DNA of 64,000 nucleotides, from contig JAIPBE010000005.1 of NCBI GenBank assembly GCA_021738725.1, positions 92,802 through 156,801 of the forward strand, in the 5' to 3' direction. Source of the stretch: Saprospiraceae bacterium. GTDB lineage: Bacteria; Bacteroidota; Bacteroidia; Chitinophagales; Saprospiraceae. Positions 1 through 64,000 of this stretch are shown in pieces. Below the pieces are notes generated by a model. That model saw only the letters and a program-made list of their open reading frames with translations, was not told the origin of the DNA and searched no databases. The position numbers and the translations under genes were made by a program. Within the stretch, counting starts at the first letter, position 1. Every line of letters begins with the position of its first letter.

Positions 1-360
1 TACTTCAGCCTCTTCGAATTCTCTGCCAAGTGGGATCCGGTCCCCAGCATGTTGACCCAATGCCACACCCGGACCATCAAGGGATTCATGGGTCAGACAA
101 CTGCGTTTATCAAAGATTATGTCAAAACAAATGTGCTGGTATTAGGAGACAATAAACCCGCCAATGAAGTCAGGTATATCCACGGTGATTTTGGCGAGGG
201 CTTCTGGACCTTTTATGGGGGCCATGACCCGGAGGATTATCGTCATTTCGTAGGAGATCCGGAGACAGATCTCAATCTGCATCCCAATTCCCCCGGTTAC
301 CGTCTGATCCTCAATAATGTTCTTTTTCCAGCTGCCCGAAAGAAAAAGCGGAAGACCTGA
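1..360 (+). CDS. C-terminal part of the Bacteroidota protein family usually annotated 'asparagine synthetase B' (5' end outside window)
   Basis: The frame is open from base 1 and its true start lies upstream, so only about 119 C-terminal residues are visible. The ORF track starts at an internal Met (base 49). The stretches 'LFEFSAKWDPVPSMLTQ', 'GFMGQTTAF' and 'GEGFWTFYGGHDPEDYRH', with the ending 'LILNNVLFPAARKKKRKT', match what I remember of a conserved Bacteroidota protein that databases call asparagine synthetase B. Nothing visible resembles the glutaminase or synthetase domains of real AsnB, so that name is probably misleading. The part seen looks like the end of a glutamine-amidotransferase-like or DUF4159-like fold, but that is inference. 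It ends 28 nt before the methyltransferase start and could be co-transcribed with it. Function unknown. Confidence 0.7.
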   Translation, partial: YFSLFEFSAKWDPVPSMLTQCHTRTIKGFMGQTTAFIKDYVKTNVLVLGDNKPANEVRYIHGDFGEGFWTFYGGHDPEDYRHFVGDPETDLNLHPNSPGYRLILNNVLFPAARKKKRKT

Positions 361-388
361 CCAAAGGGATTGTCTATCTTGCGCGCCG

Positions 389-1510
389 ATGATACGGGAC
401 TATATTGCCACGACATTAGGGGGTCTTGAAAGTGTGACGGCGCAGGAGTTGGAAACTCTGGGCGCAACAGATATCGAAGCGGGTGCCCGGATGGTGCGCT
501 TTCGCGGAGAGGTCTCACTCCTCTATAAAGTATGTTTTACTGCGAGAACGATCTTGCGGGTATTGGAGCCCCTGGCCAGCTTCCAGATCCAAAACGAACG
601 AGATCTTTACTGGAAGACAATGGATCTCCCCTGGCGGAAAGTGCTTGGGCCCGACCAGACCTTCGCCATCACCGGCGTCATTAATTCCCGGCTTTTTCCC
701 CATACCAATTATCCTTCCCTGGTGGTCAAAGATGCCTTGTGTGATCGGATCCGAAAAGACATCGGACGCCGTCCAGATGTCGACCGTGATGAACCGGACG
801 TTCGGATCAATCTGCACATTTTTGAAGACCAGGTGGACATCTTACTCGATGCAGTTGGATCCAGCATGCATATGCGCGGCTATCGCCGGTATCAGGGTTT
901 GGCTCCGTTGAATGAGGTATTGGCCGCAGGCCTGGTCAAACTGACCGGATGGACACCAGAGATTCCCTTGTGGGATCCGATGTGTGGATCCGGCACCATC
1001 CTGACGGAAGCCGCCGAATGGGCCATTGGTCGCCCTTCACAGATCCGACGTGGCCGGTTCTCCTTCCAGGGGTGGCCTGACTACGAACCAGGAATCTGGC
1101 GACAGATCAAGCTCACTGAAAAAGAAACTACTGTTCCAGAAGGACTGGAAATATTTGGTTCCGATGAGAATGAGGAGGTGATCGACGGAGCAAGAAAGAA
1201 TATCCGAGGTGTTGGCCTGGGTGAGATCATCATGACAGAGGTCTGCGATTTCTTTTCTCTGACTCCACCGGGCAAGCCCGTGATGTTGATCATGAACCCA
1301 CCCTACGACGAAAAGATACCATTGGAAAGTGCAGAAGAGTTCTACAAAAAAATCGGTGACAAACTGAAACAGGATTTTGTCGGATCCACTGCCTGGATCC
1401 TCTCTGCCAATAAGCAGGCCATGCGTCAGATCGGTTTACAATCTGCCCAGCGTTTCCCAGTTTTCAATGGTCCTCTCCCGGCAGAATTCTGTCAATACGA
1501 CCTGTTCTAG
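389..1510 (+). CDS. THUMP-domain class I RNA methyltransferase, RlmL-like
   Basis: This is a 373-residue member of the COG0116 group of rRNA guanine-N2 methyltransferases, which use S-adenosylmethionine. An N-terminal ferredoxin-like/THUMP part (about residues 1-155) is followed by a Rossmann methyltransferase. SAM motif I 'DPMCGSGTILTEAA' begins at residue 196 and the catalytic 'NPPYDEK' at residue 303. The size fits the N-terminal half of E. coli RlmL (m2G2445 of 23S rRNA) without the fused RlmK half, as is usual in Bacteroidota. I chose ATG 389 over the track start at 317 because the extra 24 residues overlap the previous gene and look non-coding, and because 'MIRDYIATTLGGLE' is a normal family N-terminus. 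Which nucleotide is modified cannot be told from sequence alone. Confidence 0.88.
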   Translation: MIRDYIATTLGGLESVTAQELETLGATDIEAGARMVRFRGEVSLLYKVCFTARTILRVLEPLASFQIQNERDLYWKTMDLPWRKVLGPDQTFAITGVINSRLFPHTNYPSLVVKDALCDRIRKDIGRRPDVDRDEPDVRINLHIFEDQVDILLDAVGSSMHMRGYRRYQGLAPLNEVLAAGLVKLTGWTPEIPLWDPMCGSGTILTEAAEWAIGRPSQIRRGRFSFQGWPDYEPGIWRQIKLTEKETTVPEGLEIFGSDENEEVIDGARKNIRGVGLGEIIMTEVCDFFSLTPPGKPVMLIMNPPYDEKIPLESAEEFYKKIGDKLKQDFVGSTAWILSANKQAMRQIGLQSAQRFPVFNGPLPAEFCQYDLF

Positions 1511-1627
1511 GCACCGAACCAGACTTCTATTACTTGTCAATCAACCTGACGAATATGACACTCTCGGAGTGACTTCGGACATCCTCTACTCCAGAACGGC
1601 TGCTTATATTGCAGCAAAGAATTCGTT

Positions 1628-2695
1628 ATGGTACGCACCAAGATTGCAGGTATCGGAAAGTACTTGCCCAAGACAATTGTGAAGAATGATGACCTCCAGT
1701 CGGTCATGGAAACATCCGATGAATGGATCCAGGAGCGAACAGGTATTCAGGAACGGCGGTATGGTATAAAACATGAAGAAACCACCACCACGATGGCCGC
1801 TCATGCTGCGCGAACCGCCATCGAACGTGCCGGAATCACACCGAATGATGTCGATTTCATTCTCTTTGCCACATTGAGTCCAGACTACTATTTTCCCGGC
1901 TGCGGGGTGTTGCTCCAACGTGAACTGGGCATCACCAAAACCACGATCGGGGCGATGGATATTCGCAATCAGTGTACTGGTTTCGTGTATGGTCTAGCCA
2001 CGGGGGATCAGTTTATCCGAAGTGGGATGTATCGGAATGTACTTGTCGTCGGTGCGGAAATGCACAGCATGGGTCTGGACTATTCCACAAGAGGGCGTAA
2101 TGTCACAGTCATCTTCGGGGATGGTGCCGGAGCTGTCCTGCTCCAACCGACCGAGGAAGCCGATCAAGGTATCCTTGCAAGCAAACTGCATTCGGATGGC
2201 ACCTATGCCGAAAAACTTGCTTTCATCAACCCCGGGGCGCATGGGGGGTATCATAATCGATACCTCGAAGAAGCCGTCGACTATGGCTATGGCAACGATG
2301 CATTTGGAGGCATTTTCCTGACGGAAAAAATGATCGCGGATGGTATGACCTTCCCATATATGGATGGCCCTTTCGTCTTCAAATTTGCTGTCCAGAAGTT
2401 TCCGGAAGTCATCCAGGAAGTATTAAAGGAGGCCGGGGAGAATCTGTCCAATCTGGACATGTTGGTCCCACACCAGGCCAATTTGCGTATCAGTCAGTTT
2501 GTCCAGCGCATATTAAAGCTTCGAGATGACCAGGTATGGAACAATATTCAAAAATACGGGAACACCACTGCAGCGTCTGTACCTATCGCTCTTTGTGAGG
2601 CGGTGGAAGAAGGTGCCATCAAACGAGGCGATCTGGTTTGTCTGGCGGCGTTTGGAAGTGGATTCACCTGGGGTGCCAATCTGCTTCGCTGGTAG
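1628..2695 (+). CDS. Ketoacyl-ACP synthase III family protein (FabH-like)
   Basis: A 355-residue thiolase-fold condensing enzyme. The Cys-His-Asn triad is complete: Cys116 in 'NQCTGF', His282 in 'VPHQANLRI' and Asn312 in 'GNTTAASVP'. FabH enzymes join acetyl-CoA or another acyl-CoA to malonyl-ACP to start fatty acid synthesis. The protein is longer than typical FabH (about 320 residues). The extra length lies around residues 195-250 ('GYGNDAFGGIFLTEKMIADG'), as in the Bacteroidota branch annotated '3-oxoacyl-ACP synthase III family', so a specialised role in aryl-polyene-like or other lipids is possible. It is flanked by unrelated genes on the same strand and is not inside a fab operon. ATG 1628 gives the standard 'MVRTKIAGIGKYLP' N-terminus. 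Confidence 0.9.
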   Translation: MVRTKIAGIGKYLPKTIVKNDDLQSVMETSDEWIQERTGIQERRYGIKHEETTTTMAAHAARTAIERAGITPNDVDFILFATLSPDYYFPGCGVLLQRELGITKTTIGAMDIRNQCTGFVYGLATGDQFIRSGMYRNVLVVGAEMHSMGLDYSTRGRNVTVIFGDGAGAVLLQPTEEADQGILASKLHSDGTYAEKLAFINPGAHGGYHNRYLEEAVDYGYGNDAFGGIFLTEKMIADGMTFPYMDGPFVFKFAVQKFPEVIQEVLKEAGENLSNLDMLVPHQANLRISQFVQRILKLRDDQVWNNIQKYGNTTAASVPIALCEAVEEGAIKRGDLVCLAAFGSGFTWGANLLRW

Positions 2696-2847
2696 CATTC
2701 CCCAGCATGAAGTATTAGATTCCCAGTGAAATCCCTAATTTTTCGGTGTCAATTTTTACAAGAGATGTATCTTGATGCCAGTCCAATCATTTCATTTAAT
2801 GCCTGGATAGTGATGGATTTTTCTTTCAACCAAATCAACCATTTCGT

Positions 2848-3291
2848 ATGAAAAAACTGCTGTTACTCCTCCTGATCTCTTCTGTATCCTCCCTGTCTTT
2901 TGCGGCAGTAAGTGGTACATGGTCCACTCGATATGCCGACCAAGCCGATGTTCAGGCATTACCGCCTGGTCTTCAGCAAATGGCCCTGAACCAATTCCTG
3001 GACCTTACACCTTCAACGTATCAGGAAATGACCGGCGAACGCCTGAGCCTGGTTCAAACCGTTACATTAAAGGCCGCACAGAAATACGTCAAGAAACAAT
3101 CCAAGAAAAGCAACGACATTCCTAAAGGATTGTATATCGTCCTGGCTATTTTCGGTTGGGCCTGGCTCGCTATGGGCATTATGGACAACTGGGAAGGGTC
3201 TAATTGGTGGGTCAATCTCCTTCTGACTATTTTCCTTTGTGGTATTGGAGGTCTTATCCATGCCCTTGTGAAGATGAAGGAATATTACTGA
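2848..3291 (+). CDS. Small exported or membrane protein with two C-terminal membrane segments
   Basis: A 147-residue protein. Residues 1-20 form a signal peptide ('MKKLLLLLLISSVSSLSFA'). A soluble part with 'LDLTPSTYQEMTGERLSLVQ' and a Lys-rich stretch follows, then two hydrophobic segments at about 93-112 and 118-140. The layout resembles Bacteroidota proteins that join a short exported region to a YqaE/Pmp3-like hairpin, but I cannot identify the YqaE signature, so the family is uncertain. It has its own strong terminator just downstream and no partner gene. Function unknown; envelope stress or membrane-potential roles suggested for YqaE-like proteins are only an analogy. Confidence 0.75.
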   Translation: MKKLLLLLLISSVSSLSFAAVSGTWSTRYADQADVQALPPGLQQMALNQFLDLTPSTYQEMTGERLSLVQTVTLKAAQKYVKKQSKKSNDIPKGLYIVLAIFGWAWLAMGIMDNWEGSNWWVNLLLTIFLCGIGGLIHALVKMKEYY

Positions 3292-3311
3292 TCCACGTTC
3301 CATCTAATTTT

Positions 3312-3347
3312 AAACGATCCGGGTCCCAGGCACCCGGATCGTTTTTT
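3312..3347 (+). terminator. Intrinsic terminator
   Basis: A 13-bp perfect stem (aaacgatccgggt / acccggatcgttt) with a 7-nt loop is followed by a T run, 20 nt after the stop of the gene ending at 3291. Confidence 0.9.
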
Positions 3348-3378
3348 ACTTTTAACCCGAACCACCCGGCATTCCCCT

Positions 3379-3696
3379 ATGGCCACTTCGCGATGGATAC
3401 AGATCATCTGGTTGATCGGCTTACTGGCCACGCCACTGGTATTATGGATCCTCCCTTCAAACCAATTTGATAGCGAAACAGGGCTGATCATGTGCCCTTC
3501 TCGACGGTTCTTTGACGTCGAATGTTATGGCTGTGGCATGACACGAGCTGTGATGCATCTGCATCATCTCGAATGGTCGGACGCCCTATTCTTCAATTAC
3601 GGTGTGATCATCGTCTACCCGGGTCTGATCATCTTTTGGCTGTGGCTGGTTCGCAGGTCCTTGAGTCAATTGGCCATTCTCCCATCAAAGGCTTGA
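3379..3696 (+). CDS. DUF2752 family membrane protein
   Basis: A 105-residue protein with hydrophobic segments at about 7-24 and 74-93. Between them is the Cys signature 'CPSRRFFDVECYGCGMTRA', the DUF2752 hallmark (CP...CxGCGxTRA). These are small inner-membrane proteins of unknown function, common in Bacteroidota. The paired cysteines suggest a metal or disulfide site, but this is not proven. It starts 32 nt after the upstream terminator and converges on the acyltransferase gene, with 40 nt between stops. No helper gene is adjacent. Confidence 0.85.
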   Translation: MATSRWIQIIWLIGLLATPLVLWILPSNQFDSETGLIMCPSRRFFDVECYGCGMTRAVMHLHHLEWSDALFFNYGVIIVYPGLIIFWLWLVRRSLSQLAILPSKA

Positions 3697-3736
3697 CTGA
3701 TCTGTCTCCTCCCTTTGAAAATATTGTGTTCTTCAA

Positions 3737-5029
3737 CTACTTCTGGCTGATCTGGATGCTGCGCCATAATTCAACCATGACCTCTCTCACAGACCCCAGT
3801 TTTTGCCTGAGGTCTGCATCGAGCTTTTGCCATTGCTTTGCCTGGCGAAATCGCTTCAACCATTCCCCGCTCCAGACGGACCATCCTGCTGAAATGGGAA
3901 ACAGGATCAGGAAAATCAACCCATATCTCCAGTTGACAGTACTGATCACTGCCGACCAGCCCATCCACCAAAAAGCCCAACCCATCATAATACTCCCCAA
4001 AAGGATGGAACTCTGAAATTCAATGATCCTCACGGTTCGTCGGGTGAGCCAACGTCCGAGCTGAACCGGGGGCCAGTGACATATATAAATGAGCCAATGG
4101 GAGAACAGGATCGGCATCCATACCAATTGGTCGACCATGGTTATTCGGGGTGACAGGGCCACCACTTCATCTTCTATTTGATTTTCTTCCAACTGAAGAA
4201 AGTAGGGTGTGAACTCCTCTTGAAGCCGTTCCTTGGTTAAAACGTTCAACTGATTCAACTTGACCATCGCTTCGTATTCAGCGTGCAATACCTGCGGATC
4301 GTGCTCGACAATGGGTAGGATCTTTCTGGTCCGGATTCGTACCAGTTGGAGAATCCATTCCGCCAACACTTCATCATCAGGGTTATCAATATGGACAACT
4401 CGTTTTTCCAGAGCAACCCGGATACGATCCGTGACCTTGCTCAGCGTCTGATTGGGCTGATCTTGAAAACCTTCCAGATACGGGGCCAGGGAAAACGGTT
4501 CCGCAAAATCAACCATGATCTCCTTTCTCGATCGCTCGGCATACGTGTAATTGATGCCCACTGGCTGGATCATCACATCCTTTAATTGGTATTCATCCAT
4601 GGCCCCCAATCCGATCCGGGCGGCACCTTTCTGAAGAGGGCGGAGTCGCTTTTCATGTTTCATTCGACCCTCCGCCATGATGAGAATAGCCCCTCCTTTC
4701 GACAAAATCCTTTTTGCGACAGAAAAGGATGCTTCGTTTTGCCTTAAAGCCGAAAACCCGTCATGAAAACGATAGATCGGAATGAGGTGGACCTGCCGTA
4801 GCAGCCATCGCACCAAAGGAGACATAAATACATCTCCACGCGCCATAAAGTGCAATTCTCTGGGACCAAAACATGCCAGAAAACAGGGCTCGACAAACGC
4901 AGTGGGATGATTTGCTGTAAAGATCAGAGGCGTGTCGCGTGGTATCTGGTCAAGACCCGTCAGATGGATCTTTCTGAAAAATGCCAGGAAGGCCCATCGG
5001 GTCACTGGTCGAAGAAGGGTGTACAACAT
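3737..5029 (-). CDS. Lysophospholipid acyltransferase family protein (PlsC-like)
   Basis: A 430-residue membrane-associated acyltransferase of the 1-acyl-glycerol-3-phosphate acyltransferase family. Motif I reads 'NHPTAFVEP', where relatives usually have NHxNAxxDP, so the catalytic Asp position appears to hold Glu. Motif III is 'MAEGRMKHEKRL', followed by the family's 'LQKGAARIGLG'. Residues from about 300 on carry at least two membrane segments ('VWMPILFSHWLIYICHWPP' and 'LIFLILFPISAGWSVWSG'). It probably acylates a glycerolipid or lysolipid at the inner membrane; the substrate is unknown. The gene stands alone, divergent from miaA. The Asp-to-Glu change deserves an alignment before activity is assumed. 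Confidence 0.85.
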   Translation of the reverse strand: MLYTLLRPVTRWAFLAFFRKIHLTGLDQIPRDTPLIFTANHPTAFVEPCFLACFGPRELHFMARGDVFMSPLVRWLLRQVHLIPIYRFHDGFSALRQNEASFSVAKRILSKGGAILIMAEGRMKHEKRLRPLQKGAARIGLGAMDEYQLKDVMIQPVGINYTYAERSRKEIMVDFAEPFSLAPYLEGFQDQPNQTLSKVTDRIRVALEKRVVHIDNPDDEVLAEWILQLVRIRTRKILPIVEHDPQVLHAEYEAMVKLNQLNVLTKERLQEEFTPYFLQLEENQIEDEVVALSPRITMVDQLVWMPILFSHWLIYICHWPPVQLGRWLTRRTVRIIEFQSSILLGSIMMGWAFWWMGWSAVISTVNWRYGLIFLILFPISAGWSVWSGEWLKRFRQAKQWQKLDADLRQKLGSVREVMVELWRSIQISQK

Positions 5030-5081
5030 GTGAAAAGGTCAACAGAATGGCAAGGTAAGGCTGGAATTCATAATCCAGGGC

Positions 5082-5089
5082 TACTTTTG
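5082..5089 (+). promoter_or_regulatory. Candidate -7 element for miaA
   Basis: TACTTTTG matches the Bacteroidota -7 consensus TAnnTTTG. No convincing -33 TTG is seen 19-21 nt upstream. The element ends only 4 nt before the miaA ATG, which would make the transcript nearly leaderless. Confidence 0.35.
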
Positions 5090-5093
5090 AAGG

Positions 5094-5999
5094 ATGGGAA
5101 CAGTGATTCTAATTGGTGGCCCTACAGCATCCGGGAAAAGCAAATTGGGCATGGACCTCGCCGAGCGACTGGGGAGTGTTATTGTATCCGCAGACAGCCG
5201 ACAAGTCTATCGGGGCATGGATATTGTCACGGCAAAGCCCTCCCAGGAAGAACAAGAGCGCGTCCCCCATTTCCTGATCGATATCCGGGACCCGAAGGAC
5301 ACCTATGATGTCGGACAGTTTGAAGCGGATGCCAACCAGTTGCTGGATCGCCTTTTGAAAACCTATCCTGTGGTCCTTGTTGTAGGCGGTACTGGATTAT
5401 ATCTGCGTGCTTTACGATTCGGGTTGGATCCTTTTCCCGCTGTGCCAAAATCTGTTCAGATGGATCTTCGGCATTTTTTTGAACGTGAAGGTTTGTCGGC
5501 CCTCCAGGATAGACTCCGACAGGCAGACCCGCCATACGCACAGGAGGTAGATCTTTCCAATCCTCAACGATTGATCCGTGCCATTGCCGTCAGTGAGTAT
5601 TCGGGGCGTCCATTTTCTTCCTTCCGTAGCCTGGCGTCCAAGCCCAGACCTAATCGGATCCTTCCAGTCTTGTTGGAGCCCCAACGAGGATGGCTGTATC
5701 AACGAACTGACCAACGTATTCTGGACATGATACAGGCCGGACTCGTTGAAGAAGCTCGTCAACTTTATCCAGATCGACATTTGGATGCCTTGAAAACAGT
5801 AGGTCTACAGGAGCTTTTTGCCTGGTTTTCTGGAGAATGTTCCTACGATGAAGCTATTGCTCTCTTCCAACAGAATACGCGACGGTATGCCAAACGGCAG
5901 CTGACCTGGTTTCGGAAAGAAACAGACTGGCATCGGTTTGATCCCGAATCCGAGCCGGACATCCTGGAGAAGGTTCTCACTTTGCTCGAAGAAGGGTAA
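5094..5999 (+). CDS. miaA: tRNA dimethylallyltransferase
   Basis: MiaA transfers a dimethylallyl group from DMAPP to N6 of A37 in tRNAs that read codons starting with U. The 301-residue protein has the P-loop 'GGPTASGKSKL' at residues 8-18 and the catalytic/substrate segment 'SADSRQVYRGMDIVTAKP' near residues 33-50. Length is normal for the family. The end of the gene overlaps the end of the convergent ArsC-like gene by 23 nt. One of the two tRNAs in this window, tRNA-Leu(CAA), is the kind of tRNA this enzyme modifies. Confidence 0.97.
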   Translation: MGTVILIGGPTASGKSKLGMDLAERLGSVIVSADSRQVYRGMDIVTAKPSQEEQERVPHFLIDIRDPKDTYDVGQFEADANQLLDRLLKTYPVVLVVGGTGLYLRALRFGLDPFPAVPKSVQMDLRHFFEREGLSALQDRLRQADPPYAQEVDLSNPQRLIRAIAVSEYSGRPFSSFRSLASKPRPNRILPVLLEPQRGWLYQRTDQRILDMIQAGLVEEARQLYPDRHLDALKTVGLQELFAWFSGECSYDEAIALFQQNTRRYAKRQLTWFRKETDWHRFDPESEPDILEKVLTLLEEG

Positions 6000-6345
6000 G
6001 CACCTGCTCAGGTGGCCGGCCGACAACGGCCCTCTCCCCCATTATGGCGATGGGACGCTGGATCAATTTTGGATGATCTACCATGATTTGGATCCACTCT
6101 GCATCTGTATGTTCTTGCCCCCTGAACTGTTCTTTAAACAAAGCCTCTTCCTTTCGGATCAGATCCATGGGCGACAGGTTAAGTCGGGCCAACAAGGCGA
6201 TCAGTTCGTTGCTGGTGGGTGGATCTTCCAGATAGTATCGGATAAGTATAGATGCTCCTGCATCCTCCAGCAACTGCAATGCTTCCCGGCTTTTTCGACA
6301 TCTGGGGTTATGAAAGAAGGAAATCGGGTTGTTTTTCTTGGCCAT
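5977..6345 (-). CDS. ArsC/Spx-type arsenate reductase-like protein
   Basis: A thioredoxin-fold protein of 122 residues from ATG 6345 ('MAKKNNPISFFHNPRCRKS'). The track adds 11 unlikely residues from ATG 6378. The motif 'NPRCRKSRE' holds the single N-terminal catalytic Cys of glutaredoxin-coupled arsenate reductases, and the C-terminal 'RPIAIMGERAVVGRPPEQ' is typical of the family. Many such genes outside ars operons have no proven arsenate activity and may be Spx-like or YffB-like. No arsB, arsR or acr3 is near. It overlaps miaA by 23 nt tail to tail and is divergent from the choice-of-anchor B gene. Confidence 0.88.
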   Translation of the reverse strand: MAKKNNPISFFHNPRCRKSREALQLLEDAGASILIRYYLEDPPTSNELIALLARLNLSPMDLIRKEEALFKEQFRGQEHTDAEWIQIMVDHPKLIQRPIAIMGERAVVGRPPEQVLTLLRAK

Positions 6346-6402
6346 CAACGGACATTTTGGCAAAAATGCAGGAATCACAAAACAATTGCTCCCAAATATG
6401 GG

Positions 6403-6410
6403 TAAATTTG
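6403..6410 (+). promoter_or_regulatory. Candidate -7 element for the choice-of-anchor B gene
   Basis: TAAATTTG fits TAnnTTTG and lies 30 nt before ATG 6441. This supports that start against the track start at 6252. The only TTG upstream (6386) is at 14 nt, shorter than usual. Confidence 0.45.
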
Positions 6411-6440
6411 ATCCCTTTACTCAGTTACTCAATCCACAAC

Positions 6441-8831
6441 ATGGTGCAAATAATACGAATGACTGCCTTCCTCATGATGATGGCAGGGGCACTCAATGCC
6501 CAAACAAATTTTAATCTCACGAAAGTGGCCAACGTTCCTTACGCGGAAGGCTGCAATGATATCTGGGGTTATGTAGATAGCAGCGGGATCGAATACGCAC
6601 TACTGGGTACTCGCCAGGCTACCGCCATTATCAGCCTGGAAGATCCGGCAAATCCAGTAGAGGTGGCCTATATTCAAGGCTCCACATCGACCTGGCGCGA
6701 CATGAAGACCTGGGGTCATTATGCCTATGTCACTGCCGATGCTGGTAACGATGGTTTACTGATTATCAATTTGGAGAATCTTCCGAATGCCGTGACCTGG
6801 GAGTTTTGGAAACCGGATCTAACCATTGGTGGCAACTCCTCCACCTTGTCCAGGTGCCACAATATCTTCATCGATGAAAAGGGCTATGCGTTCCTCTCTG
6901 GCTGCAACCCGTTGAACAACGGTGGCGTCATCATCTTTGATGTGCACACCACTCCTGGCACACCTGTCCTCGTCGGTCAGGCCGAACCGGTTTACTCACA
7001 TGACAATTTCTCTCGAGGAGACACACTCTACAGCGCCAATCTTGGACAGGGTGCCTATATCACGGATGTCTCCGACAAAGAGAATCCTGTCACCCTGGGT
7101 GTCCAGGAAACTTCCTTTGACTTTTGCCATAACGTCTGGATATCAGATGACAGTAAATACATGTTCACCACCGACGAAAAAGCGAATGCCTTCCTGGATG
7201 CGTATGACATTACCGATCCAGCGTCTATGATCCGTCTGGACAAATATCAGCCTATCGATACCCGTCAAACCGGGGTCATTCCCCACAACACGCATTACCT
7301 GAAAGGATACAATGTGGTCTCCTGGTATACAGATGGGGTTAAAGTTGTTGACTCACACAAACCTGACAACCTGGTTGAAGTAGCCAATTTTGACACCTAT
7401 GTCGCCGGTGGAAACGGCTTCCAGGGTGACTGGGGGGCATATCCTTTTCTTCCCAGTGGATTGCTACTGGTGTCGGATATCAACACCTGTTTGTGGGTAT
7501 TTGATGCCAACTACGTTCGAGCCAGTTATCTGGAAGGGATCGTTATCGATGCCATCACAAAAGACCCGATCCAGGGCGCGGATGTGGTCATCCAGAATGT
7601 GCAGCCGAATGAGGAGATCAGTGGCCCGGACGGGCGCTTCAAAACTGGTAGCAACCAGGAAGGATCCTTGACTGTGAAGACCAACAAGGCTGGCTATTTA
7701 CCCAGTATCAAGGCATTTTCAATGACCGCCGGTGAGGTCACAGATGTAACCATAGAGCTCACCCCTCTGTCCACAACAAATGTGACTGGAATGGTGCTTG
7801 ACAAGCAAACTGGTGATCCTGTGGCTGGTGCTATGGTTTATTACCAATCTTCAGTTGTGGATGACATCAACTACAATGCAGTTACGGACATTGACGGGAC
7901 CTATGCCATCGATGATATCTACCTCGGCGATTACGAAGTGATTGCGGGGGCCTGGAGTTACGACTACGGCGTCATTGAAGCCTTGAACATCAGTGGTCAG
8001 GCCAACCAGGTTCTCGAGCTTGGACGGGCTTACAGAGATGACTTTGTATTCGATTATGGCTGGACCTCATCCGGCACAGCCAATGTTGGACTCTGGGAAC
8101 GAGGCATTCCAGAAGGTACTTACATCGGTAACATGCAGGTCAACCCCGCAGGTGATTTCGCCGATGATCTGGGCAACACCTGTTATGTAACCGGACTGCA
8201 GGCAGGAACGACAATTGGAGAGTTTGACCTGGACAATGGTTCGGCCATCCTGGAATCACCTTCTATGGATCTGAGCAATTATCTGGCACCGGCGATCTTC
8301 TACAATGCCTGGTTTGTGAATACAGGCGGTAACAATATGCCCAATGACACACTGAAAGTATGGTTGACGGATGGGAATACAGAAGTCCTGGTCCATGAGT
8401 ACACTGGCGACATCGACAGTTGGAGACCTCGTGACTCCATTTTTGTGATGGACTATTTCGCTGATCTATCCGATATCCGGGTTTCGTTCGTCGCCAATGA
8501 CGAAGTGAGTTCCGGACACATTGTGGAAGCAGGAGTAGATGCATTTCTGGTTGCAGACACCAAAACCAGCAGCAATGAAGATGTCCTGGCAGATGCTCCC
8601 TGGAAGGTCCTGCCAAACCCGTCTGCTACCGACTTTTTCATGGTATTGCCCGATAATCAATGGGCCGGTTCGCTCTACCAGGTTTATGATGATCTGGGCC
8701 GACTGGTCGAATCAGGCGTCTTCCAGGCCTCCAAAGCTATTGGTGGTCATTGGATGCCAGGCATACACCTTCTCAAGGTGACGAACGGAGAAATGACCTC
8801 CACGCTCCGCTTGGTGAAGTTGGGCCAGTGA
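6441..8831 (+). CDS. Choice-of-anchor B family secreted protein with T9SS type A C-terminal domain
   Basis: About 796 residues from ATG 6441; ATG 6459 is an alternative. A signal peptide ('MTAFLMMMAGALNAQ') leads into the choice-of-anchor B domain, a beta-propeller-like region of LVIVD-type repeats ('GCNDIWGYVDSSGIEYALLG', 'CHNIFIDEKGYAFLSG'). Two carboxypeptidase-regulatory-like folds follow around 360-520 ('LEGIVIDAITKDPIQGADV', 'VTGMVLDKQTGDPVAGAMV'), then a jelly-roll-like part. The last roughly 75 residues ('LPNPSATDFFMVLPDN' to 'TSTLRLVKLGQ') are a T9SS sorting domain, so the protein should cross the outer membrane by type IX secretion and stay on the surface or be released. Binding partner unknown. 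It shares a bidirectional terminator with the protease gene on the other strand. Confidence 0.92.
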   Translation: MVQIIRMTAFLMMMAGALNAQTNFNLTKVANVPYAEGCNDIWGYVDSSGIEYALLGTRQATAIISLEDPANPVEVAYIQGSTSTWRDMKTWGHYAYVTADAGNDGLLIINLENLPNAVTWEFWKPDLTIGGNSSTLSRCHNIFIDEKGYAFLSGCNPLNNGGVIIFDVHTTPGTPVLVGQAEPVYSHDNFSRGDTLYSANLGQGAYITDVSDKENPVTLGVQETSFDFCHNVWISDDSKYMFTTDEKANAFLDAYDITDPASMIRLDKYQPIDTRQTGVIPHNTHYLKGYNVVSWYTDGVKVVDSHKPDNLVEVANFDTYVAGGNGFQGDWGAYPFLPSGLLLVSDINTCLWVFDANYVRASYLEGIVIDAITKDPIQGADVVIQNVQPNEEISGPDGRFKTGSNQEGSLTVKTNKAGYLPSIKAFSMTAGEVTDVTIELTPLSTTNVTGMVLDKQTGDPVAGAMVYYQSSVVDDINYNAVTDIDGTYAIDDIYLGDYEVIAGAWSYDYGVIEALNISGQANQVLELGRAYRDDFVFDYGWTSSGTANVGLWERGIPEGTYIGNMQVNPAGDFADDLGNTCYVTGLQAGTTIGEFDLDNGSAILESPSMDLSNYLAPAIFYNAWFVNTGGNNMPNDTLKVWLTDGNTEVLVHEYTGDIDSWRPRDSIFVMDYFADLSDIRVSFVANDEVSSGHIVEAGVDAFLVADTKTSSNEDVLADAPWKVLPNPSATDFFMVLPDNQWAGSLYQVYDDLGRLVESGVFQASKAIGGHWMPGIHLLKVTNGEMTSTLRLVKLGQ

Positions 8832-8847
8832 TCGATGTGACCAAATA

Positions 8848-8885
8848 AAAAAAAGAGGCAATGGAATTCCATTGCCTCTTTTTTT
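8848..8885. terminator. Bidirectional terminator between convergent secreted-protein genes
   Basis: A perfect palindrome centred at 8866/8867 (aaagaggcaatggaa / ttccattgcctcttt) has an A run on the left and a T run on the right. It can therefore end transcription from both sides. Confidence 0.92.
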
Positions 8886-8901
8886 ATGCAATCATTTGTA
8901 T

Positions 8902-10740
8902 TCAGGGCTTGGCTGAATGATTCACATCGCCGTATTTGACGGCGATAAAGTTCAGTTGGCTATTGGCTTCATCCAGATAAGGGATAGACCATGCTGAATC
9001 ATAGGGTGGAAGGCTGGTGTTTGTGAAAAACACCCACGAAGGAACATTGGAGAAACTTTTGATGAGATCCAGCAATAGCTTGCGGAGAATGCCGATGTCC
9101 CCTACTGAGATACTTCCGGAATTGTTGACATCGCCGGCAATGGAAGCGTAAGGAGTGGGTAATGCATTGATACCCACAATATATTTGTTGAGCAGGATGA
9201 TATCCCCAATGCTCACACCAAAGGCATCATCTCCATCTCTGGAGGCTGAAATGCTGTATTCCTCTCCAACTGGTACCTGTGAGAACAAATAGTGGCCATC
9301 CACATCCGTAACCGTCGTCGATACTCCACCAGGACCGGTCAGAGTCACCTCCACATTGGGCACCGGAAAGCCGACTGGCGTGACGATCGAACCGGCAAGG
9401 TCGACGGTGGTCTTGATATTCTGTAATCCGTTCAGTGTAGAGACGCCGGTATTATCCGGATCCAACCAATCCCTCAGACGGGTAGCGGATGTGCCACCGC
9501 CGGTCCATGATCGATGAAAACGTCCGTACCACAAGGCATTGGATGTGCAGGAAGCAGCACCACCGTTCAGCTGGCCAATGATCTTTCCCTGAGGATCAAA
9601 GAAGGGCGCTCCTGAGCTGCCAGGCTCCGATGTACCCAGATCCAGATAGACCCGATAGTGATGCAATGCGGGAGTTTTTATGCCATTGCTCCAATTGACC
9701 GGGGTCTGCCAAATGGTGATGGCCTGAGAATCAACAGATACTTTTTTGATATCAGCACTGGGGTGATGCACCATGAAAGCTAATGACGGAGTGTAGTTAT
9801 CCGTCCGATTCCAGCCAGCATAATGGCTTTCCCATGCTTCCGGCGGGGATTCATCCATCTCCAACAATAAAAAATCACTGTCTGCCCACTTCGCCCGGAG
9901 TTGACTCCCGGATACTTTCAGGAAGCTGGGCTCTTCGGTCGGATTGGTACAAGTGGTGCCTTCATATCGGAAGTGGTAGGCCCAAAACTGATACAATGGT
10001 GTATAGCCGTACTGACAGTGGAATGCACTGAGAATATAGGGTATCTTATCCTGCTTGGTATTATTGACCAGGGCCCCGGTACACCAGCTGATGCCTTCCT
10101 GGAAGACACACATGATCCGCACAGCGCTCTTGGCCACCAGATGAATATCTGCGTCGTTAACACAGGCAACGTTGACATTGCAAGGTAGGGAGGCATCAAA
10201 ACCAAGTCCCCGCGAACGCCCTGCGGCTTCCAAATCGGGTCTGTAATCCTGATCAAAAGCGTAATAGATCCGGTTGAATGAAAAACCTACCGGAGTGCCC
10301 GGCGTATCATATTGCAAAAAGCAGCGTTCTCCGGCAACTGGACCTAGGGTGAAAAATGCCTTGCCTCGGAGATCCCGATATGCGATCGATTCGACTATAC
10401 GGCCTCGTTCGTCTTTGACAGTCAGTACGGCCCCGGGAATCAACGGAAGTTCCGAAGTGGTAATGATCAGAGCCTTGGCACCGGGGGCATAAAGGGCGCA
10501 ATGCCAGGAATAGCCCTTATCAGTGGCGATCCAGGTGCCGTGATCCTCTGTGTAAATAGATTGCTGGATTGGAATAGCGAATCGCGGTACCAGCCCGGAG
10601 CGAGCGTCCTCAGCCTTAGCCTTCTCGACTTCGGGTGGGCTTAGCACGACTTCAGTCCAGTTGATATCTGACTGCGGCTGCTGCGCGTATAAAGACATGC
10701 AAAAGACCACCAGGAGGCCTAGCAGGAGGGTTCGATTCAT
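8902..10740 (-). CDS. Secreted trypsin-like serine protease with dockerin-type C-terminal repeats
   Basis: A 612-residue protein with signal peptide 'MNRTLLLGLLVVFCMSLYAQ'. The middle is a chymotrypsin-fold protease of the lysyl-endopeptidase-like type. A plausible triad is His241 in 'ILSAFHC', Asp289 in 'ADSDFLLLE' and Ser376 in 'EPGSSGAPF', and several Cys pairs may form disulfides. Around 440-500 lies a carboxypeptidase-regulatory-like domain ('GSIVTPVGFPVPNVEVTLTG'). The C-terminus has two Ca-loop-like repeats ('FGVSIGDIILLNKYIVG', 'DVNNSGSISVGDIGILRK') as in dockerin type I, and ends 'AVKYGDVNHSAKP'. Export to the cell surface is likely, but no classical T9SS type A tail is evident. Cleavage specificity (Lys) is a guess from the family. 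Confidence 0.88.
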   Translation of the reverse strand: MNRTLLLGLLVVFCMSLYAQQPQSDINWTEVVLSPPEVEKAKAEDARSGLVPRFAIPIQQSIYTEDHGTWIATDKGYSWHCALYAPGAKALIITTSELPLIPGAVLTVKDERGRIVESIAYRDLRGKAFFTLGPVAGERCFLQYDTPGTPVGFSFNRIYYAFDQDYRPDLEAAGRSRGLGFDASLPCNVNVACVNDADIHLVAKSAVRIMCVFQEGISWCTGALVNNTKQDKIPYILSAFHCQYGYTPLYQFWAYHFRYEGTTCTNPTEEPSFLKVSGSQLRAKWADSDFLLLEMDESPPEAWESHYAGWNRTDNYTPSLAFMVHHPSADIKKVSVDSQAITIWQTPVNWSNGIKTPALHHYRVYLDLGTSEPGSSGAPFFDPQGKIIGQLNGGAASCTSNALWYGRFHRSWTGGGTSATRLRDWLDPDNTGVSTLNGLQNIKTTVDLAGSIVTPVGFPVPNVEVTLTGPGGVSTTVTDVDGHYLFSQVPVGEEYSISASRDGDDAFGVSIGDIILLNKYIVGINALPTPYASIAGDVNNSGSISVGDIGILRKLLLDLIKSFSNVPSWVFFTNTSLPPYDSAWSIPYLDEANSQLNFIAVKYGDVNHSAKP

Positions 10741-10915
10741 TCAGGATAATAATTTGTCCCTGTAAAGATAGCTGAAACTCGGACTCCATCCAAATGAATG
10801 GCGCCCTCAGAAAACCCAAACATATTGCTTATCAATATATTACAAGTGACAGCAGAGGCCTGAAACGCAAAGAATGTACCAAAGAGAATGATTGCTGTCC
10901 AGTGGCGTGGAAATG

Positions 10916-10948
10916 AAAAAAGGTCATCCGCCAACTGGCGAATGACCT
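10916..10948 (-). terminator. Terminator of tRNA-Glu
   Basis: On the minus strand, aaggtcat-t-cgcc / ggcg-g-atgacctt forms a hairpin with a short loop and is followed directly by T residues. It begins at the CCA end of the tRNA. Its core 'tccgccaactggcg' (plus strand 10927-10940) recurs exactly in the decayed tRNA-Leu copy at 52612-52625. Confidence 0.85.
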
Positions 10949-11023
10949 TGGTAGTCCGTACGGGAATCGAACCCGTGTTACCAGGATGAAAACCTGGCGT
11001 CCTAACCCCTAGACGAACGGACC
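10949..11023 (-). tRNA. tRNA-Glu (anticodon UUC)
   Basis: The minus strand folds as a complete cloverleaf. The acceptor stem is GGTCCGT/ACGGACT (closing G-U), the anticodon stem GCCAGG/CCTGG, the loop TTTTCAT with anticodon TTC, and the T arm 'CGGGTTCGATTCCCG'. The discriminator is A (10952), and CCA appears to be encoded (10951-10949). It has its own promoter and terminator and is not clustered with other tRNAs. Confidence 0.96.
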
Positions 11024-11039
11024 ATTCTGAAATGGTTGG

Positions 11040-11071
11040 CAAAGATATAATTGCCACTAGACAAAATCAAA
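11040..11071 (-). promoter_or_regulatory. Promoter of tRNA-Glu
   Basis: Reading the minus strand, TTTG (11071-11068), a 20-nt spacer and TATCTTTG (11047-11040) match the Bacteroidota -33/-7 consensus TTTG-N19-21-TAnnTTTG. The tRNA 5' end lies 16 nt downstream. Confidence 0.8.
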
Positions 11072-11155
11072 ACTTATCTAAAAAAACATTCTTCTACTTT
11101 ATTCCTCATCAAGATCATCTTCCAGAAGAGGCCGCGTATTCGATGGAATAACCCT

Positions 11156-11163
11156 TAGATTTG
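11156..11163 (+). promoter_or_regulatory. Candidate -7 element for gap-pgk
   Basis: TAGATTTG matches TAnnTTTG and lies 19 nt before the gap ATG. No clear -33 TTG is present. Confidence 0.4.
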
Positions 11164-11182
11164 CGCGATTGAACTGACAGAT

Positions 11183-12178
11183 ATGAAGAAGATTGCAATT
11201 AATGGGTTTGGTCGCATTGGTCGATTGGTATTCCGACACTTGATCCAACATCCGGATATCCAGATCGTTGCAATAAATGACCTGTCTGATGCCCCTACCC
11301 TGGCTCACTTACTGATGTATGACACTGCTCAGGGCCGTTTCAATGGCTCGGTCCAGTTGAATGGTACAGATATGGTTGTCAATGACCAGCATATTGAAAT
11401 CTTAAGTGAACGGGATCCTGCTCAACTCCCGTGGAAGTCACTGGAGATCGACCTGGTTCTGGAATGTACCGGTGCATTTCGGACATTGGAAAAGCTAATC
11501 CTGCATCGCCAGGCCGGAGCAAAAAAAGTGATCCTCTCCGCTCCGTCGCAAGGAGTGGATGTACCCAACTTTGTACTCGGAGTCAATGACCATTTACTGA
11601 CGGCATCCATTGACATCCTTTCAAATGCTTCCTGTACTACCAATTGCCTGGGGCCTGTGGTGAAGATCATGGAAGACCATTTTGGCATTGAAAGTGGATT
11701 CATTTCCACCACGCATGCTTATACTGCAGACCAGTGTCTGCAGGATGCGCCGCACAAGGATCTCCGCCGGGCCCGCGCTGCTGCGATGAATATCGTTCCG
11801 ACCAGCACGGGTGCTGCTAAAGCCGTAAGCCTGGTCTATCCAAAAGTGGCCGGCAAGCTTGATGCCATTGCCTTTCGGGTTCCCGTCATCACCGGATCTC
11901 TGATCGATTGTACCCTGGTCTTAGAAAAAGAAACCACCCGGGAGGAGATCAACGCATTGTTTGCCCATGCTGCACAAAACGAGCTCAAAGGCATTCTCGA
12001 ATACACTGAAGCACCTCTGGTGTCCAGCGATATCATCGGGAATCCGCACTCCAGCATCCTGGATGCCAGTCTCACGCAGGCAAAAGGGAAACTGGTCAAA
12101 ATCATTTCCTGGTATGACAATGAAGCTGGTTATGCTGCACGGCTCGCAGATATAGCCATTCGTGTCCTGACAATGTAG
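11183..12178 (+). CDS. gap: Type I glyceraldehyde-3-phosphate dehydrogenase
   Basis: This glycolytic enzyme oxidises glyceraldehyde-3-phosphate to 1,3-bisphosphoglycerate with NAD(P) in the cytosol. The 331-residue protein has the dinucleotide-binding 'INGFGRIGRL' at residues 6-15. The catalytic Cys151 is in 'SNASCTTNCLGP', the catalytic His178 in 'STTHAYTADQ', and the typical 'RRARAAAMNIVPTSTGAAKA' follows. The length is normal. It is followed after 31 nt by pgk, the next enzyme of the pathway, so the two almost certainly form an operon. Confidence 0.98.
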   Translation: MKKIAINGFGRIGRLVFRHLIQHPDIQIVAINDLSDAPTLAHLLMYDTAQGRFNGSVQLNGTDMVVNDQHIEILSERDPAQLPWKSLEIDLVLECTGAFRTLEKLILHRQAGAKKVILSAPSQGVDVPNFVLGVNDHLLTASIDILSNASCTTNCLGPVVKIMEDHFGIESGFISTTHAYTADQCLQDAPHKDLRRARAAAMNIVPTSTGAAKAVSLVYPKVAGKLDAIAFRVPVITGSLIDCTLVLEKETTREEINALFAHAAQNELKGILEYTEAPLVSSDIIGNPHSSILDASLTQAKGKLVKIISWYDNEAGYAARLADIAIRVLTM

Positions 12179-12209
12179 TCTACAAATCCTCCCTTTAAGA
12201 CCGCTCATC

Positions 12210-13418
12210 ATGATGAACCAACTCTCCATCGCCGGAAAAAAAGTGCTGGTACGTGTAGATTTCAACGTGCCGATGAATGCGCAGCATGAGATCACCGATG
12301 ATACCCGGATCAGAGGCGCCCTCCCTACGGTGGCCTATATTCTGGCTCATGGAGGCTCTCCAATTCTGATGTCTCACCTCGGACGACCACTCAAGCAGCG
12401 CCTTGCTGACGGTTCTATTGACACTTCCAGATTTACACTTCGACATCTGGTCGATCATCTTTCCGCCCTGACAGGTGTACCGGTTCATTTTGCAACTGAT
12501 TGTATTGGTCCAGCGGCTGAGAAAGCGGCTGCCCAGTTGCCATCCGGAGAGATCCTATTACTGGAAAACACCCGCTTTCATGAGGGTGAAGAAAAAGGCG
12601 ACCCTGCCATGGCTGCAGCCCTGGCCTCCCTGGGCGACCTGTATGTGAACGATGCTTTTGGCACCGCCCATCGTGCCCACGCATCTACCGCCCTCATCGC
12701 TTCTCATTTTGCACCCGACCATCGGGCATTCGGCTTCCTCATGGATGCCGAGTTGACCAACGCCTACCGAACCATGGATCACCCGGAGCGGCCACTCGTC
12801 GCCATTGTCGGTGGGGCCAAGGTCTCAGACAAGATCCTCTTGCTGGACCATCTCCTGGACAAAGTGGACGGTCTCATCATCGGTGGCGGCATGGCCTATA
12901 CATTTATCGCCGCCCAGGGGGGAGAGATCGGCAATTCGCTTGTTGAATCCGATCGACTGGAGCTGGCCAGGCAATTATTGGCAAAAGCCAAACGGAGACA
13001 TGTTCAGCTATTACTGCCATCCGATTCTGTCATAGCAGACGCATTCGCGGCAGATGCACAAACCCAGGTGGTCCCCAGTGGCGAAATCCCTACTGGCTGG
13101 ATGGGATTGGACATCGGACCGGAAGCACGGGCTGCATTCAGTGGCTTGATCATGGAAGCTAAAACCATCTTGTGGAATGGACCCATGGGCGTTTTTGAGA
13201 TGCCTGCTTTTGCCAAGGGCACCTTACAGGTGGCTACTGCTTTGGCCGACGCAACGGCTCATGGTGCATTTTCCCTGGTTGGAGGTGGTGACTCTGTCAC
13301 GGCAGTCAATCAAATGGGGCTCGCCGATCAAGTCAGTTTCGTCTCCACAGGCGGCGGGGCCATGCTGGAACTGCTGGAAGGCAAGGTCTTGCCGGGTGTG
13401 GCAGCCATCAAAGGCTGA
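12210..13418 (+). CDS. pgk: Phosphoglycerate kinase
   Basis: It transfers the high-energy phosphate of 1,3-bisphosphoglycerate to ADP. The 402-residue protein carries the family signature 'VLVRVDFNVPMN' at about 12-23, the substrate-binding 'SHLGRP', and 'FGTAHRAHAST'. The C-terminal nucleotide-binding part has 'NGPMGVFE' and 'GGGDSVTAV' and ends 'STGGGAMLELLEGK'. Two adjacent Met codons (12210, 12213) are both possible starts. It is the second gene of the gap-pgk operon. Its stop lies 3 nt from the stop of the convergent glycosyltransferase gene, with no terminator hairpin between them. Confidence 0.98.
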   Translation: MMNQLSIAGKKVLVRVDFNVPMNAQHEITDDTRIRGALPTVAYILAHGGSPILMSHLGRPLKQRLADGSIDTSRFTLRHLVDHLSALTGVPVHFATDCIGPAAEKAAAQLPSGEILLLENTRFHEGEEKGDPAMAAALASLGDLYVNDAFGTAHRAHASTALIASHFAPDHRAFGFLMDAELTNAYRTMDHPERPLVAIVGGAKVSDKILLLDHLLDKVDGLIIGGGMAYTFIAAQGGEIGNSLVESDRLELARQLLAKAKRRHVQLLLPSDSVIADAFAADAQTQVVPSGEIPTGWMGLDIGPEARAAFSGLIMEAKTILWNGPMGVFEMPAFAKGTLQVATALADATAHGAFSLVGGGDSVTAVNQMGLADQVSFVSTGGGAMLELLEGKVLPGVAAIKG

Positions 13419-13421
13419 TCA

Positions 13422-14510
13422 TCACTCTTTCAGTAACTGTCGATATAACTCCATGGTTTGACGCACACTGACGTTGATGTGCATATCCTTGCGGATAAAT
13501 GACCGGGCTTCCCGGGCCTTCGTCTCCCGATACCCACGATCCTTGAGATATCGGGTGACTGCCTGAACAAACCCCGCCATATCGCCCGGCGCCACGATCT
13601 CTCCTTTATCCGCATCCGGCACCAATTCTCGATTGCCGGGGATATCAGAGACCACCGGTGCCAGCCCGAGGGACATGCCTTCGATCAGCGTCTTATTCAG
13701 GCCTTCACCGCCCGTCGACGTATTGATAATCACCTGGCAGGCCCTCATCAATGGCAATGGATTCGGTTGGAATCCTGCTAACACGATCCGATCCCTGGCC
13801 GGCGAGCCGGAAAGGATCTGGAGATTGGCTTTTGAATCCATACCATTCCCAACAAGCAGCCAATAAACCTCTCTTTTTTCAGAGACCTCTCTAGCCGCCC
13901 GTAGCAAGGTTGAAATGTCTTTAAAGGGTCTGTTGTTTGCCACGCTGATGACCGTGAAAGCACCTTTGGGAATACCGAAAGGTTCCAGGCGAGCAGGTTG
14001 TATGGGATCATACCAGTTCGGATCATGACCTTTGGTAATCCATACTGTCGGATCCTTCCTGAACCAGAATTGGCGTTGCAGCGATTGTCGAATCTCTCTG
14101 GTGATGCAGATGATGGCATCCACCCTGGGGTGCAGATATTTGAAATAGGCAGTGGGGTCATACCAATGCACATGACCAGCATATCCCCTGTACAGAATCA
14201 CTTTCACAGGCAGCCCTCGGGCAGCTCTCAGCCCATGGATAATCGCTCGACTGTTATACAAATGAAGGATATGGTAGCCTTCCTTTTCGAGCAAGGCACG
14301 CAATGACTGGGATTCCTTTCGATCAAATTTTGTCCGGGGATGGGTGGTCATGACCCGCATTCCTGCCTTTTGAAAGATGCCTTCGTACTCTGTTTCCGGA
14401 TACGTCAGAATATCCACTTGGACGCCTGCTTTCGCCAGGCCAATAAACATTTCTGCCTCCGGGCGAACCGAAACGGTTCCCCTGTAATCACTGACAACAA
14501 GCACTTTCAT
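13422..14510 (-). CDS. Family 4-type glycosyltransferase
   Basis: A GT-B fold sugar transferase of 362 residues. The start is ATG 14510 ('MKVLVVSDYRGTVSVRP') because a good ribosome site AAAGGAG lies just upstream; the track start at 14564 adds 18 residues that do not fit. The C-terminal donor-binding half carries the E-x7-E motif in 'GEGLNKTLIEGMSLG', followed by 'VSDIPGNRELV'. It probably transfers a nucleotide-activated sugar to a growing surface glycan at the cytosolic face. Donor and acceptor cannot be named. It stands apart from the main polysaccharide block and is divergent from the isoaspartyl peptidase gene. Confidence 0.88.
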   Translation of the reverse strand: MKVLVVSDYRGTVSVRPEAEMFIGLAKAGVQVDILTYPETEYEGIFQKAGMRVMTTHPRTKFDRKESQSLRALLEKEGYHILHLYNSRAIIHGLRAARGLPVKVILYRGYAGHVHWYDPTAYFKYLHPRVDAIICITREIRQSLQRQFWFRKDPTVWITKGHDPNWYDPIQPARLEPFGIPKGAFTVISVANNRPFKDISTLLRAAREVSEKREVYWLLVGNGMDSKANLQILSGSPARDRIVLAGFQPNPLPLMRACQVIINTSTGGEGLNKTLIEGMSLGLAPVVSDIPGNRELVPDADKGEIVAPGDMAGFVQAVTRYLKDRGYRETKAREARSFIRKDMHINVSVRQTMELYRQLLKE

Positions 14511-14619
14511 TTTCTCCTTTCTGATCTGTTCGCAAGCTACGTCTCTCCGTCCGGTATACAGCATATCACGCCTTTATTGATCGATGAAAAGCCTGTACAT
14601 TCACTATAAATCCTGCAAT

Positions 14620-15621
14620 ATGATTCGTGGATGCGCTCTCCTACTGGTCTTATTCGGCCTTTTTTCATGTGAACAGGCGCAACCGGTTCTTCCAGCACCT
14701 CCAGCCTATACACTGGTGATCCACGGGGGTGCCGGTGCGATCCAGAAAGCCAGTATGACAGCTGAATTAGACAACCAGTACAGAGAAAAACTTCATGAGG
14801 CCCTCGATGCGGGTGAAGCCATCTTAAAGAGCGGTGGCACATCTCTGGATGCCGTTGTTGCTGCCATCCGGATCATGGAAGACTCTCCCTTGTTCAATGC
14901 TGGAAAAGGTGCTGTATTTGCGCATGATGGCACCAATCAGATGGATGCCTCCATCATGGAGGGTAAAACTATGCGGGCAGGAGCTGTTGGCGGGATCACG
15001 CAGGCCCGCAATCCCATCCTGGCCGCTCGCGCAGTCATGGAGCAATCAGAGCACGTCCTGCTCACTGGGAAAGGTGCTGACGAATTTGTTCTGGAAATCG
15101 GTCTGGATACAGCAGGAACCGACTATTTCTTCACCCAACGACGCTGGGACAGCTTGCAAAAGGTCTTGAAGAAGAATACCCCTGCCACGTCTTCTGATCA
15201 AAAATTTGGAACAGTCGGGGCGGTGGCCCTGGACGAGCATGGTAACCTTGCAGCCGGCACTTCGACCGGGGGAATGACTAACAAACGATGGAACCGCCTT
15301 GGTGACTCTCCCTTGATTGGTGCGGGCACGTATGCAGACAATCGGGCCTGTGCCATATCCTGTACCGGCCATGGGGAGTACTTCATTCGGTATGCGATCG
15401 CACACGAACTGGCTGCACGCATGCGGCTACTTCACGTAGATCTGGATGCCACCGCCAACAGCTTGCTCAAAGATGAGCTGTTTCCTGCCGGTGGAACGGG
15501 TGGGCTGATCGCTCTGGATAAAAAAGGCCAAGTCACGATGCCATTTACCACAGATGGTATGTATCGGGGGTACACAAGACCAGGGGAACGTAAAGTGGCC
15601 ATCTATGACCAGGAGGAATAA
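14620..15621 (+). CDS. Isoaspartyl peptidase / L-asparaginase (plant type, Ntn hydrolase)
   Basis: About 333 residues from ATG 14620. The N-terminus 'MIRGCALLLVLFGLFSC' has a lipobox ending at Cys17, so this copy is probably lipid-anchored and faces the periplasm. The catalytic Thr198 sits in 'KFGTVGAVALDEHGN', where the precursor cuts itself into alpha and beta subunits. 'AAGTSTGGMTNKRWNRLGDSP' and 'GAGTYADN' are the family's substrate-site signatures. It removes isoaspartyl or beta-aspartyl residues from peptides and can hydrolyse asparagine. The track start at 14584 would add 12 residues before the signal peptide. Confidence 0.93.
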   Translation: MIRGCALLLVLFGLFSCEQAQPVLPAPPAYTLVIHGGAGAIQKASMTAELDNQYREKLHEALDAGEAILKSGGTSLDAVVAAIRIMEDSPLFNAGKGAVFAHDGTNQMDASIMEGKTMRAGAVGGITQARNPILAARAVMEQSEHVLLTGKGADEFVLEIGLDTAGTDYFFTQRRWDSLQKVLKKNTPATSSDQKFGTVGAVALDEHGNLAAGTSTGGMTNKRWNRLGDSPLIGAGTYADNRACAISCTGHGEYFIRYAIAHELAARMRLLHVDLDATANSLLKDELFPAGGTGGLIALDKKGQVTMPFTTDGMYRGYTRPGERKVAIYDQEE

Positions 15622-15703
15622 GGATCTGGCCTGGATTCCTGGGGTACACCACCAGCATTGTCCACCGGCTGATGGTTGATCCTCTGAGGAGCCTGTTGGT
15701 GGC

Positions 15704-16483
15704 TCAGTACCTGGATCTACCCGATACATGCAACCGTTGCAGGATGGCACGAAGCAGGATCCAGCAATGGTTCAACAGATTGTGGAACCACCCGAAATGA
15801 GTCTGGAGGACATGATATCGGTCGATCAGTGATTCACGATGACGCTGACGGGAAAGTCCACCTGTCTCAAATCTTGCTAGAATCATGTGTGTATGAATCG
15901 TTGCTCGACTTTTCTTGAGGCATTTGATCACCCAGTCAATGTCAGCACAAAGATTTTCTGAAATATAAGGAGTACATATTGACACTCGAGGCAAAAACGC
16001 CTGATGAGAAACAACCATCCCGTACCTGAGATCCTTCCACGATAAAGTGTCTGGCGTTTTCTGCGTCGTGACTGAACTCCGGGTTCCCAGGACATCCCCA
16101 TCCGGGTTGACCATCAGAACATCACCATAGAGAATGTCTGTTTCAGGGGTAACAAACTGCGCAAGCCTGGACAGCACTTCCCGGCCTTCGATGAGATCCC
16201 CTGCATTAACAAACCAGACAAATTGGCCCCTGGCCATTGCCTGTCCTTTGTTCATTGCATCGTACAGCCCCTGATCGGGTTCGGATATCCATCTCAGTTG
16301 AGGGGCCGTTTGAGATTGCAAGAGTTCCAGAGTGCCATCATGGCTTGCACCATCGATCACCAGGTGTTCATAATTGGAAAAATCCTGATCCTGCACACTT
16401 TGCAATGTGCGTCGGAGCGGTTCCACTGCATTATAACAGACTGTTATGATGCTAAACAGTGGTTCAGATGACAAAACCGGCAT
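15704..16483 (-). CDS. Family 2 glycosyltransferase
   Basis: A GT-A fold enzyme of 259 residues with 'LFSIITVCYNAVEPLRRTLQ' at the N-terminus, 'EHLVIDGASHDGT', and a DxD-like site in 'GQFVWFVNAGD'. It resembles the WcaE-like group of the GT2 family (about 250 residues, no membrane segment). It would add one sugar from a nucleotide donor. It lies on the minus strand downstream of the T9SS type B protein and a methyltransferase, all pointing the same way. The spacings of 66-89 nt make co-transcription possible but not certain. Confidence 0.88.
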   Translation of the reverse strand: MPVLSSEPLFSIITVCYNAVEPLRRTLQSVQDQDFSNYEHLVIDGASHDGTLELLQSQTAPQLRWISEPDQGLYDAMNKGQAMARGQFVWFVNAGDLIEGREVLSRLAQFVTPETDILYGDVLMVNPDGDVLGTRSSVTTQKTPDTLSWKDLRYGMVVSHQAFLPRVSICTPYISENLCADIDWVIKCLKKSRATIHTHMILARFETGGLSRQRHRESLIDRYHVLQTHFGWFHNLLNHCWILLRAILQRLHVSGRSRY

Positions 16484-16549
16484 AGCAGTAAAGGTAGAGG
16501 ATTACAAAGTAGGAAGGAATGAATCAAAGTGATACCAGGACAAATACGA

Positions 16550-17428
16550 TCAACGAATCAGTGCAAATTCACCAGTATATGCTCCTTTAGATCCATCCAC
16601 AAAGATGACATCCATGACATAAACAAAGACTGCAGGATCCATGGCTTCACCTCTCCAGTTGCCGTCCCACCCCACCTGCGGATCATTCAGTAAAAAATGC
16701 TTGCCTTCCCACAAAAGGTTACCCCACCTGTCCCATACCTGCAGACGTTCTACTTCCAATACACCGACTCCACTCCCATAGGGCTGAAGCAGATCGTTCA
16801 GTCCATCAAAATTGGGCGAAAAGGCATTGGGCACAAAGACATTTTTATCCGCCGTCACATCAATAGCAATGGATAAAGACCTCGAGCATCCATTTGCATC
16901 TGTCAATGTGACTGTGTAGGCAACAACCATACCTGCCACAACGGTAGGATTTGAACATTGGGTGCAACTAAGACCCTGAGATGGCGACCAAGAAAACACC
17001 AACGGTGGTGTTCCTCCCGAACCAGCTGCCAACAAGTTGATCACCTCGCCTACACCTGCTGTAAACGTATCCTGACCGATTTGTAAGATCAAACCTGGGG
17101 GTTCCTTGATATTGATATTGGTATCTTTCTGGCAACCCATTGCATCCTGAACGGATAAGATGTACGTCCCAGCCAAAAGGCTAAAAGATGGATTTGCATT
17201 GTAATTCAATCCGCCATCCGTTGAATACTGATAAGGAACAATCCCCCCACTTCCCCCAAGAGTCACGGAAGCCTGCTGGCCTGCACACAGCGGTGGCGAT
17301 ACCATAACGTCCAATTGCAGACTGTCACAATTGGCTTCTTGTTCGGACGTTTTGAAAGGCTCCTCTGCTATAGGGGCCCCAACTGAATTCATCAGGAGAA
17401 AAATGACATATATGAGGAAAAAACTCAT
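16550..17428 (-). CDS. Secreted protein with gliding-motility-type (T9SS type B) C-terminal domain
   Basis: A 292-residue protein with an N-terminal signal peptide (residues 1-20). An SprB-repeat-like segment comes first ('GSGGIVPYQYSTDGGLNYN', 'TYILSVQDAMGCQKDT'), then an Ig-like segment ('TPPLVFSWSPSQGLSC', 'YTVTLTDANGCS'). The last roughly 90 residues are the gliding-motility-associated C-terminal domain ('VFVPNAFSPNFDGLND', 'VWDRWGNLLWEG', 'YTGEFALIR'), which directs type IX secretion and surface attachment. It is very short compared with usual members, which run to thousands of residues. The ligand is unknown. It sits between a glycosyltransferase and a methyltransferase. Confidence 0.9.
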   Translation of the reverse strand: MSFFLIYVIFLLMNSVGAPIAEEPFKTSEQEANCDSLQLDVMVSPPLCAGQQASVTLGGSGGIVPYQYSTDGGLNYNANPSFSLLAGTYILSVQDAMGCQKDTNINIKEPPGLILQIGQDTFTAGVGEVINLLAAGSGGTPPLVFSWSPSQGLSCTQCSNPTVVAGMVVAYTVTLTDANGCSRSLSIAIDVTADKNVFVPNAFSPNFDGLNDLLQPYGSGVGVLEVERLQVWDRWGNLLWEGKHFLLNDPQVGWDGNWRGEAMDPAVFVYVMDVIFVDGSKGAYTGEFALIR

Positions 17429-17517
17429 TGATCAAAGATATCCAATCCGAACTGAACCCTTGCGTATCGAGAAGGAACCAACTGTTGAACAGGGAGACAA
17501 ACAGCCGTAACCAGGCA

Positions 17518-18441
17518 CTAAAATTCTTGGGCTGGCTTTTGAAAAACAGCAAGGACAGTGCGTCCTTCAAAAAAAGGAGACATACACATTACCAACGACT
17601 TGTAGATTGGTCGTGGTACCCAACCCATCATTTTAGCCAGTTTGGGATGTGTGGAGCGCAATGATTCTCGTTTTAACAAGTACCAATTCTTCCATTCATC
17701 CATAGGTTGAATTTCAATTTTTATAGGATCCAGATTGAATTCTTGGCCAAGGCCTTCTAGCGCACGTGCATTCCAAAGTCCCATATGGTGCGGTGGCAAA
17801 TTCAAGGGATCATATAGATGAAAACCAAAGATATAGGGATTTGAATTGGGTACACCAATCACCAACTTGCCTCCCGGTCTCAACAACTTGAGGTTGGATT
17901 GGACAAAAGACCGTACATCGGCAATATGCTCTAATACCTGAAAGCTGCTGACTACATCATATTGTGAAGCATGATCTGCCGCCCATTGATGAAGGTCTTC
18001 ATGGTGGATGGTCAACCTCTGACTTCTTCCCTTTTGAACGGCCAGCTCATTATATTCCAATCCTTCGGCCTTCAAACCGGCCTGCTTGGCCAGATGCACA
18101 AAAGCGCCACTTCCGCAACCGACATCCAGTAGGGATTCTCCCGAGGTCAGATATCGAAGCGCCCGTCGGTATTCCCATTTATCTTCCCGATAATATCCGG
18201 AATAAGCCTGTTGTAGTTGTTCATAGAAAGCCGCATTTCCTGCCAGGGACTGAGGGGAAAAAAATCTGTATCCGGTCTCCAGACATGCATAGATCTCGAT
18301 GCCACCGGCCGCACGCAAGTCATCTTCGACATCGATCCCAAGCTTGCGGTAGTCCGATATAATGCGTTCAATATCCAGATCTGCTACTTTCCTGACGTTT
18401 TCTCGACCGGTTAATGGGCACCTGACTAACTCTTGATTCAT
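17518..18441 (-). CDS. Class I SAM-dependent methyltransferase with N-terminal Cys-containing segment
   Basis: A 307-residue protein. The N-terminus 'ELVRCPLTGRENVRKV' resembles the degenerate zinc-ribbon start of methyltransferases found in polysaccharide clusters. SAM motif I is 'LLDVGCGSGAFVHLAKQ', followed by 'DVVSSFQVLEHIADVRSF' and 'LRPGGKLVIGVPNSNPY', typical of Methyltransf_23 proteins that methylate sugars or small metabolites. The leader has a usable SD (GGAG) before ATG 18441. It is first in a possible minus-strand unit with the T9SS type B protein and GT2. Substrate unknown; a surface sugar is likely from context. Confidence 0.87.
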   Translation of the reverse strand: MNQELVRCPLTGRENVRKVADLDIERIISDYRKLGIDVEDDLRAAGGIEIYACLETGYRFFSPQSLAGNAAFYEQLQQAYSGYYREDKWEYRRALRYLTSGESLLDVGCGSGAFVHLAKQAGLKAEGLEYNELAVQKGRSQRLTIHHEDLHQWAADHASQYDVVSSFQVLEHIADVRSFVQSNLKLLRPGGKLVIGVPNSNPYIFGFHLYDPLNLPPHHMGLWNARALEGLGQEFNLDPIKIEIQPMDEWKNWYLLKRESLRSTHPKLAKMMGWVPRPIYKSLVMCMSPFFEGRTVLAVFQKPAQEF

Positions 18442-18505
18442 ACTTTACTCCTTGACTATCTGCTCATTACAATCACCTAACTGACGCTGGCATGACGAGT
18501 TCTGG

Positions 18506-18538
18506 TTGAAAGGCATTGCCACCTTTTCCATACATTTG
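18506..18538 (+). promoter_or_regulatory. Promoter of the YfhO-like gene
   Basis: TTG (18506-18508), a 22-nt spacer and TACATTTG (18531-18538) fit the Bacteroidota -33/-7 pattern. The -7 element is 24 nt before ATG 18563 and lies inside the track ORF (18506), which supports the later start. Confidence 0.65.
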
Positions 18539-18562
18539 GTCCAACATCGAGAAACTCAAATT

Positions 18563-21091
18563 ATGGTAAAGATAATTGGTGCAAGGGTTTGGCCCCATCT
18601 GGTTGCCTACCTGGTCATGATCCTGGTCTCTTTCATGCTCTTCCGGCCCTATGTCCTGGAAAACAAGGTTCTTTCCCAAGGGGACAATCAGCGCGCCAAA
18701 GCCATGCAGACGGAGATCCAGAAATACCGGGCGATAGACGGGGAAGCGCCCTTATGGACGAATGCGATGTTCAGTGGCATGCCTGCATATATGATCTGGC
18801 ATACCGCCCGGGGGAATATGCAACAATATGTCGGACGCGCATTGCTTTGGTTCCATGCCATTACCAAACCACATTATATCGTCCTCCTGGCCATGGCCAT
18901 GTGCTATCTCGCCTTGTTTGCCTTCGGTGCCGACTGGCGGATCGCGCTGCTGGGCGGGATCAGTTATGGCATTTCGACATATTTTGTTGATCTGGCTGAA
19001 GCGGGCCACAGCACCAAGATGCTGGCAATGGCCTATCTCCCCGGCGTTTGGGCGGCGGCCATGTTACTGATCAAACGAAAATGGCTTTTGGGGACCGGAT
19101 TGATGAGTTTGATGGTCGGCCTACAGATCCAGGCCAACCACATTCAGATCACATATTATACTTTTCTCCTCCTCGGTGTCGGTATGATATTCTACGGTGT
19201 TCAATCCTTTAAAAGTGGTCAGTTGAAAGCCTTCGCCACCGCCCTGGGATTGATGGCCGCAGCTACCGGACTGGGAGTGGCCAGTAATATGGCCACTCTG
19301 TGGCCCACCTGGGAATATTCCAAGGAAACCATTCGGGGAACCTCCGAATTGAAGGCGAAAGCAAACTCCGGCGGAGGGCTTGACAAGGACTATGCTTTTG
19401 CATGGAGTTACGGCATTGGAGAGTCTTCTACCCTGCTGGTACCCAATGCCTATGGTGGAGGAGCCTCCCAAACGTTTGAAGGCACCGAGACCTACAAACG
19501 GATCTTCCCGAATATGGTGCAGAATTTCACCCGACAGGGCATGTCCCGTCAGGAGGCTGTCAAAAGTGCCGAGCAGCAGGTAAGCGCCTTGTTCTATCAC
19601 GGAGAACAATCCTTTGTCGGTGTGGCCATTTACTTCGGAGCCGGATTGATCTTCCTCTTTGTACTGGGCATTCTGCTCGTTGGTGGACCTGTCCGATGGT
19701 GGCTGATCACAGCTACAGCTTTTGCCCTGACCATCGCCTGGGGAAAACATTTTTTCCTGAATGACCTGTTATTCGACTACTTCCCGCTATTCAACAAGTT
19801 CCGGGCTGTCTCCATGGCATTGGGCCTCAGCCACTTCGCCCTTGTCTTGCTAGCCATGCTCGGCCTTCAGCAATTTCTGAACAGCACAGATAGGGAGCGA
19901 TCGCTGAAAGCCCTTTACACCGCTGCCGGTGTGACGGGAGCACTGACCCTCCTGATCCTGATCGCGGGAGGTATGATGAATATGACGGGAGCAAATGATG
20001 AAGCAGTCGGCGCAGATCTCGCCAGGATCCTGCAGGCAGATCGTGCCTCCGTTTTAAGGAGTGATGCCTTCCGCAGTCTGGGCATCATCCTGCTGACAGC
20101 TGGTGTACTCTGGGCCTATTTGAAAGATAAACTCAAACTCACTCCCGCTCTCCTCCTAGTCGGTGCGGTAGTTGTCGGCGATGTATGGATGGTGGATTCA
20201 CGCATCCTCTTTCCGGCCAAATATGAATCTGAACGTACGGCTGAAGCCGATCCTCAGCCGTCACAGGCAGATCTGTCTATCCTGGATGATCCGGACCCGT
20301 ATTTCCGGGTCCTGGATATGACAACCAATCCTTTTGTCAATGCCAAAACCAGCTTATTCCATAAAAGTCTCGGGGGGTATCACGCAGCAAAACTGATGCG
20401 TTATCAGGAATTGATTGAAGCCTATTTGATGAATCCCGGACAACATCTGGATATCCTCCGGATGCTGAATACCAAATACATACTTCAACAACAGGAAAAC
20501 AGGTCGATTCCCGTGCCGATCGATCACCCCTTCGGAAATGCGTGGTTTGTCAACACCTTGTCTACCGTGTCTGATGCCGATCAGGAACTGGCGGATATCG
20601 CGCTGGTGCCTTTGCAGATCACTGCTGTCATTCAGGAGCAGAATCTGCCTGAAGGATGGAAAACGGCTTACAAAACCGATTCACTGACCCGTGTTCGGTT
20701 GACTTCCTACCATCCGGATACGTTGACATATCAATACTCCAACAACTATGAAGGGTTTCTGGTATTCTCCGAAGTATATTATCCACCAGCAAAAGGATGG
20801 CAACTTTATCTGAATGGGGAGCCATTCGATGATTTTGTCAAAGTTGATTACCTCCTCAGGGGTGTCCGAGTGCCCGCAGGTCAAAACCAGGAGATCACGA
20901 TGGTCTTCCATCCACAGTCTGTATACACCGGTCAGAAGATAGCTTTGGCTGGTTCAATTCTCAGCTTCCTGATCCTGTTTGCCGGGCTCTGGCAGTTCTT
21001 TCGCAAGGAAGAAATCCCCGAGGCCGTGACCCTGCATGAACCAGTGCATGCACCGTCTGATAAAGGGTCTAGAAAGAAGAAACGTTCCTAG
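18563..21091 (+). CDS. YfhO-like large polytopic membrane protein
   Basis: About 842 residues. The first part, to about residue 560, has many hydrophobic segments ('VAYLVMILVSFMLFRPYVL', 'HYIVLLAMAMCYLALFAFG'). A long extracytoplasmic stretch follows ('DDPDPYFRVLDMT', 'YEGFLVFSEVYYPPAKGWQLYLNGE'), then one final membrane segment and a very basic tail ('DKGSRKKKRS'). This is the layout of the YfhO / GT-C-like family, which in Gram-positives supports glycosylation of wall polymers with lipid-linked sugars. In Bacteroidota the role is unproven, though the surrounding sugar genes agree with glycan transfer. Its stop overlaps the stop of the convergent glycosyltransferase by 4 nt. The start at M20 of the track ORF is supported by the promoter. 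Confidence 0.88.
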   Translation: MVKIIGARVWPHLVAYLVMILVSFMLFRPYVLENKVLSQGDNQRAKAMQTEIQKYRAIDGEAPLWTNAMFSGMPAYMIWHTARGNMQQYVGRALLWFHAITKPHYIVLLAMAMCYLALFAFGADWRIALLGGISYGISTYFVDLAEAGHSTKMLAMAYLPGVWAAAMLLIKRKWLLGTGLMSLMVGLQIQANHIQITYYTFLLLGVGMIFYGVQSFKSGQLKAFATALGLMAAATGLGVASNMATLWPTWEYSKETIRGTSELKAKANSGGGLDKDYAFAWSYGIGESSTLLVPNAYGGGASQTFEGTETYKRIFPNMVQNFTRQGMSRQEAVKSAEQQVSALFYHGEQSFVGVAIYFGAGLIFLFVLGILLVGGPVRWWLITATAFALTIAWGKHFFLNDLLFDYFPLFNKFRAVSMALGLSHFALVLLAMLGLQQFLNSTDRERSLKALYTAAGVTGALTLLILIAGGMMNMTGANDEAVGADLARILQADRASVLRSDAFRSLGIILLTAGVLWAYLKDKLKLTPALLLVGAVVVGDVWMVDSRILFPAKYESERTAEADPQPSQADLSILDDPDPYFRVLDMTTNPFVNAKTSLFHKSLGGYHAAKLMRYQELIEAYLMNPGQHLDILRMLNTKYILQQQENRSIPVPIDHPFGNAWFVNTLSTVSDADQELADIALVPLQITAVIQEQNLPEGWKTAYKTDSLTRVRLTSYHPDTLTYQYSNNYEGFLVFSEVYYPPAKGWQLYLNGEPFDDFVKVDYLLRGVRVPAGQNQEITMVFHPQSVYTGQKIALAGSILSFLILFAGLWQFFRKEEIPEAVTLHEPVHAPSDKGSRKKKRS

Positions 21092-22233
21092 GGCTTTTGT
21101 GTCTCCAGGTACGCGACTACAGGTGATAGTTTTGCTGTCCAGGACAAACGCTCCTGAGCATCTGTCCGCATGGTCGTAAAGTATACCGGATCTTGCCCGG
21201 ATATATCCTGGTAAAAAGCAAGTACGGATCGTGGGTCAACCGGTGTCTCATTGGCCGGAACAACCAGACAATAGGGATAGTCTTCCAGAAAGTCATGATC
21301 CTTGTACCCAAGGAGAAAAGGAAGTCCCCTTGCAGCGAACTCCCTGGCTTTCAATGTTGTGGTCTGGCCGTCTGCAACTCCAGTGCGATGCATTCCCAGA
21401 CTGGCGATCCCTACATGACACTGTGCAATGAGTTCGTCCAGTGCTGCTCCCTGGATAAATCCATGAAAGGTGACGATATCGGCAACGTCAAGGTCATTGA
21501 CCAGATCCCGGAGATTTTGCTCCTCTTTCCCCGATCCCGCGATCTCAAAACGGATCTTTTCGGTGTGATTCAAGAGCTTCCATTCCGCCATACCCCGGAT
21601 CATTCGATCGTACCCATGCCAGATGTTCAGATTGGCCAGACCAAGGATCCTGAATGGAGGCTGTGGTGGTGCTTCCAGGATGGGTGTGATGGATTCCGGG
21701 TCCACTCCGTTATCCGTTTCTAATGTCGGTATTCCACGAATGCGGGACAATCGGGAAAAGGTCACGATCCGATCGACTATCCGCGGTAAAAAGACAAAAC
21801 AGAATTGGTCGAGCCAGACCTGGACTTTCACTTTCAATGGAGCATCCCGAAATTCAGGCCGATACGGATAGGTTGGCAACTCCAGGATGAACCGATGATG
21901 GGACTGCTCTTTCCGCCAACGCCACAAATGCCAGATCAATACCGGATTGAGTAAAAAATGACGCATATAAATGGCGTCATAGCCTTTTGCCAGGATCAAA
22001 TCGAAAATACCCTGATTGGTATAGATTGCCCGTTGGCGAGAAGACCCAAACGTCTGACGTTCGAATGTCCCGTCATACTTTTCTAGGATGGCCTCCTTTC
22101 CCTGGATGTAGAATAGATCGACTGTCCAACCATCCGTCTGCGCCAGGGCTTTGGCCTGGGCTTTCACCTTCCGGAACAGCCCGCCAGTGGCCGGGATGTT
22201 GAAGTCGATCTTGGTAAAAAAAAGGACCTTCAT
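21088..22233 (-). CDS. Glycosyltransferase (GT4-like)
   Basis: A 381-residue GT-B protein. The N-terminal acceptor half begins 'MKVLFFTKIDFNIPATGGLF', a usual start for family 4. The C-terminal half has 'RILGLANLNIWHGYDRMI', 'VTFHGFIQGAALDELIAQC' and 'KAREFAARGLPFLLGYKDHDF', which places the donor site there. The E-x7-E motif is weak. It ends the minus-strand block MT - GT4 - wecB - GT, with the wecB stop 2 nt before its start, so it is co-transcribed. Sugar donor unknown. Confidence 0.85.
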   Translation of the reverse strand: MKVLFFTKIDFNIPATGGLFRKVKAQAKALAQTDGWTVDLFYIQGKEAILEKYDGTFERQTFGSSRQRAIYTNQGIFDLILAKGYDAIYMRHFLLNPVLIWHLWRWRKEQSHHRFILELPTYPYRPEFRDAPLKVKVQVWLDQFCFVFLPRIVDRIVTFSRLSRIRGIPTLETDNGVDPESITPILEAPPQPPFRILGLANLNIWHGYDRMIRGMAEWKLLNHTEKIRFEIAGSGKEEQNLRDLVNDLDVADIVTFHGFIQGAALDELIAQCHVGIASLGMHRTGVADGQTTTLKAREFAARGLPFLLGYKDHDFLEDYPYCLVVPANETPVDPRSVLAFYQDISGQDPVYFTTMRTDAQERLSWTAKLSPVVAYLETQKP

Positions 22234-22235
22234 AA

Positions 22236-23333
22236 TTATCCTACCAGTCTGTTGCGAAGAACAGAGGCAATTCGCTCAGATGCCCTCCCATCCCACAATG
22301 GTGGCACAGCTCCCTTTTTGTACTGACCCTTCCTGATCTGTTGGAGATAGTCTGATATGATGGGTATATCAAATGGCACCAGCGTATTCGATCCGGGATC
22401 CAGGGTAGAAGGTCGCTCGGTATTGGGCCGGAGGGTCAGGCAGGGAACCTGCCGAAAAGTAGTCTCCTCCTGGATCCCACCGCTATCCGTCACCACGACC
22501 ATTGCATGCTTGATCAGTTTTTGAAAGGCAAAATAGCCCATTGGCTCCGTGAGGGTCAGCGCGTCCATCCCTTCCCATTCATCCAGAAGACCGAAGGTCT
22601 GCAGTTGTTTACGCGTTCGAGGATGGATCGGGAAAATGATGCGCCCGACAGATGTCATTTCACGGATCAATGCCGTGAGTTTGACCATGGCATCTCGATC
22701 ATCCACAGTGGCCGGCCGATGCATGGTCATCAGGATGTATGTGGACGGGGTCAGAGCATGGTCATTCAAGACGGAAGAGGCATCAATGCGTTCTTCAAAT
22801 CCGACCAGTGTGTCGATCATGGTATTGCCCACGAGGTGTACTCGATCCATTGGGATATTCTCGCGTTCCAGATTGGTCAAACCACTTTTTTCTGTGACAA
22901 AGAGCAATTCGGAGATATGATCCGTCAGAATGCGATTATGCTCTTCCGGCATCCCTTTGTCTTCTGACCGAAGTCCCGATTCAATGTGGCCGATCGGAAT
23001 ACCGCATTTATTGGCAGTCAAGGCTGCTGCGAGCGTCGAATTGACATCTCCCGGAACCAGAACCATGGCGGGTTTGTGCTCCAAAAACAAAGTCTCCAAT
23101 CCCAGCAGAATATCGGCCATTTGGCCCGTTGGACTGGTATGTTTCAATTCCAGTCGATGGTCTGGTTCGAGGTCAAACTGGCGAAAGAATACACCCGCCA
23201 TATTGAGATCATAGTGTTGTCCGGTATGGATCAATTCGTGTCGAAAACCCGCCTCTTCAAAGACCCGATTAAACTGGGTCACTTTGATAAAATTGGGCCG
23301 GGTGCCGACAATGGTAATAAGGAGGGGGCGCAT
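22236..23333 (-). CDS. wecB: UDP-N-acetylglucosamine 2-epimerase (non-hydrolysing)
   Basis: It converts UDP-GlcNAc into UDP-ManNAc for surface polysaccharides. From ATG 23333 the protein has 365 residues, normal for the family; the track start at 23378 would overlap the upstream gene. Signatures are 'ITIVGTRPNFIK' at the N-terminus, 'HTGQHYDLNMAGVFF', 'VLVPGDVNSTLAAAL', 'HIESGLRS', and the UDP-binding 'VTDSGGIQEETTFRQVPCLTLR'. It lies between two glycosyltransferases in a tight minus-strand operon, with a 1-nt gap to the upstream stop. No UDP-ManNAc dehydrogenase (WecC) is in the window, so the product may be used as ManNAc itself. Confidence 0.94.
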   Translation of the reverse strand: MRPLLITIVGTRPNFIKVTQFNRVFEEAGFRHELIHTGQHYDLNMAGVFFRQFDLEPDHRLELKHTSPTGQMADILLGLETLFLEHKPAMVLVPGDVNSTLAAALTANKCGIPIGHIESGLRSEDKGMPEEHNRILTDHISELLFVTEKSGLTNLERENIPMDRVHLVGNTMIDTLVGFEERIDASSVLNDHALTPSTYILMTMHRPATVDDRDAMVKLTALIREMTSVGRIIFPIHPRTRKQLQTFGLLDEWEGMDALTLTEPMGYFAFQKLIKHAMVVVTDSGGIQEETTFRQVPCLTLRPNTERPSTLDPGSNTLVPFDIPIISDYLQQIRKGQYKKGAVPPLWDGRASERIASVLRNRLVG

Positions 23334-23334
23334 A

Positions 23335-24495
23335 TCAGGATGTTCCAATTCGTGTGATCTGACGTTCATAAATATCATTCAGATGGTCAAGATGCCCATC
23401 TCTGGAGAACAATTGTTCCACTTTTTCTCGATTCTGTTTTTGCAGGGGCCAGTCAGAAATAGTCTGCAGCGCCTGTACATAGGCATCAATATCACGTTCT
23501 TTGACAAGAAAACCATTTATACCATCTTCTACCAATTCCGGGATGCCGGAGTGAAGTGTGGAAACTATTGGTAGTTCCATGGCCATCGCTTCCATGATGG
23601 CATTGGGAATTCCTTCCTGATCACCTGAGTCCAGAGGAGTCACTGAATGATGGACAAAGACATTAGCAGAATCCATCAACTCCCTGCTTTTTGACGGGGT
23701 AACCAGGCCCGGAAACTCAATGATGTGATCGAGCCCCAACTGCTGAGCAAGGCGTTGACTATCGATCAATGTGGGGCCATCGCCTGCAAGAATCAAACGG
23801 ACCTCCCTGGTCTCGGGCAAACTGGCAACATAGCGCGCAAATGCCTGAATCGTATAGATGTGCCCTTTCTTAGCTGTAAATGAAGAAACTTGCAGAAATG
23901 TGATTGGATTCGGTTGGGGACTCTCATGTGAAGCCCGTTTGAAGAAGGCCAAATCTGTCCCATAATAGAGGATCTGATGTTTTGGGATGGGCCCGATAGC
24001 CCCTTCCATCCTCGCTGACATATTGTTCGAAACAAAAATAGGCGTGACGTCCTTTCTATCTAAAACTACCCGGCATTGACGACGATACCTTGCTGATCTC
24101 AGTTTCATCGATGCGTCGTATCCATGGAAACTCAGTATCACAGGTATGCTGTTTTCGGGCCAATTCGAGAGAAATATCCACCCTTGTCCTCCGAAATGCA
24201 CATGAATCAGATCTGGCTTGAAAGCCTGAATTGTTTGAGCAATCGTCCGACGTATCCGACCGCTCCTAAAAGCCCACAGCCAGTTCTCATCTTGAAATCG
24301 ACGAATCTGTTTGGCAATGAAACGATTGTCATGCAAGGGGACCAATTGTACATTCGAAAATGGAAATCGGTCCTCATTTGACCGTTCTGTGGTCATTACC
24401 AACACTTCATGTTGGTCGGCGATAGCCTTTATCTCATTATAGACAAACGTCAGGGTCGGGGCGGCGAATTCGCGGATAAAAACAAGTATTCTCAT
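23335..24495 (-). CDS. Family 4 glycosyltransferase
   Basis: About 386 residues from ATG 24495 ('MRILVFIREFAAPTLTFVYNE'); the track start is 10 residues earlier and runs into the upstream gene. Acceptor-domain features include 'DLIHVHFGGQGWIFL' and 'ILSFHGYDASMK'. The donor domain has 'FLQVSSFTAKKGHIYTIQAF' and the E-x7-E motif 'EGIPNAIMEAMAMELPIVST', followed by 'GIPELVEDGINGFLV'. It resembles the WcaL/AmsK-like group of exopolysaccharide enzymes. Its ATG overlaps the stop of the upstream methyltransferase as ATGA, a classic translational-coupling arrangement. Confidence 0.9.
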   Translation of the reverse strand: MRILVFIREFAAPTLTFVYNEIKAIADQHEVLVMTTERSNEDRFPFSNVQLVPLHDNRFIAKQIRRFQDENWLWAFRSGRIRRTIAQTIQAFKPDLIHVHFGGQGWIFLSNWPENSIPVILSFHGYDASMKLRSARYRRQCRVVLDRKDVTPIFVSNNMSARMEGAIGPIPKHQILYYGTDLAFFKRASHESPQPNPITFLQVSSFTAKKGHIYTIQAFARYVASLPETREVRLILAGDGPTLIDSQRLAQQLGLDHIIEFPGLVTPSKSRELMDSANVFVHHSVTPLDSGDQEGIPNAIMEAMAMELPIVSTLHSGIPELVEDGINGFLVKERDIDAYVQALQTISDWPLQKQNREKVEQLFSRDGHLDHLNDIYERQITRIGTS

Positions 24496-25202
24496 CCTAC
24501 TACAGGTTTTTGGAGGACGCCCCAAAGACCGGTAATCATCTGGCCTTCACTGAAATGAACCGGGGCGCGATCTGTCCGATCCAAAAGCCAGATCAGGGGC
24601 ATTGCCAGAATACTGATGATTTTCTTCAGCATAACATTCCGGATGCTCCTTCGAATCCATAAGGCCAACAGTTGCCCCAGCGCGGCATTCCAACCGCCAA
24701 GAGCCTCGAGTTGGACCACTTTAAATCCGGTATCCACCATAATCCTCTGGAGTGTAAATGGTGTATATCGGCATACATCATGAGGTACTTCATGCAAAGG
24801 CCACAAAAAGGGAACTGTGAAAAAATAGAATCCTCCAGGCTTTAGAACCCGATATGTCTCTTGTAAGAAGTGTGCAGGATCTGGAACGTGTTCTAATACC
24901 TCAGTCGAGAGACCCCAGTCATATGAATGATCTGCAACGGGCATTGTCAAGCCATCCCAAGTCAGATCAGGTGGGGTCCCGTCATATTCCAGGGCATGTT
25001 CAATATCCAGACCTGTGTATGAATCTACTCCATCAACATGCAAGATAAGATCCCGGTAAGGCATACTTCCGCAACCAATATCCAACACCTCACCAGAAAA
25101 TCTGGGAAGAACTGTAGAGACTGCCCGGAGGAGTGCTTTTCGAGGGATGAAGTAATCCAGATACCGACTACTCAGGGAGATATCCAGGAAAAGGTTGCTC
25201 AT
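24492..25202 (-). CDS. Class I SAM-dependent methyltransferase
   Basis: A 236-residue enzyme with SAM motif I 'VLDIGCGSMPYRDLI', an acidic end of beta-2 in 'YTGLDIEHALEYDG', 'WGLSTEVLEHVPDPAHFLQE' and 'LKPGGFYFFTVPFLWPLHE'. The pattern is that of Methyltransf_11 proteins often found in O-antigen and capsule clusters. It is the first gene of the four-gene minus-strand operon and is linked by ATGA overlap to the following glycosyltransferase. It is divergent from the flippase. Substrate not determinable; a lipid-linked sugar is the contextual guess. Confidence 0.88.
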   Translation of the reverse strand: MSNLFLDISLSSRYLDYFIPRKALLRAVSTVLPRFSGEVLDIGCGSMPYRDLILHVDGVDSYTGLDIEHALEYDGTPPDLTWDGLTMPVADHSYDWGLSTEVLEHVPDPAHFLQETYRVLKPGGFYFFTVPFLWPLHEVPHDVCRYTPFTLQRIMVDTGFKVVQLEALGGWNAALGQLLALWIRRSIRNVMLKKIISILAMPLIWLLDRTDRAPVHFSEGQMITGLWGVLQKPVVG

Positions 25203-25281
25203 ATAAGATAAAATCCAGGCTTAAAATTGAGGAAATTTATCAAAGTAAGGTCCAATCTCTCAGATGATGGTACAAGGCATC

Positions 25282-25289
25282 TACCTTTG
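25282..25289 (+). promoter_or_regulatory. Candidate -7 element for the flippase gene
   Basis: TACCTTTG matches TAnnTTTG 15 nt before ATG 25305. No good -33 TTG is seen. It falls inside the track ORF (start 25227) and so favours the later start. Confidence 0.45.
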
Positions 25290-25304
25290 TTTGAAAGAAT
25301 TGGC

Positions 25305-26783
25305 ATGGGCGTGATTCGTCGACAAGGTCTGAAGTATGTTATTCTGAATTATTTCGGAATTGGCATCGGCTTGATTTCCATGCTTTTCATCTATCCCCTC
25401 GAGACTGAAGCCTACGGACTGGCTCGTTTCCTGATGGATTCGGCTGTATTGTTTATTCCCCTGTCTACTCTGGGTGCCATTGCTCTTCCCGTTCGTTTTT
25501 TTGGTCAGACGGAAGACAAGTCTACAGGCCATCATGGATTTATCTCCTGGTTGCTGGTGTTGTGTCTGGCAGGCGCTTCGTTCATCGCACTGGCTTCATT
25601 TTTCTTCTGGGGCCGCATCATGGAATACTATGGTACAGTGTCCCCTCTTTATGTCCTCTATCTATACTTTTTCATCCCGATTCTGATTCTCAGAGGTGCG
25701 ATTCAGGTATTGAGTATGTACATCAGCAACTTTCATCGAATCGTTGTCCCCAGTCTGCTAAATGACTTGTTGATCAAGGCATCCCTTCCCATATTTATTT
25801 TGCTGGTTCATTTCAAGTGGTGGGATTATCAAGACCTCATCGTTGGCATCCTGCTGAATTTTGTCCTTGTTTTTCTTGGCCTGTTGGTCTATCTACACCA
25901 ACTGGATCAATTGTCATGGAAAATCGACTGGGCCTTTTTTAAAGGCCCGTTACTCCGTCAAATGGGGGTTTATGCCGGTTATGGCGTTTTAGGCAGTATG
26001 GGTGCTTCTGTCGCTGTCAACCTCGATGTATTTATGATCGGTACAATGCTTTCTCCGCAGGCAACAGGCATATATGGCATCGCCGCGATCATGGCAAATC
26101 TGATCAATAGACCCTTAGTTGCAATCACGGCGATAGCAGGGCCAATCATTATGAAAGCCTGGCAGAAGAATGACCACGAAGAAGTCCGCGAACTGTATAA
26201 AAAGTCTTCGGTCAATAGTTTCGTTGCTGGTTCACTTATTTTCCTGCTGATCATTCTCAATCTGGATGACATCTATGCACTGATGCCCAATAGTCTGCTG
26301 ATCGGTCAAAACCGGGACGCTCTTTTTTATTTGGGGGTAGCCTATCTCATCAATCTATTGACAGGAGCCAATTCGGAAATCATAGCTTATTCCAAGCTGT
26401 TCCGTTGGAATTTTTACGGTATCATGATACTCGCAGGAATCAATTTGATCTTGAATTTCATTCTCATCAAACAGATGGGCATTACGGGAGCCGCCCTGGC
26501 AACGTTGATCTCTTATGCGTTGTACAATTTGTTCAAAGCCATCGTGATCTACCGACATTACAGGATGCATCCGTTTACTTCAGGATTGATGAAAATGATC
26601 GGATTGGCCCTCATCATATATCTACTTTTCACCTTCCTCCCACTGGAAGGCCACCACCTGGTCACACTAACCATTCGGTCCGGACTTATCTCCATCATCT
26701 TCTTTGTTAGTTTGTGGTATGGGAAAATTTCTGAGGACATTCAATCACTGTTGGAAAAGCTTTTATCAAAGATCAAGAAGTGA
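25305..26783 (+). CDS. Polysaccharide flippase (MOP/Wzx-like)
   Basis: A highly hydrophobic protein of about 492 residues, with some 12-14 membrane segments visible. The start 'MGVIRRQGLKYVILNYFG' is typical of Bacteroidota oligosaccharide flippases. The track start at 25227 adds 26 residues upstream of the likely -7 element. 'GVLGSMGASVAVNLDVFMIG' and 'MGITGAALATLISYALYNLF' match the polysaccharide-synthesis branch of the MOP superfamily. It should move lipid-linked sugar units from the cytosolic to the periplasmic side of the inner membrane. It is divergent from the methyltransferase/GT/wecB operon, which fits a Wzx role for that glycan. No Wzy polymerase was recognised in the window. Confidence 0.88.
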   Translation: MGVIRRQGLKYVILNYFGIGIGLISMLFIYPLETEAYGLARFLMDSAVLFIPLSTLGAIALPVRFFGQTEDKSTGHHGFISWLLVLCLAGASFIALASFFFWGRIMEYYGTVSPLYVLYLYFFIPILILRGAIQVLSMYISNFHRIVVPSLLNDLLIKASLPIFILLVHFKWWDYQDLIVGILLNFVLVFLGLLVYLHQLDQLSWKIDWAFFKGPLLRQMGVYAGYGVLGSMGASVAVNLDVFMIGTMLSPQATGIYGIAAIMANLINRPLVAITAIAGPIIMKAWQKNDHEEVRELYKKSSVNSFVAGSLIFLLIILNLDDIYALMPNSLLIGQNRDALFYLGVAYLINLLTGANSEIIAYSKLFRWNFYGIMILAGINLILNFILIKQMGITGAALATLISYALYNLFKAIVIYRHYRMHPFTSGLMKMIGLALIIYLLFTFLPLEGHHLVTLTIRSGLISIIFFVSLWYGKISEDIQSLLEKLLSKIKK

Positions 26784-26901
26784 ACATACGTCCACAGTCC
26801 GGCCTTATGGCACTGTCCACATTGGACGGTCATCCCACAAAAGTTGAAGAGCCTGAGTCACTAAATAATATTGGTTACCCTGAAGTTCAAAAGGCATGAA
26901 T

Positions 26902-26909
26902 TAGTTTTG
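26902..26909 (+). promoter_or_regulatory. Candidate -7 element for the TTG-start glycosyltransferase
   Basis: TAGTTTTG fits TAnnTTTG 40 nt before the TTG start. No -33 TTG lies at the right distance. The rest of the 166-nt gap shows no other signal. Confidence 0.3.
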
Positions 26910-26949
26910 CCATATTAAGAATGGACTTACTCCTAACTGAAAGTTACAT

Positions 26950-28218
26950 TTGAAAGTCACTGTCCTCAGCACATTTGATCGGCAGGGAGGCGCCGCTGAA
27001 GCCGCTTTTCGCCATGTGGAAGCGCTGCGCCTGGCCGGCGTGGAGGTGCGAATGCTGGTGCGCACTGCCCGAGAAGATGTCCCCTGGATCGCAGAGACTG
27101 GGACAGGATTCATCCACCAGAAAAAGATTCAATTCCTCGAGTGGACGGAGCGATTTCGATTCATCCGTCATGCAGCCAGAAGAGAAGACTGGTTCTCTTT
27201 TTCCATCGCTGATCTCGGTCAGCGCGTTACGGAGCACCCCTGGATCAGAGAAGCAGACATCCTCAACCCGCACTGGGTTCAAAAAGGATTCTTGTCCATT
27301 GCCGAACTGGGACTGCTCAGCAACCTGGGCAAGCCTATGATCTGGCACTTACAGGATATGTGGGCGTTTACAGGAGGCTGCCATTATGCCGGTAGCTGTA
27401 CACATTTCACTCAGTCCTGCGGACACTGCCCCTACCTGAAACAACCTGGCACAAAAGACCTCTCTGCCGCCATTCTTTCCCAAAAAAGATCGCTTTGGGG
27501 AGATGCTCCCTTTCAGGTTTCCACATCCAGTAAATGGCTCCAGCAGGAAGCCCTCAAGAGTTCCCTCTTTCAGGATAAAGAGGTATTGCACTTGCCGATG
27601 GGGGTCAACACCGACCGGTATCTGCCAGGGGATCCCACAGTTGCCCGACAACGGCTTGGACTTCCGGAAGACGGCTTGGTCTTTCTATTTGTGGCTATGA
27701 ATGTCCAAGACCGACGCAAGGGTTTCCACTTGCTGGCCACCGCCTTAGCCCGACTCGCAGAACGAGTGCCCTCAGAAATAAAGTCCCGTATCACCCTTGC
27801 TGTTCTTGGCAAATTCGACCCCGAACAGCGCGCCTCCCTCCCCTTTCGTGTTCACCCGCTTGGATTTCGTTCAGACCTGCAGGATATCCTGGATGCCTAC
27901 CGCGCTGCCAACCTGTTCATTCTCCCCTCCCTGGAAGACAACCTTCCCAATACCGTACTCGAAGCCATGTCTTGTGAAACACCTGTGGTGGCATTCGATT
28001 CAGGCGGCGTTCCCGAGATGATTGAACATCAGCAAAATGGGCTACTCGCTGCATCAGGTGATGCCGATGCCCTCAGTAAAGCACTCTACACATTTGTCCG
28101 TCTCGAGGCGGCAGTACAACAGGATTGGGGACAACAGGCCAGGAAGTCTATGATCCGTCAATATGGTTATCCGGTCGTTGCGGCAAAGCATATTGCTCAC
28201 TACGAAAAGCAATTGTGA
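26950..28218 (+). CDS. Family 4 glycosyltransferase with Cys-rich acceptor motif
   Basis: A 422-residue GT-B enzyme. It starts at TTG 26950: an in-frame stop lies 4 codons upstream and the decoded N-terminus 'MKVTVLSTFDRQGGAAEAAF' is exactly the family's first strand and loop. The acceptor half contains 'WHLQDMWAFTGGCHYAGSC' and then 'CGHCPYL', a four-Cys motif seen in WcaC-like colanic-acid-type transferases that may bind a metal. The donor half has the E-x7-E motif in 'EDNLPNTVLEAMSCETPVVA'. It stands alone between the flippase and the crotonase gene. Sugar specificity unknown. Confidence 0.9.
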   Translation: MKVTVLSTFDRQGGAAEAAFRHVEALRLAGVEVRMLVRTAREDVPWIAETGTGFIHQKKIQFLEWTERFRFIRHAARREDWFSFSIADLGQRVTEHPWIREADILNPHWVQKGFLSIAELGLLSNLGKPMIWHLQDMWAFTGGCHYAGSCTHFTQSCGHCPYLKQPGTKDLSAAILSQKRSLWGDAPFQVSTSSKWLQQEALKSSLFQDKEVLHLPMGVNTDRYLPGDPTVARQRLGLPEDGLVFLFVAMNVQDRRKGFHLLATALARLAERVPSEIKSRITLAVLGKFDPEQRASLPFRVHPLGFRSDLQDILDAYRAANLFILPSLEDNLPNTVLEAMSCETPVVAFDSGGVPEMIEHQQNGLLAASGDADALSKALYTFVRLEAAVQQDWGQQARKSMIRQYGYPVVAAKHIAHYEKQL

Positions 28219-28245
28219 TCATCCGGTTGAGGAGCTTCCATTTCT

Positions 28246-28253
28246 TACCTTTG
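28246..28253 (+). promoter_or_regulatory. Candidate -7 element for the crotonase gene
   Basis: TACCTTTG lies 25 nt before ATG 28279. A TTG at 28227 is 16 nt upstream, a little short of the usual 19-21. Confidence 0.5.
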
Positions 28254-28278
28254 CGGCGAATCAACAGTCGTCTTTGCA

Positions 28279-29061
28279 ATGACCTTTGAAAACCTGCATC
28301 TGGACCTTCAGGATAGTATACTGCTGGTCACCATGACCCGTGAATCAGCCCTGAATGCCATCAATATGGCGACCATGGCCTCCTTGCATCGCTTATTTGG
28401 AGAGTACATCCCCGATCATGAGGAGATCTCCGGGGTCATCCTGACCGGAGCGGGACAGAAAGCGTTTGCCGCAGGTGCGGATATCAAGGAATTTGCCAGC
28501 TTCTCTGCCCAGGAAGGAAAACTCCTTTCAGCCACTGGTCATGAGACTTATTTTCTGATCGAAAAGAGTCGGATTCCCGTGATCGCTGCCGTGAATGGAT
28601 ATGCATTAGGAGGCGGATGCGAGCTGGCGATGGCCTGTCATATGCGTATAGCAGGTGAACATGCCAATTTTGGCCAACCTGAAGTCAACCTCGGCCTCAT
28701 CCCCGGTTATGGCGGCACGCAACGACTGGTCCAGTATATCGGAAAAGCGAAGGCGATCGAATTGTTGTTGACGGCCGATATGATCAATGCAGAAGATGCG
28801 CTCCGCTGGGGTCTGGTCAACCATGTCGTACCCAGTGGTGAAGAAGTGTCTAAAGCCAGGGAGATCCTGCTAAAGATCAGCACTAAAGGACCTGTGGCTG
28901 TTCGCAAGGTGATCGAAGCCGTCAACGCTTACTTCACTGAAGCGACAGATGGTTTCCATTTTGAAGTCGAGTCATTCGGTTATGCGTGTGGCACACAGGA
29001 TTTTCGAGAAGGCGCGAAAGCCTTTGTCGAAAAACGGAAACCAGCCTTCACCGGACACTAG
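28279..29061 (+). CDS. Enoyl-CoA hydratase/isomerase family protein (crotonase)
   Basis: A 260-residue crotonase-fold enzyme. The oxyanion-hole segments 'AFAAGADIKEFA' and 'NGYALGGGCELAMACHMRIA' are intact. The glutamates expected of true hydratases are present in 'NFGQPEVNLGLIPGYGGTQRL', so hydration of trans-2-enoyl-CoA in fatty-acid or amino-acid degradation is likely. It is followed after 35 nt by a ferredoxin-NADP reductase-like flavoprotein and then a ferredoxin, suggesting one transcription unit. A direct functional link between them is not established. Confidence 0.92.
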   Translation: MTFENLHLDLQDSILLVTMTRESALNAINMATMASLHRLFGEYIPDHEEISGVILTGAGQKAFAAGADIKEFASFSAQEGKLLSATGHETYFLIEKSRIPVIAAVNGYALGGGCELAMACHMRIAGEHANFGQPEVNLGLIPGYGGTQRLVQYIGKAKAIELLLTADMINAEDALRWGLVNHVVPSGEEVSKAREILLKISTKGPVAVRKVIEAVNAYFTEATDGFHFEVESFGYACGTQDFREGAKAFVEKRKPAFTGH

Positions 29062-29096
29062 AAACGCATCTCAACATCTCATTTAGCTCTCTCCGC

Positions 29097-30128
29097 ATGA
29101 ATTCTCGTGATCCGATCCAGACAGACCTTTTGATCATCGGTGCCGGCCCCGCCGGTCTCTTTGCTGTTTTTGAGGCCGGTTTACTCAAAATGAGATGTCA
29201 CCTTATTGACTACCTCCCCCAACCCGGTGGTCAATTGACGGAGATCTACCCCAAAAAACCGATCTATGATATTCCCGGCCTGCCATCTGTACTAGCCGGT
29301 GATCTGGTCCATAATCTGATGGAACAGATCGCCCCATTTGAACCGGGATTCACCCTCGGAGAACGCGCAGAAACCATCGAAAAACAGGAGGATGGGCGAT
29401 TCATGATCACGACAGACAAAGGCACCCAACATCTGGCCCCAGCTATCGCGATCGCTGGAGGTTTGGGTGTTTTTGAACCGAGGAAACCACCTATCTCCAA
29501 CATCGCTGAATTCGAAGACAATGGTGTGTATTACATCGTCAAAGATCCCGCTGATTTTGCCAACAAGAAAGTGGTGATCGCCGGCGGAGGAGACTCTGCT
29601 CTCGACTGGGCGATCTATCTCGCAGAGCATGGTTCCGAGATCACCATGGTTCACCGTCGAACAGAATTCAGAGGGGCCCCTGATTCCGTAGAAAAAGTCG
29701 AACACCTCGCCACCACCGGCCAGATCAAGTTGATCACCAACGCCCAGGTCATTGGACTTACCGGAAATGGTAAACTGGAAACGGTGACCATCTCCGCCAA
29801 TGATGATCAAGAAGTGATCGTCCCCACCGATGTCTTTCTCCCCCTTTTCGGCCTATCTCCCAAATTGGGGCCCATTGCCGGATGGGGTCTTGAACTCGAC
29901 AAGAATGCCATTGTGGTCAATACCCTGGACTACAGTACCAATGTTGCTGGTATCTACGCCATTGGAGACATTAATACCTATCCGGGCAAGCTCAAATTGA
30001 TCCTGTGCGGATTCCACGAAGCGACGCTGATGGTTCAATCCGCATTCCAGCTGGCTTTTCCAGGCAAAAAATTGAGTTTTAAGTACACTACAGTGACCGG
30101 GATTGAGGGGATCCATCCCGCCTCGTAA
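29097..30128 (+). CDS. Ferredoxin--NADP+ reductase, thioredoxin-reductase-like type
   Basis: A flavoprotein of 343 residues from ATG 29097; the track ORF begins inside the previous gene. FAD-binding is marked by 'LLIIGAGPAGLFAVFEAG' at residues 10-27. 'YLPQPGGQLTEIYPKKPIYD' is typical of the YumC/Chlorobium-type FNR, and the NADP-binding motif is 'VVIAGGGDSALDWAIYLAEH'. There is no CxxC redox pair, which separates it from real thioredoxin reductase. It should pass electrons between NADPH and a small ferredoxin, and a [2Fe-2S] ferredoxin gene follows 46 nt downstream. Confidence 0.92.
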   Translation: MNSRDPIQTDLLIIGAGPAGLFAVFEAGLLKMRCHLIDYLPQPGGQLTEIYPKKPIYDIPGLPSVLAGDLVHNLMEQIAPFEPGFTLGERAETIEKQEDGRFMITTDKGTQHLAPAIAIAGGLGVFEPRKPPISNIAEFEDNGVYYIVKDPADFANKKVVIAGGGDSALDWAIYLAEHGSEITMVHRRTEFRGAPDSVEKVEHLATTGQIKLITNAQVIGLTGNGKLETVTISANDDQEVIVPTDVFLPLFGLSPKLGPIAGWGLELDKNAIVVNTLDYSTNVAGIYAIGDINTYPGKLKLILCGFHEATLMVQSAFQLAFPGKKLSFKYTTVTGIEGIHPAS

Positions 30129-30174
30129 CTCCGTTCGCAACAACCCCTCACCAAACTGCGTTTCTTAGCAGCGT

Positions 30175-30507
30175 ATGAAAGACATCATTCAGATCACACT
30201 CTATGATCGACAGGGGGAGGTTCACCATCTGGAGGCGCCTACAGATATGAGTCTCAATCTGATGGAGCTCTGCAAAGCCTGTGATCTTCCCGTAAAAGGC
30301 ACCTGCGGAGGGATGGCCCTCTGTTCGACCTGTCACCTCTACATCGAAAGTGACCACGAGCTGCCCGAAGCTTCACACGAAGAAGAAGATATGATGGATC
30401 AAGCCTTCTTTGTCAAAGAGAACAGTCGCCTTGGTTGCCAGATCAAGATCACAGAGAGACTCGATGGTCTAGTCGTCCGATTGGCTCCGGAAGACGAGGA
30501 ATTCTAA
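30175..30507 (+). CDS. [2Fe-2S] ferredoxin (adrenodoxin/ISC type)
   Basis: A 110-residue electron carrier. Cys44, Cys50, Cys53 and Cys88 ('GTCGGMALCSTCH' and 'LGCQI') give the C-x5-C-x2-C-...-C pattern that ligates a [2Fe-2S] cluster. The acidic stretch 'SHEEEDMMDQ' is typical for partner docking. Directly behind the ferredoxin reductase gene, it is the probable redox partner of that enzyme. Its stop overlaps the stop of the convergent rfbB gene by 4 nt. Confidence 0.95.
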   Translation: MKDIIQITLYDRQGEVHHLEAPTDMSLNLMELCKACDLPVKGTCGGMALCSTCHLYIESDHELPEASHEEEDMMDQAFFVKENSRLGCQIKITERLDGLVVRLAPEDEEF

Positions 30508-31571
30508 CCCTGTCCGGATCCGTACTGCTTTTCAAAATACAGCTGGTATTCCCCGGACGTGACATGATGAAGCCACTCCTCATTCTCCAGATACCATCTG
30601 GCGGTTTCCTCCAGTCCTTGCGTCATTTGAACTTTTGGGGTCCAACCCAATTCACGTTGCAGCTTTTCAGCATCGATCGCATACCGCCGGTCATGACCAG
30701 GTCTGTCTTTGACAAAGGTGATCAGCGATGCACTGTCACCATCCGGCCGGTTCAACAGTCGATCCATCGTCTGGCACAACAGGTGAACAAGGTCGATATT
30801 TTTCCATTCGTTCTGCCCCCCGATATTGTAGGTCTCACCGGTCATCCCTTGATGGAAGATGGTATCAATGGCCTCGACATGATCGATGACCCACAACCAA
30901 TCGCGGGTATACTTTCCATCACCATACACCGGCAACGGTTTGCGTTGTTTGATGTTATGGATCATCAGCGGGAGCAGCTTCTCCGGAAATTGATAGGGGC
31001 CATAATTGTTGGAACAATTGCTGATCACCACAGGCAGCCCGTACGTATGAAAGTAGGCCCGAACAAAATGGTCGGAACTCGCCTTGGATGCGGAATAAGG
31101 GGACCTGGGATCATAAGCGGTGTCTTCTGTGAAAAATCCAGTTTCGCCGAGACTGCCATAGACCTCGTCTGTAGACACGTGGTAGAATCGCTTTCCAGCC
31201 GGCTGTTCAGCCCATTGCCTCCGTGCCGCTTCCAACAATTGAACTGTGCCGATCACATTGGTCTGGACAAAAGCAAGAGGCCCGGTAATAGATCGATCGA
31301 CATGCGATTCAGCAGCAAGATGGATCACGCCATCAAAATTTTGCTTACCAAAAAGCTCAGCCAGAAATGAGGCATCTGTAATATCGCCTTTGACAAAATG
31401 GAGATTGGAAGCGCCTTCTACATCGCGCAGATTTTCAAGATTGCCAGCATAGGTCAGGGCATCCAGATTCCAGATCTGATAGTGCGGATACTTCTGTACC
31501 AATAAACGAATCAGATGAGAACCGATGAATCCGGCTCCTCCTGTCACCAGAATATGCTTGCCTTCTACCAT
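30504..31571 (-). CDS. rfbB: dTDP-glucose 4,6-dehydratase
   Basis: A short-chain dehydrogenase of 355 residues. It has the NAD motif '[18 protein letters not shown]' at the N-terminus, 'LDALTYAGNLENL', the catalytic region 'HVSTDEVYGSLGE' with 'YSASKASSDHFVRAY' (YxxxK), and 'SNNYGPYQFPEKLLPLMI'. It turns dTDP-glucose into dTDP-4-keto-6-deoxyglucose, the branch point to rhamnose and amino-deoxy sugars. Neither RfbA, RfbC nor RfbD is in the window, so the next step may instead be the DegT aminotransferase two genes upstream. It is last in the minus-strand operon DegT - UXS - rfbB, 2 nt from its neighbour. Confidence 0.95.
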   Translation of the reverse strand: MVEGKHILVTGGAGFIGSHLIRLLVQKYPHYQIWNLDALTYAGNLENLRDVEGASNLHFVKGDITDASFLAELFGKQNFDGVIHLAAESHVDRSITGPLAFVQTNVIGTVQLLEAARRQWAEQPAGKRFYHVSTDEVYGSLGETGFFTEDTAYDPRSPYSASKASSDHFVRAYFHTYGLPVVISNCSNNYGPYQFPEKLLPLMIHNIKQRKPLPVYGDGKYTRDWLWVIDHVEAIDTIFHQGMTGETYNIGGQNEWKNIDLVHLLCQTMDRLLNRPDGDSASLITFVKDRPGHDRRYAIDAEKLQRELGWTPKVQMTQGLEETARWYLENEEWLHHVTSGEYQLYFEKQYGSGQG

Positions 31572-31573
31572 TA

Positions 31574-32518
31574 TTATCCTGGTTTCACCACTGTTTTGAA
31601 GTATTCATGGGTCCGGGCGAGACCTTCTTCCCGATCCACTTTCGGCTCCCATCCCAGGATTTCCCGGGCAAGCGTAATATCCGGCCTCCGTTGTTTGGGG
31701 TCATCCACCGGAAGCGGACGATAGTCAATGTGTGCTTTGGGATTGCCCACCAGACTGAGGATCTCTTTGGCAAATTCCATAATGGTCATTTCTGCCGGAT
31801 TGCCAATGTTTACAGGCTGGGCATAGTCGCTCAACAACAGGCGATAGATCCCTTCCACCAGATCATCCACATAGCAGAAGGAGCGAGTCTGCTCTCCATC
31901 GCCAAAAACCGTCAGTCCTTCTCCACGGATGGCCTGGGAAAAGAATGCCGGCAGAACGCGTCCATCATTCACCCGCATGCGAGGACCATATGTGTTGAAT
32001 ATGCGCACGATTCGGGTCTCCAGTCCATGGTAGGTGTGATAGGCCATGGTGATGGCCTCCTGGAATCGTTTGGCTTCATCATATACACCCCGTGGGCCGA
32101 TCGGGTTGACATTCCCCCAGTATGTCTCTTTTTGAGGATGCTCCAACGGATCTCCATATACCTCTGAGGTAGAAGCGATCAGCAAACGTGCCTTCTTTTC
32201 CTTGGCAAGACCCAGGAGATTGTGCGTGCCGAGCGACCCTACTTTCAGGGTCTGGATGGGCATATTCAGATAGTCAAAAGGACTGGCAGGTGATGCAAAG
32301 TGCAGGATATAATCCAGGTGTCCCGGTACATGGACAAACTTGGATACATCGTGATGATAAAAATCGAATTCCTTCAATTTGAAAAGGTGCTCGATATTCG
32401 TCAATGAGCCGGTCAGGAGATTGTCCATGCCGATCACGCTATATCCCTCCTTGATGAAGCGATCACTGAGATGGCTTCCAATAAAACCGGCTGCGCCGGT
32501 GATCAAGATTCGTTTCAT
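31574..32518 (-). CDS. UDP-glucuronate decarboxylase (UDP-xylose synthase)
   Basis: A 314-residue extended SDR enzyme. '[19 protein letters not shown]' binds NAD. '[20 protein letters not shown]' and '[20 protein letters not shown]' are the strong markers of the UXS family. The catalytic 'YDEAKRFQE' (YxxxK) and '[17 protein letters not shown]' complete it. It oxidises and decarboxylates UDP-glucuronate to UDP-xylose. Length is the usual one for bacterial UXS without a membrane domain. It is sandwiched in an operon with the aminotransferase and rfbB. No UDP-glucose dehydrogenase to supply its substrate is visible here. Confidence 0.95.
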
Positions 32519-32527
32519 AGGAAGGGC

Positions 32528-33664
32528 TTATACGTTGTAAAACTGGCGTATGGTTGCACAAATATGGTCGGTTTGACCAGGTGTCAATTCGGTATGCATC
32601 GGCAGGGAGATCACCTCCTCCGCCAGTTGCTCACTCACGGGGAACTGTCCTTTTTTGTGTCCGTAACTCGCATACGCAGGTTGCAGATGCAAGGGTACTG
32701 GATAATAGATCATGGATGGGATACCCGCTGCCTGGAGAGCCTCTTTCAGGGCATCTCGTTTTTCGGTTACTTTCAGGGTATACTGATGGAACACATGGGT
32801 AGACCAGGGTGCTCTTGCCGGCACCTTCACCTGTGGAATGCCGGCCAGTCCGCGATCATAAGCAGCGGCGGCTGCCTGACGACGAGCGATATAATCATCC
32901 AAATGCTTCAATTTGATATCCAGTATGGCCGCCTGGATAGAATCGAGACGACTGTTCACACCCACCACATCGTGAAAATATCGCACTTTGGACCCATGGT
33001 TGGCGATGGTATTGATCATTTCCCCGATCACTTCATCCTGTGTAAAAATTGCCCCCGCATCTCCGTAGGCACCGAGATTCTTGGAGGGATAGAAAGACGT
33101 ACATCCAATATCCCCGATCATTCCGGCTTTGGCCGTTCGACCATCACGATAGGTGAAATCTGCACCAATTGCCTGGGCATTGTCTTCAACGACCACCAGG
33201 CCATGTTGTTTTGCCAATGCAAGAAGAGGTTCCATCGGTGCTGTCTGCCCGTACAGATGCACCGGCATGATCACTTTGGTCCGGGATGTGATCTTGCGAG
33301 CGACATCCTTCGGATCCAAATTAAAATAATCCGGATCAACATCGGCGAAGACCGGTTTTAATCCCAAAAGAGAAATAACCTCTGCTGTAGCAATAAACGT
33401 GAACGGTGCGGTGATGACCTCGTCGCCGGGTTTCAGGTCCAGAGCCATCAGCGCAATCTGCAAGGCATCGGTACCATTGCCGCAGGGAATGACATATTTA
33501 GCTTTCAGATAGGTCGCCAAGTGATTGGAGAAGGATTTGACAGCACTTCCGTTAATATATTGATTGGAGTCCAACACCTCTCGGATGGCTGCTTCCACCT
33601 CCGATTGTATGGCTTGGTACTGGGTCTTCAGATCGACCATCTGAATCGGCTCGCTGGCGGACAT
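32528..33664 (-). CDS. DegT/DnrJ/EryC1/StrS family sugar aminotransferase
   Basis: A PLP enzyme of 378 residues from ATG 33664. The track start at 33730 lies upstream of a perfect -7 promoter element, so the later start is preferred. 'CGNGTDALQIALMALDLKPG', 'PFTFIATAEVISLLG' and 'VVVEDNAQAIGADF' are family hallmarks. The PLP lysine is in 'SFYPSKNLGAYGDAGA'. It transfers an amino group from Glu/Gln to a keto-sugar nucleotide. It resembles the WbpE/FdtB-type enzymes ('MVDLKTQYQAIQSEV'). As first gene of the operon with UXS and rfbB, it may aminate the rfbB product, but the exact sugar is inference. Confidence 0.92.
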   Translation of the reverse strand: MSASEPIQMVDLKTQYQAIQSEVEAAIREVLDSNQYINGSAVKSFSNHLATYLKAKYVIPCGNGTDALQIALMALDLKPGDEVITAPFTFIATAEVISLLGLKPVFADVDPDYFNLDPKDVARKITSRTKVIMPVHLYGQTAPMEPLLALAKQHGLVVVEDNAQAIGADFTYRDGRTAKAGMIGDIGCTSFYPSKNLGAYGDAGAIFTQDEVIGEMINTIANHGSKVRYFHDVVGVNSRLDSIQAAILDIKLKHLDDYIARRQAAAAAYDRGLAGIPQVKVPARAPWSTHVFHQYTLKVTEKRDALKEALQAAGIPSMIYYPVPLHLQPAYASYGHKKGQFPVSEQLAEEVISLPMHTELTPGQTDHICATIRQFYNV

Positions 33665-33687
33665 AAGCAGGTGTTTGAATGATGGCG

Positions 33688-33695
33688 CAAATATA
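33688..33695 (-). promoter_or_regulatory. Candidate -7 element of the DegT-UXS-rfbB operon
   Basis: On the minus strand TATATTTG perfectly matches TAnnTTTG, 23 nt before ATG 33664. No clean -33 TTTG is present at 19-21 nt. Confidence 0.5.
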
Positions 33696-33872
33696 GACAA
33701 CCCTGCAGGAAGGGCGACGCTATTCAGCATTCTTAAAGACTAAACATCTCTACCAATGATTGAATTCTTAAAGTTTGTTGCTCGGACCGATAGAATACCC
33801 GGAGCACTTTTTGGAATTCAGCGCTGTATACCTTACATTTGAAATACGGTGAACAGTCACCTAAGAAGCAGT

Positions 33873-34061
33873 CCACTTAAGCACCACTACGCTGTAGTTT
33901 GGCTCAACATGATGAAAATAAGGGTCGTACTTGATTTGTCAAGGGCGGGCCCCAACCGATCTCGATCGGTGTTCGTTCGAACCAGGGGGATTACCGAAAT
34001 AAATCAGACGCCCTAATCCTGAATATTTGGGGTCCATATCTTCACCCAGGTGCTTAAGTGG
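33873..34061. repeat. 189-bp non-coding segment bounded by a perfect 13-bp inverted repeat
   Basis: CCACTTAAGCACC at 33873-33885 and GGTGCTTAAGTGG at 34049-34061 are exact reverse complements and enclose 163 nt without an ORF. The right end stops 5 nt from the stop codon of the LON-domain gene. The pair occupies most of the roughly 370-nt gene-free gap upstream of the DegT promoter. It could be a MITE-like remnant or a large regulatory dyad. No clear target-site duplication is seen. Inside is also a short palindrome, 'cgatctcgatcg'. No other feature was recognised in the gap. Confidence 0.45.
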
Positions 34062-34066
34062 CATTT

Positions 34067-34714
34067 TTATGCCCAATCGGAAGGCGGCAATTCTCTGAAA
34101 TGGCCATTCATGCCCGCCTTTCTCCGAATTTCCTCCAGCTCCCTGACTGATGGCATCAAGTCTTCGAGATGCTGGATCACCATTTCCTGTCGATCCAATT
34201 CTTCCTGCAGACTGAGCATCTGATACTCTAAAGCCAGGTCCAAACCGATGTGATGGCCGATCGTGTAAACAGAAGTCAGCTCGCTTAACACAGGGACAAC
34301 CTTGTCAATCTTTAACAACGTCCACAACTCGCGCACCAGATCGATGATCTTCAATCGATTCAGATCATGGCCATTTTCAATGGAAGGTATCCGCTCGATC
34401 GACCCTCCGGGGTAAAGCCAGCCGATTAACATGGGAAAGAAGTCGATCGTTCTCACAATGCCTATCCCCTCTACCGAGACATCCATTCGTCCATCATCGT
34501 ACTGTTGGGCGATCTTGATCAATCTCATTTCAGTTGCCAATGATTGCACCTTCTTGTCGATCACTGCGGGGATGCAGAATGAACCTCCGGTCTGGTGGAT
34601 CTGATGGATCAACTGCCGATACCTTGGCTCGAAAATATGGAGATTCAGTCGCTCGCCCGGGAAAGGGACCAACTCCAACGGAAAGTGAGGGATATGACTG
34701 TTTTGGATCTCCAT
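34067..34714 (-). CDS. LON peptidase substrate-binding (N-terminal) domain protein
   Basis: A 215-residue stand-alone LON N-terminal domain: 'IPHFPLELVPFPGERLNLHIFEPRYRQLI' is the family signature. There is no AAA or protease domain after it, and the C-terminal 60 residues are helical and charged. Such proteins (COG2802) are common in Bacteroidota. The relation to eukaryotic cereblon suggests peptide or protein binding, but the real role is unknown. It is divergent from the alpha-2-macroglobulin gene with 90 nt between starts. An inverted-repeat end lies 5 nt past its stop. Confidence 0.88.
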   Translation of the reverse strand: MEIQNSHIPHFPLELVPFPGERLNLHIFEPRYRQLIHQIHQTGGSFCIPAVIDKKVQSLATEMRLIKIAQQYDDGRMDVSVEGIGIVRTIDFFPMLIGWLYPGGSIERIPSIENGHDLNRLKIIDLVRELWTLLKIDKVVPVLSELTSVYTIGHHIGLDLALEYQMLSLQEELDRQEMVIQHLEDLMPSVRELEEIRRKAGMNGHFRELPPSDWA

Positions 34715-34804
34715 TTCAATATCTCAAATATTCTGGACAGCAAATATGCCGAAATCTACTATTTACCCATTACACCGTCTTAAATTAGAGCCATAACCTC
34801 CAAC

Positions 34805-37800
34805 ATGCGGCACATCCCTCTCCCTTTGTTCCTGATCTGCTTGATTCTCTTGTCTTCCTGTGGTTCGCGAAAAACCGACCTATCAGATCCGGATGACTTT
34901 GAAGCCTACATTGCTGCCTTCAGTGGCCCACTCATCGCACGAACCAGTCCATTGCTGGTCACATTTACAGCTCCCTATGGAAAAGGCCAGGAAGACAAGG
35001 AGATCAAACCCAACCCGTTTACCATTGATCCGTCGATTTCCGGCTCTGCCTTGTGGGAAGATGATTACACGTTGCGGTTTACACCTTCGGAGCCCCTTCA
35101 GTCAGGAGCCGACTACATTGTACACCTGGATCTTGATCATCTGGTCCAGGGCCTGCCAGACTCTTTGAGCACGTTTCACTTTCAGGTCCGTGTCAAGGAT
35201 CAGTTTCTTCGCCTTCAGTTGGAAGATCTGACCATACCGGATGCCAGCAATCCCCAACTCTTCAGCCTGAAGGGAATCCTTCACACCAATGACCTGGCCG
35301 ATCCGCAAAAGGTAGAAGCCTGTCTGTCCATACCCGATCTGGGAGGCAATGCAAAGATCACCTGGGATCATGACCCGGGCGGACTTGTGCATCGGTTCAT
35401 CATCCGGGATATTGCGCAAGACAAAGAAGATCAGGAGATTGCCATTCATATCGATGGGCGCCCGCTCGAACTGGATCAAACCAGCGAGGAGGCTTTGATC
35501 ATTCCGGGCAGTGCTCAGTTTCGAGTAGCCAACATGCGGGTTGAACAAGGCAGCCAGTCCATTGTCCATCTGGTCTTTTCACACTTGGTCAACCGAGACC
35601 AGGACCTGACAGGACTCATCCTGATCCGGGAAAAACCAGCCTTGACCCCTCGTTTTTTGATCGATAAGAACCGGATCACCTGTTACTTCCCCGAGCGGTT
35701 GGAGGGCATCTTCAACTTGGATGTCCTGGTGGGTGTCCGCAATATTCAAGGGCAAAGATTGACCCAGCCCTATTCTGCCAGAACTTCATTTACACAAGTC
35801 GCTCCCCAGGTACGACTGGCGGGCAATGGTATGATCCTCCCCCAATCCAGTGAACTCTATTTTCCATTTGAAGCCGTTAACCTGGAGGCTGTGGAAGTCG
35901 AGATCTTCAAGATCTATACAAACAACATTCTCCAATTCCTGCAGGTCAACAGCCTGGATGGATCTTATGAACTGCAGCGCGTCGGTAAGATCATCCATAG
36001 AAGCACGGTGAACCTCAGTGCGCTGAACCCGGAAAGAAACAATTTCGAATGGGTCCGGTATGCCCTGGACCTGGCCCCACTGATCCAAAAAGATCCCAAA
36101 GCGATCTACCAGGTCAGGATTGGATTCTTGCCCAATCAGACCGCTTATAGCTGTGATGAACCGATCACATCCGATGTGTCCTCAGAGGGTGATGACCAGG
36201 ATTATTGGCAACCCACTGACCATGGAGAGAATTCCATTATGGATGCTTACTGGGGACCCATGGGCTATCACAACGGTTACTCCTGGGAGAACAGAGACAA
36301 TCCCTGTACCCCTGAGTATTACAATGCAGATCGTTTTATCGCGCGCAATGTACTGGCCTCCGATCTGGGCATTACGGTAAAAATGGGCGATAACGGGGAT
36401 ATCCTGACGGTTGTCACGGACTTGAGAACAGCAAATCCGATCTCCAGAGCAGAGGTCCAGTTTTATGACCAACAGATCCAACGTATCCAGACTGTACGGA
36501 CAGATGAAAGAGGTATTTATCTGGGAAAAGTGAAGACACCACCAGATTTTGTTGTCGTCCATTCCGGCGTTTCCTCGGGATATCTTGTCCTCAGACGGAA
36601 CGAAAGTCTATCCACATCCGACTTTGAAACATCCGGAGTAGCCGTGCAGAAGGGCCTCCGCGGATTCACATACACCGAGCGAGGCGTGTGGCGACCAGGA
36701 GATTCCATCTATATGAATCTCATCCTGCATGATCCCGAAAACACACTTCCCGACCATTACCCGGTCAGTATGGAATTGTTTGACCCTCGGGGACGTCTGT
36801 CTCAAAAAGTAGTCAACGCGACACCGGTGGGACCCATTTACGCCTTTCCGATTGCCACAGGTCCAGATGCTCCTACCGGAAGCTGGCATGCTAAATTCAT
36901 GGCCGGCGGTGCGGTTTTTCATCACTATTTGCGGGTCGAAACCATCAAGCCCAACCGACTCAAACTGAAACTGGACTTTGGCAAAGACCGCCTTTCGATG
37001 GATGAAGAGCCCATCAGAGCCACCTTGAAAGCCAACTGGCTACATGGTGCTCCGGCAAAAAATCAAGCTGTTCAGATCGAAGCTAAAGCCAACCATATCA
37101 GACCAAATTTCAAGGGATTTGAAGGATATTCATTCGTCCAACCAGAACGACAGAATGAGACTTTCTCCGGTTTCGTCTGGGCCGAAGGGATGACGGATGA
37201 ATCCGGGACTTACCAGATCAAGGGAAAACAGCTATTTGGTTCACAACGCCCTCCAGGTAAGGTCCGGATGGATTTCAAATTTCGTGTCAATGAACCAGGC
37301 GGTGGCTTCAGTCAGGACTTTCGTTCCATCGAGTACGACCCATATCAATCATACTGTGGCGTTTCCGTTCCAAAAAACAAGAACGGGACACCCACCTTTG
37401 GTCCGAATGAAAAGGTCACCATCACATTTGCCTGTGTGGATCCATCCGGAAAACCGATCGCCGGACGGAAACTGGCATTGAAAAAGGTCAAGCTCAAATG
37501 GCGGTGGTGGTGGGAACGATACCGGGACAACCGCATGGACTACAACCAGCAGGATGGCGAAGACCTCCAGCAGGAAACCACCGTTACCACCGATCGGAAT
37601 GGCCTGGCCACCTGGACCCTGACCTTCCAGGAATATGCTCGCTATCTCCTGGAAGCCTGTGACCAGGTTTCGGGACATTGCGCCGGAGCCAACATCTACA
37701 TATATGATCGCTCCAGTCCGTCTAATAGGGACGCGCGTTACTTTGCTTTTTCAACCGACAAGGAAACCTATGCGCCTGATGAAGAAGTACGCATCAACCT

Positions 37801-40408
37801 GCCGGGTGCTCCTGCAGCCAAGGCCTTGATCAGTGTCGAATCAGGTGCAGGCATTCTGGAAGCACATTTGATCCCCCTCAAACCGGATCAGACCACTTAC
37901 ACCATCAAAGTATCCCGGGAGATGGTTCCCAATGTGTACCTGAATGTTGCGTTGATCCAGCCCCACGATGAAACCGGAAATGACCTGCCTCTTCGTCTTT
38001 ACAGTGTCCGTTCCATCAATGTGCAGGACCCGCAATCTCAGATACAACCTGTCCTGGAAGCTCCCGATGAAATGCGACCTGATCAGAAATATGATATCAC
38101 CGTTCGGGAATCCAATGGGAAGCCGATGTCGTATACCCTGGCATTGGTCGATGAAGGCTTGCTGGACTTGACCCGGTTTCCTACGCCCGACCCGTATCGG
38201 CACATTTTTAGCAAGCAAGCCCTGGGAGTCAGCACCTGGGATGTGTTTGACCAGGTGCTCGGCGGATATGCAGGCGAACTACGTCGGATCGTAGCCATCG
38301 GAGGTGATGCTGCGGCAGCAAAACCGGATGGTAGTCCGAAAGCAAACCGATTCAAACCGGCCATCATACATCTCGGTCCTTTCGAATTGAAGGCCGGTCG
38401 GACGGCGAAACATCGCATTTCGATCGATAATTATGTTGGTAGTGTCCGGATGATGGCTGTCGCCGCCGGGAATCTCGCCTACGGTCATGCGGAGAAAACC
38501 ATCCCGATCCGGAAACCGTTGATGACTGTAGCGACTCTGCCTCGCCAACTCGGCATCCGGGAAGAACTGGCACTTCCCGTGACCGTTTTTGCCATGGATA
38601 AAAAGATCAAGTCTGCCACGGTGACGGTCAAAGAGTCTAGTGGACTGGTCAAATTTACCGGATCACAGACCGCCAGTCTAACTTTTGCGAGCCCGGAAGA
38701 AAAGACCCTGTATTTCCCGATCAAGGTGCTTGAACGATCCGGAATAGCCCGTTTCAAGATCGAGGTAAAAGGCCAGGGCGAAACGGCCTCACAGGAAGTC
38801 GAGATCAACGTCAGAAATCCCAATCCGGCACAAACAGTGACACATACCCAATTGATCAAGGCCGGTCAAAGTGCCACCATCACAGCCCCACTGATCGGAA
38901 CTGCCGGCACCAATCGTGTCCAACTGGAGGCTTTTACGCTTCCACCTGCGCAAGTGACCAAACACCTCAATTATCTGATGAACTACAGTTTTGGATGTCT
39001 GGAACAAACCACTTCCAAAGTTTTTCCACTATTGTATATGGACAAACTCTCTGACATCCCGGAAGCTGCTGCCCGGGATATACGCGACCGCGTCACTGCC
39101 GGTATTCTTCGCATTCTGTCCATGAAAGATGGGTCTGGCCAACTGAATTATTGGCCGACCGGGAACTATCATCACATGTGGAGTGAGATCTATGCCACGC
39201 TCTTCCTCCAACTCGCGAAAAAACAGGGATATTCTGTTTCAGAATCCAGCCTTCGTTCGATCATGTCCAATCAGAAACGTCTGGCCAATGAATGGTCATC
39301 GGATAAAAAGGTCCTGGAGAAATATGGCCAGTATACCCTAACAGAGCAGGCATTCAGGCTGTTCATGCTGGCGGTCAGTGGAGAGCCCCAATTGGGTGCT
39401 ATGAACCGTCTTATGGAGGTCGCCAATTTGCCGGAACTGGAACGATGGCTTCTGGCCAGCGCCTACGCCCGAGCTGGAAAGATGGATATTAGTAAACGCC
39501 TCACCTCCGGTATGTCCAGGTCGGTTTCTATTTATCGGGACAGCCGTTACACTTTTGGTTCTGATGTTCGGGATATGGGATTAATGGTGATCTCCATGTT
39601 GGATGCCAATGATCGGACCAATGCTTTTATCACATTGAAAGCGATGGCGGAACGCATGAATTCTGACCAGTGGTATTCGACCCACTCACTGGCCATCGGT
39701 CTTTGGGCCTATGCCAGCTATGCCCAAACCGTACCTGATCCTGCTAGTATGTCCTTGACCTATGTGCTATCCGATGGAACGAAAAAGCAAGTGGGAACCA
39801 GCCAGAACATGCTTCGCATAGAACTGGCCCCACCAAAAGTTGACAACAAGCCTTTGGTCATCACAAACAATTCCAAGACAGAGGTCTTTGTCCAATTGAC
39901 CATGACAGGACAGCCAGACCTGGCCCGGGAGAAAGCAGAGGCCAAGGGTATCACTCTGGTGGTCAGCTATTCGCAACCAAATGGCTCGGCATGTTCGATT
40001 GATCGAATGGCGAGAGGCACCGACTTTATTGGTACAGCAAAGGTGTGGAATGCCTCTGCTACCGGAGAAGCATTGACTGAGGTAGCGCTCCAGCAGATCA
40101 TTCCTACCGGTTGGGAGATCCGCAACCTGAAAATGGATCAGGTGGCGATCACAACCCTGAAGTCATCTCCTTTCAAATATCAGGACGTCCGAGACGATCA
40201 GGTCAATCACTTCTTTGACTTGTTTGCTAACAAGAACAAAGACGGCAACCGCGAACCCCAGACATACCATATGGCACTTACCGCTTCCTATCCTGGTAAA
40301 TTCTATTTGCCGGCACAAAAAGTGGAAGCCATGTATAATCCCGATTTCTCAGCGATTGTCCCGGGAAAGTGGGTCGAAGTGTACGACCCTGCCTTGGAGG
40401 GCAATTGA
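34805..40408 (+). CDS. Alpha-2-macroglobulin family lipoprotein with thioester site
   Basis: A very large (1867-residue) envelope protein. The signal 'LPLFLICLILLSSC' ends in a lipobox Cys at 19, so it is lipid-anchored. The usual bacterial A2M order is seen: macroglobulin-like MG domains in the N-terminal half, the MG2-type 'GFTYTERGVWRPGDSIYMN' near residue 620, the bait and A2M domains around 1000-1250, and the thioester motif Cys1398-Leu-Glu-Gln1401 in 'NYSFGCLEQTTSK', followed by the helical thioester domain. Such proteins trap attacking proteases in the periplasm or at the surface. The usual partner penicillin-binding protein 1C is not adjacent. A 22-bp-stem terminator follows the gene. 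Confidence 0.95.
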   Translation: MRHIPLPLFLICLILLSSCGSRKTDLSDPDDFEAYIAAFSGPLIARTSPLLVTFTAPYGKGQEDKEIKPNPFTIDPSISGSALWEDDYTLRFTPSEPLQSGADYIVHLDLDHLVQGLPDSLSTFHFQVRVKDQFLRLQLEDLTIPDASNPQLFSLKGILHTNDLADPQKVEACLSIPDLGGNAKITWDHDPGGLVHRFIIRDIAQDKEDQEIAIHIDGRPLELDQTSEEALIIPGSAQFRVANMRVEQGSQSIVHLVFSHLVNRDQDLTGLILIREKPALTPRFLIDKNRITCYFPERLEGIFNLDVLVGVRNIQGQRLTQPYSARTSFTQVAPQVRLAGNGMILPQSSELYFPFEAVNLEAVEVEIFKIYTNNILQFLQVNSLDGSYELQRVGKIIHRSTVNLSALNPERNNFEWVRYALDLAPLIQKDPKAIYQVRIGFLPNQTAYSCDEPITSDVSSEGDDQDYWQPTDHGENSIMDAYWGPMGYHNGYSWENRDNPCTPEYYNADRFIARNVLASDLGITVKMGDNGDILTVVTDLRTANPISRAEVQFYDQQIQRIQTVRTDERGIYLGKVKTPPDFVVVHSGVSSGYLVLRRNESLSTSDFETSGVAVQKGLRGFTYTERGVWRPGDSIYMNLILHDPENTLPDHYPVSMELFDPRGRLSQKVVNATPVGPIYAFPIATGPDAPTGSWHAKFMAGGAVFHHYLRVETIKPNRLKLKLDFGKDRLSMDEEPIRATLKANWLHGAPAKNQAVQIEAKANHIRPNFKGFEGYSFVQPERQNETFSGFVWAEGMTDESGTYQIKGKQLFGSQRPPGKVRMDFKFRVNEPGGGFSQDFRSIEYDPYQSYCGVSVPKNKNGTPTFGPNEKVTITFACVDPSGKPIAGRKLALKKVKLKWRWWWERYRDNRMDYNQQDGEDLQQETTVTTDRNGLATWTLTFQEYARYLLEACDQVSGHCAGANIYIYDRSSPSNRDARYFAFSTDKETYAPDEEVRINLPGAPAAKALISVESGAGILEAHLIPLKPDQTTYTIKVSREMVPNVYLNVALIQPHDETGNDLPLRLYSVRSINVQDPQSQIQPVLEAPDEMRPDQKYDITVRESNGKPMSYTLALVDEGLLDLTRFPTPDPYRHIFSKQALGVSTWDVFDQVLGGYAGELRRIVAIGGDAAAAKPDGSPKANRFKPAIIHLGPFELKAGRTAKHRISIDNYVGSVRMMAVAAGNLAYGHAEKTIPIRKPLMTVATLPRQLGIREELALPVTVFAMDKKIKSATVTVKESSGLVKFTGSQTASLTFASPEEKTLYFPIKVLERSGIARFKIEVKGQGETASQEVEINVRNPNPAQTVTHTQLIKAGQSATITAPLIGTAGTNRVQLEAFTLPPAQVTKHLNYLMNYSFGCLEQTTSKVFPLLYMDKLSDIPEAAARDIRDRVTAGILRILSMKDGSGQLNYWPTGNYHHMWSEIYATLFLQLAKKQGYSVSESSLRSIMSNQKRLANEWSSDKKVLEKYGQYTLTEQAFRLFMLAVSGEPQLGAMNRLMEVANLPELERWLLASAYARAGKMDISKRLTSGMSRSVSIYRDSRYTFGSDVRDMGLMVISMLDANDRTNAFITLKAMAERMNSDQWYSTHSLAIGLWAYASYAQTVPDPASMSLTYVLSDGTKKQVGTSQNMLRIELAPPKVDNKPLVITNNSKTEVFVQLTMTGQPDLAREKAEAKGITLVVSYSQPNGSACSIDRMARGTDFIGTAKVWNASATGEALTEVALQQIIPTGWEIRNLKMDQVAITTLKSSPFKYQDVRDDQVNHFFDLFANKNKDGNREPQTYHMALTASYPGKFYLPAQKVEAMYNPDFSAIVPGKWVEVYDPALEGN

Positions 40409-40481
40409 GTGGAAAGCAAGAGCAATTAAAGGTGAATATGCCTGTATCCAGGAAATCACTTTTTCTTGTCTGAAGGCCAGT

Positions 40482-40528
40482 AAAACGACTATCCCCATTG
40501 GGCATTGCCCAATGGGGATAGTCGTTTT
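40482..40528. terminator. Bidirectional terminator between the A2M gene and the MbnP gene
   Basis: A 22-bp perfect stem (left arm aaaacgactatccccattgg..., right arm ending gtcgtttt) encloses a 3-nt loop. A runs on the left and T on the right serve both convergent genes. Confidence 0.93.
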
Positions 40529-40548
40529 CGATCAGAATTGGAAAAGAT

Positions 40549-41523
40549 TTACTGGCTGATGATCAGTTGTGATCCCAGAACGCGATCCTGATCCAGAAGA
40601 ATCACTTGATAGGTGCCCGGGCCTGGGATGGAGAGTTCTTGTATGTCTCCTGCCAACCCGACAGTCTTCTGCGTGATCAAGTTGCCCGTCATATTCATGA
40701 TCCGGATCATGGCCTGAGAGGTCAATTGTTCCCGAGCACAGCGAACCCGAACTATATGTCCGGTCGGGTTACCGAGGATCTGAAGTCCCGAATTTACTGT
40801 CTTTTGGTTTTCTGTAGACGTTACAAAGGGTAAAGCGGTAAATACGGGGCCCTTATTCCAGTTGCCCATCATCTTCGTGACAATCGAACCACTGCCGTGG
40901 AGGATATTGTCCATACTGAGTTGATCGAATAATTTGAGGTAATCTGCATGGAGAAGCACAACCGCACTGACACCCACCGACTGAGGTTCATCCAGCATGA
41001 CCTCCACATGTGTGAGCAATTCATCCCCAACTACATGGAATTCCCAGACTTTCTCTGGGTCCCCATCCTGGTTGTTGTCGAGCAAGCCTTCTATCGCCAG
41101 AAACCGGTATCCACTTAGCCAGCCCCAATGCATGCTGGGAGACTGGAAAGACAAGGGATGGCTGGCTGGCCATTCGGCAGGATCGGCATGATTGGTCACA
41201 CTGTCCACTCCGATCGAAAAAGCAATCCCTTCAATTTCCTGAATATCGGCCATGCCCAGATCATACGTATCCTGAAAGCCGTGAACCAACAGATAAAGGT
41301 CATCAAATGCAAAGCGTTGACCACCATCATGGATCAGTTCAATACCACTCAGGTAATAGGATAACCGTGTCACCATGAAGTTGCCCTGGATAGACGAGTA
41401 GATTTCTCCTTGTGCCAATGCTTCATCAGCAATGGTATGTTGGAATTTCAGGGTTACGGGCACCTCCTGAGCGGACACAGCCGCCGTGAAGATCAGACTG
41501 AAAAGGACGAGGATTGATTTCAT
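40549..41523 (-). CDS. MbnP family protein with T9SS type A C-terminal domain
   Basis: A 324-residue secreted protein with signal peptide 'MKSILVLFSLIFTAAVSA'. The MbnP core is recognised by 'VTRLSYYLSGIELIHDG' and 'SPSMHWGWLSGYRFLAIEG'; in methanotroph relatives a Trp/kynurenine in this region binds copper. The last roughly 75 residues ('LQILGNPTGHIVRVRC' to 'RVLGSQLIISQ') form a T9SS sorting domain. A role in surface copper binding is therefore suggested but not proven. It lies 18 nt downstream of a small Cys-rich membrane-protein gene on the same strand, probably one operon. Confidence 0.9.
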   Translation of the reverse strand: MKSILVLFSLIFTAAVSAQEVPVTLKFQHTIADEALAQGEIYSSIQGNFMVTRLSYYLSGIELIHDGGQRFAFDDLYLLVHGFQDTYDLGMADIQEIEGIAFSIGVDSVTNHADPAEWPASHPLSFQSPSMHWGWLSGYRFLAIEGLLDNNQDGDPEKVWEFHVVGDELLTHVEVMLDEPQSVGVSAVVLLHADYLKLFDQLSMDNILHGSGSIVTKMMGNWNKGPVFTALPFVTSTENQKTVNSGLQILGNPTGHIVRVRCAREQLTSQAMIRIMNMTGNLITQKTVGLAGDIQELSIPGPGTYQVILLDQDRVLGSQLIISQ

Positions 41524-41541
41524 CGAATGGCTGATTAGGAA

Positions 41542-41751
41542 TTAGGCTTTACCTGGCTCTGGCATCTTACATGCTTCGTCTGCCTGTTTGCCACAGACCG
41601 AACATTCCCCCAATTGATTTTTCAACATAGGGTTGTTGGACGAACAACTGCCTCTGAATTCGTTTCCGGTCAGGATATGACGGATGTTAATGAGGACGAA
41701 AGAGATCAGGAATACGCCAAAAATAATGGCAAGTGTGTAGAGGAATTGCAT
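41542..41751 (-). CDS. Small Cys-rich single-span membrane protein (NqrM/DUF539-like)
   Basis: 69 residues: one membrane segment (3-24), then 'GNEFRGSCSSNNPMLKNQLGECSVCGKQADEAC' with four cysteines. The pattern of one helix plus 'GSC...C..C' recalls NqrM, which delivers iron to the Na+-NQR complex. Bacteroidota have many short homologues annotated only as 'membrane or secreted protein'. No nqr genes are in the window. It is probably co-transcribed with the MbnP gene, so handling of a metal ion by both products is a reasonable but unproven idea. Confidence 0.8.
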   Translation of the reverse strand: MQFLYTLAIIFGVFLISFVLINIRHILTGNEFRGSCSSNNPMLKNQLGECSVCGKQADEACKMPEPGKA

Positions 41752-41772
41752 AATGATTGCTTGTACAGACTA

Positions 41773-41780
41773 CAAATCTA
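41773..41780 (-). promoter_or_regulatory. Candidate -7 element of the small Cys-rich/MbnP unit
   Basis: TAGATTTG on the minus strand, 21 nt before ATG 41751, matches TAnnTTTG. A -33 TTG at the right distance is missing. Confidence 0.45.
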
Positions 41781-41825
41781 ACAGCTTCCCCCCATCTTTG
41801 GTTCCGAAATACAAAATGCTGACAA

Positions 41826-42608
41826 ATGGACCCTCAACGACACCGCAAAAGTGAAGAAGCCTTTGGTCGGCTTTGTACGATCATGGATGAATTGCGCGAG
41901 CAATGTCCATGGGATAAAAAACAAACGCTCGGTAGTCTCCGCAATCTGACCATCGAGGAAACATATGAGCTGGCAGATGCTATTCTGGATGAAGATCTTC
42001 CGGGTGTCAAGGAGGAAATTGGCGACTTGATGCTCCATATGGTCTTTTATGCCCGTATCGCAGAAGAGCAACAAGCGTTCGATATAGCAGATGCATTGCA
42101 CGCGATTTGTGATAAACTGATCGAAAGACATCCCCATATCTATGGAGATGTGGAGGTGGCTGATGCAGAAGAGGTCAAACAGAATTGGGAGAAGATCAAG
42201 TTGAAGACGGGTAAGAAATCCGTTCTGGAAGGTGTGCCCCTGTCCTTACCGGCGATGGTCAAAGCCTTTCGGATGCAGGAGAAAACGGCTCAGGTTGGAT
42301 TTGAATGGGATAGACCGGACCAGGTCTGGGAAAAAGTGATGGAAGAGATCCTGGAATTGCGGGAAGCCCTGGATGGTGGACATGGGGAGGAGCGTGTGGA
42401 AGAAGAGTTCGGTGATGTCCTGTTTTCGTTGATCAATTATGCACGATTTATCAAGGTGGACCCGGAGACAGCCCTGGAACGGGTCAATCGAAAGTTTAAA
42501 AAGCGTTTTGAGTATATCGAAGCCCACGCCGGACGGGACTTGAAGACTATGAACCTGGACGAAATGGATGTGCTGTGGGAGGAAGCCAAACAATTTGATC
42601 GAAAATAG
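41826..42608 (+). CDS. mazG: Nucleoside triphosphate pyrophosphohydrolase
   Basis: MazG hydrolyses (d)NTPs to monophosphates and pyrophosphate, cleaning the nucleotide pool and lowering ppGpp in E. coli. The 260-residue protein has the full tandem form. The first MazG domain has 'REQCPWDKKQTLGSLRNLTI' and the metal-binding 'EETYELADA...EEIGDLMLH'. The second repeats 'KVMEEILELREAL' and 'EEEFGDVLFSLINYAR'. No mazEF toxin-antitoxin pair is beside it. It sits directly upstream of the rpsO promoter. Confidence 0.96.
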   Translation: MDPQRHRKSEEAFGRLCTIMDELREQCPWDKKQTLGSLRNLTIEETYELADAILDEDLPGVKEEIGDLMLHMVFYARIAEEQQAFDIADALHAICDKLIERHPHIYGDVEVADAEEVKQNWEKIKLKTGKKSVLEGVPLSLPAMVKAFRMQEKTAQVGFEWDRPDQVWEKVMEEILELREALDGGHGEERVEEEFGDVLFSLINYARFIKVDPETALERVNRKFKKRFEYIEAHAGRDLKTMNLDEMDVLWEEAKQFDRK

Positions 42609-42638
42609 GTCGGCCCGGTGATAAAAGACTGTGGCTTA

Positions 42639-42669
42639 TTTGAATATCTCTGGGAATCAACTACCTTTG
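42639..42669 (+). promoter_or_regulatory. Promoter of rpsO
   Basis: TTTG (42639-42642), a 19-nt spacer and TACCTTTG (42662-42669) form a perfect Bacteroidota promoter. It fixes the rpsO start at 42727, since the track ORF start (42631) is upstream of the promoter. Confidence 0.85.
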
Positions 42670-42726
42670 CACCCGCTAAAGAAGATTTTCGAAATCGCAT
42701 TTGGTCACCTATTTATTTTGATAACT

Positions 42727-43002
42727 ATGAGTGTTTACCTGAGTAAGGAAAAAAAAGACGAGATTTTCGCAAAGTATGGCGGTAGCGCTGAGAATACCGG
42801 ATCCATTGAGGGTCAGGTTGCTCTGTTCACCTATCGAATTGCCAGTCTTTCCGAGCACCTCAAAACTAACAACAAAGACCATTCTTGTCGTCGTGCCTTG
42901 TTACACCTTGTCGGGCAACGGAAACGGATGTTATCCTATATGATGAAAAAGGATATTGCTCGTTTCCGGTCGCTGTGTGACGAACTGGGTATACGTCGAT
43001 AG
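42727..43002 (+). CDS. rpsO: 30S ribosomal protein S15
   Basis: A 91-residue primary rRNA-binding protein of the small subunit. 'EGQVALFTYRIASLSEHLKTNNKDHSCRRALLHLVGQRKRML' is the S15 core that contacts 16S rRNA helices 20-22. The length is normal. I start it at ATG 42727 ('MSVYLSKEKKDEI') because the promoter overlaps the longer track ORF. The order rpsO-pnp is conserved widely; here the two are separated by an intrinsic terminator and about 190 nt, so pnp may depend on read-through or its own promoter. Confidence 0.97.
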   Translation: MSVYLSKEKKDEIFAKYGGSAENTGSIEGQVALFTYRIASLSEHLKTNNKDHSCRRALLHLVGQRKRMLSYMMKKDIARFRSLCDELGIRR

Positions 43003-43012
43003 TCTACCTTAT

Positions 43013-43042
43013 AAAGTGTCCTCATTGGAGGACACTTTTTTT
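43013..43042 (+). terminator. Intrinsic terminator after rpsO
   Basis: The stem aaagtgtcct / aggacacttt with a short loop is followed by a T run (ttttttta), 10 nt past the rpsO stop. Confidence 0.9.
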
Positions 43043-43195
43043 ATCCTCCCTTTAGAAGCGACCGTTCTGCATTGCAGCCCAAGTTCTTTTCCTAACAACG
43101 GCTCCCCAGCAACGCAAATCCCCGGTATCTGCCGTGCTGTTCCATTCGCTTCGGGGACATTGCCTATTTATTGCTGACAATCAAACGCCATTCAC

Positions 43196-45478
43196 ATGGG
43201 GAAGCAAATTCCAACCACCACCTCATTCCATCTTCCTGATGGTCGGGAGGTCATTCTGGAGACCGGAAAATTGGCCACACAGGCTGATGGTTCGGTTGTC
43301 GTACGTTGTGGCAACACGATGATACTCGCTACAGTGGTCTCCGCCATGGAGCCACGTCCAGGAGCACCCTTTTTTCCACTATCTGTTGACTATCAGGAGC
43401 GTTTTGCTGCTGCGGGACGTATCCCGGGCAACTTTTTCCGTCGCGAAACCCGACTGAATGACCATGAAGTTCTGATCTGTCGTCTGATCGACCGGGCTAT
43501 TCGGCCGTTGTTTCCGGATGGCTATATGAATGACACACAAGTCATTCTCAACCTGATCTCAACCGACCTGGATGTACCACCGGATGCATTTGCAGCCCTG
43601 GCTGCCTCCGCGGCCCTTTGGGTTTCCAATATTCCATGGACTGGACCTATCTCCGAAGTTCGTGTGGCCAAGATCAACGGCACCTATCATATCAACCCGA
43701 ACAAGTCGGCTCTGGAAGATGCAACGATGGATATCATTGTCGCGGCGACTGAGGCAGATGTCATGATGGTTGAAGGTGAAATGAAAGAATGCTCCGAGCA
43801 GGAACTGATCGATGCGATCCGTTTCGGACATGACGCCATCAAAACACAGATTGCTGCGCAACACGCGCTGGCACAATTGGTCGGTGAAAAAGCGACCGTC
43901 AAGCGTGTTCGACCCGAAGCTGAAGCCGATGCGGAAATAGAAGCCGCTGTGGCGGCCTTTGCCAAGGACAAAATCCTGGAAGTTGCCAAAGGCGCCCTGG
44001 ACAAAGGCACTCGTAAAGACCGCTTTAAGGCCATCTACGAGGAATACAAGGAAAAAGTGACCGCCGAAAAAGGCGAAGAGTATATCGCGGAAAAAGGCGG
44101 CCTTATGGCCACCTATTTCGACAAACTGAAGAAAAAGGTGATCCGCCAGATGGTTCTGGACACATCTATCCGACTGGATGGACGTCGTCTGGACGAGATC
44201 CGGGATATCTGGACAGAGGTGGATTATTTGCCGACCACCCATGGCTCTGCGATTTTCACACGTGGTGAAACACAGGCCCTGACCTCACTGACACTGGGTA
44301 CCAAGACGGATGCCGCCATGGTTGACACCGCTCAGGAATTCGGATTTTCCAGATTCCTGTTGCACTATAATTTTCCCGGATTTTCCGTTGGTGAAGTGAA
44401 GCCTCAGCGCGGTCCTGGCCGTCGTGAAGTGGGTCACGCCAATCTGGCCGCCCGCTCATTAAAGCAGGTGATGCCGGAAGATTTTCCCTATACCGTCCGG
44501 ATCGTATCCGACATCCTGGAATCGAATGGCTCTTCTTCTATGGCAACAGTTTGTGCCGGTGCCCTGGCAATGATGGATGGCGGTGTACCTATCCGCAGTG
44601 CCGTTTCTGGTATTGCCATGGGTATGATCGCTGAAGGCAACCGGGTAGCTATCCTCTCTGACATTCTCGGAGATGAGGATGCACTGGGTGATATGGACTT
44701 CAAGGTCACTGGTACCGAAAAAGGGATCTGTGCCTGTCAAATGGATATCAAGATCGATGGCCTGCCATATGAGCAACTGGAAAAAGCGCTTGAACAAGCC
44801 CGTCAGGGTCGGTTGCACATCTTGAAGGAAATGGCCAAGACATTGGCTGTTCCAAATGAGGATCTCAAGCCACACGCTCCACGCATTGTGGAGCTCGTCA
44901 TCGACAAGTCCTTCATTGGCGCGGTGATCGGACCTGGTGGTAAGATCATCCAGGAGATGCAGGAGATCACCAAGACCACGATCAACATCGAAGAAAGAGA
45001 CGGCAAAGGATATGTTCAGATCTCATCCAGTAACAAGGAGGATATCGACAATGCTGTGGGACGGATCAAAATGATCACCCACGTACCTGAAATCGGTGAT
45101 GTATATGATGCAGTTGTCGTTTCCTTGCAGCCTTATGGCTGCTTTGTAGACTTCCAGGGCAAGAGTGGCCTGTTGCATATTTCCGAGATCACCTGGGAAC
45201 GCCTGGATCGCGTCGAAGATGCGTTGAATGAAGGCGATACGCTCCAGGTGAAGCTGATCGATATCGATGAGCGGACGGGTAAATTCCGTCTCAGCCGGAA
45301 GGTCCTCCTGCCACGCCCGGAAGGGATGTCTGAAGATGATCGCCCACCGCGCCGTGAAGGCGGAGGTGACCGCGGAGGTGACCGCGGCGGTGACAGAGGT
45401 GGCCGTGGCGGAGATCGCGGTGGAGATCGCGGTGGCAACCGTGGCGGCGGCGGCGGTGGATACCGTGGTGGCCGTTAA
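43196..45478 (+). CDS. pnp: Polyribonucleotide nucleotidyltransferase (PNPase) with RGG-rich tail
   Basis: PNPase degrades RNA 3'-to-5' with phosphate. The 760-residue protein has the first RNase PH domain (about 15-145), a helical linker, the second RNase PH domain with 'TRGETQALTSLTLGTKTDAA' and 'FSVGEVKPQRGPGRREVGH', and a KH domain from about 562 ('SFIGAVIGPGGKIIQEM'). An S1 domain begins near 633 ('GDVYDAVVVSLQPYGCFVDF'). From about 715 the C-terminus is a low-complexity tail of repeated RGGD/RGG units, longer than the usual PNPase end. Such RGG tails bind RNA or drive condensation in other proteins. ATG 43196 gives a normal N-terminus. Confidence 0.97.
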   Translation: MGKQIPTTTSFHLPDGREVILETGKLATQADGSVVVRCGNTMILATVVSAMEPRPGAPFFPLSVDYQERFAAAGRIPGNFFRRETRLNDHEVLICRLIDRAIRPLFPDGYMNDTQVILNLISTDLDVPPDAFAALAASAALWVSNIPWTGPISEVRVAKINGTYHINPNKSALEDATMDIIVAATEADVMMVEGEMKECSEQELIDAIRFGHDAIKTQIAAQHALAQLVGEKATVKRVRPEAEADAEIEAAVAAFAKDKILEVAKGALDKGTRKDRFKAIYEEYKEKVTAEKGEEYIAEKGGLMATYFDKLKKKVIRQMVLDTSIRLDGRRLDEIRDIWTEVDYLPTTHGSAIFTRGETQALTSLTLGTKTDAAMVDTAQEFGFSRFLLHYNFPGFSVGEVKPQRGPGRREVGHANLAARSLKQVMPEDFPYTVRIVSDILESNGSSSMATVCAGALAMMDGGVPIRSAVSGIAMGMIAEGNRVAILSDILGDEDALGDMDFKVTGTEKGICACQMDIKIDGLPYEQLEKALEQARQGRLHILKEMAKTLAVPNEDLKPHAPRIVELVIDKSFIGAVIGPGGKIIQEMQEITKTTINIEERDGKGYVQISSSNKEDIDNAVGRIKMITHVPEIGDVYDAVVVSLQPYGCFVDFQGKSGLLHISEITWERLDRVEDALNEGDTLQVKLIDIDERTGKFRLSRKVLLPRPEGMSEDDRPPRREGGGDRGGDRGGDRGGRGGDRGGDRGGNRGGGGGGYRGGR

Positions 45479-45506
45479 ACCAGAAGCAAACCACTGAATC
45501 GATACA

Positions 45507-45540
45507 GGAGCCATTCGCCTACGGGCGGGTGGCTTCTTTT
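45507..45540 (+). terminator. Intrinsic terminator after pnp
   Basis: agccattcgcc / ggcgggtggct pairs over 11 bp (two G-U) around a TACG loop and is followed by tctttta, about 30 nt past the pnp stop. Confidence 0.85.
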
Positions 45541-45570
45541 ATTATCCCTGATTTGCCCTATCTTGATCCC

Positions 45571-46233
45571 ATGTGGTACTGGCGATGCATCCTCGCAGTC
45601 TGTCTCTTTTCTTCTTGCGTCGGACAACGGCAGATCTATCCGTTGGTCGAAAGCGAATCCGCCGTCGGCATTCAGGCTGGCGGTCCACTTATCCAATTGG
45701 GTGATGCCATCCTGCCTATTCCATTTTCTGCCCTGTATGCGGCCAGAGGATTGGCGCATGGTTGGATGGCAGACTTAGGCATCCATACCTCCGCCTTATT
45801 GTACAAAACCATCTATCTGGATCCCGGAGCCCAAAAGACATTTGCATTTCCGTCTGGTATCCGGCCCGGGCTCAACACCGGAATACGCCTTAATACCATG
45901 ACCGATCTTTCTCTCCAGCGATGGCGATTCTACCCCCAGGCAGACCTGCATTTATGGTGGGCCGACACCCCCAACCGGCATTTGGGCTATATCGGGATGA
46001 GTCACTGGTTTGACCCGCACCGTGAACAGGCCAGAGAGCGATCCACCTACAAGTTGTGGCGGCCAGCTGTCTATATCGGATACCAATACCGACGGAATGA
46101 CTGGGATTTCAGCCTGGAGTCCAAATGGCTGGCTCCCGGAACGGATAATCGCTTCAATGCCATCGAATATCAGGCACCCGCTCACCAGGGTGCACTGGGC
46201 TTCTACCTCACCGTCCAATACCGATTTCTATGA
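45571..46233 (+). CDS. Putative lipoprotein or outer-membrane beta-structured protein
   Basis: About 220 residues from ATG 45571; the track start at 45529 lies in the terminator tail. The N-terminus 'MWYWRCILAVCLFSSC' looks like a lipoprotein signal with Cys16. The rest is rich in aromatic residues and alternating beta-type segments ('RFYPQADLHLWWADT', 'WRPAVYIGYQYRRNDWDFSLE') and ends 'LGFYLTVQYRFL'. A terminal aromatic like this is common in outer-membrane beta-barrels. I do not recognise the family. Its stop overlaps the ATG of the next gene (ATGA), so the two are translated together. Confidence 0.7.
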   Translation: MWYWRCILAVCLFSSCVGQRQIYPLVESESAVGIQAGGPLIQLGDAILPIPFSALYAARGLAHGWMADLGIHTSALLYKTIYLDPGAQKTFAFPSGIRPGLNTGIRLNTMTDLSLQRWRFYPQADLHLWWADTPNRHLGYIGMSHWFDPHREQARERSTYKLWRPAVYIGYQYRRNDWDFSLESKWLAPGTDNRFNAIEYQAPAHQGALGFYLTVQYRFL

Positions 46234-47120
46234 GGCACTTCCTGCAGTTTATTGCGATGGCTACCATCCTGATGGCAACGGGATGTCTTCGTCTGGACGA
46301 CTACCTGTTCAATCCAGCATCCATAGATGCATACTATCTCGATGACTATACCGGGAAAGTAGATTTTCGGCTGCCCCCGGAGGACCACATACCTGACAGT
46401 CTCATTCACTGGGTGCCTCTCATCAGCTCCACAAATGGCAAATCCGTCAACATCCAGGGTCTCTATGTCGGAGATCTGGCAACGATAACGCAGGACACGA
46501 TCATCTTGTATTGCCACGGAAACCGGGATCACCTTGATTTCTACTGGCCGAGGATTCAATTGCTCGCCCAAACCCGCTTCGATCACAGATATGGTGTCAT
46601 GTCTCTCGATTATCAGGGATATGGCTTATCTGCAGGTACGCCGAGTCAGAATGGAATCATTGAAGATGCATTTACGGCCCTGGACTGGCTGATCGATCGA
46701 GGTGTTTCACCAGACAAGATCATCGTTTATGGATTCTCAATGGGATCTATTCCCGCTGTTGCATTGGCCGGTTCTGCGACCCTTTCTGGAAGGGGTGGAT
46801 TGATCCTTGAGGCACCTTTGGCCAGCAGTGAAACGTTGGTGCAGGATGGTTCTACTCTTACACTCCCCGCCAGTTTTCTTCTGGATCTCGATTTCGACAA
46901 TATTGCCGGTATGGCCATGATCAGCCAACCCCTCTTGTGGATCCATGGAGAGGACGACCAGACCACGGCCATTCGTACGCATGGAGAGCCTGTCTTTCAG
47001 GCGTATAAAGGTGTGCGATCCACAGCCATCCGATTGCCGGGAGGCGCGCATGACGATCTGCCGGTTGTGCTTGGTTTTACGGCCTATCTCCAGGCCGTAG
47101 AGAAGGTCTTAGCCCCATAA
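46230..47120 (+). CDS. Alpha/beta-hydrolase fold lipoprotein
   Basis: 296 residues with signal and lipobox ('FIAMATILMATGC', Cys19), so probably lipid-anchored in the periplasm. The hydrolase fold shows the strand and oxyanion region 'IILYCHGNRDHLDFYWPR', the nucleophile elbow 'GFSMGS' (Ser near residue 170), an acid in 'HGEDDQTT' and a His in 'LPGGAHDDLP'. It resembles the BEM46-like serine hydrolases. Substrate unknown. It is translationally coupled to the upstream putative lipoprotein through an ATGA overlap. Confidence 0.88.
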   Translation: MRHFLQFIAMATILMATGCLRLDDYLFNPASIDAYYLDDYTGKVDFRLPPEDHIPDSLIHWVPLISSTNGKSVNIQGLYVGDLATITQDTIILYCHGNRDHLDFYWPRIQLLAQTRFDHRYGVMSLDYQGYGLSAGTPSQNGIIEDAFTALDWLIDRGVSPDKIIVYGFSMGSIPAVALAGSATLSGRGGLILEAPLASSETLVQDGSTLTLPASFLLDLDFDNIAGMAMISQPLLWIHGEDDQTTAIRTHGEPVFQAYKGVRSTAIRLPGGAHDDLPVVLGFTAYLQAVEKVLAP

Positions 47121-47157
47121 TCAAATCATTTGCTTCCAACATGTATATGTATAGCAC

Positions 47158-47178
47158 CCATGTTAATACTTAACATGG
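47158..47178. repeat. Perfect 9-bp dyad (operator-like)
   Basis: CCATGTTAA-tac-TTAACATGG, with no T run after it, lies 38 nt past the hydrolase stop and about 100 nt before the promoter of the small ORF. It could be a regulator binding site or an mRNA 3' hairpin. Confidence 0.4.
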
Positions 47179-47273
47179 AATGGATTCAATATGCATAATG
47201 CTCTGCCTCATAACGTATTGATTTAATAGGCAAAAACACATCTGTTTTTTGATAAACTTTTTTACAAATAGTA

Positions 47274-47304
47274 TTTGATTTAATATTAGAAAGTGATATA
47301 TTTG
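47274..47304 (+). promoter_or_regulatory. Promoter of the 53-residue ORF
   Basis: TTTG (47274-47277), a 19-nt spacer and TATATTTG (47297-47304) form a perfect Bacteroidota promoter in an AT-rich gap. The expected start of transcription is near 47311, giving a leader of about 70 nt. Confidence 0.8.
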
Positions 47305-47379
47305 TACTGTTGATCCGGATAGCTCTGGCTTTGATCTCATCCGGCAACTGATTGTAATCCCTTTCCCGAACCAAATCCC

Positions 47380-47541
47380 ATGAACATGGTTCATCTTGAC
47401 ATTTATCCAAAGCCGACACCCCAGGAGGTGCAGAAGATCCTGGCCGATCTGGAGTCCACTCAGGACCAAAAGATCAAAGACCAAATTGCCGTGGTTTGTA
47501 TCATGTGCATCGGTCTTTTCGGCCTGTTGATTTCTCTTTAA
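47380..47541 (+). CDS. 53-residue tail-anchored small membrane protein
   Basis: Too short for the ORF track. ATG 47380 (or 47386) to TAA 47541 encodes a soluble amphipathic half ('DIYPKPTPQEVQKILADLES') and then one C-terminal membrane helix ('IAVVCIMCIGLFGLLISL') with two Cys. The gene has a perfect promoter 76 nt upstream and a strong terminator 33 nt downstream, so it is a complete monocistronic unit. I know no family for it. A small membrane regulator is possible, but that is speculation. The overlapping minus-strand ORF of 163 residues looks spurious by comparison. Confidence 0.7.
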   Translation: MNMVHLDIYPKPTPQEVQKILADLESTQDQKIKDQIAVVCIMCIGLFGLLISL

Positions 47542-47573
47542 ATCCTGGAATGATCGGTAGTAAACACCAACCC

Positions 47574-47616
47574 GACTAAGCCTGCCTTGTCCGTCTGGCG
47601 GGCTTAGTCCTTTTTT
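47574..47616 (+). terminator. Intrinsic terminator after the 53-residue ORF
   Basis: gactaagcctgcc / ggcgggcttagtc is a 13-bp stem with one G-U and a 10-nt loop, followed by cctttttt. The inner part resembles the GC-rich palindromic boxes found elsewhere in the window. Confidence 0.9.
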
Positions 47617-47642
47617 CAACTCCCTATCTCGTATTTTGTGCC

Positions 47643-48746
47643 ATGCCGTCGAGCTGGTCAAAATCCGTGTGTATCGAATTGTTGAAACAGGCCCCTTTTC
47701 TGGCCGACCTCTTCATTCGTATACCCATCCAATCCACTCCTCTGTCGGATCAACTGACCCTCTCTATTCAGAAAGGCCATCCCTGTTTTCAGCCCCCGTC
47801 AGATCCGTCCTTCACTCCAGCACTACTATGTAAAAGCTATCATCATCTGCTGCACCTCGCGCTGGCACATCCACTTTTATCCGCCTCTATGTACGATGAT
47901 GTCACCTGGCATCTCGCTCTGGATTCGATCGTTAACCAACAGATCCCTCTGGCGGTCAGGGAATATGATCCAGCCTGTACCCTACCCGCCCAATTCCCAC
48001 CCGAGGCGTCTTTATTCCAGGCATGGACCTGGTGGTCCCAGCATCTTCACGAGGCCACCCCTCAGACACTGAGTGCCCTTGGAGAACATCAGTTATGGAG
48101 GGAGCCTGACCGGACGCTGACACTATCCACAGTCCAATCCTGGCTGTGCCCTTCAACCATGCCAGAACCTGTTCAACATATACGTGAAGAATCCTTTGGC
48201 CTGATGGAAGGTCTTGCCTGGCAAGAATGTTTGATCAACATCAGCGGCAGTTCATCGTCCACACGGTTGACTTGGACAACCAGAAAGGCATCCCGGCGCT
48301 ATGGTACCCATCCGGGTATCCGCATCCGTTCTCGGGGCAGCCTGGTTGTCATTCTGGATACCAGCGGCAGTATGAAGCCGGCAGATCTAAACGCCATTTT
48401 CGGGTTTTTACCGGAAGTCCAGCGATATTACAGAAAGATCCACATCGTGGAAAGTGATTTCAAGGTGAGGCAATCCTATTTATATCAGGGCCAGACACCT
48501 GGCCACATCGAAGGCAGGGGAGACACCTTCTTTCAACCGGCGCTGGACTATGTCCAGCAACATCTGAGACCAGACAACATCTGGTATGTGACGGATGGCC
48601 GAGGTGTTGCACCCCGGATCAAGACCCCTACCCCACTCGCGTGGATCCTTTGCGGAGACCGACCGCCCCTTGATGAATTGACATCTTTTCCTGGAATTTT
48701 GGTTCCGGTGAACATTCCGCCAACTGTTGGCGTTATTCCCACATAA
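47643..48746 (+). CDS. VWA-like domain protein (DUF2201/COG3864-like)
   Basis: A 367-residue cytosolic protein. The C-terminal third is a von Willebrand A-type fold with the metal site 'VVILDTSGSMKPADLNAIFG' (DxSGS near residue 239) and 'GRGDTFFQPALDYVQQ', as in the VWA-like proteins paired with MoxR-type AAA ATPases. The N-terminal half is helical and His/Leu-rich ('KSYHHLLHLALAHPLLSASM') and corresponds to the putative metallopeptidase domain of that family. No HExxH motif is evident, so the N-domain may be inactive. No MoxR ATPase gene is next to it, which is unusual. It is followed after 15 nt by a PspC-domain gene. Confidence 0.8.
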   Translation: MPSSWSKSVCIELLKQAPFLADLFIRIPIQSTPLSDQLTLSIQKGHPCFQPPSDPSFTPALLCKSYHHLLHLALAHPLLSASMYDDVTWHLALDSIVNQQIPLAVREYDPACTLPAQFPPEASLFQAWTWWSQHLHEATPQTLSALGEHQLWREPDRTLTLSTVQSWLCPSTMPEPVQHIREESFGLMEGLAWQECLINISGSSSSTRLTWTTRKASRRYGTHPGIRIRSRGSLVVILDTSGSMKPADLNAIFGFLPEVQRYYRKIHIVESDFKVRQSYLYQGQTPGHIEGRGDTFFQPALDYVQQHLRPDNIWYVTDGRGVAPRIKTPTPLAWILCGDRPPLDELTSFPGILVPVNIPPTVGVIPT

Positions 48747-48761
48747 ACCAGAACTCGACCT

Positions 48762-48974
48762 ATGCATTTTCGCAGTTTGATGGAACGCTCTGCCTTTGGC
48801 GTCTGCTCGTATGTCGGACAGAAGATCGGGATTGCGGCCAGCCGTGTCCGAATCTATTTCATCTACCTGTCGTTTGTGACCCTGGGCTCATCGGTCATCC
48901 TTTACCTGTTTGCATGGTTTTGGATGAACATACGCCAGTACTTGCGCCGTGGATCGTCGATCCAGTGGGAATGA
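48762..48974 (+). CDS. PspC-domain small membrane protein
   Basis: 70 residues: 'SAFGVCSYVGQKIGIAASRVRIYFIYLSFVTLGSSVILYLF' is a PspC domain with one strong membrane helix and a basic end. PspC proteins sense or stabilise the inner membrane under stress in other bacteria. It lies 15 nt behind the VWA gene and is probably co-transcribed with it. Its stop codon directly abuts the stop of the convergent DUF4159 gene. Confidence 0.9.
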   Translation: MHFRSLMERSAFGVCSYVGQKIGIAASRVRIYFIYLSFVTLGSSVILYLFAWFWMNIRQYLRRGSSIQWE

Positions 48975-49661
48975 TCATTGAGTAAATGCGTACTGAACCA
49001 GATTGGCGCCCATTTGCAGTGCCTTTCTACGAGCTTCAGGGGTATCGTGATGGACATCCAGGTCCTCCCACCCGTCGCCCAGATCGCATTCGTACGAATA
49101 ATACACCACCAAACGCCCTTCCCAGAAGAGACCAAATCCCTGAGCAGGTTTGTCATCATGCTTGTGGATCTTGGGCAAGCCATTTTTAAAGGCAAATGCC
49201 TGATCATATAAAGGATGGTTGAACGGCAACTCGATCAATTCTTGATCGGGAAAAACCGACTTCAGGGCCGTTCGGACATATGGGTCCATCCCGTAGTTGT
49301 CATCGATATGCAAAAAACCGCCACCAATCAGGTATTGACGCAGATTATCCGCTTCCTGACGGGAAAAGACAACATTGCCATGTCCGGTCATATGCACAAA
49401 TGGATAATTGAATAATTCGGCACTGCCGACCTCCACTGTGGCATAATCCGGATCCAATCTAGTGCCCAATTCCTGATTACAGAACGCACTCAAATTAGAG
49501 AGCGATGTCGGGTTGGCATACCAGTCCCCTCCACCTCCATACTTGAGTAACGCCAATTTCATATTGGCCGGCGGAAGATCAGCCATCAGCTTGCCAGTGG
49601 GAAGACAACAGGTCAAAAGGATCAGTAGTCTATAGACCATGGATAGTATGAATTTGTGCAC
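48975..49661 (-). CDS. DUF4159 domain protein, exported
   Basis: 228 residues with a signal peptide (about 1-27, 'MVYRLLILLTCCLPTGKLMA'). The DUF4159 core shows 'LALLKYGGGGDWYANPTSLSNL', 'HMTGHGNVVFSRQEADNLRQYLIGGGFLHIDD', and 'YYSYECDLGDGWEDLDVHHDT'. The fold is related to class I glutamine-amidotransferase-like domains without the catalytic triad. Function unknown, possibly structural in the periplasm. Its start overlaps the rsmE end by 32 nt (ATG 49661) or 11 nt (ATG 49640), so it is coupled to rsmE. Confidence 0.88.
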   Translation of the reverse strand: MHKFILSMVYRLLILLTCCLPTGKLMADLPPANMKLALLKYGGGGDWYANPTSLSNLSAFCNQELGTRLDPDYATVEVGSAELFNYPFVHMTGHGNVVFSRQEADNLRQYLIGGGFLHIDDNYGMDPYVRTALKSVFPDQELIELPFNHPLYDQAFAFKNGLPKIHKHDDKPAQGFGLFWEGRLVVYYSYECDLGDGWEDLDVHHDTPEARRKALQMGANLVQYAFTQ

Positions 49662-50343
49662 AGGCTATCACACCTGCTGTTTCTGTTCGCAACCGATTAT
49701 CGCCCAGGAGAACGGCTTGAAAGCCCCCCTGGATAGCAGTTTTGACCTCTTCTGGAGTAAAATCTCCTTCCGGACCGATCGCCACCACTATCGGATGACC
49801 AGGCTTATAAACGGAAGAAAGCCGTGGCAAGTTGCTCCAATCGCAGGTTGGAATCACCTTTATTCTGTCTTCTCCCGGATAAAGGTCCACCAACTGGTCA
49901 ACCGTCAGGTCTTCCGAATCAAGCAGCGGCAGGCGAAACTGCCCGGATTGCTTCATGGCGGCAACCAAGATGCGTTGCAAACGGTCAAATCGCCACCGCG
50001 TTCTTTCTGTACGCTGTGTTGCCAGCATCGAGATCCGATTCACCCCGATCTCAGTGACCTTTTCCAGAAACCACTCCAGTCGTGCAGCCTGCTTTGGAGG
50101 TGCGAGGGCAAGATGAATGTCCACACCCCATGGTGAGGGCCCTGGCACCGGATCAAGCAGCGTCAACATGGCCGCTTTCCGATCGGCAAGGGTGATCTCT
50201 GCTGTCCAACCACGTCCGGATCCATCAGTCACCAGTACCTGGTCTCCTTTGCGTTTTCGCAATACCTGAAGGAGATGTCCAGACTCATCTGCGTCGAGGA
50301 AGGCACTCCCCCCTTCTATCCTGATGGAATAGGCCAATGTCAT
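49630..50343 (-). CDS. rsmE: 16S rRNA (uracil1498-N3)-methyltransferase
   Basis: RsmE methylates N3 of U1498 in 16S rRNA. From ATG 50343 ('MTLAYSIRIEGGSAFLDADE') the protein has 237 residues. The N-terminal PUA-like part is followed by a SPOUT knot with 'ALAPPKQAARLEWFLEKVTEIGV', 'AMKQSGQFRLP' and the SAM-binding 'VAIGPEGDFTPEE...LLGDNRLRTETAG'. The track start at 50388 adds 15 residues not expected in the family. It is divergent from rseP and overlaps the DUF4159 start downstream. Confidence 0.95.
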   Translation of the reverse strand: MTLAYSIRIEGGSAFLDADESGHLLQVLRKRKGDQVLVTDGSGRGWTAEITLADRKAAMLTLLDPVPGPSPWGVDIHLALAPPKQAARLEWFLEKVTEIGVNRISMLATQRTERTRWRFDRLQRILVAAMKQSGQFRLPLLDSEDLTVDQLVDLYPGEDRIKVIPTCDWSNLPRLSSVYKPGHPIVVAIGPEGDFTPEEVKTAIQGGFQAVLLGDNRLRTETAGVIACAQIHTIHGL

Positions 50344-50434
50344 CCAAATGCTTTTGGCCAATGTACGGGTTCCGGAAAACTTTCTCACCTCCAGTATCGT
50401 TCGGAAGGAAGGTTCACAGAATGAGGGGAATCCC

Positions 50435-50442
50435 TACCTTTG
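50435..50442 (+). promoter_or_regulatory. Candidate -7 element for rseP
   Basis: TACCTTTG 46 nt before ATG 50489. A -33 site is weak (TTC). The element lies inside the longer track ORF (50348) and supports the later start. Confidence 0.5.
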
Positions 50443-50488
50443 CGCCCTGGCCAAACATTGGTCCAGATCAATCAGAGGAAAATCTTCC

Positions 50489-51826
50489 ATGGAAATAGCC
50501 ATTAAAATTCTACAGCTGATCACCAGCCTCTCCTTGCTTATCGTCTTGCATGAGCTCGGACACTTCCTGCCTGCCAGGTGGTTCAAGACCCGGGTAGAGA
50601 AATTCTACCTCTTTTTTGATCCGTATTTCTCGGTTCTGAAGAAGAAGATCGGCGAGACTGAATATGGTATCGGATGGATCCCGTTGGGCGGCTACGTCAA
50701 GATCTCCGGGATGATCGACGAAAGTATGGACAAAGAACAGATGGCGGGACCTCCACAACCCTGGGAGTTTCGTTCCAAACCAGCCTGGCAGCGCCTGATC
50801 ATTATGCTGGGTGGTGTGACCGTCAACTTCATACTCGGGTTTTTTATCTTCAGCATGATGTATTTTGCCTGGGGCCGAGACTACCTTCCAGCTGAAAATG
50901 TCAAGTATGGTATCGCTGTTGACTCACTCGGCAAGACGTTGGGCCTCCAAGATGGTGACCGAGTGCTTCGCGTGGGAGACCTGCCGATGGATGAGTTTTC
51001 CGATCGCACGGTGGTCAAGGAGATCCTGATCCACAATGCACCGACAATTACAGTCAACCGCGATGGCAGGGATATCAACCTCCCTGTACCTGATGGAACA
51101 GCAGCCAAGCTGGCCAATAGCGCCAACAAAAACAAGCCTCTCTTTACGATCCGAATCCCTTTTATTGCCGACACTGTCCTCACGGATTCTCCGGCTGCAA
51201 AAGGCGGCATGCTTCCGAACGACCAGATCATCGAGGTGGATCATATGCCCACTCCGTACTATCATAATTTCAAGCGGGCCATTGCTGACAAGGCAGGGCA
51301 AGCGGTACAGATTGGCGTCCTTCGGGGCTTGGACACGTTACAGTTGGCCATGACCGCCAGTGATCAGGCCATGATCGGTGTCGGACCTTATTACTACGAT
51401 CATTATTTCCAGTTTGAAACCCAGGAATACACCTTGCTTCAAGCGCTTCCCGCGGGTGTTGTCCGCGGTTGGGATTTTCTCACGTCACAGGTCAAAGCCT
51501 TTGGTCAGATGTTCCGGGGAAAGATCAATGCATCGGACAGTCTGGGTGGGTTCATTACCATTTACGACATGTTTCCGGCACAATGGAACTGGCATGACTT
51601 CTGGAATATGACAGCCATCCTGTCCCTGATCCTGGCCTTCATGAACCTGTTGCCGATTCCGGCCCTGGATGGAGGACATGTGATCTTCTTGCTTTGGGAA
51701 GTGGTCACCGGTCGTAAAGTCAGTGATAAGGTCATGGAATATGCAACATTGGTGGGCTTCATCCTGGTAATCGGTTTGGTTTTGTATGCCAATGGACTGG
51801 ATATCTTCCGGATGTTCAGCAAGTAG
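50489..51826 (+). CDS. rseP: RIP metalloprotease RseP (site-2 protease)
   Basis: A 445-residue intramembrane zinc protease. The zinc site 'LHELGHF' is at residues 21-25 inside the first membrane helix. The second catalytic motif is 'MNLLPIPALDGGH' near the C-terminus. Two PDZ domains lie between them ('VKYGIAVDSLGKTLGLQDGD' and 'VLTDSPAAKGGMLPNDQIIEV'). RseP cuts anti-sigma factors and signal-peptide remnants within the membrane. ATG 50489 ('MEIAIKILQLITSLSLLIVL') puts HExxH at the normal distance. It is followed after 9 nt by the hscB gene. Confidence 0.96.
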   Translation: MEIAIKILQLITSLSLLIVLHELGHFLPARWFKTRVEKFYLFFDPYFSVLKKKIGETEYGIGWIPLGGYVKISGMIDESMDKEQMAGPPQPWEFRSKPAWQRLIIMLGGVTVNFILGFFIFSMMYFAWGRDYLPAENVKYGIAVDSLGKTLGLQDGDRVLRVGDLPMDEFSDRTVVKEILIHNAPTITVNRDGRDINLPVPDGTAAKLANSANKNKPLFTIRIPFIADTVLTDSPAAKGGMLPNDQIIEVDHMPTPYYHNFKRAIADKAGQAVQIGVLRGLDTLQLAMTASDQAMIGVGPYYYDHYFQFETQEYTLLQALPAGVVRGWDFLTSQVKAFGQMFRGKINASDSLGGFITIYDMFPAQWNWHDFWNMTAILSLILAFMNLLPIPALDGGHVIFLLWEVVTGRKVSDKVMEYATLVGFILVIGLVLYANGLDIFRMFSK

Positions 51827-51835
51827 AACGACAGC

Positions 51836-52351
51836 ATGGACTACTTCGCTTTTTTCGGATTGCCTCGTCAATTCTTCCCCGACCTGGAGAAGATCCGACG
51901 TGCTTTCCTGATCAAGAGTCGCCAGCTGCATCCAGACTACTTCTCTTTCTCTCTCTCCGGGGAAAAACAAAAGGCGGAAGAACTGGCCGGGATCAACAAC
52001 CAGGCATATCAGACCTTATTGGATGAAGATCAGCGCATGGCCCACCTTCTCGGTCTGGAAGAGGTCTTACCTGAAGAGGGGAAGGCCCAGCTTTCTCAGG
52101 AGTTTCTCATGGAAATGATGGAGGTCAATGAAGCACTAATGGAATTGGAGTTTGAACCTTCGGTGGAGAAAAAGGAGTCCCTCAGCAAGGAGCTTCAAGA
52201 ATTGGATGAGCGAATGAAAGCTGTTGCCCGACCCGTCATGGAGCAATGGGATAATGGCGAACATGTTGACCTTCAACCAGTCGTGGATTATTATATGAAG
52301 AATCGATATGTGCATCGCCTCCAATCCAACCTGGAAAAAATGACGACGTAA
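51836..52351 (+). CDS. hscB: HscB-like Fe-S cluster co-chaperone (J-domain)
   Basis: A 171-residue protein with an N-terminal J domain: 'DYFAFFGLPRQFFPDLEKIRRAFL' and the HPD motif in 'SRQLHPDYFSFS'. The C-terminal three-helix part ('EFLMEMMEVNEALMELEFEP') is the HscB domain that contacts the scaffold IscU. It stimulates the Hsp70 HscA during Fe-S cluster transfer. No other isc genes are adjacent, which is common in Bacteroidota. It lies 9 nt after rseP, so probably shares its transcript. Confidence 0.93.
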   Translation: MDYFAFFGLPRQFFPDLEKIRRAFLIKSRQLHPDYFSFSLSGEKQKAEELAGINNQAYQTLLDEDQRMAHLLGLEEVLPEEGKAQLSQEFLMEMMEVNEALMELEFEPSVEKKESLSKELQELDERMKAVARPVMEQWDNGEHVDLQPVVDYYMKNRYVHRLQSNLEKMTT

Positions 52352-52419
52352 ACGTTTTCGGAACTTTCCTGATCTTGGCTCTTGCCTTGTCCGATTTTTT
52401 TGTGAACTTTGCGTGCTGT

Positions 52420-52526
52420 TTGAAACATTCCCACCTCGGGATGCGAGTTCGAGTCCCATTTTTGATGTCTCGAATTCGGTTATTTTTTGCACAATTGACA
52501 ATGGTCAATTGATTGAAACACTTCAT
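52420..52526 (+). pseudogene. Decayed tRNA-Leu unit A (only T-arm and downstream leader kept)
   Basis: 'tttgaaacattc' resembles the leader just before the intact tRNA-Leu, but most of the tRNA body is missing. What follows ('gggatgcgagttcgagtccc', then 'cgaattcggttatttttt') is about 90% like unit B, including the dyad CAATTGAC-aatg-GTCAATTG (52492-52511). It ends where unit B begins. Confidence 0.65.
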
Positions 52527-52677
52527 GCCGAAGTGGCCTCCTTCGTTCCTTCTTCCAGGCGGAACTACGGCGGCCAAGGCGGAACTGGAGGCGCACTGGA
52601 CTCAAAACCTGTCCGCCAACTGGCGGATCCAGTGTACGTCGCGCTCTTGAGCGGGATGCGGGTTCGAGTCCCACTTT
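52527..52677 (+). pseudogene. Decayed tRNA-Leu unit B with two palindromic insertions
   Basis: Pieces of the intact tRNA-Leu occur in the right order: gccgaagtgg, cggaactgg, actggactcaaaa, tccagtgta and cgggttcgagtccca. Between them are a roughly 42-nt insert (52537-52579, containing gttcc...ggaac) and an 18-nt palindrome 'tgtccgccaactggcgga' in the anticodon arm. The acceptor 3' strand is lost (cacttttga instead of cgccttcggc), so no functional tRNA is possible. Confidence 0.75.
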
Positions 52678-52705
52678 TGACGACTCGAATTCAGTTATTT
52701 TTACA

Positions 52706-52725
52706 CAATTGACAACGGTCAATTG
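52706..52725 (+). repeat. Conserved dyad in the tRNA-Leu leader
   Basis: CAATTGAC-aacg-GTCAATTG, 16 nt before the tRNA 5' end. The same dyad is preserved in the duplicate leader (52492-52511), differing only in the spacer. Confidence 0.55.
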
Positions 52726-52740
52726 ATTGAAACACTTCAT

Positions 52741-52824
52741 GCCGAAGTGGCGGAACTGGTAGACGCGCTGGACTCAAAATCCAGTGTAAGCAATTACGTG
52801 CGGGTTCGAGTCCCGCCTTCGGCA
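52741..52824 (+). tRNA. tRNA-Leu (anticodon CAA)
   Basis: A complete class II tRNA. The acceptor is GCCGAAG/CTTCGGC with discriminator A. The anticodon stem CTGGA/TCCAG encloses the loop CTCAAAA (anticodon CAA). A long variable arm GTAA-GCAA-TTAC and the T arm GCGGG-TTCGAGT-CCCGC complete it. CCA is not encoded, unlike tRNA-Glu in this window. Two decayed copies precede it. Confidence 0.97.
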
Positions 52825-52847
52825 CTCTTTATTTTTACCCTTATTAT

Positions 52848-52886
52848 GGCGGGACTCCCTGAGCACTCGGAGAGTCCCGCCTTTTT
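52848..52886 (+). terminator. Terminator after tRNA-Leu
   Basis: ggcgggactc / gagtcccgcc pairs over 10 bp, with an imperfect inner part (cctgag...tcggag), and is followed by ttttta. Confidence 0.78.
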
Positions 52887-53080
52887 ACCCGCCGTAGGAG
52901 GGCGGCACTCTTTACATCTTACAATATCTCAAATCAATCGGGGCGAGAATTCTACCATTCCCCCGAGCACTCGGGGTCGGGGAATACTGCTTTATTACCC
53001 GCGGCCAGGCGGGCACTTTCCGTCTTCCGCCTTCCGCCTTCCCACTTCCTATTTCCCTGCCTCACCGGTAGGCGGGCGCC
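52887..53080. repeat. Gene-free stretch with several GC-rich palindromic boxes
   Basis: At least three short CCCGCC/GGCGGG-type dyads are visible: 'ccgccgtaggagggcgg' (about 52889), 'cccgcggccaggcggg' (about 53000) and 'gcctcaccggtaggc' (about 53061). There is also a 'cttccgccttccgcc' direct repeat near 53031. 'ggcactctttac' at 52894 echoes the tRNA 3' end plus trailer. No ORF or RNA gene was recognised. It looks like accumulated REP-like elements. Confidence 0.55.
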
Positions 53081-53082
53081 TT

Positions 53083-53556
53083 CTATTCAAACTCGCCTGC
53101 TCGGATCAGCTGCTCGATCACCTTGGTCCGATGCTGAAAGATCCCTTCCACCTTTTTATCCACGATCAGCGCATTGGCAATGGCTCCCAGAGGGCCAAAG
53201 GGTATGGCATAATGCAACAGATCCTTCATGCGCACGCCCCCTTCGATGGGTTCAAACCAATGTTCATGGTGCCACATGGCATATGGGCCGATGCGCTGTT
53301 CATCAATAAAATGGACGCCCGGCCGAATATGGGTGATCTCCGTAGCCCAGGTCATGTTAATGCCCAATAGAGGCGAAACCGTATACACGATCATCATCCC
53401 CTCATACATTTCCTGTCCTGTGATATCGCTCTGGATGCAGAAATTCATCTCCTTTGGCGTGATCCGCTGAAGGTTTTCCGGACGACTGAAAAAGTCCCAA
53501 ATCTTCTGAGGATTACCCTGAATATCTTGTTGCCACTGCTTGCCATACACCCTCAT
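53083..53556 (-). CDS. SRPBCC (START-like) family protein
   Basis: A 157-residue ligand-pocket protein. 'WDFFSRPENLQRITPKEMNFCI' and 'MWHHEHWFEPIEGGVRMKDLLHYAIPFGPLGAIANALIV' are characteristic of the SRPBCC group that includes coenzyme Q-binding and cell-division-inhibitor-like proteins. It probably binds a hydrophobic small molecule, identity unknown. Single gene; its stop lies next to the palindrome-rich tRNA-Leu region, and it is divergent from the TonB-like gene. Confidence 0.85.
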   Translation of the reverse strand: MRVYGKQWQQDIQGNPQKIWDFFSRPENLQRITPKEMNFCIQSDITGQEMYEGMMIVYTVSPLLGINMTWATEITHIRPGVHFIDEQRIGPYAMWHHEHWFEPIEGGVRMKDLLHYAIPFGPLGAIANALIVDKKVEGIFQHRTKVIEQLIRAGEFE

Positions 53557-53677
53557 AAGAAATGCTTAACAGGTTATCGTTAGTCTTTAGTAGGACGGTA
53601 ACACCTTTCGGTATGAGACGGTTGTTCAAACAACATAGGAAACAGATATTTCCTGCAATCATAATAAATCGACAGTC

Positions 53678-54484
53678 ATGAAACAGGCACCAGCAGAAAA
53701 GAAAGACAAGCGCAGAGGACGAATGATCGCTCTGTTCTTCCACAGTATCATCATTGCGCTGGCTGTGATTCCCTTCATGTCGCATAAGGCTCAGGAGGAG
53801 TTGATCCTGGAGGATGGCGTTCAGATCATGCTGTTCGACTTCTCTCAAAGAGAAGGTGTATCGGCCGAAGCCAGCCCGGAACCAGAAGCTGAAACTGTTC
53901 AGAAAGCGCCTGCACCAGCCGAAGCGGAACAGTTTGAAGTTGAACCATTGCCCGTTCCAGAGGTAGTCTTGTCCGAATCTCCTGAACCAGTTGTTTTGGA
54001 AGAAGCAAAGGTCCCTGTTGAAAAAAAGGTTGAAGAAGCCGAAACAGCAGTCGTTGATGCGGTGAAAGCGGATCGGTCTTCCCATTCAAAAAGTGATGTC
54101 CTCGTGCGCCCGAATAGTGGAGGCAATCAGAACGGAGGCAGTACCTCTGCTGGCGACAAGAATGAAAAAGCTGGTGAAGGCAAAGGCAGCAAGTCAGACG
54201 GTTTTGACCTGAGTGGCAGTGGCATCCTGACTCGTAAGGTAATCTACCGGGCCAGCCTGGAAAACATCATCCGACAGAATGGAACTTTTGTGGTCAATAT
54301 CTGTGTGAATCGCAGTGGTAATGTGACCGCCGCCAAATACAACCCTGAGGGATCGACCATTACCGAACCAAACCTGGTCCGCAAAGCCATGGACGCCGCC
54401 ACCAAATACAAATTCGAACGAGATGCCACCGCGCCTCCTCAACAGTGCGGCCGAATGACCTTCGTGATCAAGGGTATCCAATAA
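53678..54484 (+). CDS. TonB-like energy-transducer protein
   Basis: 268 residues: a short basic N-terminus, one membrane helix (about 17-35, 'MIALFFHSIIIALAVIPFM'), and a long Pro/Glu/Ala-rich periplasm-spanning region ('EPLPVPEVVLSESPEPVVLEE'). A Gly/Ser/Lys linker follows, then a C-terminal TonB-like domain ('ENIIRQNGTFVVNICVNRSGNVTAAKYNPEG') ending in 'MTFVIKGIQ'. It would couple the inner-membrane proton motive force to outer-membrane transporters. ExbB/ExbD genes are not beside it; in Bacteroidota such genes are often preceded by exbB-exbD-exbD, but here the upstream neighbour is an SRPBCC gene on the other strand. Confidence 0.85.
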   Translation: MKQAPAEKKDKRRGRMIALFFHSIIIALAVIPFMSHKAQEELILEDGVQIMLFDFSQREGVSAEASPEPEAETVQKAPAPAEAEQFEVEPLPVPEVVLSESPEPVVLEEAKVPVEKKVEEAETAVVDAVKADRSSHSKSDVLVRPNSGGNQNGGSTSAGDKNEKAGEGKGSKSDGFDLSGSGILTRKVIYRASLENIIRQNGTFVVNICVNRSGNVTAAKYNPEGSTITEPNLVRKAMDAATKYKFERDATAPPQQCGRMTFVIKGIQ

Positions 54485-54510
54485 GCATTCATCCACTTCT
54501 CATAGGTTAG

Positions 54511-54540
54511 CCCCTTCTACGCAAGCAGGAGGGGTTTTTT
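54511..54540 (+). terminator. Terminator after the TonB-like gene
   Basis: ccccttc / ggagggg (7 bp with one G-U) and a 10-nt loop are followed by six T. Confidence 0.85.
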
Positions 54541-54904
54541 AATATCCATACTTCTGTCACATAATCGAATTTTAGGTCCAACATTTGGAACTCTCCAGGC
54601 TTCGTATATAATCAAATTTATCTCGTTTTCATTCACAGAAAACAAGACCAAAGATTTACGAAAATGATGAATATAGCATGTCACAATATTCACATTTTAT
54701 GGACATTCCTCGTCTACCCTTTTGAAAAAGTGGCTCGTGACATTTACGATTCAGCCCATTATTTATAGAAGTTTCACACAATCTGACCCTGAATCGGTTG
54801 GATTTACCCTTGTTTACCGGGAACATCTTATGGTGAAAAGCACCCATCATAGCCGGTATATCGCTGTACCGCTCATGTTCTGAACCAGTGCTCCTAAAGA
54901 ATTG
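54541..54904 (+). other. Long AT-rich intergenic region upstream of the surface-protein gene
   Basis: About 360 nt without a credible gene; one 34-codon ORF from 54664 has no support. A hairpin-like dyad CGGTA-tatcgctg-TACCG (54854-54871) sits about 50 nt before the sigma-54-like element. The length and position would suit an enhancer-controlled promoter. Nothing else was recognised. Confidence 0.5.
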
Positions 54905-54919
54905 TGGCATACATCTTGC
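54905..54919 (+). promoter_or_regulatory. Sigma-54 (RpoN)-type promoter
   Basis: TGGCAT-ACATC-TTGC matches the -24/-12 consensus TGGCAY-N5-TTGC, with the GG and GC dinucleotides exactly 12 nt apart. Transcription would start near 54931, 28 nt before ATG 54959. No TAnnTTTG element is present in this region. It overlaps the longer track ORF (TTG 54902), which argues against that start. Confidence 0.65.
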
Positions 54920-54958
54920 GTTTGCCCGTTCAATAATAAGACTGAAATACCTTTTACT

Positions 54959-57900
54959 ATGAAGAGGATCCTGACAATTATAGGAATCATCGGTTTATGC
55001 TATTCCACTTCCTATACCCAGATCACGGGAACGGCTTTCCGAGATTACAACGGCAACGGAATCAAAGAAGGTGGCGAACCAGGTGTTGCAGACATTATCG
55101 TCAATTTCTATAGCAATGCAGCACTTCCGGCGAAAGATCAATTGGTCGGTACCGTCACTACGAATACCTCCGGAGCTTATTCCTATACACCACCCTCCTA
55201 CCCCATACGGGTAGAGTTTACGATCCCTTCCAGTGGAGCCTGTGATCTGATGGCCGGACAGGATTATCCGGCTGCTAACGGAGATACCTATGGGACTTCA
55301 GTCCAGTTACTTACAGGAGACGGAACAGCAAATTTCATTGTGAGCTATCCCGTGGATTTTGCCCTTGATGAAAACCCACCCGTTTATGTCCCCTGCTATA
55401 CAAATGGAGATCCTCTTGCGGGTGGAAATGCAGGTGAAGCGGATGCCCTGGTTTCCTTCCATTATATGGATTCCGGGTATGGCTCCAATTCCGGTCGTGG
55501 ACCAACCAATCCGGTGGGACCTGCTCACGGTGTACTGGCCATAACCAAGCAGATAGGGTCTGCCTACGGCGTCGCCTATTCTCGACAGTCTGACCTCATT
55601 TTCACATCAGCATTCATGAAGCGTCACTCCGGGTTCGGGCCTCTGGGTGGCGGTGGTATTTATGTTGTGGACCCAAACAATATAGATCTGGTAGGGAGTC
55701 TTGCTTTTATGGATTTCGACGCATTGGGTATTCCCACAAGTGATGAGATCGGCGCGTACACCTTCCCTACATCAAACAGTCAGGAATTTGTCAGTAATGT
55801 GATCGGTACGAATGCACTAAGAGGACTTCCCGCCACAAAATCGACCCCTAACAATGACCCCGCTGCATATACGCAAGCGGGCAAATTGTCATTTGGAGAT
55901 ATGGATATCTCAGAAGACGGGCGCTATCTATACATCGTCAATTTGTATGATCGCAAACTGTATAGCATTGATCTGGTAGATCCCTTCAATCCTACAGCAC
56001 CTACCCTCCTCGACGTAGGTACACGGGTCAAAGCATTTCCGATTCCCAATCCTTGTACAACCACTGAAAATGGAGAATATCGACCTTTCGCCCTGAAGAT
56101 CCGCCGTGGAAAGGTGTTTGTCGGTGTTACTTGCTCCGGAGAAGATGCAGCCGGTGCCACCGTTGGTACACTGGCAGATGTACTGGGCACAGTCTATGAA
56201 TTTGATATTGCGACGGAAACCTTTGATCCGAGTCCCAAACTGCAATTTGATTTCAACTATACACGAACAAAGAATTTTGCACCCTGGCGTTCTAGCTGGC
56301 TGTCCGGCAATTTCAATGAAATAGGGGCACCCATGATCAGTGATATTGAATTCGATGCCCAGGGCAATATGCTATTGGGTGTCCGTGACCGCCGAGGTGA
56401 TCAGTTTGGCTATCAAAACTATCCACCCGTCGGAACAACATTGTATAATGATGCCACTGTGGGTGAACTGTTGCGCGCTGTGCGTGATCCAAATGGAGCA
56501 TCCTGCAATGACTATACCATTCAATTCAACCCGGAGTATTACAATGATAACGGGGTGCACCAGGAAGAAACGCAGGGTGGATTGGTGGTCCATTATACAG
56601 CTGCCTTTGATGGTGTTTTAACTACGGTTCTTGACCCGATCGGTATTTGGTCTGGTGGAACCTGGTTGTATAACAATGCAACAGGCCAAAGGGCTAATGT
56701 GGGATACGAGATCTTCTATTCTGCGGCATCAGGTCAAGGTGCCTCGACTTTTGGTAAAGCCAATGGCCTGGGTGACCTCGAGGCCCAGGGTATCGTCCCT
56801 CCGATCGAGATCGGCAACCTAGTCTGGGAAGACACCGACCGGGACGGCATCCAGGACGGAGATGAACCAGGTATCGCAGGTGTTATGGTAGAATTGCTGG
56901 ATTCACTCGGCAATCTTATTGCCATGGATGTCACAGATAATGATGGCGGGTATTATTTCAACTTCGACAATGTAAATGCCCCTAGTGGACCGGATCCTTA
57001 TACGACCTATATGTTGCGGATCAAGCCGGCTCAGTTTGTCAATGGCGAAGGTCAGGGTGTTCTTGCCGGGTATCTCCTGACGCTGACCAATGAGGTCGGG
57101 AATGGTGCACTGGACCAAAGTGATAACGATGCTGCCCTTGTCGGAGGTGTCCCCAAGCTCACCTTTACGACAGGCGCTAATGGCCAGAACAATCACTCTT
57201 ACGATTTTGGCTTCACCCCTTGCGAAGTCACCACAGCTGGACTAGATCCAATTTCAATCCTGTGTAATGACGGTGGCACCCCTAATGGCCTGACAACAGA
57301 TGATTTCATCTCCTTTACACTCACTCCGGAAGGAATCCAAACACATAACCCCTACACCGTATCGGTGATAGGCGGCGGAACTACGATCACACCGACATCC
57401 GCTAATTTTGGGGTACCCACCAACTTCCAGCTCGGTGCAGGAAGTGCCGATGGTGCTACCACCTGGACGATCCGTGTGACTGACGGAGATGATCCCAATT
57501 GCTTCATTGAAGTACAGATCGGTCCGATCGACAATTGCTCAGAAAACTGTGATCTGGTCCTGAACCCAGAGGCCATTTGTCAATTGGGTGGTGATCTGTA
57601 TGATCTGGTCGTCAGCTATACTTATGTCAACGATCTGGACGATGACCTGACCATTATGCTGGGATCAGGTGAAATGCAAACAGTAGCCGCGCCCGGACCG
57701 AACGGAGCGGGTATGGTGACCTTTACAGGTTTGTCCAATTTGGGCATCAGCGATATCCCGGTTACCGGGGCATTTGCCAACAACGTATTCTGCAGTGCAG
57801 ATACGTCCTACGATTCCCCTGATTATTGTTGCTTCATGGCCATTGATACCATTGTCGTTTCTGATTGCTTCCTGGGCACCTATAGCGTGGATCTCACGCT

Positions 57901-58717
57901 GACGTTTGCCGGGGTCCCCAATCAACTGGTGGTGGACATCAATAATCAATTGTTCAACATCACCCCATCCAGCCCATTCGGTACAGAGACTTTTACCATC
58001 TCTGGTCTCGATTGCAAATTGAGTACAGGCTATACGGTGGATGTTCTGGTTTACAATATCGATCTGCCGGTTTGTAATGACAGCCGAACAAACTACTACG
58101 AGATCCCCAAGCTGATCGTAGACCTGGGCGACCTGCCGATCAACTATCCGGTCACCTTTAACAATAATGGAGCTTACCACACCATGACCCCGCTACTTTA
58201 TCTGGGGAACTGTGTGGATAATGAGATCGAAGGTCAACCCAATCAGCAGGCTGGAACCATTATCAATGGAGATGACCACTCACCGGGAGAAAGTACGACC
58301 TACGGTAACTGTACAGTACCAGATGATGATGAGGATGGATTACTCTATACGCCAATGATTGCACCTGGTGCACCCTTGAGCCTCTGTATTAATCTTCTTC
58401 AGGATTTTGATGAAGATGCTTATCTGACTGCCTGGATCGACTGGAATGCAAATGGCTTCCTCGAAGCAGGAGAGCAAGTGATCAATCAGACCGTCACTGC
58501 AAATACAGGTAGTTATAGCAATTGCTTTACGGTGAACGTGCCGACTGATGCTGTTCTGGATACAGAGCTGGCAGTCAGAGTACGGTTGAATTTGAATGGA
58601 CCGGCTCTTCCCACCGGCCTTGCCATTGGTGGAGAGGTGGAGGATTATATGCTGGTATTAAGCTGCAATCCGGCGATTTGCCTGCCTGCATCTGTCACCC
58701 GGAAGAACCAGTTCTGA
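54959..58717 (+). CDS. Large secreted SdrD B-like / GEVED-domain surface protein
   Basis: About 1252 residues from ATG 54959 (M20 of the track ORF). The signal peptide is '[21 protein letters not shown]'. An SdrD B-like domain ('[20 protein letters not shown]') starts the mature part. A long beta-rich domain of about 440 residues follows ('[18 protein letters not shown]'), then a second SdrD B-like unit ('[20 protein letters not shown]') with Ca-binding-type Asp loops. Cys-rich Ig-like repeats come next, and a final GEVED-type domain ('[12 protein letters not shown]', 'GGEVEDYML'). The end '[17 protein letters not shown]' has no classical T9SS tail. A surface or adhesive role is inferred. It is followed on the same strand by the DUF11-repeat gene. 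Confidence 0.87.
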
Positions 58718-59105
58718 TCAACCCATACGTCCTGGCAAATGAGCCGGTATGACGGAATAGATATGATTAAGGGTTCATCAAACCTGTCACATTTCTCGAC
58801 ATCATGCACAATATGACAGCGGGAATACACACAGATTTGCACTCCCTTTTGCAAACCCTGGATGTCGATGTGGTCGTATCCAGAACAAAACAGATTATTC
58901 ACCAAAATCGGTAGCCTTCGGCCTCCGATTCAGGAGAAAACCTATATTCTTTTAGATGTCATTTATTAATATAATTGATTTCTTAATGAGTAGTCAAATG
59001 ATGTATAAACGTAACAGCAAGACCTGTTGCACTCCAACGCGATGGTCCAAACCATCCGTTGGGAAAACACCTCTACACATTGCTAATTTTTTGATGATGG
59101 TACCC
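58718..59105 (+). other. Intergenic / leader region before the DUF11 protein
   Basis: About 390 nt. The ORF track extends the next gene into it (to 58956), but those codons are low-complexity and lie before the evident signal peptide. An imperfect hairpin 'aatcggtagccttcggcctccgatt' (about 58908-58932) has no T run. No clear promoter of either type was found. Confidence 0.4.
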
Positions 59106-62100
59106 ATGTTTACTTCCAATCGTGTAAAAAATCAACTGTTCAGCCGCACCTTGTGGGTTTTGTTGAGTGGTTTATTTCTGCTTGGCTTTTCCAGCCTGAG
59201 CGCCCAGGTCGATGTCTCATTGACCAGTTGGGCCAATAAGGTCATTGTCGCTAAGGGGGAATCATTCAATGTGCGCGTTGTGGCGCACAATGACGCCCAA
59301 ACGGCTAATACTGGCCTTCAAGTCATGGTGACTCCTCCCTTAGGGATCTCACAGACGGGTGTTGTGGCTCCTGCAGGAACAAACTTCTCGGCGGGCTTGT
59401 GGAATATTGGTTCTGCTATGACCGCTGGCGTGGATTCTCTGGTCCTGACCTTTACGTATACAGCAGATACAGAAGGTCCGCATGTGATCGTGTCAGAGGT
59501 CTATGCGCAGAATGAACTGGATCTGGATTCAGCACCAAATGATGGTGCCATCAAGCAGGATGACTATGCCACTGCCTTTGTGTCCGTGCCCCTTCGTTTT
59601 TGTGCTGCTACCGGAGATACCATCACTCTGCATGCACCTTTGGGATTGACAGATTATCAGTGGTATCTGGACCAGGGATTTGGACCTCTTCCAATAGCTG
59701 GTGCCACATCACCGGACTACGATGCATTCAGGCCTGGAACGTATACATACCAGGCCATAGATCCTGTTTCTCATTGCCCGGCTCTCGGTTGTTGCCCGAT
59801 CGTGTTGGATGAAAAGTGTATGGATCTGGCATTGTACAAGAAATTAGCCAACGGCCAACCAGAAATGGTTGAACCCGGAGATATTGTCACGTTTACCATC
59901 ACCGTGATCAATCAAGGGACCCTCACTGCTGATAACATTGTTCTTTCAGATTATATCCCGGCGCAAATGAGCTTTGTCGCCCAGGCCGGCTGGTCTGCAG
60001 GTGGAGGGATCGCCACGCGAACACTCGAAGCGAATGATGAGCTCCCCGCAGGCGGGTTACTTCCGGGTGCCAGTGTCAATGTTGACATCCAGCTTCGGGT
60101 CAATAGCCCGATGGCGAACAATACCATCATTACCAACTTCGCGGAGATCTCTTCTGCTACTGACACCGATGGTGTCAGTCAGCCAGATGTGGATTCCACT
60201 CCGGATAACATCAATACAGATGTATTCCTGGTCGATAATGATGTGGACGGAAACGGTAAGGCTAATGGCGATGAAGATGATCATGACCCTGCTTCTGTTA
60301 CTGTCGAGCCTTTCGACCTGGCGTTATACAAGCAGTTAGCCAATGGTCAGTCAGCTATGGTCGAACCCGGTGATGTGGTCACCTTTACGGTCACTGTTGT
60401 CAACCAGGGTTTGATCACGGCGGACAATATCGACCTCGCCGATTATTTCGACCCAGCGCAACTTTCATTATCCGATGCCGATTGGACGGCGGATGGCGTT
60501 GGTCGCATCTCTCTGATCAACACATTGGGCCCATTGACTCCCGGTGCCAGCACCTCAGTTGACGTCACCTTCACGGTGGCCTCTCCTCTTCCCAGTAACA
60601 CCGTGATCGTCAACTGGGCAGAGATCAGCGCTGCAACAGATGATGCCAACAACCCACAGGAGGACCTGGATTCTGACCCGGATAACAATCCGGGCGATCT
60701 CTTCCTGGTGGATGACGAGATCAACGGAAATGGTAAGGCTGGAGGTGATGAAGATGATCATGACAAAGCTGAACTGATCGTTGAGCCATTCGACCTGGCC
60801 CTTTACAAGACACTTGCGGTCGGCCAATCCGAATTAGTAGAGGCAAGCGACAAGGTCACATTTACCATTTATGTGGTCAACCAGGGGCTGATTGCTGCAG
60901 GTAATATTCAGTTGGTGGACTATGTCCCGACAGATATGACATTTGTTCCAGCGGACAACCCGCTGTGGAATCCGGATGCTACGATCACCCTTCCGGGCAT
61001 CCTGGCTCCAGGTGAGACCACCAGTATGGATATCGTCCTGACGGTGAACAGCCCACTGGCTGCCAATACGGTCATCATCAATAATGCCGAGATCAAAGGA
61101 GCGACCGACAACCTGGGGAATCCTCAGGAGGACATCGATTCTGATCCGGACATGAGCAATGACGATCTGTTCCTGGTAGATAATGAGATCAACGGCAACG
61201 GGAAAGTCGGCGGTGATGAGGATGATCACGATCCTGCTTCTGTAACCGTAGAACCCTTCGATCTGGCACTGTACAAGCAGTTGGCCAATGGCCAAAATAG
61301 CCAGGTCAAACCGGGTGATGATGTGTCCTATACAATTACCATTGTCAATCAGGGGCTTGTCGATGCAGGCAATATCAAGATCGTAGAGTATGTGCCTGCT
61401 GGTATGAGTTTCTCTTTGGCGAACAATCCGGCATGGTCTGCCTCAGGTGCCAATTATGTCACCACCTTACCAGGGGTGCTGGCTGCAGGCGCACAAACCA
61501 CGATCAATGTGGTCCTGACAGTAAACAACCCGATCGCGGCGAACACCACTCTGACAAACTTTGCAGAGATCGCCGCGGCCACCGATGACCTTGGCAACCC
61601 ACAGGTAGACATCGATTCCAATCCGGATGAGATGAATGATGACCTCCTGTTGGTGGATGATGATATCAATGGCGACGGCAAAAACAATGGTGACGAAGAT
61701 GATCACGACAAAGCAGAAGTAGTAGTCGATCCATTTGACATGGCCTTGTACAAGGCGTTGGCCAATGGCCAGGATGCCATGGTCGAGCCAGGCGACAATG
61801 TCACCTTTACCATTACAGTTGTCAACCAGGGAGCGATCACCGCGACGGATGTCGAAGTGACTGATTATGTTCCAGCTGGCTTCACGTTTGAGGCCGGCAG
61901 TAACAGCCCTATGTGGTCATATACAGCTGGCAAAGCCAAGCGGACGATCAGCGGACCTATTGCTCCCGGAGCATCCTCTTCCATTGATATCGTCTTACGC
62001 GTCAACAATCCACAGGCATCCGGTACAGTCATAACAAACTGGGCAGAGATCTCCGATGCCAAAGACCTGAATGGTGTATCTCAGCCGGATATTGATTCAG

Positions 62101-63929
62101 ATGCAGATGATGCCAACAACGATACATATTTGACAGATAACGACATCAACGGCAATGGAAAAATGAATGGAGATGAGGATGATCATGATCCTGCTTCAGT
62201 CATTGTAAAGCCATTTGACCTTGCCCTTGTCAAAGAACTGGCCATTGGCCAACCCGCACTTGTCGCCGCTGGTGACAAAGTGACCTATAGCATTACGGTA
62301 TTCAACCAGGGCATGATCGCCGCTGGCAATATTGTGCTGGCAGATTATGTACCCGGCGATATGACCTTTGATCTGCTGGATAATCCAGGATGGGCGCTAG
62401 CCGGATCGACTGCTACGTTCCCTGTCCCAGGAACATTGGCCCCAGGCGCATCAGTATCCGCGAATGTGGTGTTGACCGTCAACAGTCCATTAGCCTCCAA
62501 TACAGTCATTACCAACTGGGCAGAGATTGCTGCCGCTACAGATGATCAGGGGAATACACAGGTGGATATTGACTCAGATCCGGACCAATCCAATAATGAC
62601 AAATATTTACTGGACAATGATATTTCCGGCAACGGAAAAGGAATGGAAGATGAGGATGATCACGATCCTGCGTCTGTCACAGTCCTGCCTTTCGACCTGG
62701 CATTATACAAGCAGTTGGGTGCCGGTCAAAACAGCAATGTCAAGCCGGGTGACAAGGTCACATATACGATCTCAGTAGTCAACCAGGGACTGGTGGCTGC
62801 CGCCAACATTCAGGTGGTTGATTATCTGCCCACTGAGATGAGTTTCATCCCAGCCGACAATCTGACCTGGTCGGCCAATGGCAACAAACCATTTACCTTC
62901 CTGGGTGTCACATTGAACCCGGGCGAGACCTACAGTGTCGATCTGATCCTGACAGTCAATGCCCCTCTGCCTGCAAATACCAAGATCCGCAATTTCGCTG
63001 AGATCGCTGCTGCGACCGATGATTCTGGCAACCCACAGGTGGATCTGGATTCGAAGCCAGACTTCAACAATGACGACCTCGTCCTCCAGAACGATTACAT
63101 CGATGGCGACGGAAAGAATGGCGGAGATGAAGACGATCATGACTACGAAGATGTCATGGTGGATCCCTTCGACCTTGCCCTGGTCAAGCAGCTGGCCCCC
63201 GGTCAAGCTGAACAAGTCGCTCCAGGTGAATTGGTCAACTTCAGAATTACGGTCACCAACCAGGGTCTTATTCCAGCTGACAATATTCAACTGGTCGATT
63301 ATGTGCCTGGTACGATGACCTATGAGCAGGCTCAGAATCCGCTCTGGAGCATCGTGGCTGGAAAGCCAATGACAACGCTGAGTGCCGTCCTCAATCCGGG
63401 CCAAAGTGTTACTCGTGACATTGTTTTGCGCGTGAACAGCCCGCTCGCTGCCAACACCATTATCACCAACTGGGCGGAGATCTCTTCGGCCATAGATGAT
63501 AATGGCAATGCACAGATCGATTTGGATTCCGATCCAGATGCGGTGAATAACGATAAATTCCTCGTAGATGATTATATCGACGGAGACGGCAAGAATGGTG
63601 GTGATGAAGACGATCACGACAAAGCAGTTGTGATCACTAAGCCTTTCGACCTCGCGTTGGACAAAGTCCTCAGTGGTGGCCAGTCTGCTTCTGTAGAGCC
63701 CGGTGATAAGGTGTCATTCGACATTCGCGTATACAATCAGGGCATGGTCTCAGCCAATAATATCGAACTGACCGATTATGTGCCTGCCGGTATGACATAT
63801 GTCCAGGCAGACAACCCGCAATGGGCGTTGGTGGCTGGAAAGCCAACTACGACCATTACTACTCATATGTTTGTAAAAGTAGAGAATTTGGTTCATCTTG
63901 ATCAGGATGAATCGAAGCCGGGCAGGTAA
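59106..63929 (+). CDS. Giant DUF11-repeat secreted protein (last repeat broken)
   Basis: From ATG 59106 ('MFTSNRVKNQLFSRTLWVLL', good signal peptide ending 'SLSAQ') about 1607 residues; Met codons at 58956 and 58998 would add an N-terminal extension. An N-terminal DUF11-like domain and an Ig-like Cys-containing segment lead to nine tandem repeats of about 159 residues. Each begins 'DLALYK' and contains 'GDxVTFTITVVNQG', 'DYVPAGMTF', 'NTVITNWAEI' and an Asp-rich linker 'DxDINGNGKxNGDEDDHD'. DUF11 units are stalk-like beta domains, and the Asp loops probably bind Ca2+. The ninth repeat stops matching after about 70 residues and the frame ends in an unrelated 'FVKVENLVHLDQDESKPGR'. No secretion tail is present, so the gene appears truncated or misassembled. 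Confidence 0.85.
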   Translation: MFTSNRVKNQLFSRTLWVLLSGLFLLGFSSLSAQVDVSLTSWANKVIVAKGESFNVRVVAHNDAQTANTGLQVMVTPPLGISQTGVVAPAGTNFSAGLWNIGSAMTAGVDSLVLTFTYTADTEGPHVIVSEVYAQNELDLDSAPNDGAIKQDDYATAFVSVPLRFCAATGDTITLHAPLGLTDYQWYLDQGFGPLPIAGATSPDYDAFRPGTYTYQAIDPVSHCPALGCCPIVLDEKCMDLALYKKLANGQPEMVEPGDIVTFTITVINQGTLTADNIVLSDYIPAQMSFVAQAGWSAGGGIATRTLEANDELPAGGLLPGASVNVDIQLRVNSPMANNTIITNFAEISSATDTDGVSQPDVDSTPDNINTDVFLVDNDVDGNGKANGDEDDHDPASVTVEPFDLALYKQLANGQSAMVEPGDVVTFTVTVVNQGLITADNIDLADYFDPAQLSLSDADWTADGVGRISLINTLGPLTPGASTSVDVTFTVASPLPSNTVIVNWAEISAATDDANNPQEDLDSDPDNNPGDLFLVDDEINGNGKAGGDEDDHDKAELIVEPFDLALYKTLAVGQSELVEASDKVTFTIYVVNQGLIAAGNIQLVDYVPTDMTFVPADNPLWNPDATITLPGILAPGETTSMDIVLTVNSPLAANTVIINNAEIKGATDNLGNPQEDIDSDPDMSNDDLFLVDNEINGNGKVGGDEDDHDPASVTVEPFDLALYKQLANGQNSQVKPGDDVSYTITIVNQGLVDAGNIKIVEYVPAGMSFSLANNPAWSASGANYVTTLPGVLAAGAQTTINVVLTVNNPIAANTTLTNFAEIAAATDDLGNPQVDIDSNPDEMNDDLLLVDDDINGDGKNNGDEDDHDKAEVVVDPFDMALYKALANGQDAMVEPGDNVTFTITVVNQGAITATDVEVTDYVPAGFTFEAGSNSPMWSYTAGKAKRTISGPIAPGASSSIDIVLRVNNPQASGTVITNWAEISDAKDLNGVSQPDIDSDADDANNDTYLTDNDINGNGKMNGDEDDHDPASVIVKPFDLALVKELAIGQPALVAAGDKVTYSITVFNQGMIAAGNIVLADYVPGDMTFDLLDNPGWALAGSTATFPVPGTLAPGASVSANVVLTVNSPLASNTVITNWAEIAAATDDQGNTQVDIDSDPDQSNNDKYLLDNDISGNGKGMEDEDDHDPASVTVLPFDLALYKQLGAGQNSNVKPGDKVTYTISVVNQGLVAAANIQVVDYLPTEMSFIPADNLTWSANGNKPFTFLGVTLNPGETYSVDLILTVNAPLPANTKIRNFAEIAAATDDSGNPQVDLDSKPDFNNDDLVLQNDYIDGDGKNGGDEDDHDYEDVMVDPFDLALVKQLAPGQAEQVAPGELVNFRITVTNQGLIPADNIQLVDYVPGTMTYEQAQNPLWSIVAGKPMTTLSAVLNPGQSVTRDIVLRVNSPLAANTIITNWAEISSAIDDNGNAQIDLDSDPDAVNNDKFLVDDYIDGDGKNGGDEDDHDKAVVITKPFDLALDKVLSGGQSASVEPGDKVSFDIRVYNQGMVSANNIELTDYVPAGMTYVQADNPQWALVAGKPTTTITTHMFVKVENLVHLDQDESKPGR
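59822..63858 (+). repeat. Nine tandem coding repeats of about 477 bp (DUF11)
   Basis: Repeat starts, marked by the DLALYK-type codons, lie near 59822, 60316, 60792, 61258, 61736, 62217, 62695, 63171 and 63648. Spacing is 466-494 bp. The ninth unit is incomplete. Confidence 0.9.
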
Positions 63930-64000
63930 ACACATTCTACTCCTAAATACGGTAAAGATACCGATATACAAGTTGAGGTAAGACCTGCCTGGTTCTCTCT
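63930..64000 (+). other. Unassigned open frame at the window end
   Basis: After the TAA of the DUF11 ORF the same frame continues open to the end of the window ('STPKYGKDTDIQVEVRPAWF'). It has no start codon in view. It faintly recalls the N-terminus of ApaG proteins, but 23 residues are too few to call. Confidence 0.2.

Follow-up and report, generated by a model that had tools for sequence, protein, structure and literature searches.

A short conserved gene in one Saprospiraceae genus that probably encodes a tail-anchored small membrane protein

Does the stretch between an S33-type hydrolase with a lipobox (46230-47120) and a DUF2201 VWA-like protein (47643-48746) followed by PspC (48762-48974) hold a gene of its own, and what might its product do? 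The initial annotation of the window, the 64-kb piece of Saprospiraceae DNA analysed here, had placed at this site a complete unit of promoter, short membrane-peptide frame and terminator. We find this location, between the hydrolase and the VWA-PspC pair (47643-48974), to be correct. The locus in the genome of the window (G000, contig C15) was compared with that of its congeners; four genomes carry the gene and three of them are informative. Judged by sequence comparison, the promoter, the coding frame, purifying selection, the terminator and a leader hairpin are all supported. We favour, as the somewhat likelier reading, a small membrane protein that is tail-anchored, confined to the genus and made from a free-standing gene; it would dock on a partner, and its leader would tune its translation.

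A transcription unit with its own promoter and terminator

The unit opens on the forward strand with a putative sigma-ABfr promoter (47274-47304), in which TTTG (47274-47277) is followed after a 19-nt spacer by TATATTTG (47297-47304). This arrangement, TTTG-N19-TATATTTG, agrees with the -33/-7 consensus known for the primary sigma factor of Bacteroidota (PMC6847099, PMC7366714). On both strands of the 64-kb window TTTG-N17..22-TANNTTTG has four matches only, one of which precedes rpsO. Markov simulation of the window gives a chance expectation of 0.18 for the N19 form, and its TATATTTG version arose in none of 60 simulated runs. Both boxes and the 19-nt spacing are retained in two congeners (G003 and G004), where the spacer sequence has diverged; in a third (G002) the promoter is 100% identical as far as the contig reaches, which stops within the -7 box. 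Thus, the promoter proposed from the window is an exact match and is kept with its spacing in relatives. At the other end lies a predicted intrinsic terminator (47574-47616, forward strand) with a 13-bp stem (47574-47609) and a T6 run that ends at 47616; its predicted fold has -24.6 kcal/mol (z -6.1). In G003, 34 of 36 nt of the terminator are identical, including the loop, and the stem is nearly unchanged, compared with 56% identity of the 3' UTR. The terminator sequence is single-copy in each of three genomes.

The unit is far better conserved than what surrounds it. In G002 identity amounts to 96% in the leader, 96% of nucleotides in the open reading frame (ORF) and 97% in the terminator, against 70% of nucleotides in the adjoining VWA gene, and in G003 the sequence flanking the unit on both sides is 41-48% identical, near background. 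The terminator that had been called strong has a stable predicted fold, and promoter and terminator are conserved together with the ORF as parts of one unit. Contigs break inside the 340-nt unit in two of the three relatives (G002, C49/C230; G004, C61). Despite these breaks the unit is single-copy by sequence search, and they are perhaps an assembly effect.

The unit appears to stand free of most of its neighbours. In G003 the locus order is pnp - small gene - pspC - DUF4159, and because the unit persists there without the lipoprotein-like gene (45529 in the window), the hydrolase and the VWA gene, we regard the small gene as independent of all three. No stable operon that would point to a binding partner was found, the shared neighbourhood being pnp and pspC only. 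This arrangement also bears on the idea that ORF and terminator form an attenuator or leader-peptide unit that sets read-through into VWA and PspC. The VWA gene begins 33 nt past the terminator stem without an intervening consensus promoter, as would suit attenuation. However, a leader peptide would need far less than 53 conserved codons and a membrane helix, the peptide contains no regulatory codon run, the predicted fold holds no competing (mutually exclusive) anti-terminator hairpin, and the unit is retained in G003, where the VWA gene is absent. An attenuator is therefore improbable.

Some further features of the region may be recorded. No consensus promoter was seen directly upstream of the VWA-like (DUF2201) gene and PspC (47643-48974), and since none stands directly before VWA, both genes might rely on transcripts that read through from the small gene. 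A near-perfect palindrome, CCATGTTAATACTTAACATGG (47158-47178), lies 3' of the hydrolase gene, lacks a T-run and is conserved in G002 except for one change; it is possibly a regulator site rather than a terminator. The C-terminal tail of PNPase consists of RGG/RGGD repeats (window 45390-45478).

Selection on the coding frame and the predicted protein

The 53-codon ORF, MNMVHLDIYPKPTPQEVQKILADLESTQDQKIKDQIAVVCIMCIGLFGLLISL, runs on the forward strand from ATG at 47380 to TAA at 47541, in agreement with the initial annotation. Of the four further species of the genus that were sampled, three have the peptide (G002, G003 and G004). G002 differs from the window at 6 of 162 nt, every change is synonymous and the peptide is identical (dN/dS 0/0.20). 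The more distant G003 has 30 nucleotide differences without indels or stops, of which the consequence is 10 amino-acid changes; 43 of 53 residues (81%) are kept, with dN 0.099, dS 0.907 and dN/dS about 0.11. In G004 the contig ends after 25 codons, and 23 of these 25 residues (92%) are conserved. Residues 1-25 are nearly invariant across the relatives. The fourth species, G001, gave no peptide match, and pnp (weak S1-domain-like matches only), the hydrolase, VWA and DUF4159 are likewise absent from its assembly; because these surrounding genes are missing too, the absence carries no weight.

Could such a frame be open by chance, within a non-coding RNA that is structured or within DNA conserved for some other reason? 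There is real constraint at the RNA level, described below, and one frame on the reverse strand is also open across the ORF, both of which would fit a chance frame. It is contradicted by the distribution of changes over codon positions 1/2/3, which is 1/0/5 in G002 and 6/4/20 in G003, and by permutation: in 20,000 trials, random placement of the changes was equally conservative in 0.06% of cases for G002 (p=0.0006) and in 0 of 20,000 for G003 (p<5e-5), the figure for G004 being 4%. The annotated frame is the best conserved of the six in both full-length comparisons (G002 and G003). We hence give a chance frame almost no credence. The proposed check for purifying selection gave a clear answer, and neither loss of the frame nor conservation of RNA structure alone was encountered when we looked for them in relatives, where the frame is conserved and change is mostly synonymous. 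The gene is very probably real and protein-coding; dN/dS and permutation indicate purifying selection on a short ORF, as expected for a gene of a small single-pass membrane protein.

The predicted protein has two parts. Residues 36-53 (47485-47538) are clearly hydrophobic (mean Kyte-Doolittle 2.9) and reach the C terminus without a tail, which bears out the C-terminal helix that had been proposed, and AlphaFold2 predicts with moderate confidence a single helix over residues 14-52 (mean pLDDT 78). Hydropathy and structure prediction thus agree on one membrane helix, as in small single-pass membrane proteins. The claim of an amphipathic half holds in part: an amphipathic moment is present in the N-terminal part, but it is modest (Eisenberg moment 0.27-0.37 for windows that begin at residues 11-18). 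Most substitutions within the membrane segment are conservative (V/M, C/F, C/G, F/I, L/M, I/V), and the segment stays about as hydrophobic (2.86 and 2.56). The membrane helix contains a cysteine pair, C40 and C43; a role of this pair in redox or metal chemistry was considered and rejected because the pair is not conserved in G003.

Two in-frame AUGs, at 47380 and 47386, are both conserved. Reporters and profiling in Flavobacterium johnsoniae indicate that A at -3, -6, -12 and -13 favours initiation (PMC6847099). The second AUG has A at all four positions and the first has C at -3. Because its context is the better one for Bacteroidota, the actual product may have 51 residues (MVHLDIYPKP...) and start at 47386.

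Constraint on the leader RNA

From the predicted start site, a 5' leader of about 70 nt extends from 47308 to 47379 (forward strand). Its identity is 96% in G002 and 67% in G003, compared with 48% for the upstream intergenic sequence. Positions 47348-47379 are nearly invariant in all four genomes, and the block from 47348 to codon 8 varies only by two pyrimidine changes, an inserted T and perhaps its first base. Synonymous change is suppressed in codons 1-12 at a borderline level only (1/10 vs 19/40, p=0.037; for codons 1-8, p=0.07). Upstream of this block a hairpin, P1 (47315-47344), is predicted. Its arms are CCGGAT/ATCCGG in G000 and G002, AGGATG/CATCCT in G003 and CAGATG/CATCTG in G004, such that two pairs are altered on both sides (hand alignment by structure, read by eye), and its loop UGGCUUU (47326-47332) is conserved. 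A second hairpin, P2 (GAACCA...UGGUUC, 47368-47392, -5.9 kcal/mol), is predicted in all four genomes. The first AUG lies inside its loop and the second partly within its 3' arm; a weaker, mutually exclusive alternative, AUGAAC-AUG-GUUCAU, reaches -3.4 kcal/mol. The sequence of P2 is invariant and so shows no covariation. Folded singly, the leader sequences do not exceed shuffled ones in stability (z -0.7 to +0.5), and the argument for RNA structure is accordingly a comparative one. On this comparative basis we infer that constraint on the RNA exists besides coding, namely in the leader hairpin, the start-codon block and the terminator. As the start codons sit in a conserved hairpin, the leader might tune translation.

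A more elaborate switch can be drawn. Codons 10-12, CCAAAGCC (47407-47414), are complementary to the P1 loop, and the duplex has -9.7 to -11.6 kcal/mol in each of the four genomes. The conservation of these codons is partly accounted for by the protein, and they show no covariation with the loop. RNAalifold, given the hand-made alignment, preferred this long-range pairing over P1, and the two are compatible only as a pseudoknot. Such a tentative kissing interaction would enclose the start-codon hairpin and gate translation of the peptide. We consider this unlikely; if true, it would amount to a novel cis-acting switch in a bacterium that lacks Shine-Dalgarno sequences. The transcript might also be a dual-function RNA, acting as a regulator through its leader loop or 3' hairpin besides encoding the peptide. 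The compensatory changes in P1 speak for it, as does the near-constancy of start-codon block and terminator stem at a synonymous divergence of about 0.9, but no Rfam covariance model matches at gathering score and ordinary autoregulation would explain the leader, which leaves a second RNA function doubtful.

The leader also has a counterpart nearby. The rpsO leader (42639-42720), directly after a TTTG-N19-TACCTTTG promoter, and the rpsO-pnp intergenic region (42990-43200) are strongly conserved in G004, which suggests that these leaders are structured or regulated. Because they are conserved too, leader conservation alone is no evidence for an unusual switch. The rpsO leader likewise combines a sigma-ABfr promoter with a conserved leader. 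At the small gene, in contrast to both, the conserved block continues through the start codons into a membrane-protein ORF. The conserved leader lends itself as a compact system in which to study how start codons are chosen and translation is controlled in bacteria without Shine-Dalgarno sequences.

A small membrane protein of one genus and its possible role

As far as sampled, the gene is restricted to one Saprospiraceae genus. No homologue was found outside it among about 390 family genomes and no relative in viral contigs or in phage or plasmid collections. Pfam, NCBIfam, PHROGs and PDB gave sub-threshold chance matches only, and a look just downstream of pnp in 26 other genomes revealed no promoter-bearing membrane-peptide gene. 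Weak protein matches in other genera fall within unrelated long ORFs or are interrupted by stops, those inspected being chance matches, and the sole covariance-model match outside the genus (G146, E 0.005) falls inside a DNA methyltransferase-like gene.

A type I toxin, a membrane-damaging peptide whose structured mRNA is silenced by an antisense RNA, shares with this gene the small hydrophobic product and the structured mRNA common to such systems (reviewed in PMC8309996), and the strong promoter, the leader hiding the start codons and the stable terminator would suit it. However, the reverse strand carries no TANNTTTG element between 47250 and 47700 and no adjacent antisense promoter, the gene is a single, vertically inherited copy without plasmid or phage copies, and conservation is highest in its soluble half. 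Moreover, according to a 2025 study of Cyanobacteria (PMC12390103), type I systems had until then been described from Proteobacteria, Firmicutes and Tenericutes only. A variant with a trans-encoded antitoxin RNA may be compatible with the missing reverse-strand promoter, yet the odds are well against a toxin. Both a toxin and an attenuator role are less likely than that of a partner-docking small membrane protein. In this preferred reading, transcription would start from the housekeeping sigma-ABfr promoter and end at the gene's own terminator, and leader-tuned translation would yield a protein with a single membrane helix at its C terminus, no tail behind that helix, and a short N-terminal segment that is polar, mildly amphipathic and presumably cytoplasmic. 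At the inner membrane, the near-invariant N-terminal half would then dock on a partner.

By analogy, a conserved short soluble part on an anchor conserved in its physical properties fits a membrane-tethered partner-binding peptide, and the protein is probably regulatory. AcrZ, MgrB, KdpF and Prli42 (PMC11539335) likewise have at most about 50 residues, a single hydrophobic helix and no catalytic domain. Here, in contrast, the helix lies at the extreme C terminus, and the protein is genus-restricted and without sequence similarity to any family; because of this lack of a family match the likeness is a working analogy and not a membership. The gene would thus add an orphan family, and by itself no new mechanism, to the known class of small membrane proteins, and it illustrates that a complete, selected small-protein gene in an uncultured lineage can be recognised from its sequence and then confirmed by comparison.

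What the first reader, a model, noticed from the sequence alone, without database searches (positions are those of the whole stretch)
63650..64000. Ninth DUF11 repeat breaks off abruptly
Eight repeats of about 477 bp are complete. The ninth agrees with the others to about 63858, then continues in unrelated sequence to a stop 71 nt later, and the protein lacks any T9SS tail. Either a rearrangement truncated a larger surface protein, or the assembly collapsed or joined wrongly inside a long repeat.
Basis: seen in the sequence. Interest (0 to 1): 0.6.

Follow-up and report, generated by a model that had tools for sequence, protein, structure and literature searches.

The report
Jumping gene splits DUF11 surface-protein gene
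The ninth DUF11 repeat stops because an IS110-family jumping element sits there, and the assembly ends 139 bases into that multi-copy element, so this is a real but ordinary insertion seen at a contig end.

Summary
The break is real. The ninth repeat runs 63648-63861. From 63862 to the window's end the sequence is the left end of an IS110-family insertion sequence, and 64000 is also the last base of contig C15. The same 136-139 bp lies at five other contig ends of this genome, and the element's right end lies at six more: six left and six right ends, always at contig ends. An intact 97%-identical copy in a congener carries an IS110 transposase. The last 22 residues of the ORF are read from the element. 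The left end includes the 5' stem-loop and target-binding loop of a bridge RNA; its right guide matches the flanking target 7/7 here and in three divergent relatives. Distant homologues continue past DUF11 and one ends in a T9SS tail, so this protein is truncated. Synteny pairs five of six insertions, all at gene boundaries. The right end left over abuts RluA, not DUF11, at a site that is a near-perfect empty target in a congener. So the DUF11 tail either lay on a short contig between two element copies and was dropped, or was deleted between them; read data are needed. Known biology, low novelty.

The parts
58956..63929 (+). ORF of 1657 aa: interrupted DUF11 repeat protein gene (a start near 59107 is likelier, just before a signal-peptide-like stretch)
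   Evidence: DUF11 E=5e-108 over 10 stretches; no T9SS domain
59823..63647 (+). eight complete DUF11 repeats of 468-492 nt
63648..63861 (+). ninth DUF11 repeat, first 214 nt only
63862..64000 (+). left end of the IS110-family element, cut off by the contig end; core CT at 63862-63863
   Evidence: 99% identical at five other contig ends; 97% to the intact element in G002
63862..63929 (+). element-encoded end of the ORF: 22 residues and the stop codon
63890..63913 (+). 5' stem-loop of the predicted bridge RNA
   Evidence: consensus fold of six related left ends
63917..63993 (+). target-binding stem-loop of the predicted bridge RNA
   Evidence: consensus stem with compensatory changes; positions
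63936..63944 (+). predicted left target guide, TCTACTC-CT
63971..63977 (+). predicted right target guide, AGTTG-AG, complementary to the target CT-CAACT
   Evidence: 7/7 match here and in three divergent elements

Best explanation
An IS110-family (IS110 group, RNA-guided) insertion sequence lies in the ninth DUF11 repeat of a secreted repeat protein, left end first. Reading into it gives 22 foreign residues and a stop, so the protein loses the rest of repeat 9 and everything after it, including the expected T9SS sorting domain. Junction and truncation are shown; loss of secretion or anchoring is inferred. Because the genome carries at least six near-identical copies, the assembly could not cross any of them, and the contig ends 139 nt into the element. 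The element presumably arrived by its recombinase, with a bridge RNA pairing to a site of the form ACTC-CT-CAACT (inferred from guide and flank sequences).
For: The same left end at six contig ends with different flanks; six right ends, also only at contig ends. Intact copy in G002 with an IS110 transposase. Bridge-RNA fold with compensatory changes and guide-to-target match 7/7 in four elements. Homologues continue past DUF11, one to a T9SS domain. Five of the six insertions pair by synteny across the element.
Against: The element body and its transposase are not in the held contigs of this genome, so the family assignment rests on the ends and on the G002 copy. No right end with a DUF11 continuation was found. 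The DUF11 half-site has a mismatch next to the core, and is the only one of the six inside a coding repeat.
Confidence: 0.93

Rival explanations
1. Fate of the tail, version A: a second element copy lies between the DUF11 tail and RluA (or elsewhere). The tail sits on a contig with a right end at one side and a left end at the other, which was too short to be kept (under about 5 kb) or was not binned.
For: 51 sampled contigs are all 5,023 bp or longer, four of them 5.0-5.6 kb, which suggests a cut-off near 5 kb. C41's right end sits at a place where G002 has an uninterrupted near-perfect target, GAACTC-CT-CAACC, as expected of a separate ordinary insertion. No extra event is needed.
Against: In G035 and G005 the gene runs on for about 4.9 kb after the last repeat, so a tail of like size would be at or above the cut-off.
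Confidence: 0.6
2. Fate of the tail, version B: two same-oriented element copies, one in repeat 9 and one beside RluA, recombined (homologously, or through the recombinase). The stretch between them, with the DUF11 tail, was lost, leaving one element flanked by DUF11 and RluA.
For: After five pairs are made by synteny, the DUF11 left end and the C41 right end are the only ones left. Six left and six right ends balance. The order DUF11(+), element, RluA(-) is consistent with such a deletion.
Against: The pairing is by elimination only and no congener shows the ancestral order. Dropped short contigs explain the same counts.
Confidence: 0.3
3. Misassembly: the DUF11 array was wrongly joined to an unrelated element end.
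For: The region is repetitive and at a contig end.
Against: DUF11 repeats share only about 60-70% DNA identity, too little to confuse an assembler. The join falls exactly at the element's CT core. The other five left ends join different unique flanks.
Confidence: 0.04
4. Natural gene end: the protein really ends here and the 22 last residues are its own.
For: The frame is open to a stop 68 nt after the junction.
Against: The same nucleotides, with the same stop, occur after five unrelated flanks, and homologues continue.
Confidence: 0.02

Closest known systems
IS110-family insertion sequences, IS110 group (type IS621; PMC11208160, PMC11208158)
   Same: DEDD and Transposase_20 domains; long non-coding left end with a bridge-RNA-like fold; CT core; donor and target guides that match donor and target; insertion at short specific sites
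   Different: Other guide and target (ACTC-CT-CAACT). Transposase known only from the congener's copy. No experiment on function.
DUF11 (TIGR01451 / PF01345) repeat surface proteins of Bacteroidota secreted by T9SS
   Same: Tandem DUF11 repeats after a signal-peptide-like N-terminus
   Different: Cut in repeat 9; lacks the downstream domains and the T9SS tail seen in the G035 homologue

Membership tests
[quoted passage not shown]
   In the intact G002 copy: E=1.8e-25 and 4.7e-18; NCBIfam NF033542 182.7 bits against a cut-off of 140. Not testable in the own genome, whose element body is absent.
IS110 family | Catalytic serine in the C-terminal domain | not tested
   Residue not mapped
IS110 family | Site-specific insertion around a short core | tested here: met
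   CT core at both ends; target motif near ACTC-CT-CAACT at the sites
IS110 family | Scarless excision through a circular form | not testable with these tools
   Needs an experiment or reads across a circle junction
IS110 group (against IS1111 group) | Left non-coding end longer than the right one and carrying the bridge RNA | tested here: met
   About 250 nt against about 100 nt in L034; fold and guides in the left end
IS110 bridge RNA | Target-binding loop with guides matching the target | tested here: met
   Right guide 7/7 in four elements, sum 28 of 28 and best of 24 assignments; left guide ACTC matched fully at four of six own sites
IS110 bridge RNA | Donor-binding loop with guides matching the donor | tested here: inconclusive
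   ACAGTAC and TATGAG are seen by eye in the second stem-loop of L034; no statistic was computed, and this part is beyond the window's end
T9SS-secreted DUF11 protein | DUF11 repeats (TIGR01451 / PF01345) | tested here: met
T9SS-secreted DUF11 protein | C-terminal T9SS sorting domain (TIGR04183) | tested here: not met
   Absent from the window ORF, present in homologue G035; the insertion explains its absence

The most novel reading that the evidence does not exclude
The bridge-RNA recombinase itself deleted the 3' half of the DUF11 gene, by recombining a half-matching site in repeat 9 with the left junction of a copy beside RluA: a natural RNA-guided deletion that reshaped a surface protein.
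Probability: 0.07. Interest if true: 0.45.

Novelty: new member of a known kind. Interest (0 to 1): 0.2.

Why it matters
It explains an odd gene end without new biology, and warns that annotation of this ORF (22 foreign residues, no tail) is misleading. Twelve contig ends of this genome are explained by one element, and five contig pairs can now be ordered. The junctions also give a small natural data set of bridge-RNA guides against genomic targets.

Tried and rejected
A natural gene end and an assembly collapse in the DUF11 array were rejected. The left end was first thought to be an IS200-like hairpin; the transposase of the intact copy showed IS110. A first placing of the core three bases upstream was dropped after comparison with divergent elements. 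The idea that the target motif is an abundant genomic repeat was rejected: ACTCCTCAACTC occurs 4 times in the genome, with 3 for the control. Contig C88, an open HYR-type gene with a T9SS-like end, was considered as the missing tail; it has neither a right end nor DUF11 at its start. No match to the left end was found in the phage or plasmid records or in the genome-contig collection. Rfam 15 gave no match.

Full report
OBSERVATION. The repeats are as described: eight complete DUF11 repeats, then 214 nt of a ninth from 63648 to 63861. Identity to repeats 2-8 falls from 49-61% to chance level at that point. The ORF stops at 63929. The true junction is after 63861.

WHAT FOLLOWS THE JUNCTION. 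The window is C15:92802-156801 of a 4.18-Mb, 109-contig genome and ends exactly at the contig end. The last 139 nt recur at five other contig ends: the start of C15, the end of C8, and ends of C51, C35 and C47. The six flanks differ up to a common border CT-CATATG. Among 100 relatives, congener G002 holds an intact copy 97% identical at this end, and G034 a diverged one. G002's copy (L034, about 4096-5526) encodes a 358-aa protein with PF01548 and PF02371 that passes NCBIfam's IS110 RNA-guided transposase model. With that whole element as query, the own genome shows six right ends (C41, C58, C14, C100, C78, C107), also only at contig ends. Six left and six right ends, with no body in the held contigs, is what a collapsed multi-copy element gives in a short-read assembly. 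All contigs sampled (51) are 5,023 bp or longer, so the 1.4-kb body was probably filtered out.

HOW THE ELEMENT CHOOSES SITES. Divergent relatives share the donor ACAGTAC-CT-CATATG (or nearly so) while their flanks differ. Six left ends fold into a 5' stem-loop and two further stem-loops, with compensatory changes at 15 of 44 pairs. This is the layout of IS110 bridge RNAs (PMC11208160). In four elements the right target guide matches the genomic flank after the core at 7 of 7 positions, and no other assignment of guides to targets does as well. The left guide reads ACTC-CT. Own left flanks match ACTC at four of six sites and CTC at one; the DUF11 flank reads ACTA, with a mismatch beside the core. 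Rfam 15 has no model that matches. Target choice by the RNA is inferred from sequence, not shown by experiment.

PAIRING THE ENDS. Neighbouring genes in congeners join C51 with C58, C47 with C107, and C8 with C78, C35 with C14, and C15-start with C100. G002 carries what appears to be the same insertion at the C15-start/C100 locus (its C111 and C239). These five sites lie between genes or at gene edges. That leaves the DUF11 left end and the C41 right end. C41 continues into the 3' end of RluA, not into DUF11. At that very place G002 has an uninterrupted GAACTC-CT-CAACC, a near-perfect target. So C41 looks like a separate ordinary insertion, and the left junction of that copy and the right junction of the DUF11 copy are both missing. 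Either they sit on a dropped contig that carries the DUF11 tail, or the stretch between two same-oriented copies was deleted. The data held here cannot decide, and the DUF11-C41 link rests on elimination.

IS THE PROTEIN TRUNCATED? The window ORF has DUF11 repeats and no T9SS domain. The best distant homologues, G035 and G005, continue for about 1,600 aa after the last DUF11 repeat. G035 ends in a T9SS type A sorting domain, and the end of G005 looks alike. The four congeners show no counterpart of this gene at the thresholds used, so the test 'homologues in other strains ending at the same residue' could not be made within the species. No DUF11 repeat of this kind was found elsewhere in the own genome. 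A search of the own genome with the tail of the G035 homologue found many other T9SS and HYR-type proteins, none next to a right end.

VERDICT. Ordinary biology, with a small open question about the missing tail.

Noticed in passing
54902-58717: The neighbouring 1271-aa SdrD-like protein ends in a GEVED-type stretch and a short tail ([12 protein letters not shown]), and NCBIfam finds no T9SS sorting domain in it. It may be truncated or use another sorting signal; no continuation was seen in the other two frames as far as 59150.
   Followed up: partly
52741-52825: tRNA-Leu (caa); in congener G002 the like place (L057, about 5266-5384) is followed at once by a phage-type integrase gene, so this tRNA looks like an integration site there.
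   Followed up: no
L009 and L052; L035 and L056: The same IS110 insertion upstream of the DnaE-like gene seems to be shared by this genome and congener G002, that is, older than their split.
   Followed up: partly
L156:2-4573: Contig C88 begins inside a gene of near-identical HYR-type repeats that ends in a T9SS-like domain; HYR repeats seem to be another cause of contig breaks in this genome.
   Followed up: no
L134:3-13886: G005 holds a DUF11 protein gene with an open frame of 7,272 aa and at least 15 repeats of this kind.
   Followed up: no
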